DNA of 64,000 nucleotides. Origin: Virgibacillus sp. AGTR (GTDB lineage: Bacteria > Bacillota > Bacilli > Bacillales > Amphibacillaceae). The first letter of the stretch is position 1, and each line of letters opens with the position of its first letter. The notes below the pieces were generated by a model, which was not told where the DNA came from, made no database searches, and saw nothing but the letters and a program-made list of their open reading frames with translations. Below are positions 1 to 64,000 of the stretch, piece after piece. The translations under genes and the position numbers were made by a program. The stretch spans positions 1 through 64,000 of the forward strand of contig NZ_JAJERH010000003.1 in assembly GCF_016919725.2 (NCBI RefSeq). Direction: 5' to 3'.

Positions 1-184
1 ACTGAGCGAATTTTGCTCCGTTTTTTTAATAGTCTTGGAATTTATAAAATTTTACCATGAGGAGGAAGAAGTATCTCTATTACGAAAACATAGCAGCAAG
101 ATGGCAATTGATTTAATCTTATCCAACTTGGTTCTAAATTGGCAAATAAGGGTATGCTAGAAACAAATGGAAAAACAAAAAAGT

Positions 185-198
185 CGAATATTTGTTCG
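185..198. promoter_or_regulatory. LexA (DinR) SOS box upstream of uvrB
   Basis: CGAATATTTGTTCG matches the Bacillus LexA consensus CGAAC-N4-GTTCG except for one T in place of C in the left arm. It lies about 70 bp before the uvrB start, and uvrBA is a classic SOS operon. A possible extended -10 (TGTGATAAA, 224-232) lies just downstream. Confidence 0.85.
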
Positions 199-267
199 TT
201 TTTGTGTTAAAATGTCTAGCAAATGTGATAAAATAATTGTAGTCATAGATGATCGGAGGAAGTTCTA

Positions 268-2253
268 GTGAAAAATACGTTTGATCTTGTATCAAAGTAC
301 GAACCACGTGGTGATCAGCCTAAAGCAATTAAGGAGATTGTTGAGAGAGTGAAGGCTGGCCAACGTCATCAAACATTATTGGGGGCGACAGGTACGGGGA
401 AAACATTTACCGTGTCAAATGTAGTACAAGAAATTAATCGTCCCACATTAGTAATTGCACATAATAAAACGTTAGCTGGACAACTATATAGTGAATTTAA
501 AGAGTTCTTTCCAAATAATGCAGTTGAATATTTTGTTAGCTATTATGATTATTATCAACCAGAAGCTTATGTTCCTTCTACAGATACATTTATTGAAAAA
601 GATGCAAGTATTAATGATGAAATTGATAAGCTTCGACACTCAGCGACATCTGCTCTTTTTGAACGAAATGATGTTTTAATCGTTGCTAGTGTTTCATGTA
701 TTTATGGTTTAGGTTCTCCAGAAGAATATGAGAGTCAGGTGCTTTCCATTCGAGTAGGAATGGAAAAAGATCGTGATCAGCTGCTACGTGAACTTGTTGA
801 CATTCAATATGCAAGGAATGATATAAATTTTCAGCGTGGTACATTTCGAGTGCGCGGCGATTCTGTCGAGGTCATACCTGCATCGAAGGAAGAGCACTGT
901 ATTCGTGTTGAATTCTTTGGAGATGAAATTGACCGGATTCGGGAAGTTGATGCATTGACTGGAGAAATTATCGGTGATCGAGAGCATATTGCTATATTTC
1001 CGGCTTCTCACTTCGTAACAAGAGAAGAAAAAATGAAGCTTGCGATCAAAAATATCGAACAGGAGTTAGCAGAACGTTTAGAGGAATTACGAGAGCAGGA
1101 TAAGCTCTTAGAAGCACAGCGATTAGAGCAACGTACTCGATATGATTTGGAAATGATGAATGAAATGGGATTTTGCTCTGGAATTGAGAATTATTCTAGA
1201 CATCTAACGCTTCGAGAAAGCGGAGCAACTCCGTATACGTTGCTTGATTTCTTTCCCGATGACTTTCTAGTAGTAGTTGATGAATCACATGTTACATTGC
1301 CGCAGATTAGAGGAATGTACAACGGAGACCAAGCCAGAAAACAAGTACTGGTTGATCATGGATTTCGTTTACCTTCAGCGTTGGATAACCGCCCATTAAA
1401 GTTTACAGAATTTGAGAAAGCTACTAATCAGTTGGTCTATGTATCTGCTACCCCAGGACCTTATGAAGAGGAACATTCACCTGATATGACAGAACAGATC
1501 ATTAGGCCGACTGGATTATTAGATCCAAAAGTAGATGTTCGACCGATAGATGGTCAGATTGATGATTTAATTGGAGAAATCAATAAACGAACAAGTAAAA
1601 ATGAGCGTGTCCTCGTAACAACGTTGACGAAAAAAATGTCGGAGGATCTTACAGATTATTTGAAGGAACTGGGAATCAAGGTTGCTTATCTACATTCGGA
1701 AATCAAAACGTTGGAACGAATTGAAGTAATTAGAGATTTAAGAGTTGGGAAATATGATGTTCTTGTCGGTATAAACTTATTACGTGAGGGTCTTGATATA
1801 CCGGAAGTATCCTTAGTCACTATTTTAGATGCAGATAAGGAAGGGTTCTTACGTTCGGAACGATCATTAATTCAAACGATGGGACGGGCTGCACGTAATG
1901 AAAATGGCATGGTTATTATGTATGCCGATAAAATAACGAAATCGATGCAAATTGCCATAGATGAAACAAATCGCAGACGTGAAAAACAGATGGCATATAA
2001 TAAAGAGCATAATATTATACCTAAGACCATTAAGAAGGATGTCCGAGAAGTAATTCGTGCCACGGTTGTTGCAGAGGACCACCAACCTAAATATGATGGA
2101 AAAGCGAAAAGTATTAGCAAGTTAGCATCAGAGGATAAAGAGCAAGTCATTGAGCAGATGGAAAAAGAAATGAAGGACGCTGCGAAAGCACTGGATTTCG
2201 AAAAAGCAGCTGAACTTCGTGATATTATACTTGAACTTAAAGCAGGAAGGTGA
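268..2253 (+). CDS. uvrB: Excinuclease ABC subunit B, UvrB
   Basis: The helicase-like damage-verification subunit of nucleotide excision repair: UvrA loads it on DNA and it recruits UvrC. The 661 residues are normal full length. Visible are Walker A GATGTGKT (39-46), the tyrosine-rich beta-hairpin [12 protein letters not shown] (about 92-103) that probes the lesion, the DESH Walker B near 336, helicase motifs through GRAARN, and a C-terminal UVR coiled coil (about 625-655) for UvrC contact. The start is GTG, 7 nt after GGAGGA (255-260). It forms an operon with uvrA and has a LexA box upstream. Confidence 0.98.
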
Positions 2254-2258
2254 AATTA

Positions 2259-5135
2259 ATGCCAAGTAAATCAATTAAAATTCAGGGTGCCAGAGCACAT
2301 AATTTGAAAAATGTGGATGTAGAAATTCCCAAAAATAAATTGGTTGTTTTGACAGGATTATCTGGTTCTGGTAAGTCCTCTTTAGCTTTTGATACGATCT
2401 ATGCAGAAGGTCAACGACGATATGTAGAATCTCTTTCTGCCTACGCAAGACAATTTCTTGGACAAATGGATAAGCCTGATGTTGATGCAATTGACGGATT
2501 GTCACCCGCTATATCCATTGATCAAAAAACTACAAGTAAAAATCCGAGGTCTACAGTTGGTACAGTAACAGAAATATATGACTATTTACGGTTATTATAT
2601 GCACGTATTGGTCATCCTACTTGTCCTAAGCATGGCGTTGAAATATCTTCACAAACGGTCCAACAAATGGTAGATCGAATTATGGAATATCCAGAACGGA
2701 CGAAAATGCAACTACTTGCACCTGTCGTATCTGGAAGGAAGGGTGAACACGTTAAGGTATTTGAAAGGTTGAAGCAGGAAGGATATGTTCGCATTCGTGT
2801 TGACAAAGAAATGCGTGAAGTTACGGAAGAGATTAAATTAGAAAAAAACAAGAAGCATTCGATCGAAGTAGTTGTTGATCGAGTTGTGGTAAAAGCTGGT
2901 ATAGAAGGACGTTTAAGTGATTCAATAGAAACGGCCCTCTCTTTAGGGGAAGGTAAGCTTATTGTTGATATCATTGGTGATAAAGAATTGACCTTCAGTG
3001 AAAACCATGCATGTCCTATTTGTGGTTTTTCCATCGATGAATTAGAGCCGAGATTATTTTCTTTCAATAGCCCTTTTGGAGCCTGTTCTACCTGTGATGG
3101 CTTAGGGACAAAATTGGAAGTAGATATGGATTTAGTTATTCCTGACTGGGAAAAGTCATTAAACGAACACGCAATTGCGCCGTGGGAGCCAATCAGTTCA
3201 CAATATTATCCACAGCTTTTAAAGAGTGTCTGTGAACACTTTGAGATTGATATGGATAAGCCTGTGAACGATATCCCCAAAGATAAAATGGATAAAATTC
3301 TTTATGGTAGCGGGAAGGAAAAGATTCATTTCCACTATGTAAATGATTTTGGCAGTGTGCGCGATAGTCATATTGTCTTCGAGGGCGTATTAAACAATGT
3401 TAGTAGGCGCTATCGAGAAACATCCTCTGACTATATACGTGAAACTTTAGAAAAATATATGGCGCAGAAGAAATGTCCGAAGTGTAAAGGTTATCGGTTA
3501 AAGGAAAGCGCATTAGCTGTGTTGGTTAATGGGTTGCATATCAGTAAAGTTACAGAATTCTCTATTATGGAGGCAAAGAAATTTTTCGATACATTAGATC
3601 TATCGGAAAAAGAAAAACAGATTGCTAGCATGATTTTAAAAGAAATAGATAATCGATTAGAATTTTTAAATAATGTTGGACTTGATTATTTAACACTATC
3701 TCGTTCTGCCGGAACACTTTCAGGAGGAGAAGCACAGCGTATTAGACTAGCTACACAAATTGGTTCAGCTCTAACAGGTGTGCTCTACGTATTAGATGAA
3801 CCTTCGATAGGTCTACACCAACGTGATAATGACCGCTTAATTGATACTTTAAAGCGGATGCGTGACTTAGATAATACACTCATCGTTGTTGAACATGATG
3901 AAGATACTATGCTAGCAGCGGATTGGCTTATTGATATTGGCCCAGGAGCAGGTGAACATGGAGGGCAAATTGTTGCTAGCGATAGGCCGGAAAATGTCAT
4001 GAAAAATAAGCAATCACTAACAGGTCAATATCTAGCGGGTCATAAGTTTATCCCGCTACCAGTAAAAAGAAGGAAGAAAGATAAGCGTGTTATCGAAGTA
4101 GTAGGGGCAGAGGAAAATAATTTGAAGAAAGTTTCTACGAAAATTCCAATCGGGTTAATGACGGTTGTGACCGGAGTTTCCGGATCTGGGAAAAGTACGT
4201 TAGTAAATGAAATTATCTATAAGTCGCTAGCAAAAGAACTGTATAGTGGAAAGCATAAACCAGGTAAGCATAAGAAAGTAAAAGGAATGGAATATATAGA
4301 TAAAGTAATTGATATCGATCAATCACCTATCGGTCGTACACCACGATCCAACCCTGCTACGTATACAGGTGTGTTTGATGATATCCGTGATGTATATGCT
4401 CAAACGAATGAAGCAAAGGTACGTGGCTATAAAAAAGGAAGGTTTAGTTTTAATGTAAAGGGTGGGCGCTGTGAAGCTTGCCGTGGAGATGGGATTATAA
4501 AGATTGAGATGCATTTTCTTCCGGATGTTTACGTTCCATGTGAAGTATGTAAAGGTAGTCGCTATAACAGAGAAACATTGGAAGTAAAATATAAAGGAAA
4601 AAATATCTCAGAGGTGCTTGGTTTAACAATCGAGGAGGCCTTAGAATTTTTTGCAAATATCCCTAAAATAAAACGCAAGCTACAAACCATTTATGATGTT
4701 GGGCTTGGCTATGTAAGACTTGGGCAACCGGCAACGACCTTATCAGGTGGGGAAGCTCAACGTGTGAAGTTAGCAAGTGAATTGCATCGTAGATCAAATG
4801 GTAAATCGTTTTATATTTTAGATGAACCAACAACTGGTTTGCATGTTGATGATATTAATCGCTTATTAAGTGTTTTGCAACGACTTGTCGATAATGGTGA
4901 TAGTGTTTTAATCATTGAACACAACCTTGACGTTATTAAATCTGCTGATCATATCATTGATCTTGGACCTGAGGGTGGAGATCGCGGTGGACAGATCATT
5001 GCAACAGGTACCCCAGAACAAATCGCAGAAGCAGAAGCATCCTATACTGGAAAATACTTAAAGCCAGTATTAGAACGTGACATGAAGCGGATGGACAATG
5101 CAATAGAAGTAAAGGAAAAAGTAGCTACAAAATAA
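2259..5135 (+). CDS. uvrA: Excinuclease ABC subunit A, UvrA
   Basis: The DNA-damage-sensing dimeric ABC ATPase of nucleotide excision repair. There are two ATPase modules: Walker A GLSGSGKS (33-40) and GVSGSGKST (about 638-646), each with an LSGGEAQR signature. Two Cys4 zinc modules are present (CPIC near 251 with CSTC near 278; CEAC near 737 with CEVC near 760). The open frame reaches back to a GTG at 2250, but ATG 2259 is preferred because AGGAAGGTG (2243-2251) sits at proper distance from it and the family protein begins at this methionine. It follows uvrB with almost no gap, so translation is probably coupled. 958 aa. Confidence 0.98.
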
Positions 5136-5225
5136 TTGGAAGAGGCTGTGGCAGAACTTAATTGCATATTAACGAATGAACGATTCATTATAATAATAAA
5201 ATGAAGCAGACTTTAGCATGGTCAA

Positions 5226-5402
5226 TATGCGTAAATGGAAGAGAGCTTTTCTGCATGCGATGTATCGTTGGCGAAGTCATCCTTGTCCTTGCGGGAACAG
5301 CACGGTCCGAAGACCTCTTAGAAAGCTCTTTGTGCTTTCTGAGAGGCTATGGGCGGTGCCCATGGAAAGCGAAGCATTTTGAGAGCGATGAAGGAACTAC
5401 CT
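5226..5402 (+). repeat. Dispersed structured repeat, family A (copy 1)
   Basis: A segment of about 175 bp that aligns along its length with the reverse complement of 28078-28272. Shared blocks include GCGATGTAT, GCGGGAACAGCACG, CGAAGA, GGAAAGC and GCGATG. In the middle, CCTCTTAGAAAGC (5314-5326) pairs with GCTTTCTGAGAGG (5334-5346). The other copy has a hairpin of different sequence at the same place. A 69-codon open frame here (5201-5410) is not considered a gene. Similar sequences recur in Bacillaceae intergenic regions as far as I recall; the function is unknown. Confidence 0.75.
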
Positions 5403-5417
5403 ATCTTTAAAAAAGTA

Positions 5418-5462
5418 ACCCGAATGTTATCTGAAAGATTTGAGATAAAATTCGGGCTTTTA
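5418..5462 (+). terminator. Intrinsic terminator downstream of uvrBA
   Basis: CCCGAAT with an inner TTATCT pairs with AGATAA and ATTCGGG, followed by CTTTT. It closes the region before yojF. Confidence 0.75.
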
Positions 5463-5555
5463 TATGAAATGAAGCATTAGAGTCGGTTTAATTTTTTGAC
5501 GCCATGCGGTTGTTTCGATAAGCTAAAAGAAGAAGTTGATTGGGAGGAAACTGAT

Positions 5556-5909
5556 ATGAAACCAATTGAAGTAGAGAGTGTACAACAATGCTTAGACGAT
5601 TTTACAAATAAACAGGTCTACATACATGTGGAAACTACAAATGGAGCGTACGCTAGCCATTTTGATGATAAAGCATATAATGTTGGGGCTTATGTGCGGA
5701 ATGCGCAGGTTACATTTAATCAAGCGAAGATCGTTGGTGATGGCAATGCGTATCGAGTCGGCTTAAAGACCGAGTTCGGCTGGATTTATGCAGAAGGATT
5801 AACAGACTGGGTAATTCATGAAGGATCAAAATTATTACTAGCTGGTCATGATCGGGAAGGTAGATTAATGGTTGCGCTTCAGATTAGTGAAACACCGTTT
5901 AATAATTAA
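5556..5909 (+). CDS. yojF: YojF-family (DUF1806) protein
   Basis: A 117-residue cytosolic protein matching the YojF family. In B. subtilis it lies beside the bacillithiol deacetylase gene yojG/bshB2, as it does here. No catalytic motif is evident; a role alongside BshB2 is inferred from this conserved pairing. The frame is open 20 codons further upstream, but ATG 5556 has GGGAGGAAA (5542-5550) at ideal spacing and matches the family length. Confidence 0.85.
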   Translation: MKPIEVESVQQCLDDFTNKQVYIHVETTNGAYASHFDDKAYNVGAYVRNAQVTFNQAKIVGDGNAYRVGLKTEFGWIYAEGLTDWVIHEGSKLLLAGHDREGRLMVALQISETPFNN

Positions 5910-5939
5910 AAAGACAAAAGAAGGGGATAGGTGATCAAC

Positions 5940-6605
5940 TTGGAAAAACATGTTGTTGTTATATTACCGCATCCAGATGATGAATCATTTGGTGCTGCAG
6001 GATCAATTTCACATTTTCGAAGTCAAGGAATACCTGTAACATATTTATGTGGGACCTTAGGGCAGATGGGCAGAAATATGGGATCACCCACTTTCGCAAA
6101 TAGAGAGACATTACCATTAATTCGAAAGCAAGAGCTTAAAAACGCATGTAAGGTTCTTGATATGGACCTAAAAATGCTAGGTTATCGTGATAAGACCATT
6201 GAATTTGAAGATCAAATGGAAATTGCACAGCATTTAAAAGGCATATTAGAAGAGATAAAGCCAAGTTTAGTTATTACACATTATCCTAATTATGCTGTTC
6301 ACCCAGACCATAACGCACTTGGGGCAGCGGCAATTAAAGCTGTTGAACTGATGGATGAGCGACCAACTGTATGGGCGCAGGCATTTGCACGTGGATTTAA
6401 AAAGGAACTCGGAGAACCAGATGTTATTAATGATGTTTCCGCCTATTTTGAGAAAAAAATGGATGCCATTCTTTGTCATGACTCTCAAGCTGGAGGCATT
6501 ATTGGTCCGCTGAAAAATTATAAGGAACTTGGTGAGGAAGTACTACAAGAAGCGAAGGAACGGTTTGGTACAGAGGAATTTTTTACTTGGCAGTTTTCAG
6601 TATGA
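5940..6605 (+). CDS. bshB2: Bacillithiol biosynthesis deacetylase BshB2 (YojG)
   Basis: A LmbE/PIG-L type zinc deacetylase that removes acetate from GlcNAc-malate during bacillithiol synthesis. The N-terminal PHPDDESFG motif and the later HPDH motif provide the metal ligands. The frame could start at GTG 5931. I prefer TTG 5940 (221 aa, beginning MEKHVVVILPHPDDE) because AGGTGATC (5929-5936), complementary to the 16S rRNA tail, is then correctly spaced, while the GTG would lie only about 4 nt after its purine run. The gene lies 30 nt downstream of yojF. Confidence 0.92.
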   Translation: MEKHVVVILPHPDDESFGAAGSISHFRSQGIPVTYLCGTLGQMGRNMGSPTFANRETLPLIRKQELKNACKVLDMDLKMLGYRDKTIEFEDQMEIAQHLKGILEEIKPSLVITHYPNYAVHPDHNALGAAAIKAVELMDERPTVWAQAFARGFKKELGEPDVINDVSAYFEKKMDAILCHDSQAGGIIGPLKNYKELGEEVLQEAKERFGTEEFFTWQFSV

Positions 6606-6658
6606 TGAATGATTGGATAGCGAATGGAATACGATGATAATCAAAAGGAGGTAATCCC

Positions 6659-6853
6659 ATGAAAAAGCTATATCGTTCCAATACGAAACGTATGGTAGCT
6701 GGTGTTTTTGGTGGACTATCTGATTATTTTAATATAGATGCAACGATTCTAAGACTTGTATTTGTTGTATGTTTGATTTTTAGTCTATTTAGTTTTGCGT
6801 TCGTATATTTAGCGGCTGCCTTAATTATTCCTACTGAAAGGGAGAACTATTAA
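6659..6853 (+). CDS. yvlC: PspC-domain membrane protein (YvlC-like)
   Basis: 64 residues: a short cationic N-terminus with the PspC pattern KRMVAGVFGGLSDYF, then a hydrophobic stretch of about 25 residues ending IIPTE. PspC proteins act in the envelope-stress (LiaR/phage-shock) response at the membrane. B. subtilis has yvlC beside yvlD downstream of uvrA, as here. The ribosome-binding site AAAGGAGGTAATC is very strong. The specific role is inferred from family and position. Confidence 0.88.
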   Translation: MKKLYRSNTKRMVAGVFGGLSDYFNIDATILRLVFVVCLIFSLFSFAFVYLAAALIIPTERENY

Positions 6854-6855
6854 TT

Positions 6856-7209
6856 ATGCTACGCTGGATTGTGTCTATCATTTTAAATGCAGTTGCCCTG
6901 ATTGCTGTTGCACAATTATTTGATTCCTTTCACTTGGACGGATTTGGTACGGCATTGCTTGCAAGTTTGATCTTAGCTGTTTTAAACGTAATTGTTAAGC
7001 CGATACTCATATTATTTACTTTGCCGATAACCATTCTCTCCTTAGGATTATTTCTATTTATCATTAATGCTGTAACATTAATGATTACACAGGCATTAAT
7101 GGATGCTTCTTTTGTTATCGACGGATTTGGTACAGCGGTTTTAGCTGCTATCATACTATCTATCATTAATTTACTTTTGAATAGTGTAGTAAAAGACTCA
7201 ATTAGATAA
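6856..7209 (+). CDS. yvlD: YvlD-like four-helix membrane protein
   Basis: 117 residues forming four hydrophobic helices with short loops. It matches the phage holin family 4/YvlD-type membrane family (VKPILILFTLPITILSLGLFLFI region). It starts 3 nt after yvlC, with an AGGGAG site inside the end of yvlC. It is likely co-transcribed with yvlC as part of a small envelope-stress unit. The biochemical role is unknown. Confidence 0.85.
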   Translation: MLRWIVSIILNAVALIAVAQLFDSFHLDGFGTALLASLILAVLNVIVKPILILFTLPITILSLGLFLFIINAVTLMITQALMDASFVIDGFGTAVLAAIILSIINLLLNSVVKDSIR

Positions 7210-7213
7210 CAGG

Positions 7214-7244
7214 ATCGCAGGTGATAGATAGCCTGCGATTTTTC
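7214..7244 (+). terminator. Intrinsic terminator after yvlCD
   Basis: ATCGCAGG (7214-7221) pairs perfectly with CCTGCGAT (7232-7239), followed by TTTTC. Confidence 0.88.
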
Positions 7245-7544
7245 ATGTGTAAAATTGTTCGTAGTGTTCAATCTGATTGCCATAGGAGTTAGGCGATAGC
7301 AAATCTTATAAAGAATATGCTACAATGAAGAAAACTTTTGCCTAAAGGTTATCCGACATTATTTCATGTATTAGGTAAGGAGCATTTCTCAACGAAACTT
7401 AATTTAATATATATGTCCAAGCCGTTTAGATAAATATTCTTATCTCACGTAAAACGAATTACGAGTGATTTGCCAGCTGAAAATTTTGATCTTCTTGTTA
7501 GAATAAATTTTAAGTGCGATAGACAGAGGCAGATAAGGAGAACG
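7245..7544. other. Intergenic region upstream of hprK, no clear gene
   Basis: I see no recognisable gene. One possible promoter is the extended -10 TGCTACAAT (7318-7326) without a good -35. If used, it would give an unusually long hprK leader of about 370 nt. Confidence 0.4.
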
Positions 7545-7646
7545 GTGTCTCACAGGATTTTATGGCGCGTGGAAAGCCGATATCTTGTTGAATACGTGTC
7601 CATATTGTTTATTGAGATATTCTTTAGAAGGAAAGTATCCAACTAA
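7545..7646 (+). CDS. Possible small ORF upstream of hprK
   Basis: A 33-codon frame starting at GTG 7545, with AAGGAG (7535-7540) closely upstream. It encodes a hydrophobic-basic peptide ending FFRRKVSN. I do not recognise it. The ribosome-binding site is the only support; it could be a chance frame or an upstream leader peptide for hprK, which starts 49 nt later. Confidence 0.2.
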   Translation: MSHRILWRVESRYLVEYVSILFIEIFFRRKVSN

Positions 7647-7695
7647 ATAACATGGAGTCTATGTTTTGAATGGCAACAATAAGGAGGATAAATAC

Positions 7696-8622
7696 ATGTC
7701 AACCGTTCGGACGAAGGATTTATTAGAGAATTTCAATCTGACCCTTGTCGCAGGTGAGGACGGACTACATAGAGAGATTACTACAAGTGATATCTCACGA
7801 CCTGGAATAGAAATGACAGGGTACTTTAAATACTATCCAAAAGAAAGACTACAGTTAATCGGCAGGACGGAAATGGCGTATTTCTTAGATTTAACAGATC
7901 AAGAAAAAGTCGAACGAGTTGGCCAACTCTGTACAGATGTTACTCCAGGAATAGTGGTAACAAGAAATATGGACATACCACAAGTGATGATCGATGCTGC
8001 TAATGAATCAGGTGTGCCTATCTTGCATTCACCGCGAAAAACGACACGAGTGATTAGTAGGCTAACAAATTATTTAGAAGCGAAATTTGCCCCGTTTACT
8101 GCAATTCATGGGGTGTTGGTAGATATTTATGGAGTTGGTGTGCTGATTACTGGTCAAAGTGGAGTAGGTAAAAGTGAAACAGCACTAGAACTAGTGAAAA
8201 GAGGGCATCGCTTAGTAGCCGATGATAGTGTCGAAATACGTCAAGAGGATTATGACAGTCTTATCGGTAACGCTCCACCTTTAATAGAGCACTTACTAGA
8301 GATTAGAGGCCTTGGAATAATTAATGTAATGACATTATTTGGAGCGGGATCTGTTAGAAGCTATAAAAAGATTTCATTAATCATTAATTTAGAAATTTGG
8401 GATCAAAAGAAACAATACGATCGTTTAGGTCTTGATGAAGATAAAATGAAGATAATGGAAGTTGAATTACCAAAGGCAACCATACCAGTACGTCCTGGAA
8501 GAAATTTGGCTGTCATTATTGAGGTAGCGGCTATGAACTTCCGTTTAAAACGTATGGGTGTTAATGCGGCAGAAGAGTTTTCGGAGCGGTTAACAAATAT
8601 GATTGATCAAGAAAATAGCTAG
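7696..8622 (+). CDS. hprK: HPr kinase/phosphorylase HprK
   Basis: The bifunctional sensor enzyme of carbon catabolite repression. It phosphorylates Ser46 of HPr and Crh with ATP or PPi when glycolytic intermediates are high, and removes the phosphate otherwise. Visible are His138 in AIHGVLVD, Walker [10 protein letters not shown] (about 153-161) and the signature IRGLGIINV near 203. The length, 308 aa, is normal. The frame extends upstream to 7666, but ATG 7696 follows AAGGAGGAT (7681-7689) and gives the family N-terminus. It starts the hprK-lgt-yvoD-ppaX cluster known from B. subtilis. Its substrate Crh is at 22.8 kb. Confidence 0.98.
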
Positions 8623-8634
8623 GAGGAAAATAAG

Positions 8635-9510
8635 ATGAGTTGTAATGCACCAGCACTTGACCGTGTATTTTTACATATAGGATCATTACCGATATATTGG
8701 TATGGCGTGATTATAGCAGCGGGAGCCTTTCTAGGCTTATTTTTAGCTACTCGAGAGGCTGACCGCTTAGGTATGAAAAAGGATATCATGGTTGATTTAG
8801 TGGTATTTGCCATCCCTATTGCTATTATTTCTGCACGAATATATTACGTTATTTTTGAATGGGATCGTTATGCAGGTGGTCCATGGAGTGATGTCTTTGC
8901 TATTTGGGAAGGTGGTATCGCAATCCATGGTGCTCTAATAGGTTCTATTATAACAGCGATTATCTATGCACGTGTTAAACAAGTATCATTTTGGCAATTA
9001 GCAGATATTGCCGCACCAAGTATAATTCTAGGGCAAGCAATCGGCCGCTGGGGAAACTTTATGAATCAGGAAGCACATGGCGGAGAGATAGCAGAATCAA
9101 CATATAATAGCTTTCATCAATACTTGCCTGATTTTATTATGAACCAGATGTGTATAGATGGGGTTATGTACCATCCGACGTTCTTATATGAGTCGTTCTG
9201 GAATATTCTTGTGTTTGTATTTCTACTTATATTGCGTAAATTTAACCCTATTCGTGGAGAATTATTCTTAAGCTATGCCATTACGTACTCGATTGGACGC
9301 TATTTCATAGAAGGAATGCGGACAGATAGTCTTTATGTCTTGGGATCACTACGTCAGGCACAGGTTATCTCAATTGTCATTATTGTTGTAGCGTTACTAT
9401 TAATCATTTATCGCCGAAAAACGATTAATACCCGGTATAATGAGGTGGAACATAAGGGGAAAGTGGTAAAAAACACGTATCAAAAGAAAAAAAATAAGAA
9501 GAAGAAATAA
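8635..9510 (+). CDS. lgt: Prolipoprotein diacylglyceryl transferase Lgt
   Basis: A multi-pass membrane enzyme that moves diacylglycerol from phosphatidylglycerol onto the lipobox cysteine of prelipoproteins, such as the ThiY-like protein at 52.8 kb. About seven hydrophobic segments and the Lgt signature [13 protein letters not shown] (about 137-149) are visible. The C-terminus is an unusually lysine-rich tail. The start ATG has GGAGGAAAA upstream and lies 12 nt after hprK. Confidence 0.97.
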
Positions 9511-9602
9511 AATAACATCTAGTTATAAAGAGGCGTTAGAATCGTAGCTAAATGTATACTATTTTAAGGAATTAAAGTTTCATATGAAAGAGGGAATATG
9601 GA

Positions 9603-10565
9603 ATGAAGGGGATTTTACTTCGAGGAATGCAGCAGGGATTAAATACATCATGGACATTAGGAAAAGTTATTTTTCCTGTTACGTTAATCGTTACGATTTT
9701 ACAATTCACGCCCGTTTTACCATGGATTATAAAGCAACTTACTCCTCTAATGGGATGGTTAGGGTTGTCTGGGGAAGCTGCTGTACCACTTGTTTTAGGA
9801 AATGCGCTGAATCTTTATGCGGGTATAGCAGCGATTGTTTCATTTGATTTTACGGTTAAAGAAGTATTTATTATGGCGATTATGTTATCATTTTCCCATA
9901 ATTTATTTATTGAATCTGCCGTTGCCTCTAGGGTAGGTGTTAATTGGTGGTTGATCTCAGGAATTAGAATAGGGTTGGCGCTTTTCGCTGCGATTATCAT
10001 TAACTTCCTGTGGAATGGCGGGGCGGAACAAGCAGCATATGGATTCATTTCTTCGGCAAATCCTGAATTAACAGGTTGGGGAGAGATTATTCTACATGGT
10101 CTGCAAACAGCTATTGTGGCCATTGCTCAGCTAGCTATGATTGTGATACCACTCATGATAGTTATGCAATTTTTACGTGAAAAAGGATGGTTGAATTATC
10201 TGTCTACTAAATTTGCTCCGTTTACAAGGGTTCTTGGAATGAAAGAGAATACCTCAATGACCATGGTAGCTGGGCTGACAATAGGTTTAGCATATGGTGC
10301 TGGTGTGATGATTCAGGCTGTGAAAGAGGATGGCGTTGAAAAAAAAGATATGATTCTAGCACTCATCTTTCTTGTTTCCTGTCACGCAGTAGTTGAGGAT
10401 ACGGTCGTATTTATCCCATTGGGAATCCCAGTATGGCCACTACTAGTTATTCGACTCATTACAGCAATTTTATTAACAATGGCAATTTCATTCATTTGGA
10501 ACAGCATAGATAAGAACAAAAGAAGGAAGGAAACCACTAATGAGCATTCGTACAATACTTTTTGA
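9603..10565 (+). CDS. yvoD: YvoD-like Gate/nucleoside-recognition membrane protein
   Basis: 320 residues, strongly hydrophobic, with two copies of the nucleoside-recognition (Gate) fold, as in YvoD, which lies between lgt and ppaX in B. subtilis. The substrate is unknown; the family includes transporter-like and spore-maturation proteins. It starts at ATG 9603 after GAGGG. Its last 26 nt overlap ppaX, indicating translational coupling. Confidence 0.88.
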   Translation: MKGILLRGMQQGLNTSWTLGKVIFPVTLIVTILQFTPVLPWIIKQLTPLMGWLGLSGEAAVPLVLGNALNLYAGIAAIVSFDFTVKEVFIMAIMLSFSHNLFIESAVASRVGVNWWLISGIRIGLALFAAIIINFLWNGGAEQAAYGFISSANPELTGWGEIILHGLQTAIVAIAQLAMIVIPLMIVMQFLREKGWLNYLSTKFAPFTRVLGMKENTSMTMVAGLTIGLAYGAGVMIQAVKEDGVEKKDMILALIFLVSCHAVVEDTVVFIPLGIPVWPLLVIRLITAILLTMAISFIWNSIDKNKRRKETTNEHSYNTF

Positions 10566-11175
10566 TTTAGATGGGACACTAATCGATACAAATGAATTAA
10601 TTATTGCGTCATTTATTCATACATTTAATGCTTATCATTTAGAATATTCGCGTGAGGAAATTATAGAATTTAATGGACCTCCGTTGGTTGATACATTTAC
10701 CAAGATTGATGCAAGACGAGCAGATAGTATGGTTGAAACCTATCGTGAGCATAATTTAAAAGAACATGATAATTATGTAAAACCGTTTCCGCATGTAGTT
10801 GATACTGTAAAAAAGCTACAGGAGAATGGGATTGAAATGGCGATTGTGACAACAAAGATGAGAAAAGGGGTAAATAAGGGGCTTTCATTAACAGGGCTGG
10901 ATAACTATTTTGAAACAGTTATTACTATAGATGATGTGATGCATCCAAAACCGCATGCAGAACCTGTGTTAAAAGCAATGGAAGCATTGCAAGCCGATCC
11001 CAAGAGGACATTGATGGTTGGTGATAATTATCATGACATTGAAGCGGGGAAAAATGCTGGGGTACAAACAGCAGGTGTTGCTTGGACCTTTAAAGGTAAA
11101 CAACGTTTACTGGAATATAAACCGACATATATGCTAGATGATATACGTGATTTACTGCAAATTACTGGAGTGTAG
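10540..11175 (+). CDS. ppaX: Pyrophosphatase PpaX (HAD family)
   Basis: A HAD-superfamily hydrolase. In B. subtilis PpaX degrades the pyrophosphate released by the phosphorylase reaction of HprK, consistent with its place in the hprK operon. Motif I is FDLDGTLID (7-15), the lysine motif lies in HPKPHAEPV, and motif IV is GDNYHDIEAG. 211 aa, normal length. The start ATG has AAGGAAGG upstream and lies within the end of yvoD. Confidence 0.94.
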   Translation: MSIRTILFDLDGTLIDTNELIIASFIHTFNAYHLEYSREEIIEFNGPPLVDTFTKIDARRADSMVETYREHNLKEHDNYVKPFPHVVDTVKKLQENGIEMAIVTTKMRKGVNKGLSLTGLDNYFETVITIDDVMHPKPHAEPVLKAMEALQADPKRTLMVGDNYHDIEAGKNAGVQTAGVAWTFKGKQRLLEYKPTYMLDDIRDLLQITGV

Positions 11176-11178
11176 CCA

Positions 11179-11700
11179 ATGCGAAAAACAAAGCGTTACC
11201 CTGTGCAGAATATGAATGCATTATGGCAAATTTATAATACAGTACCTTTTTGGAAGGTAATGAAAAATTTTATTGTGATTCAGATAGCAAGGTATACACC
11301 TATTTTGCCAATGAAAAATTGGTTGTATCGCAAGCTTTTACGGATGGAAGTTGGAGAGTATACAGCATTCGCTTTGATGGTAATGCCGGATATTATGTTT
11401 CCAGAAAAAATTAAAGTGGGAAAAAATAGTGTTATTGGCTATAATACAACCATTTTGGCACATGAATATTTAATAAAGGAATATCGTATTGGAACGGTAA
11501 CGATTGGTGATGAAGTAATGATTGGAGCGAATTCAACGATATTACCAGGTGTAACGATTGGTGATCATGCGATTGTCTCTGCTGGCACGTTGGTACATAA
11601 GGATGTACCAGCTGGATCTTTTGTTGGTGGAAACCCGATGCAAGTGAAGTATACAAAAGATCAAGTTAAAGAAAGGGAAGAAAAATTGAAGCTAGAGTAG
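11179..11700 (+). CDS. yvoF: YvoF-like left-handed beta-helix acyltransferase
   Basis: 173 residues. The C-terminal half consists of hexapeptide repeats (VGKNSVIGYNTTILA, IGDEVMIGANSTILPG, IGDHAIVSAGTLVHKDV), typical of trimeric O-acetyltransferases of the LacA/maltose acetyltransferase type. The acceptor is unknown. It begins 3 nt after ppaX and ends flush with glpP, so it sits at the end of the hprK cluster, as yvoF does in B. subtilis. Confidence 0.88.
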   Translation: MRKTKRYPVQNMNALWQIYNTVPFWKVMKNFIVIQIARYTPILPMKNWLYRKLLRMEVGEYTAFALMVMPDIMFPEKIKVGKNSVIGYNTTILAHEYLIKEYRIGTVTIGDEVMIGANSTILPGVTIGDHAIVSAGTLVHKDVPAGSFVGGNPMQVKYTKDQVKEREEKLKLE

Positions 11701-11709
11701 GTGATTGAA

Positions 11710-12258
11710 TTGAACATACCAACTGGTATTTTACCTGCGATCCGAAAAATGAAAGATTTTGATAAGGCTTTGGATACCCCTCATGAATCCATAGTTATTC
11801 TAGAAACTAGATTGGCGCAGATAAAAAGTTTAGTGGACTATTCTAAGCGCGCAAAAAAAAATATATTGGTACACTTCGATCTTATTCAAGGATTAAAGTC
11901 GGATGATTATGGTATGGAGTTTTTGTTAAGAGAAATTAAGCCAGACGGTATCTTATCAACTCGAGCAAATGTTATTAGTATGGCGAAAAAGCATCAATTG
12001 TTAGCAATCCAACGTGTGTTTTTATTAGATAGCTTAGCCCTAGAGCAAAATATAAAAGTAATTAATCGAGTACAACCAGATTGTATCGAGGTATTGCCTG
12101 GACTTATTCCATCAATGGTGCATCAGATCCATGCCAAAACGGAATTGCCAGTAATCGCTGGAGGATTAATTACCAACGAGGAAGAAGTTAAAGCTGCTTT
12201 ACAAGCTGGTGCTGTTGCTGTTTCAACATCAAATACAGATCTTTGGAAGATGATGTAA
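11710..12258 (+). CDS. glpP: Glycerol operon antiterminator GlpP
   Basis: An RNA-binding antiterminator that, with glycerol-3-phosphate, permits readthrough of the leader terminators before glpFK and glpD. The 182 residues match the GlpP family (ILPAIRKMKDFDKAL at the start, a TIM-barrel-like LPVIAGGLITNEEEV near the end). The frame can start at GTG 11701. TTG 11710 is favoured because AGGTGAT (11699-11705) is then well spaced, the same arrangement as in bshB2. Two candidate targets follow at 12307 and 14845. Confidence 0.93.
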   Translation: MNIPTGILPAIRKMKDFDKALDTPHESIVILETRLAQIKSLVDYSKRAKKNILVHFDLIQGLKSDDYGMEFLLREIKPDGILSTRANVISMAKKHQLLAIQRVFLLDSLALEQNIKVINRVQPDCIEVLPGLIPSMVHQIHAKTELPVIAGGLITNEEEVKAALQAGAVAVSTSNTDLWKMM

Positions 12259-12278
12259 TTTATTTCATGGTTGTTCGC

Positions 12279-12287
12279 TGATATAAT
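12279..12287 (+). promoter_or_regulatory. Extended -10 promoter of glpFK
   Basis: TGATATAAT is an exact extended -10 (TG-N-TATAAT); no good -35 is seen. Transcription would start near 12294, just before the leader terminator. Confidence 0.65.
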
Positions 12288-12306
12288 AGATATAGTTTAA
12301 AATTGG

Positions 12307-12348
12307 CTAGGTAATCGTTAATGTAGATTGACGAGTGCCTAGTTTTTT
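12307..12348 (+). terminator. Leader terminator of glpFK (GlpP-controlled)
   Basis: CTAGGTA (12307-12313) pairs with TGCCTAG (12336-12342), and inside it TCGTTAAT pairs with ATTGACGA around a GTAG loop; TTTTTT follows. It lies between promoter and glpF, where GlpP antitermination acts in B. subtilis. Confidence 0.85.
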
Positions 12349-12443
12349 ATCTTTGTGAAAATGTACGCTTAAAGAATCTATTAATAACTTTCTGGAATTG
12401 TGGAATACCAAAATATCAACTTTTTTAATGGAGGTATTTTAGT

Positions 12444-13238
12444 ATGTCTGCATTTTTTGGAGAGTTAATTGGTACCATGATTCTAATTATTTTCGGCGGG
12501 GGAGTAGTAGCTGGGGTCAATCTGAAGCACACATTATCTGAAGGATCAGGTTGGGTTCTAGTCTCCATAGCTTGGGGTCTTGGCGTTACCATGGGTGTTT
12601 ACGCAGTAGGTAATATTACTGGAGCCCATATTAACCCAGCTGTTACACTAGGTTTTGCTGCAATTGGTGAATTTCCTTGGGCGCAGGTTCCGTTATATAT
12701 TTCAGCACAAATGCTAGGTGGCTTTATTGGTGCGATTATCGTTTTTTTTCATTATTTACCACATTGGAAAGAAACGAAAGATCAAGCTACAAAGCTAGGT
12801 GTGTTTTCTACCGGACCTGCTATTCCTAATACGCTAGCAAATTTAATTAGTGAAATTATAGGTACGTTTATACTAGTAATGGGTTTATTGTTTATTGGTG
12901 CGAATACATTTACAGAAGGATTGAATCCACTAATTGTAGGGTTGCTCATTATTGCTATTGGTATGTCTCTTGGTGGAACGACAGGATATGCGATTAATCC
13001 AGCTAGAGATCTAGGCCCAAGAGTGGCTCATTGGATTTTGCCAATTCCTGGGAAAGGATACTCTAATTGGAGCTATGCTTGGATTCCGGTAGCTGGCCCG
13101 GCAATTGGTGGTATTTATGGTGGACTTTTTTATGAGGCAATTTTTAAATCTCATGCTACAATAGTATTTTGGGTTTTTACTGCTGGTGTTTTACTATTGT
13201 TTATTACTGCATTAGGTAATGAACTAAAAAAGGCTTAA
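12444..13238 (+). CDS. glpF: Glycerol facilitator GlpF (aquaglyceroporin)
   Basis: A membrane channel for glycerol uptake, six helices plus two half-helices. Both NPA boxes are present: HINPAVTLG (about 62-70) and INPARDLGPR (about 183-192). The aspartate after the second NPA-R is typical of glycerol facilitators rather than water channels. 264 aa, start ATG after ATGGAGG. It is the first gene of glpFK behind the leader terminator. Confidence 0.96.
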   Translation: MSAFFGELIGTMILIIFGGGVVAGVNLKHTLSEGSGWVLVSIAWGLGVTMGVYAVGNITGAHINPAVTLGFAAIGEFPWAQVPLYISAQMLGGFIGAIIVFFHYLPHWKETKDQATKLGVFSTGPAIPNTLANLISEIIGTFILVMGLLFIGANTFTEGLNPLIVGLLIIAIGMSLGGTTGYAINPARDLGPRVAHWILPIPGKGYSNWSYAWIPVAGPAIGGIYGGLFYEAIFKSHATIVFWVFTAGVLLLFITALGNELKKA

Positions 13239-13281
13239 TAATTACTAAATAAACGTATGACGGTTTTTTGGGGAGGAATAG

Positions 13282-14775
<1,494 letters not shown>

Positions 14776-14800
14776 AGTACTATACGAAGTAAATGAATTA

Positions 14801-14809
14801 TGCTATACT
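14801..14809 (+). promoter_or_regulatory. Extended -10 promoter of glpD
   Basis: TGCTATACT fits TG-N-TATAAT with one change. It precedes the glpD leader terminator by about 35 bp, the same promoter design as glpFK. Confidence 0.6.
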
Positions 14810-14844
14810 ATAAGTAAGTTAATAGTGTGGACGGAGAATTGGAG

Positions 14845-14899
14845 AAGCCGCAAGCAACTAATGTAAGAATTGCATTAGTTTGTTTTGCGGCTTTATTTT
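14845..14899 (+). terminator. Leader terminator of glpD (GlpP-controlled)
   Basis: AAGCCGCAA (14845-14853) pairs with TTGCGGCTT (14885-14893), and the inner CTAATG pairs with CATTAG; TTATTTTTT follows. It stands about 100 nt before glpD and after a promoter, consistent with GlpP antitermination. The hexamer AATTGG occurs directly before the hairpin both here (14837) and in the glpF leader (12301). Confidence 0.85.
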
Positions 14900-14998
14900 T
14901 TATGTATTAGGAATTTTTTCCGTCTGCGTATACATGACTATCCAGAAATATGGGTATTGATATGTATAGACATTACTAGAAACGGGGAGTGAATAATA

Positions 14999-16666
14999 GT
15001 GAGTAATTTTTCTAGTCACGAACGCAATCAGCGATTAACAAAGATGGAAAATACAGAGTTAGATTTACTAGTTATTGGTGGTGGAATTACAGGATCAGGT
15101 ATTGCTTTAGATGCTGTAACTAGAGGATTAACAACAGGGCTAGTAGAAATGCAGGACTTTGCAGCTGGAACCTCCAGTAGATCAACGAAATTAGTACATG
15201 GTGGACTACGTTACTTAAAACAATTTGAAGTAAAGATGGTTGCAGAAGTTGGAAAGGAAAGGGCCATCGTTTATGAAAATGGTCCACACGTAACCACACC
15301 TGAATGGATGATGCTACCATTCCATAAAGGTGGCACATTTGGTCCATTTACTACTAATATTGGATTACGCGTCTATGACTTTCTAGCAGGAGTTAAAAAA
15401 GGGGAACGCCGGAAGATGTTTAACCCAGAAGTAGCGCTAGAGAAGGAGCCTCTTGTTAAGAAGGAAAATTTAAGAGGCGCGGGTTATTATGTTGAATACA
15501 AAACAGATGATGCGCGACTTACCATTGAAGTATTAAAAAAAGCCGTGCAAAAAGGAGTACTTGCGGCAAACTATACTAAAGTGGTTGAATTTATTTACAA
15601 TGATAAAAACCGCGTAAAAGGTGTTGTCGTAGAAGATCAGATCAGTGGAGAACAGTATCGCATTTTTGCTAAAAAAATTATTAATGCAGGTGGACCGTGG
15701 GTCGATAATTTAAGAGAAAAAGATGGATCGAAAAAAGGTAAAGCATTACACTTAACAAAAGGGATTCATTTGGTGTTCCCGAAAGAAGTCTTCCCTTTAC
15801 AGCAAGCGATTTATTTTGATACACCTGATGGACGGATGATTTTCGCTATTCCTAGAGAAAACATCACCTATGTAGGGACAACGGATACTAGTTATAAAGG
15901 AGACATCGCTAATCCCAAAATGACAGTCGAGGATCGTGACTATCTAATTGATGCGATTCATTATATGTTCCCTTCCTTAAACATTACAGCGGATCATGTC
16001 GAATCAAGTTGGGCTGGTTTACGTCCGTTGATTGCAGAAGAGGGGACAGAAAATCCAAGTGAGATTTCACGGAAAGATGAAATTTTTGTTTCTGATTCTG
16101 GTTTAATATCCATGGCTGGAGGTAAATTAACTGGATATCGAAAAATGGCAGAACAAGCTGTTAATACAGTAACAAAACAGCTTCAAGAAGAAGAAGGTAT
16201 CATGTATTCGAAATCAGATACAGTACATTTACCAATCGCAGGAGGAGAAGTTGGCGGTTCTAAAGGCTTCAAAAAGTATTTAGAGAGAAAAACCGTAGAA
16301 GCTGTAGCAGAAGGTTTAGATGAAGCAACTGCTATTTATTTAATTAAGAAGTATGGTGCTAACTTTGATGTTATTTTTGAGTTATATCAAACGAAGCAGG
16401 AGGAAGCGAAACAAGCAGAAATTGATCCAGTCGTTTTCGCTCAATTACTTTATGCGATGGAATATGAAGCTGCTTATAAACCAGTTGACTTCTTTATTAG
16501 ACGTACAGGTGCGCTCTTCTTTGAAATAGAGTGGGTAAAATCACATCAGGAAAAAGTGATTGACTACATGGCACGAACGTTAAATTGGACAGATGATCAA
16601 AAAGAAATGTTTACAGAGGAACTACAGCAGCTGCTATATGATGCTGTTCACCCTGTAGCAGAATAA
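14999..16666 (+). CDS. glpD: Aerobic glycerol-3-phosphate dehydrogenase GlpD
   Basis: A membrane-associated FAD enzyme oxidising glycerol-3-phosphate to dihydroxyacetone phosphate and passing electrons to quinone. The dinucleotide fold is VIGGGITGSG (25-34); the FAD-binding GTSSRSTKLVHGGLRYL follows. 555 aa, normal. The start is GTG 14999 after GGGGAG. It completes glycerol catabolism begun by glpFK; its product enters glycolysis at tpiA (48.4 kb). Confidence 0.98.
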   Translation: MSNFSSHERNQRLTKMENTELDLLVIGGGITGSGIALDAVTRGLTTGLVEMQDFAAGTSSRSTKLVHGGLRYLKQFEVKMVAEVGKERAIVYENGPHVTTPEWMMLPFHKGGTFGPFTTNIGLRVYDFLAGVKKGERRKMFNPEVALEKEPLVKKENLRGAGYYVEYKTDDARLTIEVLKKAVQKGVLAANYTKVVEFIYNDKNRVKGVVVEDQISGEQYRIFAKKIINAGGPWVDNLREKDGSKKGKALHLTKGIHLVFPKEVFPLQQAIYFDTPDGRMIFAIPRENITYVGTTDTSYKGDIANPKMTVEDRDYLIDAIHYMFPSLNITADHVESSWAGLRPLIAEEGTENPSEISRKDEIFVSDSGLISMAGGKLTGYRKMAEQAVNTVTKQLQEEEGIMYSKSDTVHLPIAGGEVGGSKGFKKYLERKTVEAVAEGLDEATAIYLIKKYGANFDVIFELYQTKQEEAKQAEIDPVVFAQLLYAMEYEAAYKPVDFFIRRTGALFFEIEWVKSHQEKVIDYMARTLNWTDDQKEMFTEELQQLLYDAVHPVAE

Positions 16667-16684
16667 GGTAATAAATATAAAGCG

Positions 16685-16717
16685 GAGCATTGCAAAAAAG
16701 CTATGCTCTGTTTTTTT
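16685..16717 (+). terminator. Intrinsic terminator after glpD
   Basis: GAGCATTGC pairs with GCTATGCTC (one mismatch) around AAAAAA, followed by a run of seven T. Confidence 0.88.
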
Positions 16718-16809
16718 ACGTCGTGGGGCTATTTTCTTATCACGCTATATAAATCACCTAGTAATTATGGTATACTTTGTTCGTATGTTAACAAACTAGG
16801 GGGATATAC

Positions 16810-18856
<2,047 letters not shown>

Positions 18857-19203
18857 CTATTAAGAGGGTACTATAGAGAATAAATGAGCGATCACACCGG
18901 TAAAAGTCTAACTGGAGAATTACAATAGAACCTACCTTTGTGCTCTCTTTCAATGGAAAAGTTGAACTGATCGTGTTCATCATATCGATGGATGGAGTGT
19001 ATGCATAGATCATAGTAACAATTGTATGAGACGAAACATCGGTGGGGACGACGAAATTTCACCATGGATAAAGCTTTACTTTATAAAGAAAAATTTACCA
19101 ATAGTAATTGGTTCTTAATCCTGTTGTAATATGTTCGAAATAATCATGGGTTATAATTAGAAGTAACTAATTGACCCCCTTTTAATAGATAGATTAGTTT
19201 TTG
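18857..19203. other. Intergenic region after trxB, no gene seen
   Basis: About 350 bp without a convincing frame or RNA motif. AACTAAT (19165-19171) could pair with ATTAGTT (19193-19199) before a short T-run, but the loop of 21 nt makes this weak. Confidence 0.4.
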
Positions 19204-19235
19204 GCACAGGTGTGAAAACCTGTGCTCTTTTTTTG
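19204..19235 (+). terminator. Intrinsic terminator before yvcI
   Basis: GCACAGG (19204-19210) pairs with CCTGTGC (19219-19225), followed by TCTTTTTTT. It separates trxB from the yvcI cluster. Confidence 0.88.
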
Positions 19236-19360
19236 TCGAAATCCCCATTATATTGTATACATATAGTCTCATAAATCAGTCGTATGGAAGTTTAATTCGT
19301 AAACTAGTATAATAAAAGAAATGGAATTTAGTTGTTCCTCTTCATACGGGGTGATTTGTA

Positions 19361-19825
19361 ATGCAACAGGTAACGAATTGCATAGTAATAGATAATAACC
19401 ATATATTAGTACTAAAAAAGCCAAGGCATGGCTGGTATGCTATTCCTGGAGGAAAAAAGGAACAAGGAGAAACGATCCAGGAATCTGTTATTCGCGAATA
19501 TAGAGAAGAAACAGCATTAGTGCTCAAAAATCCAAAATTAGCAGGTGTTTTCACATTTTCTATTATGGAAGGACAAACACTTATAAAGGAATGGATGATG
19601 TATACGTTTATATGCCGCAAGTACAGTGGTGAACTTACGGCATATTGTCGAGAAGGTGAATTAGAATGGGTCCCCGTAAATCAAGTTTTAGATTTACCGA
19701 TGGCAGAAGGGGATCAAATGATTTATAAATATCTGCTTGCTAATGAGCAAGTCGTGTCGGGTGCCTTTTCATATACAGCTAAAGACGAACTAATTAATTT
19801 TCGGATTGATCCTATAGAGCAGTAG
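19361..19825 (+). CDS. yvcI: Nudix hydrolase YvcI
   Basis: 154 residues with a Nudix box (GGKKEQGETIQESVIREYREET), metal ligands in REYREET; the usual final glycine of the box is replaced by alanine. It probably hydrolyses a nucleoside diphosphate derivative or acts on RNA 5' ends, but the substrate cannot be read from sequence. It leads yvcI-rapZ-yvcK-whiA, the B. subtilis order. A TATAAT at 19308-19313 may be its -10. Confidence 0.92.
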   Translation: MQQVTNCIVIDNNHILVLKKPRHGWYAIPGGKKEQGETIQESVIREYREETALVLKNPKLAGVFTFSIMEGQTLIKEWMMYTFICRKYSGELTAYCREGELEWVPVNQVLDLPMAEGDQMIYKYLLANEQVVSGAFSYTAKDELINFRIDPIEQ

Positions 19826-19850
19826 GATTTAGGTAAAGGGGAGATACAAA

Positions 19851-20735
19851 ATGAGAAATGGAGAACAAGAAACAAAGTTGGTTATCATTACAGGGATGTC
19901 TGGAGCTGGGAAAACAGTAGCTGTTCAAAGCTTTGAAGACTTAGGATACTATTGCGTAGATAACTTACCTCCTACATTACTACCGAAATTTATTGAGCTA
20001 ATGAAGGATTCTACGAACAACATACAAAAAGTAGCTCTTGTTATGGACTTACGAGCTAGGGAGTTTTTTGATACGTTATTTGAGGCACTAGACGTATTGG
20101 CTAAAGAAGATTGGCTTGAAGAACATATCTTATTTTTGGATGCAAAGGACGAAAAATTAGTAAGTAGGTATAAAGAAACGAGGCGTTCTCATCCCTTAGA
20201 TGTTGGTGGTCTTCCGCTAAATGGTATTAGGCAGGAAAGAGAAATTCTTGATGAATTAAGAGGAAGAGCTCAGCGAATAATCGATACGACAAACTTAAAG
20301 CCTAAGGATCTACGAGAAAAGATTGTTCAAAAATATTCAGAGGAAAGGCAAGAAGTATTTTCTGTTCATATGGTCTCGTTCGGCTTCAAATATGGTCTGC
20401 CAATTGATGCAGATCTGGTGTTTGACGTCCGCTTTTTACCTAATCCTCACTATGTCGCAAATTTACAGCCCTTAACGGGGCTTAATGCAGATGTTGCTTC
20501 CTATGTATTTAAATGGACAGATACACAGAAATTTAATGCTAAAGTATTAGATCTTTTACAATTTATGCTCCCTCAATATAAAAAAGAAGGTAAATCACAA
20601 TTAGTAGTTGCAATTGGATGTACGGGGGGACAGCATCGCTCTGTTGCACTTTCAGAGTACTTTGCCAAAGAGCTATCTTCTCAATATATTACTCATGTCA
20701 GCCATCGTGACATCGATAAAAGAAAGGGATATTAA
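19851..20735 (+). CDS. rapZ: RNase adapter/nucleotide-binding protein RapZ (YvcJ)
   Basis: A P-loop protein, 294 aa, Walker A GMSGAGKT (15-22), Walker B-like region, and a C-terminal domain with [10 protein letters not shown]. In enterobacteria RapZ guides RNase E to a small RNA; in Bacillus YvcJ binds and hydrolyses nucleotides and influences competence. It ends 2 nt before yvcK. Confidence 0.96.
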
Positions 20736-20737
20736 TT

Positions 20738-21703
20738 ATGAGTGAAGAAACCCTGCCGCGTGTTGTAGTTGTTGGGGGCGGAACAGGAATGCCAGTTTTA
20801 CTACGTGGCTTAAAAGATCTGCCTATTCAATTAACGGCACTTGTGACGGTAGCTGATGATGGCGGCAGTACAGGTAGATTACGAAATGAAATGGCAATTC
20901 CAGCTCCTGGTGATATTCGTAATGTAATTGCTGCACTATCAGATGCAGAACCAATGCTCATCGAGTTATTCCAGCATCGCTTTAGTGTTGGTAATGGATT
21001 ATCCGGCCATTCCATGGGAAATTTGCTACTTGCTGCAATGACATCAATTACAGGTAATTTTAATATGGGAATTCGTGAGATCTCACGTGTTTTAAATGTC
21101 AAAGGGAAGATTTACCCTATTTCCAATGATAACATGTCATTACATGCGGAGATGGAGGATGGCACTATTATTTCAGGTGAATCAAATATTCCATTATCAA
21201 AGAAAAGAATTGAGCGTGTGTTTTTAAGCCCACAACCTGTTCAACCACTACCAAATGCAGTCCGTGCCTTAAAAAAGGCAGATCTAATTGTTATTGCTCC
21301 AGGTAGCTTATACACAAGTATAATGCCGACAATCATTATGCCACAAATTGATGAAGCTATCCGTCATACAACAGGTCAGGTAGTTTATGTTTGTAACGTT
21401 ATGACACAGGCTGGAGAAACAACAGGTTATACAGCAGCAGACCATGTTCAGGCAATACGAGATCATATTGGTGAAAAGAGTGTTGATGCAATTGTGGTGC
21501 ATAATGAACCAATAGAGCAGACGGTTCGTGATATGTATGCGGAGGAAAATGCAGCTCCGGTTATTTATGATACAGATCGTTTATTAGAAATGGGCTTAAG
21601 AATTATTGAAGGGGATATAATTGATCCAACTCAATCTACATTACGACATGATAATCATAAAGTTGCATCATTATTATATTCTATTTTAAAAAATAATGGA
21701 TAG
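20738..21703 (+). CDS. yvcK: YvcK/MgfK gluconeogenesis factor
   Basis: A CofD-like protein (VVVGGGTGMPVLLRGL at the N-terminus, TVADDGGSTGRLR near 38, APGDIRN). In Bacillus it binds UDP-sugars and is needed for growth and cell-wall synthesis on gluconeogenic carbon. 321 aa; start ATG 3 nt after rapZ. Confidence 0.95.
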   Translation: MSEETLPRVVVVGGGTGMPVLLRGLKDLPIQLTALVTVADDGGSTGRLRNEMAIPAPGDIRNVIAALSDAEPMLIELFQHRFSVGNGLSGHSMGNLLLAAMTSITGNFNMGIREISRVLNVKGKIYPISNDNMSLHAEMEDGTIISGESNIPLSKKRIERVFLSPQPVQPLPNAVRALKKADLIVIAPGSLYTSIMPTIIMPQIDEAIRHTTGQVVYVCNVMTQAGETTGYTAADHVQAIRDHIGEKSVDAIVVHNEPIEQTVRDMYAEENAAPVIYDTDRLLEMGLRIIEGDIIDPTQSTLRHDNHKVASLLYSILKNNG

Positions 21704-21732
21704 CTAAGAATACAAGTAAAGGGGGGATATGA

Positions 21733-22677
21733 TTGTCTTTTGCTTCTGAGATAAAAAAGGAATTAACAGCCATCGATATAGATGATTGCTGTATGCATGC
21801 AGAATTGGCTGCACTCATCCGTATGAATGGAGCGATATCCCTATCCAAGCAAGAATACACCTTAGACGTACAGACGGAGAACGCAGCTATTGCGAGAAGA
21901 ATTTATACATTAATTAAGTCAACATATGCTCTACCTGTAGAGTTATTAGTACGCAAAAAAATGAAATTAAAGAAAAATAATGTTTATATTGTTCGGCTAA
22001 AGGAAGATGTGCGTTCTTTATTAAAGGATTTAACTATATTGCAAGAGCCCTATACCTTTACAAGGAATATATCCGAGAGATACGTAAAAAAATCTTGTTG
22101 CAAGCGTGCCTATTTACGTGGAGCGTTTCTTGCAGGTGGCTCCATTAATAATCCGGAGACATCTTCCTATCATTTGGAAGTATTTAACTTTTATCAGGAG
22201 CATAATGATGCACTTTGTGATTTACTTAATGCGTTTGATTTACATGCTCGTAAGCTGGAAAGGAAAAATGGATATATCGTATATATGAAAGAAGCAGAAA
22301 AGATTACGGAATTTCTTAGCATTATCGGTGCACATAATGCTTTATTTAAGTTTGAGGATGTACGAATTGTGCGTGATATGAGAAACTCTGTTAATCGACT
22401 TGTTAATTGTGAAACGGCTAATTTAAATAAAACGATTGGTGCAGCATTTCGTCAAATAGAAAACATTAACCTAATTGAACGTACAGTTGGTTTAGATCAG
22501 TTACCGGAAAAACTCAGGGAAATCGCAGTTTTACGTGTAAAACATCAGGATGTCTCCCTAAAGGAGCTTGGTGAATTAGTTACAAGTGGTAAAATATCAA
22601 AATCAGGTGTAAACCATCGCTTGAAAAAAATCGATGCTTTTGCTGAAAAAATTAAAAAAGGTGAAGTTTTACAGTAA
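21733..22677 (+). CDS. whiA: WhiA-family DNA-binding protein
   Basis: A degenerate LAGLIDADG homing-endonuclease fold ([21 protein letters not shown]) plus a C-terminal helix-turn-helix ([27 protein letters not shown]). In Bacillus WhiA affects cell division and chromosome segregation. 314 aa; TTG start at 21733 after AAAGGGGGGATAT. Confidence 0.96.
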
Positions 22678-22748
22678 TTGTTTAATTTGATTACCATTCA
22701 TGATATAATACGGATAATTTAAAATCTTGTAGTTTAATGTAGCCCTTC

Positions 22749-22778
22749 GTGATTCAGTGGGAAATTCCACTGAATCAC
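22749..22778. repeat. Perfect 12-bp inverted repeat between whiA and crh
   Basis: GTGATTCAGTGG (22749-22760) and CCACTGAATCAC (22767-22778) are exact inverted repeats around GAAATT. No T-run follows, so it is not a normal terminator; an operator or RNA processing signal is possible. Confidence 0.7.
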
Positions 22779-22804
22779 CATATTTCGTTCTATTTATGTA
22801 ATAT

Positions 22805-22820
22805 TTGATAGCGTTTTCAT
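22805..22820. promoter_or_regulatory. Catabolite-responsive element (cre) before crh
   Basis: TTGATAGCGTTTTCAT fits WTGNNARCGNWWWCAW at every position. It ends 20 bp before the crh start codon. Confidence 0.7.
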
Positions 22821-22840
22821 TTAAGGGGAGGATGAGGTAT

Positions 22841-23095
22841 TTGGTTGAGAGGTCAATTAAGGTGGAACTGACAACTGGCTTACAAGCGAGACCTGCAGCA
22901 GAATTTGTACAGGAGGCTAACCGATATACATCTCATATATTTCTTGAGAAAAATGGTAAAAAAGTGAATGCAAAGAGTATCATGGGCTTGATGAGCTTAG
23001 CGATAACTACTGGAGAACAGATTACGTTGATCGCAGAAGGAGCAGATGAAGAAGCAGCATTGTCACAACTTACTTCCTTTGTTGCCAAAAAGTAA
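22841..23095 (+). CDS. crh: Catabolite repression HPr-like protein Crh
   Basis: A homologue of HPr that cannot take part in PTS sugar transport because the catalytic histidine is Gln15 (TGLQARPA). Ser46 (KSIMGLMSL) is kept, so HprK can phosphorylate it to make a CcpA corepressor. The start TTG 22841 gives exactly this residue numbering and 84 aa, and is preceded by AAGGGGAGG; the open frame upstream is spurious. No gene for true HPr is present in the window. Confidence 0.96.
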   Translation: MVERSIKVELTTGLQARPAAEFVQEANRYTSHIFLEKNGKKVNAKSIMGLMSLAITTGEQITLIAEGADEEAALSQLTSFVAKK

Positions 23096-23096
23096 T

Positions 23097-23131
23097 AAAA
23101 AATCCCTTTCTTTTTGTGAAAGGGATTTTTT
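23097..23131. terminator. Bidirectional terminator between crh and clpP
   Basis: AAAAAATCCCTTTC pairs with GAAAGGGATTTTTT around TTTTTGT, giving T-runs in both directions for the convergent genes. Confidence 0.9.
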
Positions 23132-23139
23132 GAATAAAA

Positions 23140-23727
23140 CTATTCTGGTTTACGTTCCATTATTTTATCAATCAGACCATACTCAACAGATTTATGAGCT
23201 GACATAAAGTTATCGCGATCTGTATCTCGCTCGATAACATCTATTGGTTGACCAGTACGCTCTGAAAGAATTTCATTAATTTTTTCACGCATTTGGATGA
23301 TTCTACGTGCGTGAATTTCAATGTCTGTAGCTTGGCCTTGTGTCCCTCCAAGCGGTTGGTGAATCATAACTTCACTGTTTGGTAATGCAAAGCGTTTCCC
23401 TTTTTCACCTGCTGCAAGTAAGAATGCACCCATAGATGCTGCCATCCCTGTGCAGATTGTGGAGACGTCAGATTTAATAAATTGCATGGTATCATATATA
23501 GCCATACCAGCAGTGATAGATCCACCTGGTGAATTAATGTATAACGAGATATCTTTTCCTGGATCCTCTGCTTCAAGGAATAGTAATTGTGCTACAATGG
23601 AATTTGCCACATTATCATCGATGGCACTCCCTAGCATAATGATACGATCTTTTAGTAAGCGTGAGTAAATATCGTAGGCACGCTCTCCACGATTTGTTTG
23701 TTCAATAACTGTAGGTATTAAATTCAT
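23140..23727 (-). CDS. clpP: ATP-dependent Clp protease proteolytic subunit ClpP
   Basis: Serine peptidase that forms the double-heptamer chamber fed by ClpX/ClpC/ClpE. The catalytic Ser98 (GMAASMGAF) and His123 (MIHQPLGG) fall at the canonical numbers when translation starts at ATG 23727 (195 aa). A longer frame reaching 23805 would run into the promoter, so it is not used. GGGAGGAT precedes the start. CtsR control is evident upstream. Confidence 0.98.
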
Positions 23728-23773
23728 GTAAAATCCTCCCTTATCTATTCGAATATCCATTAGATCGGATATA

Positions 23774-23806
23774 TTTATCATAACTAATAGGTCAAAAAAG
23801 GTCAAA
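23774..23806 (-). promoter_or_regulatory. clpP sigma-A promoter with CtsR operator
   Basis: GGTCAAA-AAA-GGTCAAA (23790-23806, read on +) is a perfect CtsR tandem heptad. On the minus strand TTGACC within the first heptad is a -35, followed after 17 nt by TATGAT. CtsR would therefore cover the -35 and spacer. Confidence 0.92.
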
Positions 23807-23891
23807 CAAAAAGTTTAACTCGTAACCAATGAAAATACACTTCCATCATTCCCATAATTGTCAAAAATAAACCTATGATAACTAAAAATAC

Positions 23892-23920
23892 TTGTGTAAC
23901 TACTAATATGACGTTATAAT
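23892..23920 (+). promoter_or_regulatory. Promoter of tRNA-Arg
   Basis: TTGTGT and TATAAT are 17 bp apart; the tRNA begins about 30 bp downstream. Confidence 0.75.
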
Positions 23921-23952
23921 ATTCTATGTGTCTTAATTAGTGAATAGTACAT

Positions 23953-24025
23953 GCGCCCGTAGCTCAGGGGATAGAGCAACGGTTTCCGGTACCGTGAGTC
24001 GGGGGTTCGAATCCCTCCGGGCGCG
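23953..24025 (+). tRNA. tRNA-Arg (anticodon CCG)
   Basis: A 73-nt cloverleaf: acceptor GCGCCCG/CGGGCGC with discriminator G, D-arm GCTC...GAGC, anticodon stem ACGGT/ACCGT with loop TTCCGGT (anticodon CCG, reading CGG), and T-arm GGGGG-TTCGAAT-CCCTC. CCA is not encoded. In B. subtilis a tRNA-Arg also lies near clpP. Confidence 0.96.
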
Positions 24026-24064
24026 TAATTATGATCGTAGAAGAAGATAATAAAATAAGTAATA

Positions 24065-24109
24065 AAACACGTATAAATCTTGATACTTCAAGATTTATAC
24101 GTGTTTTTT
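24065..24109 (+). terminator. Strong terminator after tRNA-Arg
   Basis: A stem of about 17 bp (ACACGTATAAATCTTGA with TCAAGATTTATACGTGT) followed by TTTTTTG. Confidence 0.92.
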
Positions 24110-24442
24110 GTTTGCAATATTTTTTGCAATTTTTTCAGTTAGAAACAGATTAAGATTTAAATGAAGTCAATTTCATTAACCATCCAGCCTATTAAATATA
24201 GAATAATTTATATGTTAATAGTGGAATACAGTTGATTTTCACTACAGCCGGACGAGTGCAGTCCGCGGAAGCCTTGTCTTTTTAATTCCTGCGTGTGTCT
24301 TAGTTGCACATGTATTCAAGCAAGCGTAGTTACCTTTAATCTTAATAAGTAGAAGCTGTGTCATACCTTCACGAACGATTGTCCTTGTATTTTTGCGAAT
24401 AAACCGGGGATAATCTACAAAAATTAAGATCATTACTCGAAA
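24110..24442. other. Intergenic region before the P450 gene
   Basis: About 330 bp with no convincing gene. The stretch 24240-24320 is richer in GC than its surroundings and may be the remnant of a dispersed repeat, but I cannot align it with the three families described here. Confidence 0.4.
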
Positions 24443-24457
24443 ATGGAGTTGGATCAT

Positions 24458-25717
24458 ATGTCGAATAGAAGTCAAATACCTCGAGAAGAAGGAATAGATC
24501 ATACTTTAAGTCTTATAAGAGAAGGATATAGGTATATCTTAAATAGACGTCAAATTTTTAGTTGTGATATTTTCGAGACAAGGCTAGTTGGAAAAAAAGC
24601 GATTTGCATGGGAGGTAAAGAAGCAGCAGAAATATTTTATGACAACGAGAAATTTAAAAGAAAAGATGCAGCTCCTAATCGGGCAGTACAAACATTATTC
24701 GGTAAGAATGGAGTTCAGGCTTTAGATGGACAAGCCCATAGACAACGTAAGGAAATGTTTATGTCGATCATGTCTTCCAATGAACTGGACAGATTGACTG
24801 GAATTATAAGAAAACAATGGAAGTTAGCGGTAGATAAATGGGTGCAAATGGATAAGGTTATTTTTTATGAAGAAGTTAAGGAAATTATGTGCAGAACAGC
24901 CTGCGAATGGATAAGTATACCCGTGTCAGCAAATAAAGTAAAAGGGGTAACGAAAGATTTAGGGGCAATGTTCGAGTCAGTAGCAGCTATTGGCCCCACC
25001 CATTGGCTAGGAAGGAATGCTAGAAATCGTATAGAAAAGTGGGTAGGGAAACTCGTTGAAGAGATTCGTGATGGAAAAGTGAATGTATCTGAAAATAGTA
25101 TTTTGTACAAATTTATTAGGTATCACGATCCATATGGGAATTCTCTTGATACAGATACAGTTGCTGTAGAAGTGATTAATATCTTACGGCCACTTGTAGC
25201 GATTGCTATATTCATCAATTTTATTGCTTTAACAGTTTATCATTATCCAAACGAAACGAAGAAGCTTGAAAGGAGTGATGAGAAATATTCTCTGAAGTTC
25301 ATACAAGAAGTTCGGCGATTCTATCCATTTTTTCCTTTTGTCGCCGGACTGGTAAAAAACGATTTCATTTGGAAAGGGTTTAAATTTGAAGAAGGTACGT
25401 TAACCTTACTAGATCTTTATGGTACCAATCACGATCCAAACATTTGGGAGAACCCTGATGTGTTCAACCCTGATCGGTTTACTACATGGGATGGTGGCTT
25501 ATTTGACTTTATTCCACAAGGTGGGGGAGATTATTTTATGGGGCATCGGTGTGCTGGTGAGTGGGTGACCATAGAGATAATGAAAGTAAGCCTTGATTAT
25601 CTAGTAAATCGAATAAACTATGATGTTCCTGATCAAGATTTAAGTTTTAGTATGGTTAGCATGCCAAGTATTCCCCGTAGTAAAATGGTGATAAAAAACA
25701 TTAGCAAGAGAGAATAA
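24458..25717 (+). CDS. CYP152-family cytochrome P450 peroxygenase (fatty-acid hydroxylase)
   Basis: Closely resembles P450BSbeta (YbdT, CYP152A1), which hydroxylates long-chain fatty acids at alpha/beta carbons using hydrogen peroxide instead of a reductase. Diagnostic features are Arg244-Pro245 (ILRPLVAIA), equivalent to the residues that bind the substrate carboxylate and replace the usual I-helix acid-alcohol pair, EVRRFYPF (ExxR), and the heme ligand Cys365 in GHRCAGE. 419 aa, typical. The start is ATG 24458; GGAG inside an upstream in-frame ATG codon stretch acts as its binding site. It is a single gene with no partner redox proteins nearby, as expected for a peroxygenase. Confidence 0.93.
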
Positions 25718-25828
25718 ATCCATTTTCTATTCTAATTGCGGTTATAGTGAGAGGCTATGTATAGAGGGCGAACAGTCAATTAATGGTTAATTGTCTCCTA
25801 TTGAGATATGAAATATGCGGATTAATGG

Positions 25829-25863
25829 GTGGAATGAGAAGTAAAAAGGAATCCTCATTCCAC
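25829..25863. terminator. Hairpin between convergent P450 and erm genes
   Basis: GTGGAATGAG (25829-25838) pairs exactly with CTCATTCCAC (25854-25863). Only a short T-stretch (CCTTTT) follows on the plus strand, so termination efficiency is uncertain. Confidence 0.5.
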
Positions 25864-25882
25864 AACCTTTTGTAAGTAGATT

Positions 25883-26740
25883 TTAAAAATGGTTTAATTT
25901 CGCTTTTTTTATCTTTGGCCATCTGGATTTTGGAACATACTTTATCATTGTTTCAAATAGGGAACCCCATTGCAGTTCCGTTAAAGATGCAATTGGAGTT
26001 TCATTATTTATTTGAAGATTTCTTTTTAAATGCTTCATTTGCGGTGGTGTAAATATACCTTTTAATGCAATCTCGATAGGATATTGTGGATGTTTAAGTG
26101 CATAATCAGCTAGTCCCCAGAAGATTAAATAATCGCTAATAGGTACAATCGGTTTCGCCTTTCTATTTATTTTAATCACAGCGGAATCAACTTTTGGTGG
26201 CGGGGAAAAATTTCTCCTAGAAATTCCTTTAACATACTGAATATCAAACCACATTTTCCAAGCGATCACATATGATTCCTTCACAAAATTTGATGTAAAT
26301 CTTTTAGCTACACCATTTTCCATTACAATAACCCCACTTTGAAAACCGCTTGAAGGTTTATTAAGAAACATTTTCATAATCGGCGTTGTAATAGCATATG
26401 GAATATTCGAAACAACTACAAATGGCTCTTGAGGTAATGAAATACGTAATATGTCTTGCTTTATGATTATAGTGTTTTTCATTTCAAGTTGTTTTAATTT
26501 CTTTATGAAGTTTGAATCGTATTCTATAGCGAGAACCTTTCTTGCTCGGGAGCTTAAAATACTAGTAATTGCTCCTTTTCCAGCTCCTAAATCTAATACA
26601 AGGTCGCTTTTTGAAATACGAGCAATATTTACAATATCATTTATTAAACGCTTATTGTGAATGAAATGCTTCCCACTGAAATTTGATGGAGTTCCAGTAG
26701 ACGATTTTTTATGCTGATATCTCTTCCTGCTTCTTGCCAT
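25883..26740 (-). CDS. Erm(D/K)-like 23S rRNA adenine N6-methyltransferase
   Basis: 285 residues closely following the Erm(D)/Erm(K) type from Bacillus. It would methylate A2058 of 23S rRNA and confer macrolide-lincosamide-streptogramin B resistance. The N-terminus is basic, then TPSNFSGKHFIHNKRLI, SAM motif I LDLGAGKGAIT, catalytic motif IV NIPYAITTPIMK, and FSPPPKVDSAVI. It is distinguished from housekeeping KsgA by the Erm N-terminus, and from other Erm genes by the long leader with an attenuator upstream. AAGAAAGGA precedes the start. Resistance itself is inferred; activity is untested. Confidence 0.9.
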   Translation of the reverse strand: MARSRKRYQHKKSSTGTPSNFSGKHFIHNKRLINDIVNIARISKSDLVLDLGAGKGAITSILSSRARKVLAIEYDSNFIKKLKQLEMKNTIIIKQDILRISLPQEPFVVVSNIPYAITTPIMKMFLNKPSSGFQSGVIVMENGVAKRFTSNFVKESYVIAWKMWFDIQYVKGISRRNFSPPPKVDSAVIKINRKAKPIVPISDYLIFWGLADYALKHPQYPIEIALKGIFTPPQMKHLKRNLQINNETPIASLTELQWGSLFETMIKYVPKSRWPKIKKAKLNHF

Positions 26741-26785
26741 GATTTAACAGTCCTTTCTTAAAATATTTGCATTCGGCTCTGAATG

Positions 26786-26818
26786 CAAAAAAGCCACAGA
26801 CATAGGCGTCTGTAGCTT
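26786..26818 (-). terminator. Attenuator terminator 2 in the erm leader
   Basis: On the minus strand AGCTACAGAC pairs with GTCTGTGGCT over 10 bp and is followed by TTTTTT, 45-50 nt before the erm start codon. It would stop transcription unless an alternative fold is adopted. A further small hairpin (GCATTC/GAATGC) follows. Confidence 0.85.
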
Positions 26819-26920
26819 CCAGTAAACGGAATGCATCATTATGCAGAATGAGATATTGTAAAAAAACTAATCAGCACAAAATGAGCCTTCTTATTTAAAG
26901 AGCTAAAGCAATTTCTCATA

Positions 26921-26956
26921 TAAATAAAAAGGAAAGATTGTATAATCAGTCCTTCC
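26921..26956 (-). terminator. Attenuator terminator 1 in the erm leader
   Basis: On the minus strand GGAAGGACTG pairs with CAATCTTTCC (one mismatch, one wobble), followed by TTTTTATTTA. Together with the hairpin at 26786 it gives the two-terminator leader known for ermK. Confidence 0.72.
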
Positions 26957-27055
26957 TCTCATTTTATTAATAAAATATAGTAATGAAGATTGTTAAAAAT
27001 GAGCAGATTTATCCCGCTTACTCTGTAGCAAAACAGAGCCTTCGAACGTATTAAA

Positions 27056-27094
27056 TTACCGGTTCAAAGTACGGATAATAATAATTCCACCCAT
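27056..27094 (-). CDS. Erm leader peptide MGGIIIIRTLNR
   Basis: A 12-codon frame with a strong AAGGAGGG site, located at the start of a long leader RNA between a perfect promoter and the erm gene. The C-terminal TLNR resembles the end of the ErmD/ErmK leader (PTLNQ). The last codons (ACTTTGAAC) can pair with GTTCGAAG just downstream, so a macrolide-stalled ribosome would change folding. Its role as inducer-sensing leader is inferred from position and form. Confidence 0.82.
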   Translation of the reverse strand: MGGIIIIRTLNR

Positions 27095-27143
27095 AATTTT
27101 TTAACAACCCTCCTTCGTTTAGTTTACACTAGAATTCATTTAT

Positions 27144-27172
27144 ATTATAAATACTGCTAAAGTGTACGTCAA
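27144..27172 (-). promoter_or_regulatory. Sigma-A promoter of the erm leader
   Basis: On the minus strand TTGACG and TATAAT are separated by 17 bp. Transcription would start near 27137, giving a leader of about 400 nt. Confidence 0.88.
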
Positions 27173-27351
27173 TAAAAATTATACTTGCTACTCAACGTAG
27201 TAATAGTTAATTACGATAATTTGAGTAACTCACCATAAAACTTTCGTTCGGATTTATAATTCTTATGTAAAAATATAGTTGTTACATTATCTGTCAATTC
27301 ATCCTTCACATCAAATTATTTTCCATACATATATCTCTCTAATACTCTTCT
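27173..27351. other. Intergenic, nothing recognised
   Basis: AT-rich sequence upstream of the erm promoter with no frame or motif I can support. Confidence 0.4.
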
Positions 27352-27536
27352 TGTTTATCCCGCATATAATTGGCAGTTAGTCTCCAATACCAGTAATAAA
27401 GTGAACCCAATATGGATAAGGGGGGCGACTGCCGGTAAATTGTCCGATTGGTTCAAAGAACTTTAGATCATATCCCTCTGGTACTAACAATCCGTAGGTG
27501 ATAAACCACCCCCCAACTGATTGAAAAAATTCGCTT
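27352..27536 (+). repeat. Dispersed repeat family B, single diverged copy
   Basis: Begins TTTATCCCGCATATAA and carries TGGCAG, AATAAAGTGAACCCAATATGG, GACTGCCGGTAAA and GTCCGATTGGTTCA, all in the order seen in the tandem array at 39.67-40.60 kb. After GGTTCA it has about 30 extra bases compared with the array unit, as does the copy at 52.05 kb. The terminal hairpin is degraded. Confidence 0.85.
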
Positions 27537-27730
27537 TGTCGGAAATTAATGCTTAAACATCTACATTACTTGTTAAATTACGAATAAGAGCAGGAATTTG
27601 TTAATCAGTGTCGTAATATATAGAATAAGTGATTTACTTCTGTAAATTTAATTTACGAATGAAAATAGTAATGGTTTTAGCTAATGTTTACACCTTCTTC
27701 GCATATATATAAGTACGAGCTCCATTATTT
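27537..27730. other. Intergenic, nothing recognised
   Basis: AT-rich stretch between a family B repeat and the holin-like gene. No confident promoter or RNA element. Confidence 0.35.
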
Positions 27731-27775
27731 TTGTTTTGTGGATTCTTTAATCTTATTGTACAGGGGGTGAGAGAC

Positions 27776-28009
27776 ATGGATAGAGGTACGCTTATTCGCA
27801 CGATTGTCTTAGTATTAGCTTTAATTAACCAATTTCTCATTGCAGCAGATTTGAACCCAATACCTGGTACGCACGAACTTTGGGGTGAAATTATTTCGAT
27901 GATTTTTACGGTGTGTGCCAGTGTGTGGGCATGGTTTAAAAATAATTATGTAACAGTAAAAGGAAAGAAGCAAAAAGAAGTATTGCAGGCGAATAACTTA
28001 ATTAATTAA
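27776..28009 (+). CDS. Orphan phage holin (SPP1/XhlB family)
   Basis: 77 residues: MDRGTLIRTIVLVLALINQFL (first transmembrane helix), a short loop with NPIPG, and a second helix ending AWFKNNY, then a lysine-rich tail. This is the SPP1-type/XhlB holin plan. Holins permeabilise the membrane for an endolysin, but no amidase or other phage gene is next to it, so it is probably a leftover or domesticated gene. ATG 27776 follows AGGGGGTGAG; a longer upstream frame is not used. Confidence 0.82.
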   Translation: MDRGTLIRTIVLVLALINQFLIAADLNPIPGTHELWGEIISMIFTVCASVWAWFKNNYVTVKGKKQKEVLQANNLIN

Positions 28010-28077
28010 GTTATAAGTGGCAGGGAAAAAACACAACTTCTTTACTCAAAATATGAATAATCATGTTATCAATAGGA

Positions 28078-28272
28078 GTACCATCGCTGCACCATGAAAC
28101 TATACGTGCTTTCCGCGGGCATGGCCACTCAGCTCACTTGGTAAAGGAAAACATGTTACCAAGTGGATCTTCGAACTCGTGCTGTTCCCGCTGGATAAGC
28201 AAGGCTTCGGAAGCAATACATCGCACGTAGAAAATGCATTCTTCTTTTTCAAGGAGTCTCGCATATTTCAGG
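28078..28272 (-). repeat. Dispersed structured repeat, family A (copy 2)
   Basis: The reverse complement aligns with 5226-5402. The central hairpin is CACTTGGTAA (28136-28145) with TTACCAAGTG (28157-28166), a different sequence from copy 1 at the same place, while the flanks (GCGGGAACAGCACG, GCGATGTATT, CGGAAAGC) are conserved. Confidence 0.75.
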
Positions 28273-28289
28273 TGCTAAATTAATTATTC

Positions 28290-28438
28290 TAAGAACAAAA
28301 GCACAAGCGTCCGATTAGAAACGTAGCGTCTGGAACGAGTCAGAGATAAAGGAAACAAAGGTGAGCTTGTGAGCCGATGATTACTTAGCTTAGGGCGATA
28401 CGCGAAGTAGTTTCGTTTCTGGTCGCTCTTAACACGCC
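28290..28438 (-). repeat. Dispersed repeat family C (copy 1)
   Basis: The reverse complement matches 52524-52690. Shared blocks are GCGTGTT, CCAGAAAC, TCGCCCTAA, ATCATCGGCTC, CAAGCTCACC, CCTTTATCTC, GCTAATCGG-like and GCTTTT-TTCTTAG. It adjoins a family A copy with only about 18 bp between. Confidence 0.8.
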
Positions 28439-28473
28439 CATATTTATCTTTGTCATTCCCTATACCATTAAAA

Positions 28474-28517
28474 AACGAACGATCATTAATTTAAACTAAT
28501 AATCGTTCGTTTTTTTA
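28474..28517. terminator. Intrinsic terminator-like hairpin before 28588 gene
   Basis: AACGAACGAT (28474-28483) pairs with ATCGTTCGTT (28502-28511), with T-run on the plus strand and A-run before it, so it could act in both directions. Confidence 0.8.
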
Positions 28518-28587
28518 TTAACCCCATTTTTGTTTTAGTTAAAATAGGAGAAGCAGGTTTTGGGTATCCTATAAAAGGGTGATAAAC

Positions 28588-28851
28588 ATGAAAGCAAATG
28601 ATATGGAAAGCAAACGCTTTGATAAAGCACTTGATGAATTTATTGATTTGTTTAATAATCTGGAAGCGGACACACCGATCATACAATTTGGTCAAGACGT
28701 CATTAAAAATATAGAATTAGCAAAACAGAAATATGGTGACGAGGCAATAGATGAAAAAATAAATGCAGTTGTTCGTGAAATGCTGTCCTGGCTAGATTTA
28801 GAAGCTGATGCTAAAGCAGAAGAGAATGCTAAAAAAGACGACGAAGATTAA
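28588..28851 (+). CDS. Small acidic hypothetical protein
   Basis: 87 residues, mostly predicted helical, with a strongly acidic tail (EENAKKDDED) and no signal peptide or membrane segment. I do not recognise it. ATG 28588 has AAAAGGGTGAT upstream, which supports translation. It lies alone between a terminator and the toxin-antitoxin locus; no function can be assigned. Confidence 0.72.
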   Translation: MKANDMESKRFDKALDEFIDLFNNLEADTPIIQFGQDVIKNIELAKQKYGDEAIDEKINAVVREMLSWLDLEADAKAEENAKKDDED

Positions 28852-28988
28852 CAGGTAGAATGAACCTTTCGCACCATGTAAGTTTTAACGAACTGGAGTG
28901 AATGAAATGAAGCCATAGAGTAAGTTTTTTTCTATACATAAATATATTGCCCTATTTTCAAGCAAAAATAGGATTAGATATTATTTTT

Positions 28989-28997
28989 TGTTACAAT
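28989..28997 (+). promoter_or_regulatory. Extended -10 promoter of the toxin mRNA
   Basis: TGTTACAAT is a TG-N-TATAAT-type element with one change. Its expected start, about 29004, coincides with the first base of the 5' arm that pairs with the 3' end. Confidence 0.65.
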
Positions 28998-29072
28998 GGT
29001 ATTGTACAATAAGGCTTTCATGGGTGGCGGTTTCACTCCCTGACTGATGAACAGGAGAGGGGGGTGATGCCT

Positions 29073-29150
29073 ATGACAGTGTTCGAAGCACTTGTGCTAA
29101 TGATCTCGTTTGGTTCATTGGTTGTTGCTTTACTGTCACAAAAAAAATAA
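29073..29150 (+). CDS. Small hydrophobic type I toxin (holin-like toxin family)
   Basis: 25 residues, too short for usual gene calling: MTVFEALVLMISFG followed by a hydrophobic run and ending SQKK. The pattern M-x-x-x-EAL-x-LMI-x-FG is that of the Hol-Tox/BsrG/TxpA membrane toxins. The binding site AGGAGAGGGGGGTGAT is extremely strong; an in-frame ATG at 29067 is a possible alternative start. The gene sits between mRNA arms that pair, with an opposing promoter downstream. It would act by disturbing the cell membrane; toxicity is inferred. Confidence 0.85.
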   Translation: MTVFEALVLMISFGSLVVALLSQKK

Positions 29151-29190
29151 CCACCCATAAGCCTGGCAAGCATAGTGGGTAGTTATTTTC
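29141..29190. terminator. Bidirectional hairpin at the toxin 3' end
   Basis: AACCACCCA (29149-29157) pairs with TGGGTAGTT (29176-29184). On the minus strand it is followed by TTATTTTTTTTG, suiting it as terminator of the antisense RNA; on the plus strand only ATTTTC follows. Confidence 0.8.
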
Positions 29191-29319
29191 TATAAACTGT
29201 GTGAGCCGCCCCCTTGAAGGGCTATTGTACATGGCCGTTGGTGTACCAGCACCAGCGGTCTTTATTAAAGTTTTTTCTAAGTCTAGATCAAATGCTTTTT
29301 TATTTTATTCATATTATCT
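29150..29319 (-). ncRNA. Putative antisense antitoxin RNA
   Basis: A transcript from the promoter at 29326-29353 would run leftward for about 170 nt across the 3' untranslated region of the toxin mRNA, including its pairing arm, and end at the bidirectional hairpin. This is the architecture of RatA/TxpA and SR4/BsrG. The boundaries are inferred from promoter and terminator only. Confidence 0.72.
29233..29266 (+). terminator. Terminator of the toxin mRNA
   Basis: GGCCGTTGGTG (29233-29243) pairs with CACCAGCGGTC (29250-29260), two wobbles, followed by TTTATT. It lies directly after the 3' pairing arm. Confidence 0.75.
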
Positions 29320-29325
29320 ATTTTT

Positions 29326-29353
29326 ATTATACCCGATTAGCACAAATATGCAA
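29326..29353 (-). promoter_or_regulatory. Promoter of the antitoxin RNA
   Basis: On the minus strand TTGCAT and TATAAT are separated by 16 bp. It stands just beyond the aroK stop and points at the toxin gene, so it is not an aroK promoter. Confidence 0.82.
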
Positions 29354-29361
29354 ACCTTCAG

Positions 29362-29922
29362 TTAGTTATTTTGTGGTTCATAAATGTCCCAAGCTGTTTT
29401 AAGTGATTTAACAATGTAAGCCGCTGCATCCTCAATCATTAATTGATCAGTTGCAACAGCCGAATGGTGATCTTGATAAATTGATTTCCGTTCTTCAAAT
29501 AGTGCTTTAATTTCCTTTAAGCTTTTGCCTTGCAAAACAGGTCTACTGTCTATGAGTAAGCTAATTCTTTCTTGCCACGACTCCCACGATAAATCTAAAT
29601 AAAATACGATACATTCTTCCAGACAGACATTTCTTATTTCCTCCTGAAGAAAGGCACCACCGCCTAGAGAAATAATTTTTAGTTTTTGCTTGCAAAGTTT
29701 TTGTAAGATTTCTTTCTCTTTATGTCTAAAGACTTTTTCACCATAAGTCTGGAATATCTCAGAAGCAGGCATATGAAACGCTGCTTCAATTTCTTTATCT
29801 GCATCAATAAAATCTCGGTAAAGCATTTTTGCCACTTCTTTACCAATAGATGTTTTTCCAACACCCATGAATCCAATTAATGCTATACTTTTTTGTCGTA
29901 ATGGTGTTTCGTTCGTGCTCAT
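29362..29922 (-). CDS. aroK: Shikimate kinase
   Basis: It phosphorylates shikimate at the 3-hydroxyl in aromatic amino acid synthesis. Walker A GFMGVGKTS (17-25), the shikimate-binding DxD region (FIDADKEIE) and GEKVFRHKE, the GGGAF motif, and the lid arginine in DSRPVLQG are present. 186 aa, start ATG with AAAGAGG upstream. It is divergent from aroD, another shikimate-pathway gene. Confidence 0.95.
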   Translation of the reverse strand: MSTNETPLRQKSIALIGFMGVGKTSIGKEVAKMLYRDFIDADKEIEAAFHMPASEIFQTYGEKVFRHKEKEILQKLCKQKLKIISLGGGAFLQEEIRNVCLEECIVFYLDLSWESWQERISLLIDSRPVLQGKSLKEIKALFEERKSIYQDHHSAVATDQLMIEDAAAYIVKSLKTAWDIYEPQNN

Positions 29923-30064
29923 AAGTAACCTCTTTCTTCACAGGAATGTTTCCCTAATTATAAGCGAAATAGTATACACATGCACGTTAATTGAAATAAT
30001 CTCATATTGGCAATGATTGCTGTAACGATTATAATGAGTAGATAAGTTGCTAGGGAGAGGATAA

Positions 30065-30832
30065 ATGATGAATATCGTATCCGTAAAGGATATCCTTATT
30101 GGTAAAGGTATTCCGAAGGTGATTATCCCTTTAATGGGTGTTAATTTACATGAGTTAAAGTCTGAACTCAATGAGGTAAAGAAAGAAAACCCGGATATTA
30201 TTGAATGGCGTGTTGATGCTTTAAAAGAGGCGGAAAGTATCGAAGCGGTCATTTACGTACTCTCAGAATTACATAAAGAAATGGATGGCATACCACTACT
30301 CTTTACATTTCGTTCCTATAAAGAGGGTGGAATGAAAAATTTGAATACATCCGTATATATAAATTTGTTAAGCACAGCAATCGAATCGGGATATCTTGAT
30401 TTAATTGATCTTGAATTGTTTACAGGCACCGTTGAGATTAAACGTTTGGTGGAAAAGGCAAAGAGGAACCAAGTTATAGTAATTATGTCTAATCATGATT
30501 TTGAAGGTACGCCGACGAATGAAGAGATGACTAATCGCTTGATTTCGATGGAAAACGCTGGAGCAGACATCGTTAAGATTGCTGTTATGCCTAATAGCAT
30601 ATCGGATGTTCTCCGGTTGTTAACTGTTGCGGAAACTATAAAAACTACTGCAAAGCAGCCATATATAACTATTGCGATGGGAAAAAAAGGAATATTGAGT
30701 AGAATAGCAGGCGAATTCGTAGGTTCTGCAGCAACCTTTGGCTCAGGAAAGCATGCCTCTGCACCAGGACAAATCGCTGCTGAAGAGTTGAAATATTTAA
30801 TGGAGAGACTACACTATCATTCCAACTGCTGA
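30065..30832 (+). CDS. aroD: Type I 3-dehydroquinate dehydratase
   Basis: A Schiff-base class I enzyme converting 3-dehydroquinate to 3-dehydroshikimate. It has EWRVD (substrate binding), the active histidine in SNHDFEGTP, the lysine in VKIAVM that forms the imine, and the C-terminal SAPGQ loop. 255 aa. The start ATG 30065 follows GGGAGAGG, with a second ATG directly after it. It is divergent from aroK. Confidence 0.96.
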   Translation: MMNIVSVKDILIGKGIPKVIIPLMGVNLHELKSELNEVKKENPDIIEWRVDALKEAESIEAVIYVLSELHKEMDGIPLLFTFRSYKEGGMKNLNTSVYINLLSTAIESGYLDLIDLELFTGTVEIKRLVEKAKRNQVIVIMSNHDFEGTPTNEEMTNRLISMENAGADIVKIAVMPNSISDVLRLLTVAETIKTTAKQPYITIAMGKKGILSRIAGEFVGSAATFGSGKHASAPGQIAAEELKYLMERLHYHSNC

Positions 30833-30858
30833 ACACATTTTTTAGCAGTTGGAATTTT
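30819..30858 (+). terminator. Terminator overlapping the end of aroD
   Basis: ATTCCAACTGCT pairs with AGCAGTTGGAAT over 12 bp, followed by TTTT. The left arm lies in the last codons and stop of aroD. Confidence 0.88.
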
Positions 30859-31013
30859 AGGCTGAAAGAAATACCCACAACGAAAAAACACCCGCACGAG
30901 ATATAAAGTTTTACAAAAATTCTACGTTGCATGTTCTAATGATTAAATAAAGTGAAAATTCAATCATAGGGGGTTAGTTTATCTCCAATGATAGTTCGTA
31001 CCGCGGTATGACC

Positions 31014-31066
31014 TAAAGGCTCTTAACCCGGACATTTACTGTCAGTTATATACGGAATAAAGCCTA
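31014..31066 (-). repeat. Truncated family B repeat remnant
   Basis: On the plus strand CGGACATTTACTG-TCAG-TTATATACGGAATAAAG is the reverse complement of both ends of the B left half (TATCCCGCATATAACTG...ACTGCCAGTAAATGTCCG) with the interior deleted. The rest of the gap 30859-31148 shows no gene. Confidence 0.65.
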
Positions 31067-31148
31067 TCACTGCAATAAAGAGGTAATAATTACGTTTTTC
31101 TTTCTAATAATCGTAAACCAATAGTCAAAGGGAAATGAGGAATGTGTT

Positions 31149-32516
31149 ATGGCAACATTAACGTCTGAGTATAAAGATGAAATTTTTGAAACCGTTTTCG
31201 AAAATGCCTATCATTGCTTTGTAGTAGTGGATGATCAAGGCTTGGTTACTTATATGAATAATAGCTATTGTCGTTTTCTAGAGCTGGATAAGCAGGAAGT
31301 TATCGGTAAACATGTAGCGGATGTTATAGAAAATACAAGGATGCATATTGTTGTACAAACTGGTAAGGAAGAAATAGCAGATTTACAGTATATTCGTGGT
31401 AATCACATGATTGCTAATCGAATTCCGGTTCGTTCTGAAGGCAGGATAGTCGGTGCAGTTGGAACCGTTCTGTATCGTGATACGAAAGAATGGATGCTGA
31501 TGAACAGTCATATTAAAGATTTATTACTTGAAATTGAACATTATCGGAATCAATTAAAGGAGCAGCATGGCATTACCTATTCACTTCATGATATAGCTGG
31601 TAGTTCCAAGCAGATGAGTGAGTTAAAGGAAAAAATAAAAAAGGTTTCACCTGGTGATGTATCTGTTTTACTTCGAGGCGAAAGTGGTACAGGGAAGGAA
31701 CTATTTGCTCATAGTATTCATCATCTAAGTGAGAGGAATACAAAACCATTTGTTAAAGTAAATTGTGCAGCGATTCCAGAACATTTAATTGAATCAGAGT
31801 TATTTGGTTATAAAGAAGGAGCTTTTACTGGAGCAAAAAGAGGGGGGAAACTAGGAAAGTTCCAATTAGCAGATGGGGGGACGTTATTTTTAGATGAAAT
31901 AGGGGATATGCCATTATCCGCACAAGTAAAAATTTTAAGAGTGCTTCAAGAAGGCGAAATAGAATCAATAGGATCAGAGGCTCCTAAAAAGGTTGACGTA
32001 AGAATCATTGCTGCGACAAATCAACCATTGGAACAGTTAATAAAAAAGCAATTGTTTCGAGAGGATTTGTTCTACCGAATTAATGTTGTACAAGTTTTTA
32101 TACCACCCCTACGTGAAAGACCTGATGATATTCGAATAATTACAAAGTTTATTTTGCATAAAGTAAGAGCAAGGACAGGAAAAAGAGTAATGGATATTGA
32201 TCCAGCAGCAATGACCCAGCTGACCTATTATAGTTGGCCCGGAAATATTCGTGAATTAGAAAATGTCATTGAATCTGCAGTGCATTTAACCAACGATGAA
32301 ACAATAACTGTTGCTGATTTACCAGATCGTATGCATCCACCCGCAAATATAGAGAAGCGGACAGGGAATTTAAAAGAAATTCTAGAACTAACCGAAAAGA
32401 AAACAATTCAACATGCAATGAAAGAAAGCAAAGGAGACAAAGAAAGGGCAATGCAGATCCTAGGAATTAAAAAATCAAGTTTTTATGAAAAACTTAGAAA
32501 GTATGGGCTTTCCTAG
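31149..32516 (+). CDS. Sigma-54-dependent PAS-AAA+ transcriptional activator
   Basis: 455 residues in the order PAS domain (about 12-110), AAA+ enhancer-binding domain and a C-terminal Fis-type helix-turn-helix. Walker A GESGTGKE (177-184), GAFTGA (224-229), which contacts sigma-54, Walker B LFLDEIGD (246-253), and the recognition helix region IKKSSFYEKLRKYG. It precedes a -24/-12 promoter and the 3-hydroxybutyrate operon, so it is the likely local activator; the PAS domain may sense the inducer. It lacks a receiver domain, so is not a two-component regulator. Confidence 0.94.
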   Translation: MATLTSEYKDEIFETVFENAYHCFVVVDDQGLVTYMNNSYCRFLELDKQEVIGKHVADVIENTRMHIVVQTGKEEIADLQYIRGNHMIANRIPVRSEGRIVGAVGTVLYRDTKEWMLMNSHIKDLLLEIEHYRNQLKEQHGITYSLHDIAGSSKQMSELKEKIKKVSPGDVSVLLRGESGTGKELFAHSIHHLSERNTKPFVKVNCAAIPEHLIESELFGYKEGAFTGAKRGGKLGKFQLADGGTLFLDEIGDMPLSAQVKILRVLQEGEIESIGSEAPKKVDVRIIAATNQPLEQLIKKQLFREDLFYRINVVQVFIPPLRERPDDIRIITKFILHKVRARTGKRVMDIDPAAMTQLTYYSWPGNIRELENVIESAVHLTNDETITVADLPDRMHPPANIEKRTGNLKEILELTEKKTIQHAMKESKGDKERAMQILGIKKSSFYEKLRKYGLS

Positions 32517-32537
32517 CTTCCGGCATTTCGGAATGTG

Positions 32538-32553
32538 TTCCATAAACTTGGAA
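32538..32553. promoter_or_regulatory. Upstream activator site 1 (TTCCATAAACTTGGAA)
   Basis: A 16-bp inverted repeat (TTCCA-N6-TGGAA) nearly identical to the one at 32618, with centres 80 bp apart. About 200 bp before the -24/-12 promoter, a normal place for an enhancer-binding protein. Confidence 0.75.
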
Positions 32554-32603
32554 TCATGTGTAGATGGTAAATAGAAGTAAGGGTTTGCAAATGAATACTA
32601 ATA

Positions 32604-32650
32604 ATAAATACCCCGTTTTCCATAAACATGGAATCGGGGTATTTATTTAT
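32604..32650 (+). terminator. Terminator of the activator gene, containing UAS 2
   Basis: ATAAATACCCCG (32604-32615) pairs with CGGGGTATTTAT (32635-32646), followed by TTAT. The loop holds the inverted repeat TTCCATAAACATGGAA (32618-32633). Confidence 0.8.
32618..32633. promoter_or_regulatory. Upstream activator site 2 (TTCCATAAACATGGAA)
   Basis: A perfect TTCCA-N6-TGGAA inverted repeat, differing from site 1 at a single base. It lies about 118 bp before the -24 element, inside the terminator loop. Confidence 0.75.
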
Positions 32651-32740
32651 GCCGTTTCTACTAATAAAAGATAATATGGAATGCTATTTATACAAAGGAT
32701 TGGCGGGTTAAGGAGAAACTTATCGAAAAATTCGTAAGGG

Positions 32741-32758
32741 TTGGCATGTTATTTGCAT
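32741..32758 (+). promoter_or_regulatory. Sigma-54 (-24/-12) promoter
   Basis: TTGGCATGTTATTTGCAT matches YTGGCACG-N4-TTGCW. The invariant GG (32743-32744) and GC (32755-32756) are exactly 10 bp apart. The first gene of the operon starts 26 bp downstream. Confidence 0.93.
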
Positions 32759-32783
32759 AATAATTGTGAAAGGAGTGCAGAGA

Positions 32784-33479
32784 ATGAAAAAAATATATCA
32801 ATCATTTTTAGAAGCGATAAATAGTATGGAAGATGGAGCAACTATTATGGTAGGGGGGTTCGGTTTAGTAGGAATACCAGAAAATCTTATTTTGGCTTTA
32901 GTTGAAACAAATGTAAAACATTTAACCGTAATTTCTAATAATTGTGGTATTGATGATTGGGGCTTAGGCTTATTACTAAAAAATAAGCAAATTGATAAGA
33001 TGATTGGATCCTATGTAGGTGAAAATAAGGAATTCGAACGTCAGGTATTAACAGGAGAATTAGAAGTAGAACTAGTTCCTCAAGGGACGTTAGCTGAAAG
33101 AATTCGAGCAGGTGGAGCCGGGATACCAGCTTTCTATACGCCAGCTGGTGTGGGTACAGCAATAGCTAAGGGGAAGGAAGTACGTCAATTTGCTGGCAAG
33201 GATTATTTACTTGAGACCTCACTAAAAGCTGATTATAGTCTCATTCGAGCAGCAATAGGGGATAAAGATGGTAATTTGCAATATGCGAAAACGGCACAAA
33301 ATTTCAATCCAATGATGGCTGCTGCTGGAAGTATTACCATTGCGGAAGTAGAACAGATAGTGGAAACAGGAATGATAAGCCCGGCTTCTGTTCATACACC
33401 TGGTATTTATGTGAATCGATTAATTCAAGGGAAACAGGAAAAGCGAATAGAGCGGTTAACAATAAAACAAGAAGCGTAG
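32784..33479 (+). CDS. scoA: 3-oxoacid CoA-transferase subunit A
   Basis: 231 residues of the class I CoA-transferase alpha subunit (GATIMVGGFGLVGIPENLI near 18-36, and the AGGAGIPAFYTPAGVGT loop). With subunit B it moves CoA from succinyl-CoA to acetoacetate. The start is ATG 32784 after AAAGGAGTG; the upstream frame extension is too near the promoter. In B. subtilis scoA-scoB lie with yxjC and yxjF, homologues of the permease and dehydrogenase here. Confidence 0.94.
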   Translation: MKKIYQSFLEAINSMEDGATIMVGGFGLVGIPENLILALVETNVKHLTVISNNCGIDDWGLGLLLKNKQIDKMIGSYVGENKEFERQVLTGELEVELVPQGTLAERIRAGGAGIPAFYTPAGVGTAIAKGKEVRQFAGKDYLLETSLKADYSLIRAAIGDKDGNLQYAKTAQNFNPMMAAAGSITIAEVEQIVETGMISPASVHTPGIYVNRLIQGKQEKRIERLTIKQEA

Positions 33480-33495
33480 TAAAAGGGAGGAAATA

Positions 33496-34173
33496 ATGGT
33501 GTTAAAGCAAGTAAGTAAAGTAAACGTAAGAGAAAATATGGCAATAAGAGCTGAGCGTGAAATTGTAAGCGGTTCCTATGTTAATCTAGGAATTGGTATG
33601 CCAACAATGGTTGCCAATTATATTCAAGCCGACAAAAAGGTTGTTCTCCAATCGGAAAATGGTCTGCTTGGCATTGGCAGATCTCCTTATGCAAATGAGG
33701 TTGATCCAGATTTAATTAATGCCGGAAAAGAGACTGTGACCGCCATAACAGGAGCTTCATATTTCAGTAGTGCGGAGTCGTTCGCTATGATACGTGGTGA
33801 ACATCTGGATCTAGCAATTTTAGGTGGGATGGAGGTTTCTGAATCGGGCGATTTAGCAAATTGGATGATCCCAGGAAAAATGATTAAAGGAATGGGGGGA
33901 GCAATGGATATTGTACATGGTGCCAAAAAAATAGTTATCATTATGGACCATGTAACGAAGGACGGACACCCCAAAATAGTAAAAGCGTGTCAATTACCGT
34001 TAACTGGAAAACAGGTCGTTGATCGAATCATTACGGATCGAGCAGTAATTGATGTAACGAGCAGTGGTCTGATTCTTCAAGAAATTGCTAGGGGATGGAC
34101 AGTTGAAAAAGTAATTGCGTCTACTGGAGCTGAACTTAGCGTAAGTAACCAATTAGTAGAAGCAGCATTTTAA
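33496..34173 (+). CDS. scoB: 3-oxoacid CoA-transferase subunit B
   Basis: 225 residues; the catalytic glutamate is Glu54 in QSENGLLGIG, which forms the glutamyl-CoA thioester. GIGMPT near 33 is the subunit B signature. The start ATG follows GGGAGGAAAT, 16 nt after subunit A. Confidence 0.95.
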   Translation: MVLKQVSKVNVRENMAIRAEREIVSGSYVNLGIGMPTMVANYIQADKKVVLQSENGLLGIGRSPYANEVDPDLINAGKETVTAITGASYFSSAESFAMIRGEHLDLAILGGMEVSESGDLANWMIPGKMIKGMGGAMDIVHGAKKIVIIMDHVTKDGHPKIVKACQLPLTGKQVVDRIITDRAVIDVTSSGLILQEIARGWTVEKVIASTGAELSVSNQLVEAAF

Positions 34174-34198
34174 CAAAAATGAACAGGAGGAACTATTG

Positions 34199-34975
34199 AT
34201 GGTCGAAAATAAGGTTGTTTTTATAACTGGTGCAGCAAGTGGCATTGGCTATGAAATTGGTGTTGAATTTTTGAAAAATAAAGCTTTCGTAGTTTTTACG
34301 GATATAAATGAAGAAAAAGTTAAACAATCAGTAAATCATTGGCAAGAAAAAGGCTATAACTGTTTAGGAATTCAATGTGATGTTACAAATGAGGAGCAAC
34401 TAAAAGAGGCTATCGATCAAACAGTAGATCACTATGGAAAACTAGATGTACTTATTAATAATGCTGGATTACAGCATGTGGCTTCCATTGAGGAATTCCC
34501 AACGGAGAAATTCGAGTTTATGACAAAGGTCATGTTAGTCGCTCCGTTTACTGCAACAAAGTATGCTTTCCCAATCATGAAAAAGCAGGGTAGTGGACGT
34601 ATTATTAACATGTCTTCGATAAACGGAGTAATCGGTTTTGCTGGAAAGGCTGCGTATAATAGCTCTAAACATGGGTTGATTGGTTTAACAAAGGTAGCTG
34701 CCTTAGAGGGTGCAGCGGATGGAATCACCGTAAATGCAGTTTGTCCTGGTTATGTGGATACACCATTAGTTCGTAATCAAATGGAAGGTTTAGCAAAAAA
34801 TCGTAATGTTTCTCTAGAAAAAGTACTAGAGGAGGTTATTTATCCATTGGTTCCTCAGAAACGATTATTATCTGTCCAGGAAATTGCTGACTATACCGTT
34901 TTTCTTGCTAGCGATAAAGCAAAAGGTGTAACAGGTCAGGCAATCATTATAGATGGCGGCTATACAGCTCAATAA
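34199..34975 (+). CDS. 3-hydroxybutyrate dehydrogenase (SDR family)
   Basis: A 258-residue short-chain dehydrogenase: cofactor motif TGAASGIG (10-17), NNAG near 88, catalytic Ser-Tyr-Lys with YNSSKHG, and the DGGYTAQ end typical of D-3-hydroxybutyrate dehydrogenases. It oxidises 3-hydroxybutyrate to acetoacetate for the neighbouring transferase. ATG 34199 follows CAGGAGGAAC at good spacing; a TTG directly before is not used. Confidence 0.92.
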   Translation: MVENKVVFITGAASGIGYEIGVEFLKNKAFVVFTDINEEKVKQSVNHWQEKGYNCLGIQCDVTNEEQLKEAIDQTVDHYGKLDVLINNAGLQHVASIEEFPTEKFEFMTKVMLVAPFTATKYAFPIMKKQGSGRIINMSSINGVIGFAGKAAYNSSKHGLIGLTKVAALEGAADGITVNAVCPGYVDTPLVRNQMEGLAKNRNVSLEKVLEEVIYPLVPQKRLLSVQEIADYTVFLASDKAKGVTGQAIIIDGGYTAQ

Positions 34976-34996
34976 TGGGTAAGGAGTGAAAAATAG

Positions 34997-36175
34997 ATGG
35001 AGAATGTATATATTTTAGAAGGAGCACGGACCCCATTTGGTACATTTGGGGGAGGGTTGAAGGATGTAGATCCTACAGAACTTGGCGTAATTGTAAGTAA
35101 AGAAGCTATTCAGCGAAGTCAGATTGATGCGAAACAGATTGATTTTACAGTTATGGGAAATGTGATTCATTCTGCAAAGAATGCCCCTTACTTATCAAGG
35201 CATATTGCATTAGATACGGGAGTACCTATTGAAAGTCCTTCATTAACGGTGAATCGACTATGTGGATCTGGTCTCCAGGCTGTCATTAATGCGGCGCAGT
35301 CTATTCAATTAAAAGAAGGACAGGTGGCATTAGCTGGTGGCGTGGAAAATATGAGCTTAGCCCCTCATGCACTAAGAGGAAGTAGGTTTGGTACAAAATT
35401 AGGAACGCCGAAGATGGATGACATGTTGTGGTCCGCATTGACCGATGAGTACATTGGAGCTGGTATGGGCGTGACGGCTGAAAATTTGGCGGAGAAATAT
35501 CACATTTCTCGAAGTGAACAAGATGAGTACGCCTATCAAAGTCATCAACGGGCGAGTAAAGCTAGACGTGATGGTAAATTTAGTGAAGAAATTGTAGGGG
35601 TAGAAGTGAAGTCTAAGAAGGGTTCCCTATGGATCGAATCAGATGAACATATCCGAGAAGATACAACAATCGAACGTTTGTCAACGTTAAAGACTTCATT
35701 TAAAAATGAGGGTACTGTTACCGGTGGGAATGCAAGTGGTATAAATGATGGTGCTGCTGCAGTCATTTTAGCTGGAGAGCAGTTCATTAACGAACAGCAA
35801 CTTAAACCAATTGCTAGGATTATGTCATGGGGGGTGGCTGGAGTTGATCCATCTATCATGGGAATTGGTCCAGTACCTGCGATGAAAAAGGCTTTAGATA
35901 ATGCAAACATGAGTCTACAAGATATCGATTTAATTGAAGTGAATGAAGCTTTTGCATCACAGTATCTTGCTGTAGAGAAGGAAATGGGATTGGATCGTGC
36001 TAAAGTAAATGTTAACGGCGGTGCAATTGCTTTAGGACATCCAATTGGCGCGAGTGGTACGAGGGTTTTATATACACTTATTAAAGAGTTGAAGCGTAGA
36101 GGGCAAACATATGGCATGGCTTCATTATGTATTGGTGGTGGCCAAGGGATAGCCATGATCGTTGAAGTAATCTAA
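34997..36175 (+). CDS. Acetyl-CoA C-acetyltransferase (thiolase)
   Basis: 392 residues; nucleophile Cys89 (NRLCGSGLQA), His in GGAIALGHPIGASG and second catalytic Cys in ASLCIGGGQG. In this operon it would cleave acetoacetyl-CoA to two acetyl-CoA, completing ketone-body breakdown. AAGGAGTG precedes ATG 34997. Confidence 0.95.
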   Translation: MENVYILEGARTPFGTFGGGLKDVDPTELGVIVSKEAIQRSQIDAKQIDFTVMGNVIHSAKNAPYLSRHIALDTGVPIESPSLTVNRLCGSGLQAVINAAQSIQLKEGQVALAGGVENMSLAPHALRGSRFGTKLGTPKMDDMLWSALTDEYIGAGMGVTAENLAEKYHISRSEQDEYAYQSHQRASKARRDGKFSEEIVGVEVKSKKGSLWIESDEHIREDTTIERLSTLKTSFKNEGTVTGGNASGINDGAAAVILAGEQFINEQQLKPIARIMSWGVAGVDPSIMGIGPVPAMKKALDNANMSLQDIDLIEVNEAFASQYLAVEKEMGLDRAKVNVNGGAIALGHPIGASGTRVLYTLIKELKRRGQTYGMASLCIGGGQGIAMIVEVI

Positions 36176-36202
36176 TATCAAAATGATATGGGGGGATTTT
36201 TC

Positions 36203-37486
36203 ATGATTGGAATCATACTGGGGCTGATTGTATTAATGGTGCTTGCCTATTTAGGCTGGTCTATTATTTGGGTAGCTCCAATAGCTGCTGGGGTTGTGGC
36301 ACTAACTGGAGGACTCGACTTGCTAGATGCCTATAAAGATACATATATGGGGGGATTCGTATCTTTTGCTAAGCAGTGGTTTCCGGTATTTATGTTAGGA
36401 GCTATCTTTGGGAAGTTAATGGAAGATACAGGAATGGCTAAATCTGTTGCAGTAGCTTTAACAAAGATTATTGGTACGAAGCGAGCAATATTGGGGGTAT
36501 TAGTATCGTCGGCAGTTCTAACATATGGTGGAGTAAGCTTATTTGTTGTTGTATTTGCTGTATATCCATTAGCATTAACGCTATTTCGGGAAGCGAATAT
36601 TAGTAGAAGGTTAATCCCAGCGACGGTTGCTTTAGGAGCTTTTACTTTTACCATGACTGCACTGCCGGGTACGCCTCAGATACAGAATTTAATTCCGATG
36701 GAATACTTTCATACAAGTGCAGTCGCTGCACCAATAATGGGAATTATTGCAGCTATTGTTATGGGCGGTGGTGGTTATTTTTATCTGAGCTGGCGAGAAA
36801 AGAAATTAACTGCTAACGGTGAAACGTTTTCAGAACCGACAGAACAAAATGTTGAAGATAGAGAGGAATCGACACCAAATTTCCTGTTATCGTTACTTCC
36901 ATTATTAACGGTATTGCTTACCTTGAATTTATTGAAATGGGATATCGTCATCGCGTTGATATCCGGCATTATCTTAATACTATTGCTTAATGTTCATAAA
37001 ACGAAGTATTTCATAAAAGCTATCAATAGTGGAGCGGTCGGATCGGTTACAGCTATTATTAATACAAGCGCAGCAGTAGGCTTTGGAACGGTGGTTAAGG
37101 TGGTTCCTGGTTTTGAAAAGCTTACTGAAATACTAATGGGTATTAAAGGAAATCCACTAATATCTGAAGCAGTTGCAGTAAATATATTAGCAGGAGCCAC
37201 AGGTTCCGCTTCAGGTGGAATGGGAATTGCCTTAGAGGCATTAGGCTCAAAATACTATGATATAGCCATGAATACAGGAATATCACCAGAGGCATTTCAT
37301 CGTATTGCGTCACTTTCATCAGGTGGCCTCGATGCATTACCGCATAATGGTGCAGTATTAACATTGTTAACTATAACTGGAATGTCTCATAAAGATAGCT
37401 ATAAAGATATTTTCGTAGTGGCAGTTCTTATACCAGTTATATCTGTTATCATAGCTATTATCCTAGCTTCAATTGGATTAATCTAG
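36203..37486 (+). CDS. GntP-family permease (YxjC-like)
   Basis: 427 residues with about 12 transmembrane segments of the gluconate/GntP family, including the SASGGMGIALEALG motif region. It resembles B. subtilis YxjC, linked there to scoAB. It is the likely uptake system for 3-hydroxybutyrate or acetoacetate; the substrate is inferred from the operon. GGGGGG (36190-36195) favours ATG 36203 rather than ATG 36188. Confidence 0.9.
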   Translation: MIGIILGLIVLMVLAYLGWSIIWVAPIAAGVVALTGGLDLLDAYKDTYMGGFVSFAKQWFPVFMLGAIFGKLMEDTGMAKSVAVALTKIIGTKRAILGVLVSSAVLTYGGVSLFVVVFAVYPLALTLFREANISRRLIPATVALGAFTFTMTALPGTPQIQNLIPMEYFHTSAVAAPIMGIIAAIVMGGGGYFYLSWREKKLTANGETFSEPTEQNVEDREESTPNFLLSLLPLLTVLLTLNLLKWDIVIALISGIILILLLNVHKTKYFIKAINSGAVGSVTAIINTSAAVGFGTVVKVVPGFEKLTEILMGIKGNPLISEAVAVNILAGATGSASGGMGIALEALGSKYYDIAMNTGISPEAFHRIASLSSGGLDALPHNGAVLTLLTITGMSHKDSYKDIFVVAVLIPVISVIIAIILASIGLI

Positions 37487-37491
37487 AAATG

Positions 37492-37537
37492 GAGCGAGTA
37501 CGGTTATTCGAAATACTGTACTTGCTCTACTTATTTT
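37492..37537 (+). terminator. Terminator after the ketone-body operon
   Basis: GAGCGAGTAC (37492-37501) pairs with GTACTTGCTC (37518-37527, one wobble), followed by a broken T-stretch. It overlaps the end of the opposing gene. Confidence 0.6.
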
Positions 37538-38168
37538 CTACTTTCTTTAATTTAATTAGAGGTGCTTGTACTACTCTCTTTTTATATAAAAAAGCAATGC
37601 CATTTAAAATACATGCAGGTATCTTCTTAGGAGTGTACTTTTTAAAATACATGGTGGAGAGGGCTAATTTAATGTCATCCCATTGAGAGTCATATGTAGT
37701 TTGTCGAAAACGGGCTACGTCAATTAATTTAATCGTTCCCTCTGACGTTAGCATAATATTCCGTAAGTGAATATCAGAAGGATTTAAACCTAATCGTTTA
37801 ACGGAATGTAAGGCTTCGTCCACCTTTTTAATATTCAATTCCGTAAGTGGAATTCCTTTCAGTAAACAGTCATATAATGTGTATCCGCTAATATAATCGA
37901 TTAATAGATAGTTATTACCAGCTTCATATAAAGAAGGGAAAAAATTGTTCCCTTCCAATAAAGCATATATTTTGGCCTCTTCTAACGCAATATGTTCAAA
38001 CACAGGAGGAAATATTTTGAGGGCCATTGAGGTGGATTTAATCTTAAAAACCACAGCACTTCTTCCAATTCCGATGATTTCTAATGAAGGATCTTTCTTA
38101 GCAATTATAAACTGTGGTTTGGCAGATATAATTTCTACACTATCGACTAACTCAATAACAGATTGCAC
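37527..38168 (-). CDS. Serine/threonine protein kinase-like protein (YrzF-like)
   Basis: 213 residues with a reduced kinase fold: glycine loop IGIGRSAVVFKI, putative ATP lysine in MALKIFP, a catalytic-loop-like NPSDIHLRNIML, and LIDVARF in place of DFG. The atypical loop recalls YrzF and Rio/lipopolysaccharide-kinase types, so activity is uncertain. The start is GTG 38168 with GGGAGGAG upstream; an ATG one frame over (38170) overlaps it and opens only a 7-codon frame. Confidence 0.82.
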   Translation of the reverse strand: MQSVIELVDSVEIISAKPQFIIAKKDPSLEIIGIGRSAVVFKIKSTSMALKIFPPVFEHIALEEAKIYALLEGNNFFPSLYEAGNNYLLIDYISGYTLYDCLLKGIPLTELNIKKVDEALHSVKRLGLNPSDIHLRNIMLTSEGTIKLIDVARFRQTTYDSQWDDIKLALSTMYFKKYTPKKIPACILNGIAFLYKKRVVQAPLIKLKKVENK

Positions 38169-38357
38169 ATGTACCGCTCCTCCCTATATCTATTCTTATT
38201 ATAATTATAAAGAAAAAGAACGATTATTTCTGCTTTTAAGACTCATTCAGTTTTCTGTCTGTTCTCTAAGCGCGAGTTGATATGGGAGGAGTACTTGTGC
38301 TTTTATTATAAATATTGATAAAATTATTGCTACTGACTAAATGAAAGAGGTGTAGGT

Positions 38358-39284
38358 ATGAAATTAGTCAATTACTGCATAAAGGGAAAAGAAGAATCGC
38401 GAATTGGCTGTGTATTAGATAACTACGTATTGGATGTACAGAATGCATATCGGCAATTGCTAAGTTCACATGAAAAGAAAGGTATAATAGCGAATTTAGA
38501 AAAATATCTTCCTAGTGATGCATCTCATTTTTTCGCAATCGGTTCATCAGCAATTGAGCGAGCATATGAAGCAGTTCAATACAATCTTGAAAAAGAAGAA
38601 GGAGAAAACAGAATCCCTCTAGATGATGTCAGATTAAAAACACCTATTGAAAAACCCAGTAAGATCATCTGTGTAGGCAAAAACTACGCGAATCATGTAG
38701 AGGAAATGAAAGGTGAAATGCCCGAGTATCCAGTAATATTTGCAAAGTATAATAATGCTTTAATTGGACCAGAGGATGTAATCGAAAAACCTGCCTTTAC
38801 AAGCGAGCTTGATTATGAGGTTGAACTTGCAGTTGTAATTGGGAAAAAGGCTTCTAAAGTTCTCAAGGATGACGCACTGAATTATGTTGCGGGTTATGCG
38901 ATAGCTAATGATACAACAGCTCGAGATCTTCAGAAGCGAACACCCCAATGGTTACAAGGTAAGACATTAGATCGTAGCACACCAATCGGACCATGGATCG
39001 TAACAACGGAAGAATTAAAAGATCCATCTAATCTATCAATTCGTTCATTTGTAAATGGGGAAGAACGCCAATCTGCAAACACTAATCAGCTAATTTTTGA
39101 TGTTCCATTTTTAATACAATTTATTTCGAGATTAATAACCTTATACCCAGGAGATATTATTATGACAGGTACACCGGATGGCGTTGGGTTTGCTAGGGAA
39201 CCAGCACAATTTTTACATGATGGTGATGTAGTAAAAGTAGAAATTGAAGCTATTGGCCAGATGGAAAATAAGATAAGGGAATAA
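38358..39284 (+). CDS. Fumarylacetoacetate hydrolase-family protein
   Basis: 308 residues. The FAH core begins at KIICVGKNYANHVEEM (about 102), has metal-binding acids in SELDYEVELAVVIG, TARDLQKRTPQWLQGK, and MTGTPDGVGFAR near the end. Members include oxaloacetate decarboxylase/tautomerase (YisK-like) and aromatic ring-fission enzymes, which cannot be told apart here. The N-terminal extension of about 95 residues is seen in YisK-type proteins. Single-gene unit with AAAGAGGTG site. Confidence 0.88.
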   Translation: MKLVNYCIKGKEESRIGCVLDNYVLDVQNAYRQLLSSHEKKGIIANLEKYLPSDASHFFAIGSSAIERAYEAVQYNLEKEEGENRIPLDDVRLKTPIEKPSKIICVGKNYANHVEEMKGEMPEYPVIFAKYNNALIGPEDVIEKPAFTSELDYEVELAVVIGKKASKVLKDDALNYVAGYAIANDTTARDLQKRTPQWLQGKTLDRSTPIGPWIVTTEELKDPSNLSIRSFVNGEERQSANTNQLIFDVPFLIQFISRLITLYPGDIIMTGTPDGVGFAREPAQFLHDGDVVKVEIEAIGQMENKIRE

Positions 39285-39303
39285 GTTATAGCAATTATTG
39301 GAG

Positions 39304-39355
39304 AAAGTCCAAGTTCGTCTGTATCTATCTACTTCAGACGATTGGGGCTTTTTTG
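39304..39355 (+). terminator. Terminator after the FAH-family gene
   Basis: AAGTCC and inner TCGTCTG pair with CAGACGA and GGGGCTT, followed by TTTTTTG and more T. Confidence 0.82.
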
Positions 39356-39667
39356 TTTTTACTACTACTGACTCGAATACAAATAGAATAAAACAATGTA
39401 AATGTTTCTATTTCAAAAGCGCTCATTTCTATAAAAATATCGAATATTCTAAATTAACTTATTATTATTTTTGCATCAAATTCGTTGTTTATATTCTCTT
39501 TTTATAATCCGTGTGAAGGAAAGTGGTGTGAAATTACCTAAATATCCAGATATTTAATCAAAATTAACCTATTACTTTTAGCCTAATTTATAATAAATTT
39601 TTAAAATAGATTGAATATTTATTAAAGTTAGTATACTATTTGAGTATTGAAAAATAGGGTTATGTTT
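39356..39667. other. AT-rich spacer before the repeat array
   Basis: About 310 bp, very rich in A and T, without a supported gene. The boundary to the array is at the first TTTATCCCGC. Confidence 0.45.
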
Positions 39668-40600
39668 TATCCCGCATATAACTGGCAGTAAGCCCCCACT
39701 TCAAGCGATAAAGTGAAATGAATATGGATAAGTGTGTGGTCGACTGCCAGTAAATGTCCGATTGGTTCACCTAACCATCCGTGGGGATAAACAAAGCTCC
39801 CCACGGATGGAAGTTTCACTTTATCCCGCATATAACTGGCAGTAAGCCCCCCACTTCAAGCAATAAAGTGAACCCAATATAGGTAAGAGGGGGATCAACT
39901 GCCAGTAAATGTCCGATTGGTTCACCTAACCATCCGTGGGGATAAACAAACTCCCCCACGGATGGAAGTTTCACTTTATCCCGCATATAACTGGCAGTAA
40001 GCCCCCACTTCAAGCGATAAAGTGAAATGAATATGGATAAGTGTGTGGTCGACTGCCAGTAAATGTCCGATTGGTTCACCTAACCATCCGCGGGAGATAA
40101 ACACACTCCCCCACGGATGGAAGTTTCGCTTTATCCCGCATATAACTGGCAGTAAGCCCCCCACTTCAAGCGATAAAGGGAAATGAATATGGATAAGTGT
40201 GTGGTCGACTGCCAGTAAATGTCCGATTGGTTCACCTAACCATCCGTGGGAGATAAACAAACTCCCCCACGGATGGAAGTTTCACTTTATCCCGCATATA
40301 ACTGGCAGTAAGCCCCCACCTCAAGTAATAAAGTGAACCCAATATAGGTAAGAGGGGATCAACTGCCAGTAAATGTCCGATTGGTTCACCTAACCATCCG
40401 TGGGGATAAACAAACTCCCCCACGGATGGAAGTTTCACTTTATCCCGCATATAACTGGCAGTAAGCCCCCCACTTCAAGCGATAAAGTGAAATGAATATG
40501 GATAAGTGTGTGGTCGACTGCCAGTAAATGTCCGATTGGTTCACCTAACCATCCGTGGGAGATAAACACACTCCCCCACGGATGGAAGTTTCACTTTATA
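39668..40600 (+). repeat. Tandem array of six ~155-bp family B units
   Basis: Units begin at about 39668, 39822, 39977, 40132, 40288 and 40441, each with TTATCCCGCATATAACTGGCAGTAAG. Each has ACTGGCAGT pairing with ACTGCCAGT and a strong hairpin CATCCGTGGG...CCCACGGATG, and ends TTTCACTTTA. Two variants occur: A (GTGAAATGAATATGGATAAG...GGTCGACTGCC) in units 1, 3, 4, 6 and B (GTGAACCCAATATAGGTAAG...GATCAACTGCC) in units 2 and 5. Units 3 and 6 share GGGAGATAAACACACTCCC. The order ABA-ABA shows duplication of a 464-bp trimer. Minus-strand frames repeating EPIGHLLAVD are by-products. Confidence 0.95.
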
Positions 40601-40629
40601 AATAATGAAAAATTGAGGGAGGAATGAGC

Positions 40630-40980
40630 ATGAGTGTTGAAAGCGATTTCAAAAAAGAAGAATTTTCGAAAGGTAAGCCAGATTTCATTGCAGTATCTGA
40701 AAGTAAAGCATTTAAAAATTTAATTGCTAAACGGAAAAAGTTTATTCTACCGCTTACTGTTTTCTTTTTAGTTTTCTATTTTATGTTACCCATTTTAACT
40801 TCGTATTCTACAATTTTAAACACGCCGGTAATTGGCGATATCTCTTGGGCATGGATTTTTGCGTTTTGCCAATTTATTATGACTTGGGTTTTTTGTACCG
40901 TTTATGTTAAAAAATCAGCAAGCTTTGACCGCCAATCAGATGAAATCGTTGAAAATCAGCTAGGGGGTAGACATGAATGA
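40630..40980 (+). CDS. ywcB: DUF485 membrane protein (YwcB-like)
   Basis: 116 residues with two transmembrane helices (PLTVFFLVFYFMLPIL and WIFAFCQFIMTWVFCTVYV). DUF485 proteins accompany acetate-type sodium:solute symporters, here the next gene. ATG 40630 is preferred over ATG 40624, because AGGGAGG (40616-40622) is too close to the first. Its promoter must lie in or at the end of the repeat array, which stops only 20 bp upstream. Confidence 0.88.
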   Translation: MSVESDFKKEEFSKGKPDFIAVSESKAFKNLIAKRKKFILPLTVFFLVFYFMLPILTSYSTILNTPVIGDISWAWIFAFCQFIMTWVFCTVYVKKSASFDRQSDEIVENQLGGRHE

Positions 40981-42506
40981 ATGCTACCGTAGTAACACTC
41001 TTCTTAATTATTGTCATAGCTACCTTGGTAATTACCTATTATGCAGCTAAAAAAACGCAAACAACCGGAGATTTTTATACTGCCGGTGGTGGATTAAAGG
41101 GGTGGCAAAATGGTCTTGCTATCGCAGGTGATTACCTATCAGCCGCTTCTTTTTTAGGCATAGCGGGAGCAATCGCGCTTTACGGATTTGATGGCTTCTT
41201 TTATAGTATTGGATTTTTAATAGCATATTTAGTTGTAATGTTCTTAGTAGCAGAGCCTCTTAGGAACTTAGGGAAATATACATTGGCAGACATGATTAAT
41301 GCAAGATTTGATGCTAAAAAAGTAAGAGGAATTGCCGCGCTTAGCACGATTACTATTGTCATATTTTATATGATTGCCCAGCTTGTTGGTGCAGGAGCTT
41401 TAATTCAGCTATTATTTGATATAGATTATTGGATTGCAGTGCTAATAGTTGGAGTAATGATGACAATATATGTCTTATTTGGAGGCATGACGGCAACGAG
41501 CTGGGTGCAAATTATTAAGGCAGTATTATTAATGATTGGTACAGTGATTATTGCATTTATGGTATTGGCGAAGTTTAATTTTAATATTCTAGGCATGTTT
41601 AGCGAGATGAAAACGGTAACTAGTCATGGAGCAGATTACTTAAACCCAGGATTGAAGTATAACGTACCACTAGATACAATATCATTAATGTTAGCTTTAG
41701 TTCTCGGTACTGCAGGGCTGCCACATATTTTAATGCGGTTCTTTACAGTAAGAAATGCCAAAACAGCAAGAAGTTCTGTCGTAACAGCAACATGGGTCGT
41801 TGGTATATTTTATGTATTAACTATCTTTCTAGGATTTGGAGCAGCAGCATTTGTTGGGGAAGAGCTAATTACTGCGGCAAATCCTGCTGGTAATATGGCT
41901 GCTCCATTATTAGCAGAAGCACTTGGTGGAAATTTTCTAATGTCATTCGTTTCAGCGGTAGCGTTTGCAACCATACTTGCTGTTGTCGCTGGCCTTGTTT
42001 TGTCTGGAGCTTCCGCTTTTGCTCATGATATTTATGGACAAATTATAAAAAAAGGAAAAGCAACGGATAAGCAGCAGATGCTTGCAGCACGTTATGCTTC
42101 CTTAGGCGTTTCCGTATTCTCCATCATATTTGCCCTATTTGCACAAACAATGAATGTTGCATTCCTTGTATCGTTAGCATTTTGTGTTGCGGCAAGTGCC
42201 AATTTACCTGTGATCCTTTATACAATTTATTGGAAACGATTTAATACAGCAGGAGCAATTACGGCAATGTTATTCGGTCTCGTATCAGCGCTTGTTCTAG
42301 TTTCGATTAGTCCAAATGTATTTTCACCTATTGAAGGAGCAGCAATATTTGTTGGTGAACCTATTTTCCCATTAACCAATCCTGCATTGATTTCAGTACC
42401 ATTAGGCTTTTTAGGCGGGTATATTGGAACTATGCTTTCTAAAGAAGTAGATTTAAACCATTATGCAGAAGTTCAAGTAAAAGCAAATACCGGGTATAGG
42501 GAATAG
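40977..42506 (+). CDS. Sodium:solute symporter, acetate permease type (YwcA/ActP-like)
   Basis: 509 residues with about 13 transmembrane segments. SSS-family signature elements such as GGGLKGWQNGLAIAGDYLSAASFLGI and GTAGLPHILMRFFTVRNAK are present. The closest described relatives carry acetate or similar monocarboxylates. It overlaps the DUF485 gene by 4 nt (ATGA), so they are translationally coupled. Confidence 0.92.
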   Translation: MNATVVTLFLIIVIATLVITYYAAKKTQTTGDFYTAGGGLKGWQNGLAIAGDYLSAASFLGIAGAIALYGFDGFFYSIGFLIAYLVVMFLVAEPLRNLGKYTLADMINARFDAKKVRGIAALSTITIVIFYMIAQLVGAGALIQLLFDIDYWIAVLIVGVMMTIYVLFGGMTATSWVQIIKAVLLMIGTVIIAFMVLAKFNFNILGMFSEMKTVTSHGADYLNPGLKYNVPLDTISLMLALVLGTAGLPHILMRFFTVRNAKTARSSVVTATWVVGIFYVLTIFLGFGAAAFVGEELITAANPAGNMAAPLLAEALGGNFLMSFVSAVAFATILAVVAGLVLSGASAFAHDIYGQIIKKGKATDKQQMLAARYASLGVSVFSIIFALFAQTMNVAFLVSLAFCVAASANLPVILYTIYWKRFNTAGAITAMLFGLVSALVLVSISPNVFSPIEGAAIFVGEPIFPLTNPALISVPLGFLGGYIGTMLSKEVDLNHYAEVQVKANTGYRE

Positions 42507-42520
42507 AAATGTAAATATGG

Positions 42521-42551
42521 CTGGCTCTCCATCGGAGTCAGCTTTTATTTA
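42521..42551. terminator. Terminator between convergent symporter and RNase H-like genes
   Basis: GCTGGCTC pairs with GAGTCAGC, one wobble, then TTTTATTT. Confidence 0.75.
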
Positions 42552-42933
42552 AATGAATGGCTTTTTTAGATAGTTTATCAGCATGGAAGTTTTGTTTCTC
42601 GGGAATCCATTTGATAAAAAAGAAAGAAAAGTGTGCTGCTTCCTCTTGTATTTTCTGTAGTAATGGCAAAAATTTTTGGTTTTTAGTGAATCCTTTCTCA
42701 ATTACATCGACGACTAGCTTAGAATCAGATCGAAAGGAAAGAATCTCCTCTGGGAATTCTTTTCTGCATAATTCAAGTGCCTGAATTACAGCAAAGAACT
42801 CTGCTTCGTGATTTGATAGTATACCTAATGGATACGCATAATGATAATTATTTTTCCCTTTTTTTATAAATATCCCCGCACCACTTGGACCAGGATCTCC
42901 ATTTGCAGCACCATCTGTGTACACTTCGATCAT
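42538..42933 (-). CDS. RNase HI-family protein
   Basis: 131 residues with the RNase H metal-binding set: Asp7 (YTDGAANGDPG), Glu in SNHEAEFFAV, Asp in FRSDSKLVV and Asp in NFHADKLSKKA. It lacks the basic protrusion of E. coli RNase HI and resembles the YpeP/YpdQ group of Bacillus, some of which lack strong activity in vitro. It could degrade RNA-DNA hybrids. Confidence 0.88.
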   Translation of the reverse strand: MIEVYTDGAANGDPGPSGAGIFIKKGKNNYHYAYPLGILSNHEAEFFAVIQALELCRKEFPEEILSFRSDSKLVVDVIEKGFTKNQKFLPLLQKIQEEAAHFSFFFIKWIPEKQNFHADKLSKKAIHLNKS

Positions 42934-43197
42934 TCTTGATTACTCCCTTACTTGTGAAATACATTTCAACTGTGTTTTTACTGTCAACTAATCGGAGCAT
43001 ATGCCGAGATCTTAGTGACAGTAGTAGGACTAACTAACAGCGATGGATAAACGAATCGCATTATTGAAGCTTCAGCATTATTATAGCATGCGTAGATAGT
43101 AGGGAGAAAACCTATCGTTATTTTTTAGCTAATAAACTAGCTGTAATAAAAAATTTATGGCAAAATAAATGATAGGGGAAGTATTGGGGGGATAGAC

Positions 43198-44481
43198 ATG
43201 AAATTACAACTTGTAAATGAGCAAGTGTTGCAATGGAAAATGAATCAGTCCCTAATGCAATCCATTCAGGTATTACAAATGTCTAGTATGGAACTGATGG
43301 AATATATAAGGGAAATAGAAAAAGAAAATCCAGTCATTGAAGAAATTAGGTATAATGATGAGCATGTTCAGTATCGTTCTTCTGATACCTCTGTTTCTAT
43401 TGGAGAAATCAATTCATCGGAGTTGACCTTATATGATCAATTAAAACAGCAATTGTTTACGCTTTCTATTTCCGAGGAAATAAGACCTGTTGTCTTGTTT
43501 GGAATTGATTCATTAAATGAAAGCGGTTACTTAGATGTATCATTGGACATATGGGCAGCTAAGTGTAATACTACCATTGAAATAGTAGAAGAAGCTTTAA
43601 AGCATATACAATCCTTAGAACCAGCTGGTATAGGTGCTAGATCATTATCTGAATGTATTGAGTTACAACTAGCAGCACATTCGTTCGTACCAGCCTTTTT
43701 GCAGGATCTCATACAAGAACACATAGAATGGCTGGCAGATGATAATATTCAGCGAATATCAGAACACTATGGAGTGTCTCATTCGTACGTTGAAGAAGTC
43801 ATTGATCATATTAAAAATTGCCACCCTAAGCCAGGTCAGCTTCTTACAACGAAAAAAGCTGACTATATTATTCCAGAAGCTACTATTTTTAAAGAGGCTG
43901 GTAACTGGAAGATATCATTTTATTCGTGGAGCGTTCCAAAAATTACGATAAATACGGATTACCAAAATAGTACCTTTAAGGAAAAACAAACTGCTAACTA
44001 TGTGAAAGAAAAATTAAATCAGCTAGAATCGTTAAAAAAGGCTATTGTCTATAGAAGTGATACGCTGGAGCGGGTAATCCAGGTGATTGTTGAAAAGCAA
44101 CATATGTATTTTGAAAAAGGAGCATCTATGCTTAGGCCTCTGACTCTGAGAGAGATTGCAAGTGATTTAGATCTGCATGTTTCCACAATAAGTCGAACGG
44201 TAGCTAATAAATATGTTCAAACAACGAATGGGGTACTGCCACTAAACTTCTTTTTGCAATCAGGTATTAAACAAGCAAACGGTTCAAAAGCATCTGCCTT
44301 AGCAGTAAAGCAGATGATAGCTGAACTAATTAGCAATGAAGATAAGATAAATCCTTTATCGGATGAGAAGATAAAAAATAAGTTAGCACTTGATTATAAT
44401 TTGCAAATCGCAAGAAGAACAGTGATGAAATATCGAGAACAATTAAATATTCCGGCATCACTCAAACGGAAGGAGAGATAG
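43198..44481 (+). CDS. sigL: RNA polymerase sigma-54 factor
   Basis: 427 residues: glutamine-rich region I (LMQSIQVLQMSSMELMEYI) that interacts with activators, core-binding centre, helix-turn-helix near LREIASDLDLHVSTISRTVANKY and the RpoN box ARRTVMKYREQL at the C-terminus, which reads the -24 element. It serves the -24/-12 promoter at 32741 and the activator at 31149. ATG 43198 follows GGGGGGATA. Confidence 0.97.
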   Translation: MKLQLVNEQVLQWKMNQSLMQSIQVLQMSSMELMEYIREIEKENPVIEEIRYNDEHVQYRSSDTSVSIGEINSSELTLYDQLKQQLFTLSISEEIRPVVLFGIDSLNESGYLDVSLDIWAAKCNTTIEIVEEALKHIQSLEPAGIGARSLSECIELQLAAHSFVPAFLQDLIQEHIEWLADDNIQRISEHYGVSHSYVEEVIDHIKNCHPKPGQLLTTKKADYIIPEATIFKEAGNWKISFYSWSVPKITINTDYQNSTFKEKQTANYVKEKLNQLESLKKAIVYRSDTLERVIQVIVEKQHMYFEKGASMLRPLTLREIASDLDLHVSTISRTVANKYVQTTNGVLPLNFFLQSGIKQANGSKASALAVKQMIAELISNEDKINPLSDEKIKNKLALDYNLQIARRTVMKYREQLNIPASLKRKER

Positions 44482-44482
44482 C

Positions 44483-44725
44483 ATGCTGAACATCATTTTG
44501 TATACGAAAGATTCTTGTCCACTATGTGATGATGCTAAGTTCATGCTGGAAGTTTTACAGAGGGACTATCCATTTAAACTGGAAGAGCGAGATATTTACA
44601 CGAATGATAAGTGGTTGGAGACATATCAACTGCTTATTCCGTGTGTGGTTATAGATGACATTTCTATTGATGCTGCTCAGCTTAATTTTGCAGTATTAAG
44701 TGAGGCTCTAGAAGCTAAGGTATGA
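44483..44725 (+). CDS. Glutaredoxin-like thiol protein
   Basis: 80 residues with a thioredoxin fold and CPLC motif (KDSCPLCDDAKF) near the N-terminus, then IPCVVIDD. This is the DUF836/glutaredoxin-like family. It starts 1 nt after the sigL stop, with AGGAGAG inside the end of sigL. The same gene is often found between sigL and cggR in Bacillaceae, as far as I recall. Substrate unknown. Confidence 0.86.
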   Translation: MLNIILYTKDSCPLCDDAKFMLEVLQRDYPFKLEERDIYTNDKWLETYQLLIPCVVIDDISIDAAQLNFAVLSEALEAKV

Positions 44726-44858
44726 CATCGTTTATCATGCCACTATCGAATCGTTAAACCTAGTAACTATTATAAGATAGGTAAGCGGTTTACGAAGTAG
44801 CAAAAAAACGGTCATACAGAAAGTAGTAAAAGCTTTTTTAGATAAATATACTTTTTAG

Positions 44859-44886
44859 TTGTGTAATTTTACATCTTTGCTATAAT
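44859..44886 (+). promoter_or_regulatory. Promoter of the cggR-gapA operon
   Basis: TTGTGT and TATAAT are separated by 16 bp. The CggR operator begins 37 bp after the -10. Confidence 0.78.
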
Positions 44887-44922
44887 AAAAATTGTAGGAA
44901 GGATTTATTTTTTTGGTGCTTC

Positions 44923-44958
44923 CGGGACGCGATATAACCATCCGGGACTTTTTATGTC
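44923..44958 (+). promoter_or_regulatory. CggR operator
   Basis: CGGGAC-N6-TAAC-N4-CGGGAC-N6-TGTC reproduces the B. subtilis CggR target CGGGAC-N6-TGTC-N4-CGGGAC-N6-TGTC, with only the first TGTC altered. Its place downstream of the promoter fits the known roadblock mechanism, relieved by fructose-1,6-bisphosphate. Confidence 0.93.
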
Positions 44959-44979
44959 CATATATAAAGGAGTCCTTTG

Positions 44980-47053
<2,074 letters not shown>

Positions 47054-47063
47054 GATAAATAAG

Positions 47064-47094
47064 CGGGGGAGGGACCAAATCCTCCTCCGTTTTC
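47064..47094 (+). terminator. Partial terminator between gapA and pgk
   Basis: CGGGGGAGG pairs with CCTCCTCCG (one wobble) followed by TTTTCC. It probably lowers or separates pgk expression from cggR-gapA. Confidence 0.6.
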
Positions 47095-47188
47095 CATGTT
47101 TTTATTTGCATGACTAATGATCCCATATAAGGGAATCCCTAAATTGTAATGAGAACTACATATTCCTAAAATAGGGAGGCAGAAGAAC

Positions 47189-48370
47189 ATGAACAAAAAA
47201 TCATTAACAGATCTTGAGCTAAAAGGAAAAAGAGTATTTTGCCGAGTTGATTTCAACGTTCCAATGAAAGATGGTAAAGTAACTGATGATACTAGAATCA
47301 GAGCAGCATTGCCAACTATTGAATATCTTTCTAATCAGGGAGCAATAACAATACTTGCCAGTCATCTAGGACGTCCTAAAGGTGAAGTTGTAGAGGAACT
47401 ACGCTTAGATCCTGTTGCAGACCGATTAAGTGATTTAATCGGTAAAGAAATTGTGAAGACGGATGCTGTTTACGGAGATGAAGTAAACGAAGCTGTTTCA
47501 CAAGTTAGCGATGGAGACATTGTTTTAATTGAAAATGTTCGTTTTGAAGCTGGCGAAGAAAAGAATGATGAGAATCTTGTACAAGCATTTGCAAGTATGG
47601 CTGACTACTATGTTAATGACGCATTTGGAGCTGCACATCGCGCTCATGCTTCAACAACAGGTATTGCTGAGAAGCTTCCTGCTGCTGCAGGTTTCTTAAT
47701 GGAAAAAGAAATTGAAGTATTAGGGAAAGCATTGGATAATCCGGAACGACCATTTACGGCAATAATTGGTGGAGCTAAAGTAAAAGATAAAATAAATGTC
47801 ATTGATAATTTACTTGATAAAGTAGATAATTTAATTATCGGTGGCGGTTTAGCTTATACCTTTATTAAAGCACAAGGGTACGAAATTGGTAACTCTTTGT
47901 TAGAGGAAGATAAGATCGAACTCGCTAAGGATTTTATGAAAAAAGCAGAGGATAAAGGTGTTAATTTTGTCCTTCCCGTTGATGTGATTGTAGCAGATGA
48001 CTTTGCGGAAACGGCTAATACGAAAGAAGTAGCAATTGATCAGATTCCTGCTGATTGGGAAGCGTTAGATATTGGACCGGCAACAAGTAAGAAATATGCA
48101 CAAATCGTTGCTGATTCGAAACTAATCATCTGGAATGGACCAATGGGTGTGTTTGAAATGGAAGCATTTGCCAATGGCACAAAGGCAGTTGCAAATGCAT
48201 TAGCAACGACAGAAGGATATACTGTAATTGGCGGTGGCGATTCTGCTGCTGCTGTTGAAAAATTTGATCTTAGTGAAAAAATGGATCATGTTTCAACTGG
48301 TGGTGGTGCATCCCTTGAATTTATGGAAGGAAAAGTGCTACCTGGTGTCGAAGCATTAAGTGATAAATAA
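47189..48370 (+). CDS. pgk: Phosphoglycerate kinase
   Basis: Makes ATP from 1,3-bisphosphoglycerate. RVDFNVPM (18-25) and SHLGRPKG near 50 bind substrate; [12 protein letters not shown] near the end is the nucleotide loop. 393 aa, normal. AGGGAGGCAG precedes the start. Confidence 0.98.
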
Positions 48371-48392
48371 TAAAACATAATGAGGTGAGAAG

Positions 48393-49147
48393 ATGCGCAA
48401 GAAAGTAATTGCTGGAAACTGGAAGATGAACAAAGTTTCAACAGAAGCGAATCAATTTGTTGATGAAGTCGGAGCAAAAATACCTGAAGATAAGAATGTA
48501 GAGGCAATTGTTTGTGCGCCATTCCCATTTTTAGCATCTCTTGTTGATAAAACAAAAGATACAAATCTTAAAGTTGCTGCACAAACGATGCACTATGAAG
48601 AAAGTGGAGCTTTTACCGGTGAAGTAAGTCCAGTTATGCTAGAGGATTTAGGTATAACGCATGTTGTACTTGGACATTCGGAGCGACGAGAATATTATAA
48701 TGAAACGGACGAAACGGTGAATAAAAAAGTTCATGCTGCATTTAATCATCATTTAGTTCCAATTGTTTGTGTTGGTGAAACCCTAGAACAGCGTGAGGCA
48801 AATGAAACAATGGATCATGTCGAAAACCAAGTGATTAAAGCTTTAGAAGGTCTATCAGACCAACAAGTGGCTGAAACGATCATAGCTTATGAACCGATTT
48901 GGGCAATTGGTACAGGTAAAACAGCTACAAGTGCTGAAGCAAATGAAGTATGTGCATATATTAGACAAGTTATTGCAAAACTTACTTCAAAGGAAACAGC
49001 AGACCATGTAGTTATTCAATATGGTGGAAGTGTAAAACCAGCTAATATAGAGGAGTTACTAGCACAATCCGATATTGACGGTGCATTAGTTGGTGGTGCT
49101 AGCCTTCAACCAGAATCCTTCTTACAATTAGTGGAGGCAGGTAAAAA

Positions 49148-49151
<4 letters not shown>
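48393..49151 (+). CDS. tpiA: Triosephosphate isomerase
   Basis: Interconverts DHAP (also made by GlpD) and glyceraldehyde-3-phosphate. Lys in NWKMNK (8-13), His in LGHSERR, catalytic Glu in [11 protein letters not shown]. 252 aa. It overlaps gpmI by 4 nt. Confidence 0.98.
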
Positions 49152-51995
<2,844 letters not shown>

Positions 51996-52000
51996 GGAAG

Positions 52001-52044
52001 AAAACCTCTTAAGGTATGGTGGTTATACTTTAAGAGGTTTTTTA
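52001..52044 (+). terminator. Terminator after eno
   Basis: AAAACCTCTTAA pairs with TTAAGAGGTTTT, followed by further T. Confidence 0.9.
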
Positions 52045-52048
52045 TAGG

Positions 52049-52231
52049 TTTATCCCACACATATAACTGGCAGTAATAATCCACTTTAAGCAATAAAGTA
52101 AAACCACTATGGGGAAGTGGAGGATCGATTGCCGGTAAATGTCCGGTCGGTTCAAAGGATTTTAGGTCTGTGGTGCTAACAATCAATGTGGGATAAATAA
52201 AACCCCCACTGATTAAAGTGTCACTTTATGC
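52049..52231 (+). repeat. Dispersed repeat family B, single copy
   Basis: Begins TTTATCCCACACATATAACTGGCAGTAA and ends TCACTTTA. It shares the outline of the array units, but has the same extra segment after GGTTCA as the copy at 27.35 kb. The end hairpin is ATCAATGTGGG with CCCCCACTGAT, a base-changed version of the array hairpin. Confidence 0.88.
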
Positions 52232-52344
52232 AGAAGTTGCTTCTATGTTCATAGAAGTTTCTATATTTTTTGAGTTTCTTAAACTTGATTAAATGGACGA
52301 ATTATGTCATAGTTACTATGGAATTAATAATAGAATACTAAAGT

Positions 52345-52435
52345 TGTAGGGGGACCAGTGTTGCTGGTTGAGATTGTATCCGTAAGGTACTGACTCTTAG
52401 AACCTGATCTGGTTTAAACCAGCGTAGGGAACATG
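52345..52435 (+). promoter_or_regulatory. TPP (THI-box) riboswitch
   Basis: Contains the conserved TPP aptamer core: GGGGGACC, a variant GGTTGAGA, then GAACCTGATCTGGTT and ACCAGCGTAGGGAA. It lies before a terminator and a thiamin-precursor transport operon, so thiamin diphosphate should shut the operon off. Confidence 0.95.
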
Positions 52436-52462
52436 TTTGATACATCAAATATTAAGTTGTAT

Positions 52463-52499
52463 ATGCCCTAATGGTGATTAACCATCTAGGGCATTTTTT
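52463..52499 (+). terminator. Expression-platform terminator of the TPP riboswitch
   Basis: ATGCCCTA with inner TGGT pairs with ACCA and TAGGGCAT, followed by TTTTTT; about 28 nt after the aptamer. Confidence 0.9.
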
Positions 52500-52523
52500 A
52501 TAGTCTAAGAAATTATAAAATTT

Positions 52524-52690
52524 GCGTGTTGAGCTGCGTCCAGCTCCAGCGCCCAGAAACTAGGCTACTTCATCATGAATCGCCCTAATCTAAATCATCA
52601 TCGGCTCGCAAGCTCACCGTGAGTCCTTTATCTCCGTTGAATCGTCGCTGCGTTGCTAATCGGGTGTTTGCGCTTTTATTCTTAGCGAAG
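52524..52690 (+). repeat. Dispersed repeat family C (copy 2)
   Basis: Matches the reverse complement of 28290-28438. It lies within the untranslated leader of the thiamin operon, after the riboswitch terminator and before the ribosome-binding site of the first gene. It creates a spurious N-terminal extension of about 48 codons to that gene. Confidence 0.8.
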
Positions 52691-52762
52691 GAATTACAGT
52701 CAAACAAGATGATACATACGCTGTTCCTTACAATGAGAAAGGTATTCAAGAGGAGGAAAACA

Positions 52763-53776
52763 TTGAAGAAGCTTTTACTGCTTAGTTTAGGGATTACACT
52801 GCTTATATTAACGGCATGTGGTACAGAAGAGAAAGAACAAAGTCAGCAGAACAATGACTCAACAGAAAAGAAAAAGATCTCTGTTGTACTTGATTGGACA
52901 CCAAATACGAATCATACAGGATTATATGTTGCAAAAGAGAAGGGATATTTTGAAGAGCAAGGCCTTGATGTGGACATAATTATGCCTGGTGAAGCGGGAG
53001 CAGATCAGTTAATTGCATCTGGTAAAGCAGATTTTGGTGTGAGTTATCAGGAGGGGATTACTGAAGCTCGTGTACAAGATATACCGATTGTTTCCATTGC
53101 TGCTGTTATACAGCATAATACCTCAGGTTTTGCCTCACCCAAGAATAAACAGATTACTACACCTAAAGATTTTGAAGATAAAACATATGGTGGCTGGGGA
53201 GCTCCAGTAGAAAAAGCGGTTCTAACCTCACTCATGCAGCAGGAAAATGCTAATGTAGAATCAGTTGATATTATCAACATGGGCGATACGGACTTTTTTA
53301 CTGCGGTGAAAAGAGATATTGATTTTGCGTGGATTTATTATGGTTGGACTGGTGTAGAGGCAGAGCTCCGTGATGAAGAAATTAATATGGTGTATTTAAC
53401 CGATTATTCGTCAAATTTAGATTATTACACGCCGGTTTTAGCTACCAATGAAAAAATGATCAAAGATGATCCAGAAACAGTTAAGCAATTCTTAGCTGCA
53501 GTATCTAAAGGTTATAATCTAGCAATTGAGCAACCAGAGGAAACCGCTGATATCTTAATTAACGCTGTTCCTGATTTGGATGCAGAATTAGTAAAAGCAA
53601 GTCAAGCTTGGTTAGCGTCAAAGTATCAAGATGATGCGGACCAGTGGGGGAAACAAAAGCAAGAGGTATGGGAGAATTACGCCAATTGGATGTATGAGAA
53701 TGAGCTGTTAGATAAACCGTTAGATAGTGAAAAAGCATTTACAAATGAGTTTTTACCAGAAACAAAGGAGGAATAA
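52763..53776 (+). CDS. thiY: Thiamin-precursor ABC transporter substrate-binding lipoprotein (ThiY-like)
   Basis: 337 residues: lipoprotein signal KKLLLLSLGITLLILTAC with lipobox LTAC, then an NMT1/ThiY domain (VLDWTPNTNHTGLYVAKEKGYFEEQGLDV). ThiY binds formylaminopyrimidine-type precursors of the thiamin pyrimidine in relatives. The start is TTG 52763 after AGAGGAGGAAAA; upstream in-frame sequence is repeat C, not protein. Regulated by the TPP riboswitch. Confidence 0.93.
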   Translation: MKKLLLLSLGITLLILTACGTEEKEQSQQNNDSTEKKKISVVLDWTPNTNHTGLYVAKEKGYFEEQGLDVDIIMPGEAGADQLIASGKADFGVSYQEGITEARVQDIPIVSIAAVIQHNTSGFASPKNKQITTPKDFEDKTYGGWGAPVEKAVLTSLMQQENANVESVDIINMGDTDFFTAVKRDIDFAWIYYGWTGVEAELRDEEINMVYLTDYSSNLDYYTPVLATNEKMIKDDPETVKQFLAAVSKGYNLAIEQPEETADILINAVPDLDAELVKASQAWLASKYQDDADQWGKQKQEVWENYANWMYENELLDKPLDSEKAFTNEFLPETKEE

Positions 53777-53779
53777 ATG

Positions 53780-54070
53780 ATGGCAGATGCACTAGTTAGT
53801 ATTCAAATTATCCCGAAAACGAAAAATGGTGAAGATGTTATTCCGTATGTGGATGAAGCGATTAAGATTATCGATCATTCCGGAGTTAAGTATCAGGTAA
53901 GTCCACTAGAAACTACAATGCAAGGTGATCTTGCAGAACTATTTGGAATTATTGAGAAGATGAATAAAAGGATGACTGAAATTGGTTGTGAAAATGTTAT
54001 TTCACAGGTGAAGGTTCTTTATCAACCTTCTGGAGCTTCCATGGAACAATTAACGGAGAAGTATCGCTAA
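53780..54070 (+). CDS. Thiamine-binding protein family (MTH1187/YqgV-like)
   Basis: 96 residues of the MTH1187/YkoF-type ferredoxin-like fold (VSIQIIPKT, YQVSPLETTMQGDLAELFGII). Such proteins bind thiamin or its pyrimidine and are commonly under TPP riboswitches. ATG 53780 is 8 nt after GGAGG; the ATG one codon earlier is possible. It overlaps the permease gene by 1 nt. Confidence 0.88.
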   Translation: MADALVSIQIIPKTKNGEDVIPYVDEAIKIIDHSGVKYQVSPLETTMQGDLAELFGIIEKMNKRMTEIGCENVISQVKVLYQPSGASMEQLTEKYR

Positions 54071-54840
54071 TGAGAAGATTGCGAGAAAAGGGATGGCGAC
54101 CAGCTCTGGTCCTCATCCTTTTCCTTATCAGTTGGGAAATAGCTTGTCGTATTTTTTCGATCCCAGCTTGGCTACTACCTGCTCCAAGTGTAATATGGCA
54201 AGAAGCTGTCAATGGCTGGCCAAATTATGCTAGTCATCTACAATCGACTATCCAACTATCGATTATCGGATTTATGATAGGCAGCAGTGTAGGTACGCTC
54301 GTTGCTGTTTGTCTTCATCTCATTCCGACAGTTAGGGAAGCCTTTTATCCATTATTAATAATATCACAGAATATACCTATTATTATTTTAGCTCCCTTAT
54401 TAGTAATTTGGTTTGGTTTTGGAATATTGCCGAAATTAATTGTTATTACACTTGTTTGTTTTTTTCCAATAACTATAGCAGCTTTAGATGGATTTAGACA
54501 AACAAGTGGAGAACTGAAACACTATATGCAAATGACAGGTGCCAGTAAAGGGCAAATCTTTCGTAAGCTAGAGTGGCCATATGGATTACCTTCTTTGTTT
54601 AGTGGTTTAAAGATATCGGCGACATATAGCGTAATGGGAGCGGTGATATCTGAATGGCTTGGTGCAAGTGAAGGAATTGGAGTATATATGACTTTGGCAT
54701 CTTCGTCTTTCCGAACAGATCGTGTCTTTGTTGCTATCTTATTTATAGTGCTGTTAAGTTTATTGTTTTTTGGTTGTATTTCATTAATTGAAAAAAGAGT
54801 AATTAAATGGAAACCGGAAGAAGGGAAGATCAGTGAGTAA
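54070..54840 (+). CDS. thiX: Thiamin-precursor ABC transporter permease (ThiX-like)
   Basis: 256 residues with about six transmembrane segments and the EAA-type loop (LKHYMQMTGASKGQIFRKLEWPYGLPSLFSGLK) of BPD permeases. It belongs to the ThiXYZ importer by order and riboswitch control. Confidence 0.92.
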   Translation: MRRLREKGWRPALVLILFLISWEIACRIFSIPAWLLPAPSVIWQEAVNGWPNYASHLQSTIQLSIIGFMIGSSVGTLVAVCLHLIPTVREAFYPLLIISQNIPIIILAPLLVIWFGFGILPKLIVITLVCFFPITIAALDGFRQTSGELKHYMQMTGASKGQIFRKLEWPYGLPSLFSGLKISATYSVMGAVISEWLGASEGIGVYMTLASSSFRTDRVFVAILFIVLLSLLFFGCISLIEKRVIKWKPEEGKISE

Positions 54841-55573
54841 CTTAGAACTTGTAAATCTAACAAAAAAATATGGGGAAACTACTATTCTTAATCGTATTTC
54901 ATTAACGGTGCGAAACGGAGAGTTTGTTTCGATTGTTGGACCATCAGGAAGTGGGAAGAGCACGTTATTTCGACTGATTGGAGGGATTACCTCACCTAAT
55001 TCCGGTACGATTAAATTAAATGGAAAAGAGATTATCGGCAAACGGGGATTCATCAGCTATATGCCTCAATCAGATTCCTTACTTCCTTGGCGTTCGATTT
55101 TACAAAATGTTGTCTTAGCGGCAGAAATTGCAGGTAGAAAAGATGAATTAGAAGCAAAACGAATGCTAGAACGAGCTGGCTTAAAAGGATATGAAAATGC
55201 ATATCCCCATGAATTATCTGGAGGAATGAAGCAGCGCGCTTCTTTTGTACGCAGTATTTTAAGTCCCCAGCCTGTTATTTGTTTAGATGAACCATTTTCC
55301 GCATTGGATGAATTTACCCGTTTGGACATGCAAAAGTGGTTATTAGCAATGTGGAATGAGCATCAACGATCAATCCTTTTCGTAACGCATAATATAGAAG
55401 AAGCATTATTTCTATCTGATCGTGTGATCGTGTTGTCAGCTCGTCCGGCTTCGATAAAAAAAGAATTCACAATTCCTTTTTCAAGACCAAGAGAGGAAGC
55501 GTTAGTTTTATCAGAAGCATTTCTAGAGTATAAGAAAAGGATATATCAGGAATTGAGGGCTACAAATGGATAG
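54833..55573 (+). CDS. thiZ: Thiamin-precursor ABC transporter ATPase (ThiZ-like)
   Basis: 246 residues: Walker A GPSGSGKST, Q-loop MPQSD, signature LSGGMKQRAS, Walker B VICLDEPFSALDE, H-loop VTHNIEEA. GTG start overlapping thiX by 8 nt; its end overlaps the TatD gene by 8 nt. Confidence 0.94.
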   Translation: MSNLELVNLTKKYGETTILNRISLTVRNGEFVSIVGPSGSGKSTLFRLIGGITSPNSGTIKLNGKEIIGKRGFISYMPQSDSLLPWRSILQNVVLAAEIAGRKDELEAKRMLERAGLKGYENAYPHELSGGMKQRASFVRSILSPQPVICLDEPFSALDEFTRLDMQKWLLAMWNEHQRSILFVTHNIEEALFLSDRVIVLSARPASIKKEFTIPFSRPREEALVLSEAFLEYKKRIYQELRATNG

Positions 55574-56354
55574 CTTCATTATTGATGCACACATTCACTT
55601 AGATATGTATACACAGGAGGAACAAACAGAAATTATTAAATCTTTGAAACGGCATCATGTTAGCTCACTAATTTCTGTTTCGAATAACCTAGCATCGTCA
55701 ATTTCCAATTTAAGGTTAGCGGAGAGATGTTCCGCAGTTAAACCTGCTTTCGGATTTCATCCGGAACAAGAAATACCTAACGATAATGATATAGCTGATT
55801 TAATACAATTTATTGACTCGAATCTAGACAGAGCAATTGCGGTAGGTGAAGTAGGTCTACCTTATTACAAGCGACAAGAAAATTCAAATTTAATGGTAAA
55901 GCCATATATTGAATTACTAGAATTATTTATACGAAAAGCTAAAGAATGGAATAAGCCAATTGTACTTCATGCAGTTTATGATGATGCTACCATTGCCTGT
56001 GATTTATTAGAAAAGTATTCCATCACCAATGCACAGTTTCATTGGTTTAAGGGTGACAAACCTACAATGGAACGAATGAGCCAGAATGGATATTTTATAT
56101 CCATCACACCAGATGTCATGTACGAACGAGAAATTAACCAGCTAGTTAATAAATACCCAATAACTCATATGATGGTGGAAACGGATGGGCCTTGGCAGTT
56201 TGCTGGTCCGTTTATCAACCAACTGACCCATCCAAAAATGATCCATAAGTCGATTAAACAAATAGCGACAATTAAAAAAATGCCTCTTCCTGATGTACAG
56301 GAACAACTTTATGTTAATACATCCCAGTTCTTTCATCTTAAGAATGACAAGTGA
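55566..56354 (+). CDS. TatD-family metal-dependent hydrolase in the thiamin operon
   Basis: 262 residues with the TatD amidohydrolase metal set: DAHIHLD (7-13), GFHPEQ, GEVGLPYY, LHAV, HWFKG and ETDGPW. TatD proteins are usually deoxyribonucleases, but this one is translationally coupled to thiZ by an 8-nt overlap. Known pyrimidine-salvage clusters carry the amidohydrolase YlmB, absent here, so a role in processing the imported precursor is a reasonable but untested idea. Confidence 0.88.
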   Translation: MDSFIIDAHIHLDMYTQEEQTEIIKSLKRHHVSSLISVSNNLASSISNLRLAERCSAVKPAFGFHPEQEIPNDNDIADLIQFIDSNLDRAIAVGEVGLPYYKRQENSNLMVKPYIELLELFIRKAKEWNKPIVLHAVYDDATIACDLLEKYSITNAQFHWFKGDKPTMERMSQNGYFISITPDVMYEREINQLVNKYPITHMMVETDGPWQFAGPFINQLTHPKMIHKSIKQIATIKKMPLPDVQEQLYVNTSQFFHLKNDK

Positions 56355-56416
56355 ACATAGGACGAGTATGAATGGGAATATCATGTTAACAAGACATATG
56401 TTTATGGAGGGTTTTT

Positions 56417-57397
56417 ATGTCTCAAAAAGTGTTGTTATTTGGTGATGTAGGTATTGATGATACAATCGCGCTTATCTATGCTTATTTGAACGATGATGTA
56501 GAAGTCATCGGCATTGTGGCGGATTATGGAAACGTATCAAGAGAAAATGCAATTGCGAATATCTTATATATCCGCAGTCTTTTTCCAACAAAAGAGGTAG
56601 AGGATATTAAAGTAATTGCTGGTGCACATATTCCAATGACTGGAGAACCCCCAGTATATGTTCCGGAAATACATGGGGAATATGGATTGGGACCAATTAT
56701 TCCCCCTAAAAATATGCAGAATGGTATTAGCGAAAATTTCTGTGAAATTATTGATTTAATTGAAACGTATAAAGATGAATTAGTGATTGTTAATATTGGA
56801 AGATTGACTTCTTTAGCTAGCTTATTCATCTTATATAAATCATTAATGACTACCATAAAGGAATATTACATTATGGGTGGCGCTTTCTGGGTACCAGGTA
56901 ATATTACAGCTGTCTCTGAAGCTAATTTTCATGGTGACCCAGTGGCTGCTCAAGTAGTACTTGCTCACGCAAACAATGTAACCATTATTCCTCTTAATGT
57001 CACTAAATATGCGATAGCAACACCTCAAATGGTTGAGTATATTGATCGAATGGGTTCCGTTAGTATTGTGAAAGTATTACTGGATTATTATTATGATTTT
57101 TATAAAAAACGCAACCCATCGATTCAAGGTAGCCCATTACATGATGTATTGACACTTATGGCCGTTGTAAAGCCTGATATGATGACATATCAATATCTTC
57201 CTGTTCATATCATTCAAGCACAGACAGGAATAGTGAGGGGACAAAGTATTGCTGATATTCGTCCATATGTTAATTTAGAAGATATGCAAGATGGTGAAGA
57301 GGTAGGTGGGAGAGTCCATCGTATTGCCTTTAATCTCGATTATCAAAAATTCTATATTGATTTCATGTCCATTATGACTGGTGAAAGATTCAGCTAG
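56417..57397 (+). CDS. Nucleoside hydrolase-family protein
   Basis: 326 residues of the inosine-uridine nucleoside N-ribohydrolase fold. Calcium-binding acids are recognisable in GDVGIDD and LHDVLTLM, but the usual DTDPG start is FGDVG, so the first aspartate is missing and substrate may differ. It follows the TatD gene by 62 nt with no terminator between, so it may belong to the thiamin operon. GGAGGG precedes ATG 56417. Confidence 0.88.
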   Translation: MSQKVLLFGDVGIDDTIALIYAYLNDDVEVIGIVADYGNVSRENAIANILYIRSLFPTKEVEDIKVIAGAHIPMTGEPPVYVPEIHGEYGLGPIIPPKNMQNGISENFCEIIDLIETYKDELVIVNIGRLTSLASLFILYKSLMTTIKEYYIMGGAFWVPGNITAVSEANFHGDPVAAQVVLAHANNVTIIPLNVTKYAIATPQMVEYIDRMGSVSIVKVLLDYYYDFYKKRNPSIQGSPLHDVLTLMAVVKPDMMTYQYLPVHIIQAQTGIVRGQSIADIRPYVNLEDMQDGEEVGGRVHRIAFNLDYQKFYIDFMSIMTGERFS

Positions 57398-57429
57398 AAG
57401 AAAATATTCCCTATAATAGTAATAGTATG

Positions 57430-57460
57430 TTATAATATAAGTAAGCGTTTGCAAATGGGT
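57430..57460 (+). promoter_or_regulatory. Extended -10 promoter with a cre-like site
   Basis: TGTTATAAT (57430-57438) is a perfect extended -10. AAGTAAGCGTTTGCAA directly after it fits the cre consensus except at two positions. Together they suggest a catabolite-controlled short transcript ending at the hairpin 57534-57575. Confidence 0.5.
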
Positions 57461-57533
57461 TTATCAAGCAGTTCAATCTAAACTTGAAACAGGGGAGTCA
57501 TGACGAAGTAGTCATTTATACTTTCTTATAAAC

Positions 57534-57575
57534 AAAGAAGATGACCTCAGGGAGAAATCACCTTCTTTATTTGTA
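57534..57575. terminator. Bidirectional terminator at the end of ptsI
   Basis: AAAGAAGATGA pairs with TCACCTTCTTT (one mismatch), with T-rich sequence in both directions. Confidence 0.75.
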
Positions 57576-57578
57576 TAG

Positions 57579-59291
57579 CTATTCTGTTTTCTCTTTAATA
57601 AATTCTACAACTTCTTCAGCAGTACCCATTGAAAGGATTTTATCTTTATAAGCTACCATTTTTTCTTTAGATAGCTTACGAAGTTGTGTACGAGCCGGTA
57701 AGATCGACGTTGCACTCATACTGAATTCATCTAAACCAAGACCAAGTAGAATTGGAATAGCAATGGAGTCACCTGCCATCTCACCGCACATTCCAACCCA
57801 TTTATCCTCACTATGTGCTGCTTCAATAACAGTATGGATTAGGTTCAGAATTGCAGGGTTATATGGTTGATATAGGTAGGAAACCTGCTCATTCATTCGG
57901 TCAGCAGCCATCGTATATTGGATTAAATCGTTTGTTCCAATACTGAAGAAGTCAACTTCCTTTGCAAATTGCTTAGCGATTACAGCTGTGGATGGAATCT
58001 CCACCATGATACCAACCTCAATGTCGTTGGAAACCTCGAAACCTTCTTTTAGTAAGGATTCTTTTTCGTCCATTAAAATAGCCTTAGCCTTGCGGAATTC
58101 TTCCAATGTTGCGATCATCGGGAACATGATTTTTAAGTTACCGTAAACGCTTGCTCGTAAAAGTGCACGTAATTGTGGACGAAAGACATTCTCATTTTCT
58201 AAGCAGAAGCGAATAGCTCGGAAGCCAAGGAATGGATTTAGTTCCTCAGGAAGGTCTAAATAGTTTAATTCCTTATCTCCACCAATATCCAATGTACGAA
58301 CAACGACAGGCTTTCCTTCCATTTGCTCTAGTACTGATTTGTAAGCAGTGAACTGCTCTTCTTCTGTTGGGAGCTGACTTTTACCCATATATAAAAATTC
58401 TGTACGATATAGTCCAATGCCTTCACCGCCATTAGCTAGCACACCTTCAACATCATCTGGAGTACCAATGTTGGCAGCTAGTTCCACTTGTTCTCCATCT
58501 TCCGAAAATGTAGGCTCGTCTTTTAGCTTAGCCCATTCTTGCTTCATCTCGGCAAACGCTTCTTGTTTCTTTCGATATTCTGCTATTTCTTCTTCAGACG
58601 GATTGATAATAACTATTCCTGCATTTCCGTCAACAATGATCGTATCATCTTTTTTAACAGATGCTGTTATTTCTTTCGTACCAACAACCGCAGGAATTTC
58701 TAATGACCTAGCCATAATCGCTGAATGGGAGGTGCGGCCACCGATATCAGTAGCAAAGCCCTTAACAAAATCACGATTTAATTGTGCAGTATCCGAAGGG
58801 GTTAAATCGTTCGCAATGACAATTACCTCTTCGTTAATTAAAGCAGGATCAGGGAAGGTAACCCCTAATAAATGAGCCATAACTCGCTTTGTTACATCAT
58901 GAATATCTGCAGCGCGTTCACGCATATAGGCATTATCCATATTCTTAAACATATCGATAAACATATTGGCTGTTTCTTCAAGAGCAGTTTCGGCAATGAC
59001 ATTTTCAGCTTTTATTTTATCCTTAATAGGGTTTATTAGTTCAGGGTCACTAAGTACTAATAAATGGGCTGAAAAAATTTCGGCATGTTCATCACCGATA
59101 TTTTCTTTAGTATGTGCCTTGATTTTCTCAAGTTCTTGCTTAGAAATTTCAAGCGCTTTATCTAATCGCTCTATTTCGACATCTGGATTGTCGATAGATA
59201 CTTTTTCAAATGACAAATCTGGAGATGCAAGCTGGTATACTTTTGCGATTGCAATTCCAGATGAAGCGGCAATTCCTTGAACATTTGACAT
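57579..59291 (-). CDS. ptsI: PTS Enzyme I (phosphoenolpyruvate-protein phosphotransferase)
   Basis: It takes phosphate from PEP onto His189 ([12 protein letters not shown]) and passes it to HPr His15. PEP-binding motifs [12 protein letters not shown] and the C-terminal active Cys in MCGEMAGD are present. 570 aa, full length. The usual ptsH-ptsI operon is broken: there is no ptsH upstream, only an own promoter. Start ATG 59291 with AAAGGTTGGG. Confidence 0.98.
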
Positions 59292-59329
59292 ATTTGTTAC
59301 CCAACCTTTCTACAATTCAATCAACCTCT

Positions 59330-59358
59330 ATTTTACCCCCTTGGATTAGTAGGTACAA
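59330..59358 (-). promoter_or_regulatory. Promoter of ptsI
   Basis: On the minus strand TTGTAC and TAAAAT are separated by 17 bp, about 40 bp before the ptsI start. Confidence 0.65.
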
Positions 59359-59429
59359 GCAATCAGCGACAATTTATTTAAAGTTTGTCGAAAAAGACGG
59401 AAAAAAGTTAGAAATTATTTAAAAAGTAC

Positions 59430-59452
59430 GAGTGAATTCGGGGTTTCACTCT
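59430..59452 (-). terminator. Weak terminator after the lipase-like gene
   Basis: On the minus strand GAGTG pairs with CACTC (loop AAACCCCGAATT) followed by GTACTTTTT; overlaps the stop codon. Confidence 0.45.
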
Positions 59453-60374
59453 ATATACTGGAAATATTTGCTTGTAACCAGCTATTTATTGCAGTATACA
59501 CCTCTTCTTTATTTGCTTCATTCAACAGTTCATGTCTACCATTTGTAAAGACCATTGTAGTTATGCTTTCAAGACCGGCTTTTTCAAAAAGTCGTGCTGT
59601 CTTCCAGATCCCCTTTTCATAGTTACCGACCGGATCACAGTCACCACTTAGGATGAGAAGTGGAAAATTATGACGAATATGCTTATTATTGCTTGTCTTT
59701 TGCATAGTAAGTAAACCTTCCATTAAGTCAAAAAAGAAACGACCAGTAGGGATAAAGCCTGTAAATGGATCTTTTACGTATTTTTGAACCGTTACATGAT
59801 CACTACTTAACCATTCATAGCCAGTGGAAGCATCTGCGATTTTTTTATTATATGTACCAAATACAAGCTTGTTCATCCACGGTGCTTCTTTCTTTGGTGA
59901 AAAGAAGCTAGCCAGTTGCTTACCGGCTATTGTTTTTAAACGAGGAAAATGACCCGTTCCAGATAGAATAGCGCCATCCACTAAGCTACTATTTTGCTGA
60001 ATAAAAATGCGAATAAGAAAAGAGCCCATACTATGACCAATTAAAAATAGAGGTAACGTAGGGTGGCTTGCTTTAATTTGTTTAGATAGCTGGACGAGAT
60101 CATCAGCAGTCCTAAAAAATCCATGACTATCAGCGAAATATCCTAATTTCCCCTGTCTCTCACCAGTTCTACCATGCCCTCGATGATCATTTCCATAAAC
60201 AATAAAACCTTGTGAAGTTAAGTATGAAGCAAAATTCTCATATCGTTCGATATGTTCCATCATACCATGTGCAATTTGTATGACTGCTTTAGCTTGTTTT
60301 TTGGGTTCCCACTTTTGAACAAAGATATCAACATTATCTGGTGATGTGTACCAAAAGGTATTTTTAAGATTCAT
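59451..60374 (-). CDS. Alpha/beta hydrolase, monoacylglycerol lipase/lysophospholipase type
   Basis: 307 residues of the Hydrolase_4 (serine aminopeptidase S33-like) group. Oxyanion region IAHGMMEHIERY, GNDHRGHGRTG, nucleophile in GHSMGS, Asp in LSGDCDPVG and His in GRHELLNE. Relatives include YtpA and monoacylglycerol lipases. The start is ATG 60374 with GGAGGAG upstream; a longer frame is not used. No signal peptide, so intracellular. Confidence 0.9.
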   Translation of the reverse strand: MNLKNTFWYTSPDNVDIFVQKWEPKKQAKAVIQIAHGMMEHIERYENFASYLTSQGFIVYGNDHRGHGRTGERQGKLGYFADSHGFFRTADDLVQLSKQIKASHPTLPLFLIGHSMGSFLIRIFIQQNSSLVDGAILSGTGHFPRLKTIAGKQLASFFSPKKEAPWMNKLVFGTYNKKIADASTGYEWLSSDHVTVQKYVKDPFTGFIPTGRFFFDLMEGLLTMQKTSNNKHIRHNFPLLILSGDCDPVGNYEKGIWKTARLFEKAGLESITTMVFTNGRHELLNEANKEEVYTAINSWLQANISSI

Positions 60375-60543
60375 TTTACTCCTCCTCCGTTTGTATTCCC
60401 ACTTCTGCACAAATAGTCTTATTAGTGGAATGATGATGTTATGCATAAGTATTATTCCTTATTTTCTGATAAAAAGAAAGGGATTCGACAATTTTTATAG
60501 AATCATTTAATGACAAAGATTAAAAAATAGGAGTGATACAATC

Positions 60544-61584
60544 ATGAAAAACAAATGGATAACACTTTCAATTACAGGGGCCTTAATACTTGGAACAACA
60601 GCCATTGGGACACCAATAGTAAATGCAGTGGGAGAAGGTCCAAATTATAACGGGAAGGAAACCATTACGAATTCGATTCTTCATTCGCATCAAGAACTAG
60701 TAGATTTCTTGCATAAGCAAGAAGCAAAGCAAGAAGCAATGGAATTAGAAGTAATTGGTCAATCGGTAAAGGGCAGAGATCTACACTTAGTAAAATATAT
60801 CAAGAATCCAGAAAATCCTACTATTTTGTTCCTCACTCAGCAGCATGGCAATGAAGCATTAACTACTGAGGGAGCATTACAGTTTATTAAACAACTTGGA
60901 ACCGGAAAAATGAAAGGTATTCTCAAGGACGTAAACGTCCTTATCATTCCTAGACTAAATGTAGATGGTGCGATGGGAGATGTAAACTTTCCTTTAGATG
61001 ATTATATTGCTAGTGGAGACCATCATTTAACGAGATATAACGCAAATGAAGTGGATCTAAATAGAGATCATGTTGAAAGATTACAACCAGAAACAAAAGC
61101 ATTACATGACAATGTACTTGGTCCCTACGATGTTGATTATATGATTGATTTACACCATCAAGCAACCCAAAGTGAGGTAGATGGTAAACTAGTTTCGGGC
61201 TCTATATTGTATCCAACTACAGACAATGCTAATGAGACGGTAGTTAAAAAGTCGAAACAATTAGGTGCAGTTGTATATGATGCTATTGACTCTAAAGGAT
61301 GGGGACATATCGGTAAATATCAGGGAGGTTCGGCGGAGACGATTAGTCGAAATGGAATTGCAGTAGAATATGGTATTTCGACATTACTATTTGAAATGCG
61401 TGGAATGGCAGATCATGAATGGGAATCGTATGTACTTGGTCAAAAAAGTAATGGATATTTAATTAAGCAAACAGTCATTACACTGGAGGAAACAGTTAGG
61501 GCAATTGCTGATAGATCGATTGAGTCAAAAGATACCTCTTTTTGGGATTCTTTACCTTATCAGACAAGGAGAACAACAGAATAA
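60544..61584 (+). CDS. Secreted M14 zinc carboxypeptidase
   Basis: 346 residues with a Sec signal peptide (MKNKWITLSITGALILGTTAIG, probable cleavage after VNA). Zinc ligands HGNE (QQHGNEAL) and the later histidine in DLHHQ, substrate arginine in NRDHVER, catalytic Glu in LLFEMRG. It would cut C-terminal residues of peptides outside the cell, a nutrient role. GGAGTGATACAATC precedes the start. Confidence 0.92.
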   Translation: MKNKWITLSITGALILGTTAIGTPIVNAVGEGPNYNGKETITNSILHSHQELVDFLHKQEAKQEAMELEVIGQSVKGRDLHLVKYIKNPENPTILFLTQQHGNEALTTEGALQFIKQLGTGKMKGILKDVNVLIIPRLNVDGAMGDVNFPLDDYIASGDHHLTRYNANEVDLNRDHVERLQPETKALHDNVLGPYDVDYMIDLHHQATQSEVDGKLVSGSILYPTTDNANETVVKKSKQLGAVVYDAIDSKGWGHIGKYQGGSAETISRNGIAVEYGISTLLFEMRGMADHEWESYVLGQKSNGYLIKQTVITLEETVRAIADRSIESKDTSFWDSLPYQTRRTTE

Positions 61585-61976
61585 ACTGATTTAATGTGTA
61601 TTTCTATTCCGTATCAAAGGTTTGGTAGGATATGTCAGTCGCAAGGTTTTCCATTTCTCCGTACTGTGGTTTTAAATAAAAATATATCGATTATTCTCAA
61701 AGCCTTTCCACAGAGAAAACAACTGGAAAATAAGGGACGCCGGGGGATAGAGAAGACGTGACAAGATCTATTTAAAGCATTAGTAATTCTGCCGGCGTAA
61801 TTCGTACTATACTCTTCATGGTCAATTGTCTAACGTAATCGAAAAAGCTTGCTATGACAAAGTAAGTTATGCTAAAGTTATAAGTAGGTTCAAGTATGCT
61901 AGGTACGGCATATGTGGTAACGGATGAAATTCAGATTTTTTGTTTGGTTATATGTTACAGGGGGTATCATACAAAT
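61585..61976. other. Intergenic region upstream of secG
   Basis: About 390 bp. No convincing gene, terminator or riboswitch seen; the secG promoter must lie here but is not clear. An in-frame extension of secG to 61896 is rejected. Confidence 0.4.
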
Positions 61977-62210
61977 ATGCTAGGAATCGTAAATGTATTA
62001 TTAGTGATTGATGGAATTATTATGATTGTACTTGTATTATTGCAGTCTGGGAAAAGTGAAGGCTTATCTGGCGCGATTTCCGGTGGTGCTGAACAATTAT
62101 TTGGGAAACAGAAAGCACGAGGCATTGATCTTGTTTTACACCGAGGAACGATCGTAACAGCCGTAATATTTTTTGTACTAGCTTTTCTGAGCGCATATGT
62201 TTTACAATAG
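61977..62210 (+). CDS. secG: Preprotein translocase subunit SecG
   Basis: 77 residues: helix [16 protein letters not shown], the conserved [25 protein letters not shown] loop region, and a second helix. It assists SecYE. AGGGGGTATC lies upstream of ATG 61977. The order secG-estA-rnr matches B. subtilis. Confidence 0.96.
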
Positions 62211-62215
62211 ATACG

Positions 62216-62247
62216 AACCCTTATCACTAATAGTGGTAAGGGTTTTT
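62216..62247 (+). terminator. Terminator between secG and estA
   Basis: AACCCTTATCACTA pairs with TAGTGGTAAGGGTT (one wobble), followed by TTT. Confidence 0.88.
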
Positions 62248-62307
62248 ACTTTAAGGTAAAAAGGGTAAAGTAGATAAAGAAAGAAAGCAGAAGGAGTTGC
62301 AGTAAGA

Positions 62308-63054
62308 ATGAAAGTTAAACAACCACAACCTTTTACGTTTGAAGCTGGACCGCGTGCGGTATTATTACTACATGGCTTTACTGGGCATTCTGCAGATGTC
62401 CGAATGCTAGGAAGGTATTTAGAAAAACGAGGATATACAAGTCATGCTCCTATTTATCGTGGACACGGACTACCACCAGAAGAATTAGTAAAGGCAACAC
62501 CAGATGAATGGTGGGAAGATGTAAAAGAAGCCTATCAACATTTAAAGGAACTTGGATACAATGAAATAGCAGTAGCTGGCTTATCCTTAGGAGGAGTATT
62601 AGGCTTGAAAATTGCCTATACCGAAAAAACAAAAGCAGTCATAACGATGTGTTCTCCTATGTTTTTTGATAATGAAACACAGCTAACCAAAGGATTTACA
62701 GCATTTGCTAAAGAGTACAAACAATTAGAAAGAAAAGATAAAGATGTTATCGAAAAAGAAGTTGAGGAACTGTTGAAGAATTCAACCGATGTATTTACTC
62801 ACCTAGGAAAATTTATTAATGAGGTCAAAAATGAAGTGGATACAATCTACACACCTACGATGGTAGTTCAGGCGAGAAAAGATAACATGATAAATACGGA
62901 TAGTGCAAATTATATTTATGATAATGTCGAATCTGATCAAAAAGCAATTCATTGGTATGAGGACTCTGGACATGTAATCACAATGGATAAAGAGAAAGAA
63001 CAAGTATTTGAAGATATTTATCAATTCCTTGAAACATTAAACTGGGAAGAATGA
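62308..63054 (+). CDS. estA: Carboxylesterase EstA (YvaK/Est30-like)
   Basis: 248 residues; alpha/beta hydrolase with LLHGFTGHSADV (oxyanion), nucleophile Ser93 (GLSLGGV), Asp in ARKDNMIN and His in DSGHVITMD. It hydrolyses short- to medium-chain esters. Conserved position between secG and rnr. Confidence 0.95.
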   Translation: MKVKQPQPFTFEAGPRAVLLLHGFTGHSADVRMLGRYLEKRGYTSHAPIYRGHGLPPEELVKATPDEWWEDVKEAYQHLKELGYNEIAVAGLSLGGVLGLKIAYTEKTKAVITMCSPMFFDNETQLTKGFTAFAKEYKQLERKDKDVIEKEVEELLKNSTDVFTHLGKFINEVKNEVDTIYTPTMVVQARKDNMINTDSANYIYDNVESDQKAIHWYEDSGHVITMDKEKEQVFEDIYQFLETLNWEE

Positions 63055-63102
63055 TTATATTCAACAAAGAACGTTAACAATAATAGAAAGAAGGTGAAGA
63101 AA

Positions 63103-64000
63103 GTGAAGGAAAAAATACAAAATTATTTTAAAGAAAATGGAACAAAACCATTAGCAGTAGACGAATTAGAAGAAGTGTTAGAAATTGAGGATGCAATAGA
63201 ATTCAAAGAACTGGTCAAAGTACTTAATCAATTAGAAGAAGAAGGTGAACTGGTTCGAACTCGAAAAAATCGATTTGGTCTTCCAGAAAAAATGAATCTG
63301 ATACGGGGCAGAATTCAAATGCATGCGAAAGGATTTGCATTCTTAATTCCAGATGATGAGAAGCAAGATGATGTTTATGTCCACCACTCTGATCTGGCAT
63401 CTGCAATGAATAACGATAAAGTACTGGTACGTATTGAAAAAAGGGATAAAGATGGAAATCGTCCTGAAGGTACAGTGATCCGCATATTAGAACGAGCAAC
63501 TTTGCAGGTAGTGGGCACATTTGAGGATAATCGTTCATTTGGGTTTGTGATAGCGGATGATAAGCGGATTCCTAATGATATCTTCATCCCAAAAAATATG
63601 ACGAATGGAGCTGTAAGTGGGCATAAAGTAATTGCCCATATTACAAAATATCCAGAGGGAAAGAAAAGTGCTGAGGGAGAAATTATTCATATACTTGGTC
63701 ATAAAAATGATCCAGGTATTGATATTATATCAATTATCCATAAGCACGGTATTAAGATGGACTTCCCTAATAAAGTGCTTGATCAAGCCGCTGCTACACC
63801 AGAAACAATCTCAGCAGATGAAATAAAGGAAAGAAGAGATCTACGTAATGAAACAATTGTTACTATTGATGGTGCAGATGCAAAGGATTTAGATGATGCC
63901 GTTTCTGTAAAAAAATTAGACAATGGTAATTATAAGCTAGGTGTCTATATTGCAGATGTTAGTTATTATGTGGAAGAAGGAAGTCCGATTGATCAAGAAG
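63103..64000 (+). CDS. rnr: Ribonuclease R (partial, runs off the window)
   Basis: The first 299 codons of a 3'-5' exoribonuclease: N-terminal winged helix (about 1-65), two cold-shock domains ([35 protein letters not shown]) and the beginning of the RNB catalytic domain ([16 protein letters not shown], whose aspartates hold Mg). The end lies beyond 64000. The start is GTG 63103 after AGAAGGTGA; a GTG at 63094 is less well placed. Confidence 0.97.

Follow-up and report, generated by a model that had tools for sequence, protein, structure and literature searches.

The window, a 64,000-nucleotide stretch of a contig of Virgibacillus sp. AGTR, carries on its reverse strand an erm gene (25883..26740 (-)) coding for a predicted 23S rRNA adenine dimethyltransferase of 285 residues, preceded by a ribosome site AAAGGA at 26756-26751 (-). 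The protein passes both the curated NCBIfam Erm model NF000499 (242.9 bits, cut-off 212) and Pfam RrnaAD (182.5 bits, cut-off 24), in agreement with an earlier, sequence-only reading of this DNA, and scores 142.2 bits with the RsmA (ksgA) model, under its cut-off of 171. Each class-specific Erm model stays below its cut-off among the matches listed, which cover 25 of 31 families and include no model for Erm(D), Erm(K) or Erm(34). The best named relatives are the proteins of Siminovitchia fordii and S. terrae, at 75-76% identity; a Bacillus licheniformis plasmid copy, whose reading frame is broken as read here, is 55.4% identical over 93% of the query. Matches at an E-value of 1e-60 or better occur in 21 of 159 genomes of the same family (own genome counted), in 12 of 397 genomes drawn from the order and in 26 of 398 from the class, and matches at 1e-85 in 4 of 23 genomes in the family of G766 and in 3 of 398 from the phylum. 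The solved structures, phages and viral contigs searched yielded no relative as near as these.

Housekeeping-like genes flank the locus, namely a 221-aa ORF at 23140-23805, which we take to be ClpP, and a CypC peroxygenase gene, supporting the chromosomal setting proposed before. When the DNA was compared with 14 related loci, similarity in 11 of them was confined to one block, from 25878-25902 to 27115-27203, that holds the leader and the gene only; in L004 the similarity is split in two, in L047 it is a single stretch within the gene, and L046 shows none. No flank matches were found by tblastx at 1e-8 over roughly 0.7-3 kb on each side. The limits of the similarity block suggest that gene and attenuator travel together. 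Two loci from different genera (L008 and L037, genera g1 and g20) have identical Erm proteins and the same leader, which suggests a recent transfer.

A promoter lies at 27144..27172 (-), with a -35 TTGACG (27172-27167), a 17-nt spacer and a -10 TATAAT (27149-27144). It had been called perfect and in fact matches 11 of 12 consensus positions. This is the top-scoring of 12 promoter-like sites in 25600-27600 (9.4, sd 2.8, after shuffling), and the TTGA of its -35 is identical across nine of nine aligned leaders. The 12-residue leader and ribosome site described earlier were both recovered: the leader ORF MGGIIIIRTLNR occupies 27056..27094 (-), with ATG at 27094-27092 and TAA at 27058-27056, and starts 354 nt upstream of erm, and its Shine-Dalgarno sequence AAGGAGGG (27108..27115 (-)) lies 13 nt 5' of the ATG. 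AAGGAGG is present in all ten leaders of the window's class, and Gly2 and Ile4 are each kept in nine of the ten, with synonymous third-base changes. As also noted before, the peptide is without the RLR motif, having IIIIR where RLR leaders carry Arg/Lys-X-Arg/Lys (+X+) at the stall site. An Rfam search up to E 1 gave no match at the leader.

An alignment of 26 leaders (A2), in which 16 selected RLR leaders join ten from the window's class (L058 among them), shows a readable leader ORF at each locus and an identical order of elements. Helix A joins the end of the Shine-Dalgarno region (GGTTGTT, 27103..27109 (-)) to an anti-Shine-Dalgarno strand (AACAATC, 26988..26994 (-)), with 97.3% of cells paired; one of its pairs is AU in 12, GC in 10 and GU in 4 leaders, and an example of matched change is GGTTGTT/AACAATC versus GATTATT/AATAATC. 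Helix B connects the codons around Leu10-Asn11 (CTTTGAAC, 27062..27069 (-)) with GTTCGAAG (27040..27047 (-)), so that the downstream pairing anticipated for the last codons of the peptide is found in 98.6% of cells. Both sides have changed in 4 of its 8 pairs, for example CTTTGAAC/GTTCAAAG versus CTTTGAAT/ATTCAAAG (L043, L045), so that RNA pairing accounts, at least partly, for the conservation of the peptide's Leu-Asn end. Hairpin C (GCTCTG...CAGAGT, 27020..27039 (-)) is paired in 97.4% of cells but gives little covariation evidence because it is nearly invariant (4 of 6 pairs unchanged, none with both sides changed).

Two terminators follow. Terminator 1 (26921..26960 (-), -12.4 kcal/mol) consists of a hairpin at 26960-26927 and a T-rich tail; 86.2% of its cells are paired and both sides have changed in 6 of 10 named pairs, the innermost of which fails in 23 of the 26 leaders. 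Terminator 2 (26787..26820 (-), -18.1 kcal/mol), a hairpin at 26820-26789 with a T-run, has 94.2% of cells paired and both sides changed in 4 of 8 pairs. Both were found with our own hairpin script; a simple promoter/terminator scanner listed neither of them and returned two other terminator sites, against 1.1 expected (sd 1.0). Over the five named helices, standard pairs fill 94.1% of 1014 cells, both sides have changed in 16 of 39 pairs, and the covariation score is 0.254 versus 0.155 in shuffled alignments. No shuffle out of 500 matched the observed percentage paired, number of both-side changes or covariation score, and 33 of 500 matched the number of further pair types. Helices slid along the alignment pair in 33.1-46.0% of cells, a comparison biased in favour of the named helices, as these were named from the same sequences.

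A candidate antiterminator pairs AGTAAGCGGGAT (27011..27022 (-)) with ATTCCGTTTACT (26821..26832 (-)), and its extension GGCTCTGT at 27040-27033 has a partner, ACAGA(c)GCC (26813-26805 (-)), inside terminator 2, where it spans 5' arm and loop. In the window's class, 27022-27011/26832-26821 is a continuous 12-bp helix, with 12 of 12 pairs in eight and 11 of 12 in two of the ten leaders (3-7 of 12 when slid), and the extension forms 8 of 8 pairs in all ten, with one bulged base. Counted as 13 pairs over the 26 leaders, the antiterminator has 82.7% of 336 cells paired (slid control 42.2-59.4%) and three pairs with both sides changed; shuffles hardly differ in percentage paired (82.0%) because most of it is invariant.

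With a leader ORF and two terminator hairpins upstream of erm, and with homologous helices that covary in 26 leaders, the layout is on these comparative grounds homologous to the ermD/ermK transcription attenuator, and the ermD/ermK-like double-terminator attenuator of the sequence-only reading is upheld. It has in common with the B. licheniformis ermK/ermD attenuator (leader MTHSMRLRFPTLNQ, via L083) a leader ORF with a strong ribosome site, two terminator hairpins, the helix of the Leu-Asn codons, the anti-Shine-Dalgarno helix, hairpin C and an antiterminator before terminator 2; two adjacent terminators are described for erm(K) in PMC4335068. The leaders share Arg8, whereas the window's lacks Ser4, Arg6 of the +X+ and the Phe-Pro codons before Thr-Leu-Asn. 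S. fordii (L001) and S. terrae (L002) have the same attenuator as the window and the leader MGVIITFRALNC, with Ile-Ile-Thr-Phe in place of four Ile, and no flanking similarity between their loci and the window was found. Alloiococcus otitis (L006, leader MSGIFVIRTLNN) belongs to the same attenuator class, without a terminator-1 hairpin over threshold such as the window has.

Leaders of relatives were picked by eye, one per locus, from short ORFs with a ribosome site listed upstream. In a first tree of 64 of the 65 kept loci (L084 left out), 46 rows have an RLR-like leader, 13 are without it and 5 have none listed, one of which, L070, shows an RLR frame without a listed start. The leader group of the window comprises MGVIITFRALNC, MGVIITFRALN, MGAIKTYRALNS, MGVIKTYRALNM, MGAIKTYHALNM, MSGIFVIRTLNN and, in the window, MGGIIIIRTLNR. 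Relative to MTHSMRLRFPTLNQ, these leaders retain Arg8 (His once, L009), have Arg6 replaced and miss two codons before Thr/Ala-Leu-Asn. The residues before Arg8 vary strongly (IIII, IITF, IKTY, IFVI); among the leaders read, L006 carries IFVI, and the window has IIII. The L058 leader, MGAVNKSRALNK, keeps Lys-Ser-Arg, which is a +X+; it was grouped with the non-RLR rows in the first tree (among the 13) and counted as +X+ in a second tree of 51 rows. Two distant non-RLR rows carry MIDIFRALNW (L046) and MILIFRVLNW (L047), and L086, from a genome sharing the phylum only, has MGVIITFRALNW. In six distant loci (L073, L075, L078, L079, L080 and L082), the peptide starts about 136-158 nt 5' of erm and ends in RLR/RIR or one residue later, perhaps representing a different attenuator layout.

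The second tree retains 51 of 68 rows, 16 having been excluded by hand and L083 dropped as shorter than 200 aa. Excluded were the duplicates L003 and L008, which copy kept rows without +X+, the long branches L017, L080 and L081, as well as L084 and L070, and, as distant, L064, L066, L073, L075-L079 and L082. Of the excluded rows, L064, L073 and L075-L082 have an RLR-like leader (L082 with a trailing Lys) and L017, L066 and L084 none that was found; L011 (77 nt of upstream sequence) and L044 were kept with no leader found. On this tree the window falls in a clade of nine rows, all without +X+, with 100/100 support, so its leader, which had been thought new, is not unique. Two changes are required to account for the 11 rows that lack +X+, and these rows form one group in none of 200 bootstrap trees. 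Leaders with +X+ outnumber those without it in the sample, and the presence of RLR on both sides of the deepest drawn split makes loss the simpler interpretation; on this partial sampling, with the root not inferred, two losses are the best explanation for the absence of +X+. The +X+ may itself have been gained earlier in the history, and PMC8298421 sets out two scenarios, of a macrolide-responsive leader first and an RLR motif selected later. S. fordii DSM 16014 has two Erm genes, one with an IITFR leader (L001) and one with an RLR leader (L004). With leaders of both kinds on one chassis, even in one strain, the order of events becomes testable.

The arrangement points to a macrolide-inducible erm gene, probably governed by a ribosome-mediated transcription attenuator like that of ermD/ermK, in which the arrest peptide has changed. 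In drug-free cells the leader peptide would be made and let go, helices A, B and C would form, and transcription would end at terminator 1 or 2. With an erythromycin-type macrolide, the ribosome would halt when about codon 7 (Ile) occupies the P site and Arg8 the A site, covering the Leu-Asn codons and freeing 27047-27011. The freed GGCTCTGT...AGTAAGCGGGAT could then form a duplex with ATTCCGTTTACT...ACAGA(c)GCC ahead of the synthesis of the 3' arm of terminator 2, acting as a kinetic switch. The anti-Shine-Dalgarno region, also freed, may become a competing partner of the terminator-1 5' arm, and RNA polymerase would read through into erm.

With the +X+ lost, we expect arrest to require contact between the nascent chain and a cladinose-bearing macrolide, and ketolides to cause little arrest or none. 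We predict erythromycin-type macrolides, and not ketolides, as inducers because, according to PMC8298421, positions 6 and 8 (+X+) of ErmDL are critical with telithromycin and largely dispensable with erythromycin, where almost any residue is accepted. We infer a cladinose-dependent arrest for the window's clade as a whole, which is without Arg6 and Ser4 and mostly hydrophobic there. In the same paper, Ser4 of ErmDL matters for erythromycin and can be replaced only by Ala or Gly without reduced arrest; position 4 is Ile, once Val, in the window's class, which counts against erythromycin arrest. A need for the cladinose sugar is stated for MsrDL and ErmCL in PMC10314930.

RNA folding, a check suggested by the sequence-only reading, was done with a stalled ribosome and went only part of the way: in the window, masking lowers the cost of opening the terminators, but both still form at equilibrium. 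Nine or ten leaders of the class were folded, together with seven of the nine scanned RLR leaders (L040 and L012 out); L046 and L047 were added for terminator 1, for which L012 replaced L059 in the footprint-mask equilibrium folding. The main mask blocks every nucleotide 5' of the front of a ribosome halted at the presumed stall codon, as was done for mef in PMC4335068. Under this mask, giving up terminator 2 is cheaper in 9 of 10 class leaders (11.2 to 4.8 kcal/mol in the window) and 7 of 7 RLR leaders; for terminator 1 the cost drops in 8 of 9 class leaders and in all seven RLR leaders. Early pairing of the 5' arm of terminator 2 rises from 0.29 to 0.70 in the window. Of the ten class leaders, eight show such an increase, be it clear or slight; early pairing is flat in L058 and lower in L009, where the energy cost also shifts the wrong way for both terminators.

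At equilibrium with the stalled ribosome, terminator 2 still forms in 10 of 10 class leaders with a probability of 1.00, leaving 4.8-10.2 kcal/mol, and falls to 0.00-0.49 in 7 of 7 RLR leaders; the probability of terminator 1 is at least 0.91 in 18 of 18 leaders, the known type included. When the ribosome is placed at the stop codon, the values hardly differ from those for the stall codon, thus the folding calculation does not single out codon 7. A footprint-only mask at codon 7 has no effect on either terminator of the window at equilibrium and does not change its early pairing; with such a mask, terminator 2 falls at equilibrium in 3 of 7 RLR leaders, and early pairing of its arm increases by at least 0.05 in 5 of 10 class leaders. 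One of three things must hold for the window's class: the switch is kinetic, the model lacks something, or the element is inefficient. The modelled persistence of the terminators at equilibrium is the main result against a confident claim.

The same equilibrium result would suit a relic, closed attenuator, whose Ile-rich peptide does not stall, whose helices persist by descent and whose erm gene is expressed by weak read-through; the absence of both Arg6 and Ser4, important in ErmDL for telithromycin and erythromycin arrest, leans the same way. We consider this unlikely, since a relic should decay, and 10 of 10 distinct class leaders preserve terminator 2 as well as the antiterminator and an intact reading frame. 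It is quite improbable that the leader is tuned to another ligand or stalls at another codon, with a lincosamide or another macrolide class, for example, as inducer: strong variation before Arg8 is what selection on the inducer range would be expected to produce, but no pointer to a particular other inducer was found here. A hairpin at 26789-26766 directly 5' of the erm ribosome site could hide that site until a stalled ribosome frees it, by translational attenuation as in ermC; given that this stretch varies in sequence and length among class leaders, that two covarying terminator hairpins separate leader and gene, and that the leader starts so far 5' of erm, such control is very improbable. 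There is next to no chance that the switch is the GAAGGCTC direct repeat, read before as an alternative pairing and present in two copies in the window, and we set it aside because none of the other nine class leaders preserves the downstream copy (26890-26883) exactly; the conserved antiterminator by terminator 2, together with the anti-Shine-Dalgarno helix, appears to offer better candidates.

Returning to attenuation of the ermD/ermK kind, the sensor peptides recall those of other systems. IFVI, carried by A. otitis, is presumably the arrest motif of ErmCL, and the hydrophobic residues up to the presumed P site of the window resemble it, with IIII, not IFVI, before the stall codon. ermC differs from the transcriptional layout seen here in being controlled by translational attenuation (PMC5418344). 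MsrDL (MYLIFM) is likewise a transcription attenuator with a short hydrophobic leader, similar to MILIF (L047) and MIDIF (L046); it belongs to a different gene and arrests at the stop codon, as given in PMC10314930. A tentative possibility is that one chassis swaps sensors, the +X+ giving way in the window's clade to an ErmCL-like hydrophobic stretch (IFVI in Alloiococcus, IIII here) and in the MIDIF/MILIF lineage to an MsrDL-like one, and the inducers narrowing from macrolides and ketolides to cladinose macrolides only.

What is new here is a leader in a well-supported clade without +X+; the attenuator kind itself is known. A search of the literature for five leader strings found the RLR string only, with subscription journals mostly outside the search and an earlier mention possible. 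The genus name Siminovitchia is absent among the matches listed for it with macrolide or erm, no text was found with Alloiococcus, erm, macrolide and leader as whole words or with ErmCL and IFVI, and Alloiococcus literature mentioning macrolide and erythromycin exists. Erm leaders were sought about 250 bp upstream of erm genes in PMC11264731; searches for inducible erm based on RLR or on such a distance would miss the present leader. The clade thus offers a natural experiment on the needs of macrolide-sensing leader peptides, and a natural variant could show which antibiotics such switches detect.

The surroundings of the promoter hold several small genes. An open frame at 27377-27565 (-), with 62 codons between stops and no Pfam or PHROGs match, is possibly a gene remnant. 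An SPP1-type phage holin gene (27731-28006 (+)) lies upstream of the erm promoter on the opposite strand, and a gene for a Mistic-like membrane-integrating protein is found at 28579-28848 (+). A BsrG family RNA at 29003-29257 (+) scores 83.5 bits against a gathering score of 55 and encloses a Hol_Tox peptide frame within 29055-29147, so that this is likely a type I toxin-antitoxin locus.
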